Below, piece after piece: positions 1 to 6,315 of a stretch of DNA of 6,315 nucleotides. A program made the position numbers and the translations under genes. How positions within the stretch are numbered: the stretch's first letter is position 1; each line of letters opens with the position of its first letter. Source of the DNA: Caldilineaceae bacterium. Lineage in GTDB: Bacteria > Chloroflexota > Anaerolineae > Caldilineales > Caldilineaceae. Location of the stretch: assembly GCA_012032975.1 (NCBI GenBank), contig JAAUPU010000190.1, positions 1 through 6,315 of the forward strand, in the 5' to 3' direction. Under the pieces are notes generated by a model, which did no database searches, was not told the origin of the DNA, and was given only the letters and a program-made list of their open reading frames with translations.

Positions 1-575
1 TCGGCCAGATTTTGGACAAACTGGATGAACTCGGTCTAATCCGAAAACACGCTGGTTCTCTTCACATCGGACCATGGTCATCTCTTTGGCCAGCATGGCA
101 TGATCGCCAAAGGACCATTTCATTACGAAGACCTGATCCGCGTGCCAATGATTGCCGCCCTCCCCCAACGTATCCCCGCTGGCGTGGAGAGTTCGGCCAT
201 GCAATCGCTGGTCGACTATGCGCCGACCTTGCTTTCGATAGCCGGTCTTGAGATCCCGAGTAGCATGACAGGCGTGGATCAGGCCGCGGTCTGGCAGGCA
301 GAGCAAGCTCAAGCCCGCGACATATCCTCGTCGAAAACCGCCATCAGCCCACCACGATCCATGTCAAGACTTATGTCGATCAGCGCTACAAACTGACCGT
401 CTACTACCGGCACGACTACGGCGAACTCTTTGACCTGCACGAAGACCCCGGTGAGACCAACAACCTCTGGCGATCACCCGACCATGCCAGTCTAAAAAGT
501 GATTTGCTCATGAAGCTGTTGCACGCCGAAATGGGCAAGGAACCTCTACCCATGCCGCGCATCTGGGGCGCATGA
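1..575 (+). CDS. Sulfatase (arylsulfatase-type), C-terminal part, 5' truncated, two frameshifts
   Basis: This is the C-terminal part of an alkaline-phosphatase-superfamily sulfatase, which hydrolyses sulfate esters; the N-terminal part with the Cys/Ser formylglycine site lies beyond the left edge. Visible family marks are TSDHG (Asp at 70-72, His at 73-75, metal-site residues), then GMIAKGPFHYEDLIRVPM with the conserved Lys at 109-111, SLVDYAPTLL, and near the end GELFDLHEDPGETNNLW, typical of sulfatase C-termini. The gene is read in three pieces: frame 3 from base 3 to about 41, frame 1 from 43 to about 320, frame 3 from 321 to the TGA at 573-575. One extra C at 41-42 and one missing base near 319-321 explain this, and correcting both gives continuous family-like sequence. 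It is therefore either a recent pseudogene or, more likely, a gene with sequencing errors. It ends 44 bp before melA on the same strand, suggesting one operon. The substrate is not shown by the sequence. Confidence 0.88.
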
Positions 576-603
576 CCACCTTCTTCCATTCACCATCCGT
601 CTG

Positions 604-608
604 AAAGG
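604..608 (+). promoter_or_regulatory. Candidate ribosome binding site of melA
   Basis: AAAGG lies 11 bases before the ATG at 620. It supports translation starting at 620, although the longest open frame begins only at a TTG at 702. The match to the Shine-Dalgarno consensus is short and the spacing slightly long. Confidence 0.4.
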
Positions 609-619
609 TCCGAATCACC

Positions 620-2027
620 ATGCCCAAAATCGTCTTGATCGGCGCAGGCAGCACCGTCTTCGCCAAAAACATGATGGGAGACATTCTCAGCTATCCCGAA
701 TTTGGCAGACGTTACCCATGATCGCCTGCACGACATTGATGAAGAACGCCTGCACACATCTCAGGTCGTGGCCAAAAATATCGCCAAACACGCTGGGCGC
801 CCATCCGATCATCGAAGCCCACCACCGGACCGCCGCCGCAGCCCTGGATCGGCGCGGAACTACGCCATCTCCATGATCCAGGTAGCCGGCTACCACCCCG
901 GCACGACCACCGATTTCGAGATCCCCAAACAATATGGCCTGCGCCAGACCATCGCCGACACCCTTGGCATCGGCGGGATCATGCGCGGCCTGCGCACCAT
1001 TCCCGTGCTGTTGGAGATGTGCCACGATATGGAGGAGCTCTGCCCGGAGGTGACCTTCCTGCAATATGTCAACCCAATGGCCATGAACTGCTGGGCGATC
1101 AGCCGGGCGACGCGCATCAAGACGGTTGGCCTTTGCCACAGCGTACAAGGCACCGCCGAACTGCTGGCGCGGGACATCGGCGTGCCGGCCGACGAGATCA
1201 ACTTTGTCTGTGCGGGAATCAACCACATGGCGTTCTACTTGAGTTTTGAACGCCGCAACGAGGACGGTGTCGAGGATCTCTATCCGCGCATTCGGCAAGT
1301 GTTGGACGACGGTCGCGTGCCGGATGACAATCGGGTGCGCTATGAAATGTTCAAACGGCTGGGCTACTTCGTCACCGAATCCAGCGAGCACTTCGCCGAG
1401 TACACGCCCTGGTTCATCAAGCGCGACCGGCCCGACCTGATCGAGCAGTTCAACATTCCGCTGGACGAATATATCCGTCGTTGCGAATTGCAGATTGCCG
1501 AATGGCAGTTTATGCGTCGCAAGCTGGAGCAGCCGACGCTCGATCTAACCGACGAGGTAAGAGCGAAGATGAAAGAGGTTGGCGTCCCCGAAAAGCGGGT
1601 GAGCCGATTCCTGGCGCAGCTCAACGACCTCAACCAGGTGAAACGCAGCCACGAATATGGCTCCGGCATCATCCATAGCATGGAAACCGGCGCGCCGCGG
1701 GTGATCAACGGCAACGTGCCCAATCATGGGCTGATCGACAACTTGCCCGAAGGCTGTAGCGTGGAGGTTCCCTGTCTGGTCGACAAGAACGGCGTGCAAC
1801 CCATTGCCGTCGGTGCGCTGCCGCCCCATCTGGCCGCGATGATGCAAACGAACATCAACGTCCAGTCGCTCACGGTCGAGGCTGCTCTGACAGGCAAACG
1901 GGAACACATCTACCACGCCGCGATGCTCGACCCCCACACCGGCGCCGAACTCGACCTCGACCAGATTTGGAACCTGGTTGATGACCTGATCGACGCCCAC
2001 GGCGACTGGCTGCCCGCCTATCACTGA
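620..2027 (+). CDS. melA: Alpha-galactosidase, glycoside hydrolase family 4 (MelA type), with indels near the 5' end
   Basis: GH4 enzymes are cytoplasmic and need NAD+ and a divalent metal; MelA-type members split alpha-galactosides such as melibiose. After correction the protein is about 467 residues, normal for the family. It begins MPKIVLIGAGSTVF (Rossmann dinucleotide-binding glycines), followed by ADTLGIGGIMRGLRTIP, YVNPMAMN (Asn about 150), GLCHSVQGT (Cys about 171) and GINHMAFYL (His about 201); this Cys and His are the expected metal ligands. YFVTESSEHFAEYTPWF and a C-terminal HGDWLP also match MelA. The start at ATG 620 has an RBS-like AAAGG. An extra T in 701-703 shifts frame, so the open frame seems to begin at TTG 702 and loses the nucleotide-binding motif. 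Three further extra bases (one G in 795-797, C850, one A in 858-859) add to +3 and scramble about 20 residues without a stop. The upstream sulfatase suggests sulfated or galactose-containing glycans as the source of substrate; this is inference. Confidence 0.9.
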
Positions 2028-2080
2028 GTTGATCCAGGCGCGCTTTTTGCCTTGTCGATAGAAACTGATCTGTTGAATAA

Positions 2081-2112
2081 AGACACCGCGTTTGGTGAGA
2101 AACGCGGTGTCT
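2081..2112 (-). terminator. Rho-independent terminator between convergent genes
   Basis: A perfect 13-bp stem (2081-2093 with 2100-2112) encloses a 6-base loop (2094-2099). On the minus strand the stem is followed by TTTATT, so it best serves the YwiC-like gene, whose stop codon is 21 bases upstream. On the plus strand only a weak pyrimidine stretch (CTCTTCTC) follows, yet the hairpin lies 53 bases after the melA stop and may also stop transcription from that side. Confidence 0.8.
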
Positions 2113-2132
2113 GGCTCTTCTCAACTTCCCGT

Positions 2133-2963
2133 TCAGCCGCCAGCGAATTGCCAATAGCCGACGGCGATGAACCCCACAGTCATCAGCCCCAAGCCCAATT
2201 CCAAAAAGCCAATCTTCTTGATCGGCCATCGCGGCCGGTTGGGAGCGAGAAAAAGCCCGGCGCGCGCCAGAAGAATAAGATATGGCAGAATCGCCAGGAA
2301 CGGAAGCCAGCCAAGCATGGCCAGCCAGGCGATCACCAACAGCGCGAGCACATGGGCGCCGATCGGCACAGCCAGCCCCACATCTCGCCCTTTGTCCAGG
2401 CGGATGCGCGCACGCACATACAACACGGACGGCAGCCCACGCGCAGCCAGCGCAACCCACAACGCCAGGGCCGCGGTCCAGCCCCAGCCATCGATCAGCG
2501 CGATGCTGGCTGCGACCGAACCGAGCGCAACCGGCGCGGCCAATTCCGCCTGTATCGTGCGGGCTGGCCCGGTCAAATCATAGAAGAGGTAGATCGCAAC
2601 AAAAGGAAGCGCCAGCGCCAGCGGCGCCAGAAAGACCCATGGCGCCATCCAGAGTGTGGCTGCAAACCCTGCCAGGGCAACAGTCCCATAGAGCAAAGCG
2701 ACCTTGACGGCCAGCGCCATACGTTGGCCGCGCACGCCGCGCCGTCGAGCAAGTAGCCAGTATTTGACCGGCTGATGGATCAGAAATCCGGCGATGGCCG
2801 CGATGCTCAAGCAGAGACCGGCAAATGTTGGCGCCACCATCAGGCCAAGCAAGATAGGCTCGAACAGAAATCCCCATCCGCCATGTTCGGCAGGCAGGGC
2901 GATGAGACGCAGATCGTGTGTTCGGGTTTGGGTGGTGGATGGCATAGGTCGAAGAAGTATCAT
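2133..2963 (-). CDS. YwiC-like family integral membrane protein
   Basis: This is a polytopic membrane protein of up to 276 residues that resembles the YwiC-like family, whose biochemical role is unknown. The family mark is near the N-terminus, LPAEHGGWGFLFEPILLGL (His27-Gly-Gly-Trp30), followed by HQPVK at 63-67 and a basic patch (LARRRGVRGQR, 71-81). The segment around Glu140 (IQAELAAPVALG) and the later LPSVLYVRARIRL also fit the family. Many hydrophobic stretches suggest about eight to nine membrane helices. Two starts are possible: ATG at 2963 (used here) or ATG at 2945, which gives a protein beginning MPSTTQTRTHD; neither has a good Shine-Dalgarno sequence. The gene begins 17 bases after the T-run of the rpsT terminator, so it depends on read-through or on a promoter overlapping that terminator. 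Frame and family assignment are fairly sure; function is not known. Confidence 0.82.
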   Translation of the reverse strand: MILLRPMPSTTQTRTHDLRLIALPAEHGGWGFLFEPILLGLMVAPTFAGLCLSIAAIAGFLIHQPVKYWLLARRRGVRGQRMALAVKVALLYGTVALAGFAATLWMAPWVFLAPLALALPFVAIYLFYDLTGPARTIQAELAAPVALGSVAASIALIDGWGWTAALALWVALAARGLPSVLYVRARIRLDKGRDVGLAVPIGAHVLALLVIAWLAMLGWLPFLAILPYLILLARAGLFLAPNRPRWPIKKIGFLELGLGLMTVGFIAVGYWQFAGG

Positions 2964-2980
2964 TCAATATTCTGAACAAC

Positions 2981-3009
2981 AAAAAAGCCATCTGCAATTG
3001 CAGATGGCT
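2981..3009 (-). terminator. Rho-independent terminator of rpsT
   Basis: A perfect 24-bp palindrome at 2986-3009 can form a 10-bp stem with an AATT loop. On the minus strand it is followed by six T residues (2986-2981) and then GTTGTTC. It lies about 30 bases after the rpsT stop, a classical intrinsic terminator. Confidence 0.9.
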
Positions 3010-3039
3010 CGCCAATTCAGATGTAAAGGATGCGGGCGA

Positions 3040-3309
3040 TCAGGCTGCTGCGACGGCTTTGTTATACATCCGCGCCAGACGGCTCTTATGACGCGACGCG
3101 TTGTTCTTGTGGATCACGCCCTTGCTGGCCGCTCTGTCCAACGCCTTCATCGCCTCTTGCACCGCCTCGGCCATGTTGTCACTGCCCGCCGCGATAGCTT
3201 CGCGCGCATTCTTGAGAGCGGTACGCGAGTTGCCACGGACAACTCGGTTACGAACCCGGTGCTTCTCGTTCTGAAGAATGCGTTTCTCGGCCGATTTAAT
3301 ATTTGCCAT
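3040..3309 (-). CDS. rpsT: 30S ribosomal protein S20
   Basis: S20 is a small basic protein that binds 16S rRNA early in assembly of the 30S subunit. The 89-residue product begins MANIKSAEKRILQNEKHR and carries the family's C-terminal signature KGVIHKNNASRHKSRLAR. It is rich in Arg, Lys and Ala throughout and has the normal length. The ATG at 3309 is chosen over an in-frame upstream ATG at 3327 because the family starts MANIKSA and a GGAG (3320-3323, read on the minus strand) lies 10 bases upstream. The gene has its own candidate promoter just inside the preceding gap and its own intrinsic terminator, so it is probably a single-gene transcript with a leader of about 90 bases. Nothing in it looks broken. 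Confidence 0.98.
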   Translation of the reverse strand: MANIKSAEKRILQNEKHRVRNRVVRGNSRTALKNAREAIAAGSDNMAEAVQEAMKALDRAASKGVIHKNNASRHKSRLARMYNKAVAAA

Positions 3310-3319
3310 TCGTCTGTTG

Positions 3320-3323
3320 CTCC
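3320..3323 (-). promoter_or_regulatory. Ribosome binding site of rpsT
   Basis: GGAG on the minus strand, 10 bases before the ATG at 3309. It decides between that start and the in-frame ATG at 3327, which lies upstream of it. Confidence 0.7.
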
Positions 3324-3361
3324 ACAACTTTTTTCATATCATGTGCGACCTGCAAGATGTC

Positions 3362-3395
3362 AGTGCGTCCGGTCTACCTAAGGGGTACGCGCACT
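3362..3395 (-). promoter_or_regulatory. Possible leader hairpin of rpsT
   Basis: Bases 3362-3367 (AGTGCG) pair with 3390-3395 (CGCACT), and an inner TACC/GGTA pairing closes a TAAG loop. The hairpin falls in the presumed 5' leader between the candidate promoter and the rpsT start. Many ribosomal protein mRNAs are controlled by leader structures, so a regulatory role is conceivable, but the sequence alone does not show it. Confidence 0.3.
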
Positions 3396-3406
3396 CACAA
3401 GCAAAT

Positions 3407-3436
3407 AGTATAGCGCAACAAGCTTGGCGTTGTCGA
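3407..3436 (-). promoter_or_regulatory. Candidate sigma-70-type promoter of rpsT
   Basis: On the minus strand TCGACA (3436-3431) resembles the -35 box and TATACT (3412-3407) the -10 box, each five of six matches to consensus, with an 18-base spacer. It sits in the gap just downstream of the DUF2085 stop codon and would give an rpsT leader of roughly 90 bases. Confidence 0.5.
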
Positions 3437-3441
3437 ATTTC

Positions 3442-4110
3442 TCACCTGGAAAAACGGACACAATACCACTCTGGCCCCTTATCCTTCCGCGGTATGAGCG
3501 CGCGAGCTGCCTGTTGCAACTCTTCGGTTTCAATAACATCCAGCATCGCATCATCAATGTAGGGATAGGCAAAGAAGACCGAGGCCGCGCCAAAGAGCGC
3601 GCCTGTCAACGAACGCAGCCACCAGTTGCTTTCCCGCAGCCCAACGAGCTGCGTCAAGCCATCGACCGCAATGGGGATCAGGAAAAGTAGATAGATTTTG
3701 AAACTCATCGGCTTGATGCGTCTTCGCAGGAAGGCAAAGGCTATGCCGGCCAGAAAGACCGAACCGTAGATCGCGATATCGCGTTGACAGAGCGCAACTT
3801 TGTAGCCGATGCTGTCGTTGCCGATGAAGACGCGTTGACTCAGCAGATTGTCAGTTCCATCCATACCAGCCAACACCAATTCTGGCTGCAATGGAACCGG
3901 GTTGACGCCAAAGAGGAAATAGCTGTGGTCGGGCAGCTGGTGGCACAGGACGGAATAGAGCAGATAGATCCCCCGTGCGGGTGTGGTCAGCCCGGCCTGC
4001 ATGAGGATCGGCGCGAGAAATGGCAGAAAGACATAAAGCGCCCATGCGACGTTGAAGATCGCCAGCCAGTGGCGCGCGACGCCCATGACCAATCCATCCA
4101 CCACCCGCAC
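3442..4110 (-). CDS. DUF2085 family membrane protein
   Basis: This is a membrane protein of 222 residues in this reading, resembling the DUF2085 family of unknown function. Signature pieces are LCHQLPDHSYFLFG (Cys56-His57-Gln58), ALCQRDIAIYGSVFLAG (Cys108), IPIAVDGLTQLVGLRESNWWLR (Asp150, Arg159, Trp163-164) and LTGALFGAASVFFAYPY. Hydrophobic segments lie near 14-38, 112-128, 137-152 and 166-183, with another weaker one around 43-56; the C-terminal tail of about 35 residues is hydrophilic. The listed start is a GTG with no clear RBS; an internal ATG at 4086 (MGVARHWLAIFN) preceded by GGATGG is an alternative. A reading starting at ATG 4193, 12 bases after the preceding stop, would join this frame only through a frameshift. 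The conserved cysteines, and the position after a CxxC protein and CcdA, hint at a redox link, but this is speculative. Confidence 0.85.
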   Translation of the reverse strand: MRVVDGLVMGVARHWLAIFNVAWALYVFLPFLAPILMQAGLTTPARGIYLLYSVLCHQLPDHSYFLFGVNPVPLQPELVLAGMDGTDNLLSQRVFIGNDSIGYKVALCQRDIAIYGSVFLAGIAFAFLRRRIKPMSFKIYLLFLIPIAVDGLTQLVGLRESNWWLRSLTGALFGAASVFFAYPYIDDAMLDVIETEELQQAARALIPRKDKGPEWYCVRFSR

Positions 4111-4205
4111 GATAATGGATGGGCGATAGAATTGAGCTTCTGGTGCGGAAATTGTCTGGACAGATTCTGAAGGACGATGTGGTTTTTATCCATGCTGGCG
4201 TCAGT

Positions 4206-4457
4206 CTAGCAGCCCTGGGAATCATTGGCAATCAGTGCAGCGCGAATCGCTTGCATGTCGTGGGGAGGATAGTGGACAGGGCCGTCTTCGAAATCCAGCA
4301 CGGGGATTAGAAAGCGATAGCGAGCCAGATCGTCCGGCGACTCTTCGATGTTGCGTTCGGTCAGAAGAAAGCCGAACTCCTCTTGGAGCAAGAGGAGTTC
4401 GGCTTTGAGTTCGTGACAGAGGTGACAGTCTGGTTTGCCGTAGAGGGTCAAGCGCAT
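4206..4457 (-). CDS. Glutaredoxin-like small CxxC protein (DUF836/thioredoxin fold)
   Basis: This 83-residue protein begins MRLTLYGKPDCHLCHELKAE: a first beta strand followed by the redox motif Cys11-His-Leu-Cys14 at the start of a helix, as in glutaredoxins. IEESPDDLARYRFLIPVLDFEDG carries the cis-proline region (IPV) that faces the active site in thioredoxin folds. The length and the RYRxLIPVL pattern fit the short glutaredoxin-like DUF836 group rather than classical thioredoxin. There is no signal peptide, so it should act in the cytoplasm. It starts 19 bases after the ccdA stop, and an AGG (4469-4471, minus strand) lies 11 bases upstream of its ATG, so the two are almost surely co-transcribed. 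A role passing electrons to CcdA from the cytoplasmic side is a reasonable inference. Confidence 0.86.
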   Translation of the reverse strand: MRLTLYGKPDCHLCHELKAELLLLQEEFGFLLTERNIEESPDDLARYRFLIPVLDFEDGPVHYPPHDMQAIRAALIANDSQGC

Positions 4458-4476
4458 ATGGCCGCTGGCCTGTCGC

Positions 4477-5448
4477 CTATTGCGAAGCGGAACTGACCGC
4501 AGCGCCGCTCAAATAGCCGATGTAGGCAGGCACCAGCGGCAACACACACGGGCTGAGGAAACTGATCAGCCCGGCGGTAAAGGCCAAAGACGCCGCGGAT
4601 ATCGCGCTGGCATCAAAAACGTCGCCCCCCGTGCTGGAAAGCCCGGCGACGGCCTCTTCAAGGACGAAGACCCACTCGTTGAGAAAATAGAACTGGGTAG
4701 TCAGCGTGGCCAGGCTGTCGGTCCAGAGCAAATAGGCTACATACAGCAGGAAGATGCCGCTGACAAAACTGACGACATTGGCATGTCGATTGAGTTTACG
4801 CAGATAGCGCGTCGTCGTGCTAAAGGCCGCGCCGGTGATCAAGAAGGGGATGCCCAAACCGAGGCTGTACGATTGCCAGCAACAGGCGCCCCGGGCGGCG
4901 GTCGCGCCATCGCTGGCCAGAAAGAGGATACTGGCCAAGATTGGTCCGACGCAGGGCACCCAGCCTGCGCTAAAGCTGACGCCCAAGAGCACGCTGCTCA
5001 TGAATCCCCAGCCACGCTTGACATGGTGCATGTCGGTAACCCGGCGCTCGGTGTAGAGCAGGGAGTTAAAAAAGTTGAGAATGCTGACGAGCGCCAGTGC
5101 AGCAGGGTTTTGATTCAAGTTCGGTCTGGCATGTATCTGAGCAATGGTCCAGCGGAAAAGCCCGATGGTGGTCAATCCAAAAATGACCAGCATGATCGCG
5201 CCCAGACTCTGGATCATGGGCAGATACTGGTTGAGGCTGGCCCCGAGCAACCCGGCTGCCGAACCGAGCAACGTAAAGACCACACCAAAACCGAGCACAA
5301 AGGCGACGGCGTGCATGAAGACGACCAGCCGGCTGGCTTCATCCGACCTGCGGGCAGCAGCCGTCGCGACTGCCGGATCCGTTGGCTGCGCAACCGGCTG
5401 TTCGGTTGTTATCGTGTTTTTCTGTGGCTTTTCAATCAATTGCGCCAT
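4477..5448 (-). CDS. ccdA: CcdA-family thiol-disulfide transporter with circularly permuted helix order
   Basis: CcdA proteins carry reducing equivalents from cytoplasmic thioredoxin across the membrane for cytochrome c maturation, using one cysteine in each of two helices. Both are present: Cys166 in SAGWVPCVGPILASI and Cys301 in GLISFLSPCVLPLVPAYIGY. The order is unusual. A hydrophilic tail (1-40) is followed by helices resembling family helices 2 (42-68), 3 (75-98), 4 (148-177), 5 (187-209) and 6 (224-242), then a linker without Lys or Arg (243-283), and only then the family's first helix (284-316) before the stop. Normal CcdA begins with that helix. Positive residues cluster in loops expected inside the cell. 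Residues 189-193 (CCWQS) appear misread: restoring one base near 4886 and dropping C4870 gives LLLAI, as expected. The ATG at 5448 has GGGA 11 bases upstream (5460-5463). The neighbours are ccmB upstream and a CxxC protein 19 bp downstream. Confidence 0.9.
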   Translation of the reverse strand: MAQLIEKPQKNTITTEQPVAQPTDPAVATAAARRSDEASRLVVFMHAVAFVLGFGVVFTLLGSAAGLLGASLNQYLPMIQSLGAIMLVIFGLTTIGLFRWTIAQIHARPNLNQNPAALALVSILNFFNSLLYTERRVTDMHHVKRGWGFMSSVLLGVSFSAGWVPCVGPILASILFLASDGATAARGACCWQSYSLGLGIPFLITGAAFSTTTRYLRKLNRHANVVSFVSGIFLLYVAYLLWTDSLATLTTQFYFLNEWVFVLEEAVAGLSSTGGDVFDASAISAASLAFTAGLISFLSPCVLPLVPAYIGYLSGAAVSSASQ

Positions 5449-5716
5449 GATCCATCATTTCCCTATTTGGTCCACCGCACACACTCTACGGTGCGAATTT
5501 CTATCCACCTATCGGATTCCGAATCTTGCAACCGGTAACGCCGGTTGAGCAGTCGAGGCTGTTTTCCGCATATCGAAACTACAGCGAGTCAGCTACATGA
5601 GATCCTGCTGACCCTTCTCATTCAAGAATAGTCGACACACGCAATCAACTTTACCGTTCAACCGATTCACACCGCTGTAATTCTGCCTACCTGCAAGACC
5701 CGGTGGCCCGTGGTTC
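5449..5716. other. Spacer between ccmB and ccdA with small dyads, no gene seen
   Basis: No convincing coding sequence, RNA gene or intrinsic terminator with a T-run is visible. It holds a 7-bp stem with a 5-base loop (5529-5535 with 5541-5547), a 6-bp pairing GTCAGC/GCTGAC (5588-5593 with 5607-5612), and overlapping short dyads around 5512-5525. These could be part of a ccdA leader or an operator. No promoter matches well enough to name. Confidence 0.4.
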
Positions 5717-6315
5717 TTATGCCTGTTCCCAGATCAGATCGAAGACCAGATAGGCAATCGCAATAAAGATCAGATCATAAACGATCAAAAGCGCAAGCCA
5801 GTTGCGTACATCCATCAATGTGTCGCCATCCAAGATGCCAGCGGTCAAACCAACCCCTGCGACGAAGACCGGCACCATCACCGGCAGCAGCAGAACGGGC
5901 AACATGGTCTCGCGGGCGCGCGTGCTGGCTGTCAACGCGGCGAAGAGCGTGCCGACGCTGACATAGCCCAGCGTGCCAAGCAACAGTCCGACCAAAATCC
6001 ACACCCTAAATAGGTTGACGTCAAAAATCACCAACAGGATCGGCAAGATCATCAACTCGGTCGCCAGCATGAAGAGCAGATTGGCCGCCATCTTGCCAAA
6101 ATAGATCGCGCTGCGATCGACCGGCGCCAACAACAACGCGGCCAGGCTGCCGCGATCGGCTTCGGCGCCAAAGCTGCGGTGCAAGCCGAGTACGCCGGCA
6201 AAGAGGACAATGGTCCAGAGCACCCCCAGGGGCGGCTACCACTCTCGGCTTCGGGCACACGCAGGTCAAAGGCGAGGCCAAAGATGACGACAGCCAGCAC
6301 ACTGAACGCGGCCAT
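5717..6315 (-). CDS. ccmB: Haem exporter protein CcmB, 5' truncated, locally frameshifted
   Basis: CcmB is the membrane subunit of the CcmAB ABC transporter, which works with CcmC and CcmE in System I cytochrome c maturation. The visible 198 residues (corrected) start inside the first membrane helix (AAFSVLAVVIFGLAFDLRVP), continue through VAAPGVLW, FAGVLGLHRSFGAEADRGS and LLAPVDRSAIYFGK, and contain the family-typical ARETMLPVLLLPVMVPVF; about six hydrophobic segments fit CcmB. Roughly 25-30 N-terminal residues lie past the right edge, so the ATG at 6315 is probably internal. The frame changes between 6240 and 6223: one extra base in 6239-6240 and one in the five-base run 6223-6227 explain it and recover the conserved APGVLW. 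Read without correction, the gene seems to begin at the GTG at 6223. The stop at 5717-5719 is 268 bp from ccdA, with no terminator seen between, so the genes may or may not share a transcript. Confidence 0.9.

Follow-up and report, generated by a model that had tools for sequence, protein, structure and literature searches.

The 6,315-nucleotide stretch of DNA analysed here (the window) carries a ccdA-like gene whose helices stand in an unusual order. It raises the question whether this is a natural circular permutation of CcdA or an artefact of assembly or interpretation. CcdA has an inverted pseudo-symmetry, with Cys residues in TM1 and TM4. An initial annotation had proposed that the helix with the SPCVLPLVPAY signature, normally the first, comes last here, after helices 2–6, in one open frame with new ends in the loop between TM1 and TM2. 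Its product is very probably a natural circular permutant of CcdA that is functional.

The open reading frame (323 aa; ORF list and translation) has an ATG start and its own stop, and the next gene follows after 19 bases, as the initial annotation had described. Membership in the CcdA/DsbD_TM family was assessed with PF02683, which scored 63 bits in two stretches against a curated cut-off of 27.1. A profile built from 19 homologues matched the solved CcdA structure PDB 5vkv, reportedly from an NMR study of CcdA, at E 1.4e-28 in three stretches in rotated order. Profile positions 278–307 were aligned to 6–35 of the 5vkv chain, 35–89 to 40–94 and 142–247 to 112–213. The chain therefore runs TM2-TM3-TM4-TM5-TM6-TM1, which places its ends between TM1 and TM2, and departs from the TM1 to TM6 order of the Pfam model and 5vkv. 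Because the protein is homologous by the Pfam cut-off and the family helix order was tested and not found, it is classed, on sequence, as a permuted variant of CcdA. Segment models recovered each segment once, with the cyclic order retained and the start point shifted, which is what defines a circular permutation.

SPCVLPLVPAY, with Cys301, lies in the last helix (about residues 284–313), and the GWVPCVGP helix, with Cys166, is the third in order; the coordinates and residue numbers of the initial annotation were correct, and the proposed position of the new ends agrees with the order TM2–TM6 then TM1. Both redox Pro-Cys motifs expected in CcdA (TM1 and TM4) are thus present. The two cysteines and their preceding prolines did not vary among the 19 aligned sequences of the closest group, nor among the 25 rows of a diverse alignment. 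A nearly invariant Arg40 closes the N-terminal tail just before TM2 in the alignment, and the new acidic linker joins the old C-terminus to the old N-terminus. Coordinates are listed in the table.

Table. Features of the permuted ccdA and its neighbours, in window coordinates.
Feature	Position	Strand	Basis
Circularly permuted ccdA, TM2-3-4-5-6-1	4477..5448	-	ORF, PF02683, 5vkv order, 120/120 listed homologues
New N-terminal hydrophilic tail, ~residues 1–40, predicted cytoplasmic	5329..5448	-	alignment, charge count
TM2-TM3, ~residues 41–98	5155..5328	-	profile match to 5vkv 40–94
TM4-TM6, ~residues 147–245	4714..5010	-	profile match to 5vkv 112–213
Redox Cys166 codon in GWVPCVGP motif	4951-4953	-	invariant in alignments
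New acidic linker, ~residues 246–283, predicted non-cytoplasmic	4600..4713	-	charge count
TM1 at C-terminus, ~residues 284–313, FLSPCVLPLVPAY	4510..4599	-	profile match to 5vkv 6–35
Redox Cys301 codon	4546-4548	-	invariant in alignments
AGGG RBS-like element ~12 bases before ATG	in 5449..5470	-	read from sequence
Glutaredoxin-like protein (DUF836), 19 bases after ccdA	4206..4457	-	PF05768 58.5 bits
DUF2085 membrane protein	3442..4110	-	PF09858
CcmB-like protein, upstream of ccdA	5717..6315	-	PF03379 3.9e-21 on ORF 5717-6223

The inverted pseudo-symmetry of CcdA could mislead such a comparison if the C-terminal helix were an extra copy of the TM4 type and nothing had moved. This was rejected on the TM1-type match of that helix. 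It carries the SPCVLP motif, its model matches the N-terminal helix of normal-order CcdAs, and its column conservation follows that of normal TM1 with r = 0.88. No N-terminal TM1 was found in the protein, and segments for the six helices occur once each, which makes an additional TM4-type copy extremely improbable.

Homologues were collected in a protein search, in which 7026 of 7999 scored candidates matched at E 0.001 or better. One of the best 120 of these 7026 was the query, and the others were 63–73% identical to the window CcdA. In 120/120 of these listed homologues, query included, segment models gave the order TM23-TM456-TM1, which together with the rotated 5vkv match bore out the permutation. 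A contig that joins two gene copies, or a frame error, could also place TM1 last, and frames are indeed broken in neighbouring parts of the window (about 1–570, about 620–710 and CcmB at 5717–6315). The shared order of the listed homologues speaks against this, as does the locus L001, where the permuted ccdA lies on OY282381.1, a chromosome-level record of 5.06 Mb titled chromosome 1 of uncultured Caldilineaceae bacterium; permuted genomes were moreover found in three separate groups (61/199, at least 21/111 and at least 23/194). Since the order is present on a chromosome-level record and in many independent genomes, an assembly chimera is refuted, and its probability is practically nil. The initial annotation had named two findings that would tell against it, a normal-order ccdA in relatives and a chimeric locus; the close relatives have the permuted order, and the second fell with the chimera.

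The window has the appearance of an error-prone contig, with overlapping broken frames at 1–570 (sulfatase-like by eye), 620–2027 (GH4 glycosidase) and 5717–6315 (CcmB). In the last of these, ORF 5717-6223 is overlapped by a frame at 6052-6315. Within the CcdA itself, GACCWQSY (about residues 187–194) deviates from 18 aligned relatives and resembles the outcome of two compensating indels, probably sequencing errors.

A genome collection was searched for the distribution of the permuted order. With the single sequence no match was obtained, and with an alignment as query at least 80 loci were. Thirteen of the best 80 loci had the order TM2-6-TM1 (L001–L006, L008, L009, L025, L046, L048, L057 and L069), one had a different rotation (L077), and 66 were counted as normal-order, including L053, which had no TM2-3 match. 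For the counts by taxon, a genome was scored as permuted when its match to a 265-position profile began no later than about position 22 and continued unbroken to about position 248 or beyond. These counts were made by eye; the helix order itself was verified with segment models, for the fetched loci only. Phyla are named here after the record titles of the loci at the centre of each scan. Matches with a read-through stop were kept, namely 4 of the 65 places in the class of L001 (G078, G1002, G885 and G938) and several in the phylum of the Woesearchaeota locus.

In the Chloroflexota class of L001's genome, a diverse permuted profile gave full-length permuted matches at 65 places in 61/199 genomes, and the rotated order was confirmed by segment models in 30/30 fetched loci. 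Full-length permuted matches were also present in at least 21 of 111 genomes of the phylum of a Deinococcales locus and in at least 23 of 194 of the phylum of a Woesearchaeota locus. The first segment models gave TM456-TM23-TM1 for two Deinococcota loci and TM456-TM1 for one archaeal locus; rebuilt models gave 21 permuted copies in the Deinococcota group and 23 in the archaeal group. Single permuted genomes occurred in the phylum of a Clostridium locus (1/199; L311, G1517) and that of a Terriglobia locus (1/199; L320, G1630), both at E 1e-52; they may be transfers or mis-binned contigs. At the same cut, permuted matches were found in 0/249 genomes of the phylum of a Mesorhizobium locus (Pseudomonadota) and 0/198 of that of a Bacteroidota locus. 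Because E 1e-52 was applied in these four scans and in that of the L001 class, divergent permuted copies may be missed in all five. Several genomes carry normal and permuted copies together.

The permuted CcdAs of L085 and L111 have a partly hydrophobic insert of about 55–70 residues between TM3 and TM4. At L094 (G008), a 487-aa ORF comprises CcdA TM4-6, with TM2-3 recognised by eye, and then a region that resembles thioredoxin; TM1 was not found in this frame.

The different rotation at L077 has the order TM4-TM5-TM6-TM1-TM2-TM3. Segment models gave TM456-TM1-TM23 in 120/120 listed proteins of a search with L077 (P0122–P0241), its own cluster included. In the class of L077, profile matches were obtained in 18/197 genomes at 1e-50, with the order confirmed in 18/18; source names of the carriers include Dehalococcoidia. 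The old ends are joined in both rotation groups. The loop that is opened differs between them, being TM1-TM2 in the first and TM3-TM4 in the second; in the usual CcdA topology each of these loops is cytoplasmic.

Normal CcdA has its N- and C-terminus on the outer face of the membrane. The loop charges of the permuted proteins mostly fit a topology with cytoplasmic ends. The N-terminal tail is net-basic in 66% of the 120 listed homologues, and in 0/120 does the joining linker, which averages 39 residues, contain more K+R than D+E. The permuted chain would fold into the ordinary CcdA bundle, because both normal termini are outside, where an acidic linker can connect them, and the cytoplasmic TM1-TM2 loop is the one that opens. 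With this loop opened, both new ends would be cytoplasmic. An AlphaFold model with 19 alignment rows was poor (pLDDT 60.2), and a model with 90 rows reached pTM 0.75. Over TM2-6, the prediction and CcdA are in agreement; in a Foldseek search, no match reached E 0.001. A C-terminal TM1 might instead complete the bundle of a neighbouring subunit in a domain-swapped oligomer. A linker of 39 residues on average gives TM1 room to fold back onto its own chain, and the 90-row model is that of a monomer, both of which make a domain swap unlikely. For the ordinary single-chain bundle, cytoplasmic thioredoxin would reduce the Cys166/Cys301 pair as in normal CcdA. Electrons would then move to a periplasmic thioredoxin-fold protein, in the window's group mainly for cytochrome c maturation. 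The window protein is most likely a working thiol-electron carrier with a CcdA fold and cytoplasmic ends.

For the origin of the rotated orders, trees were calculated from proteins in common helix order. In a tree of 142 proteins (199 columns), all Deinococcota permuted copies fell into a single group with SH-aLRT 100, and the archaeal copies of either order grouped together with SH-aLRT 98. A single clade of all 73 TM2-6-TM1 copies was rejected by the AU test on this set (log-likelihood difference 162, p = 2e-6). On a set of 154 proteins (206 columns) with 42 permuted copies, mostly Chloroflexota, a single clade was not rejected (p = 0.245). The second rotation formed one group at 100 in the 154-protein tree (14 close rows) and three pieces in the 142-protein tree (11 more diverse rows).

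Archaeal loci were compared by operon. The same redoxin family was found in the fetched stretch of 20/23 permuted and 5/7 normal loci, and at most 160 bases downstream of CcdA in 19 permuted and 5 normal ones, counts that include two loci which supplied query sequences. By this common downstream redoxin, permuted and normal archaeal CcdAs mostly occupy the same operon place. The permuted CcdA of L316 aligned with the normal CcdA of L319 in swapped order, with 60% identity in a stretch of 192 residues and 68% in one of 31. It was 51% identical over 191 residues to a normal paralogue that lies some 4.5 kb from it in its own genome, and by this value the L316 pair was ruled out as a recent tandem duplicate.

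A single TM2-6-TM1 permutation, spread by gene transfer and followed by reversions to normal order, would agree with the 154-row set, in which one clade was not rejected, and tree labels cannot separate gain from loss. The rejection of one clade in the wider 142-row set, the grouping of archaeal permuted and normal copies, and the mostly common archaeal operon place, which would need reversion in place, render a single origin rather unlikely. The TM2-6-TM1 order seems to have arisen more than once. Tandem duplication with subsequent loss of the outer parts, the route proposed in the initial annotation, is plausible; most likely, in-frame ccdA duplications of this kind would have occurred repeatedly, and in other Chloroflexota the breakpoint would have been another one, TM3-TM4. 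None of the classified ORFs was a duplication intermediate that carries TM1 at each end, and in the archaeal operon comparison we infer the direction of change. On balance we lean towards a joint reading of these results, held with modest confidence. CcdA would be permutation-tolerant and exist in three natural orders (1-6, 2-6-1 and 4-6-1-3), with the rotated ones formed several times, sometimes in place in an intact operon. The rotations would flip both termini from the outside to the cytoplasm with function retained, and in the second the two inverted halves of CcdA would have traded places.

The permuted proteins share with CcdA (PF02683, 5vkv) the six helices, the two Pro-Cys motifs, the residues of conserved columns and the cytochrome c context. 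They differ in the order 2-3-4-5-6-1 (4-5-6-1-2-3 in the second group), in the acidic linker joining the old ends and in the predicted cytoplasmic location of the new ones. The transmembrane domain of DsbD and TsoB (NF001419, NF045694) is a homologous electron-carrying membrane domain, to which the window protein shows weak matches. Unlike these, it has no fused periplasmic domains and a different helix order, and its scores with both models were far below the curated cut-offs (32 bits against 330 for NF001419, 31.3 against 805 for NF045694); no NCBIfam model reached its cut-off. Members are annotated partly as TauE/SafE sulfite exporter or hypothetical protein and partly as CcdA, so that annotation suffers.

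No relevant paper that links circular permutation to CcdA, DsbD or cytochrome c biogenesis was found in a literature search that covered few subscription journals. In a study on VKOR and DsbB (PMC4555120), these thiol-redox membrane proteins are described as having helix threading related by circular permutation. Its authors hypothesise a gene duplication/deletion event and regard the case as a first report for distant alpha-helical membrane proteins. VKOR and DsbB, two distant families related by fold in that account, serve as an analogue only. Permuted and normal CcdAs are in contrast plainly homologous in sequence, with about 60% identity between the two orders in a pair of archaea; they show two breakpoints, and either order can occupy the same position in an operon. 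Helical membrane proteins that are circularly permuted by nature appear to be little documented, given the first-report statement in PMC4555120 and a broad literature search in which that paper came up first. In permuted CcdA the sequence homology is unmistakable, bacteria as well as archaea are involved, there are two breakpoints, and several signs point to repeated origin. Its last helix to insert would be the one that is normally the first, which makes the weight of membrane insertion order and terminus location for folding testable and bears on the evolution of inverted-repeat transporters.

According to a System I review (PMC3601427), DsbD carries reductant from cytoplasm to periplasm, and CcdA is its variant in some organisms. 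The neighbours of the permuted gene point to a role in cytochrome c maturation. The window encodes CcmB, CcdA, DUF836 and DUF2085 proteins. L001 and L004 carry cytochrome c, an ABC ATPase, CcmB, a CcmC-type protein and the permuted CcdA, with a DUF836 glutaredoxin-like protein in both, a TlpA-like redoxin in L004 and DUF2085 in L001. DUF2085 recurs as a neighbour in L001, L003 and L009. In the window, the 268 bases at 5449–5716 are without a clear gene, and there is no CcmC-type gene, unlike in L001 and L004.

Nine permuted-gene genomes, selected for few matches, were searched with PF02683. The permuted ORF was the only match in 8/9, and G006 had one more weak ORF. Two cytochrome-c-assembly proteins were present in 7/7 of the permuted-gene genomes searched for them. 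Alternatively, the permuted gene might be a paralogue whose role has shifted, for instance to other periplasmic thiol pathways. This would fit the genomes that hold both normal and permuted copies. It would also fit the different partners among the tested genes elsewhere: a rhodanese lipoprotein at L008, DUF2085 and a DsbA-like protein at L009, and thioredoxin and redoxin at the archaeal L046. In the window's own group, however, the context is a Ccm operon (L001, L004), and PF02683 detected no protein other than the permuted CcdA in the chromosome-level genome of L001; a shifted role is accordingly rather unlikely. Both tested neighbours at L057 were metabolic enzymes, and Pfam matches were obtained for 0/3 tested neighbours at L077 and L069. 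Besides CcdA, the archaeal operons L046, L316, L317 and L319 contain a gene that resembles a thioredoxin lipoprotein and one for a redoxin plus Thioredoxin_10 protein, identified by Pfam at L046 only.
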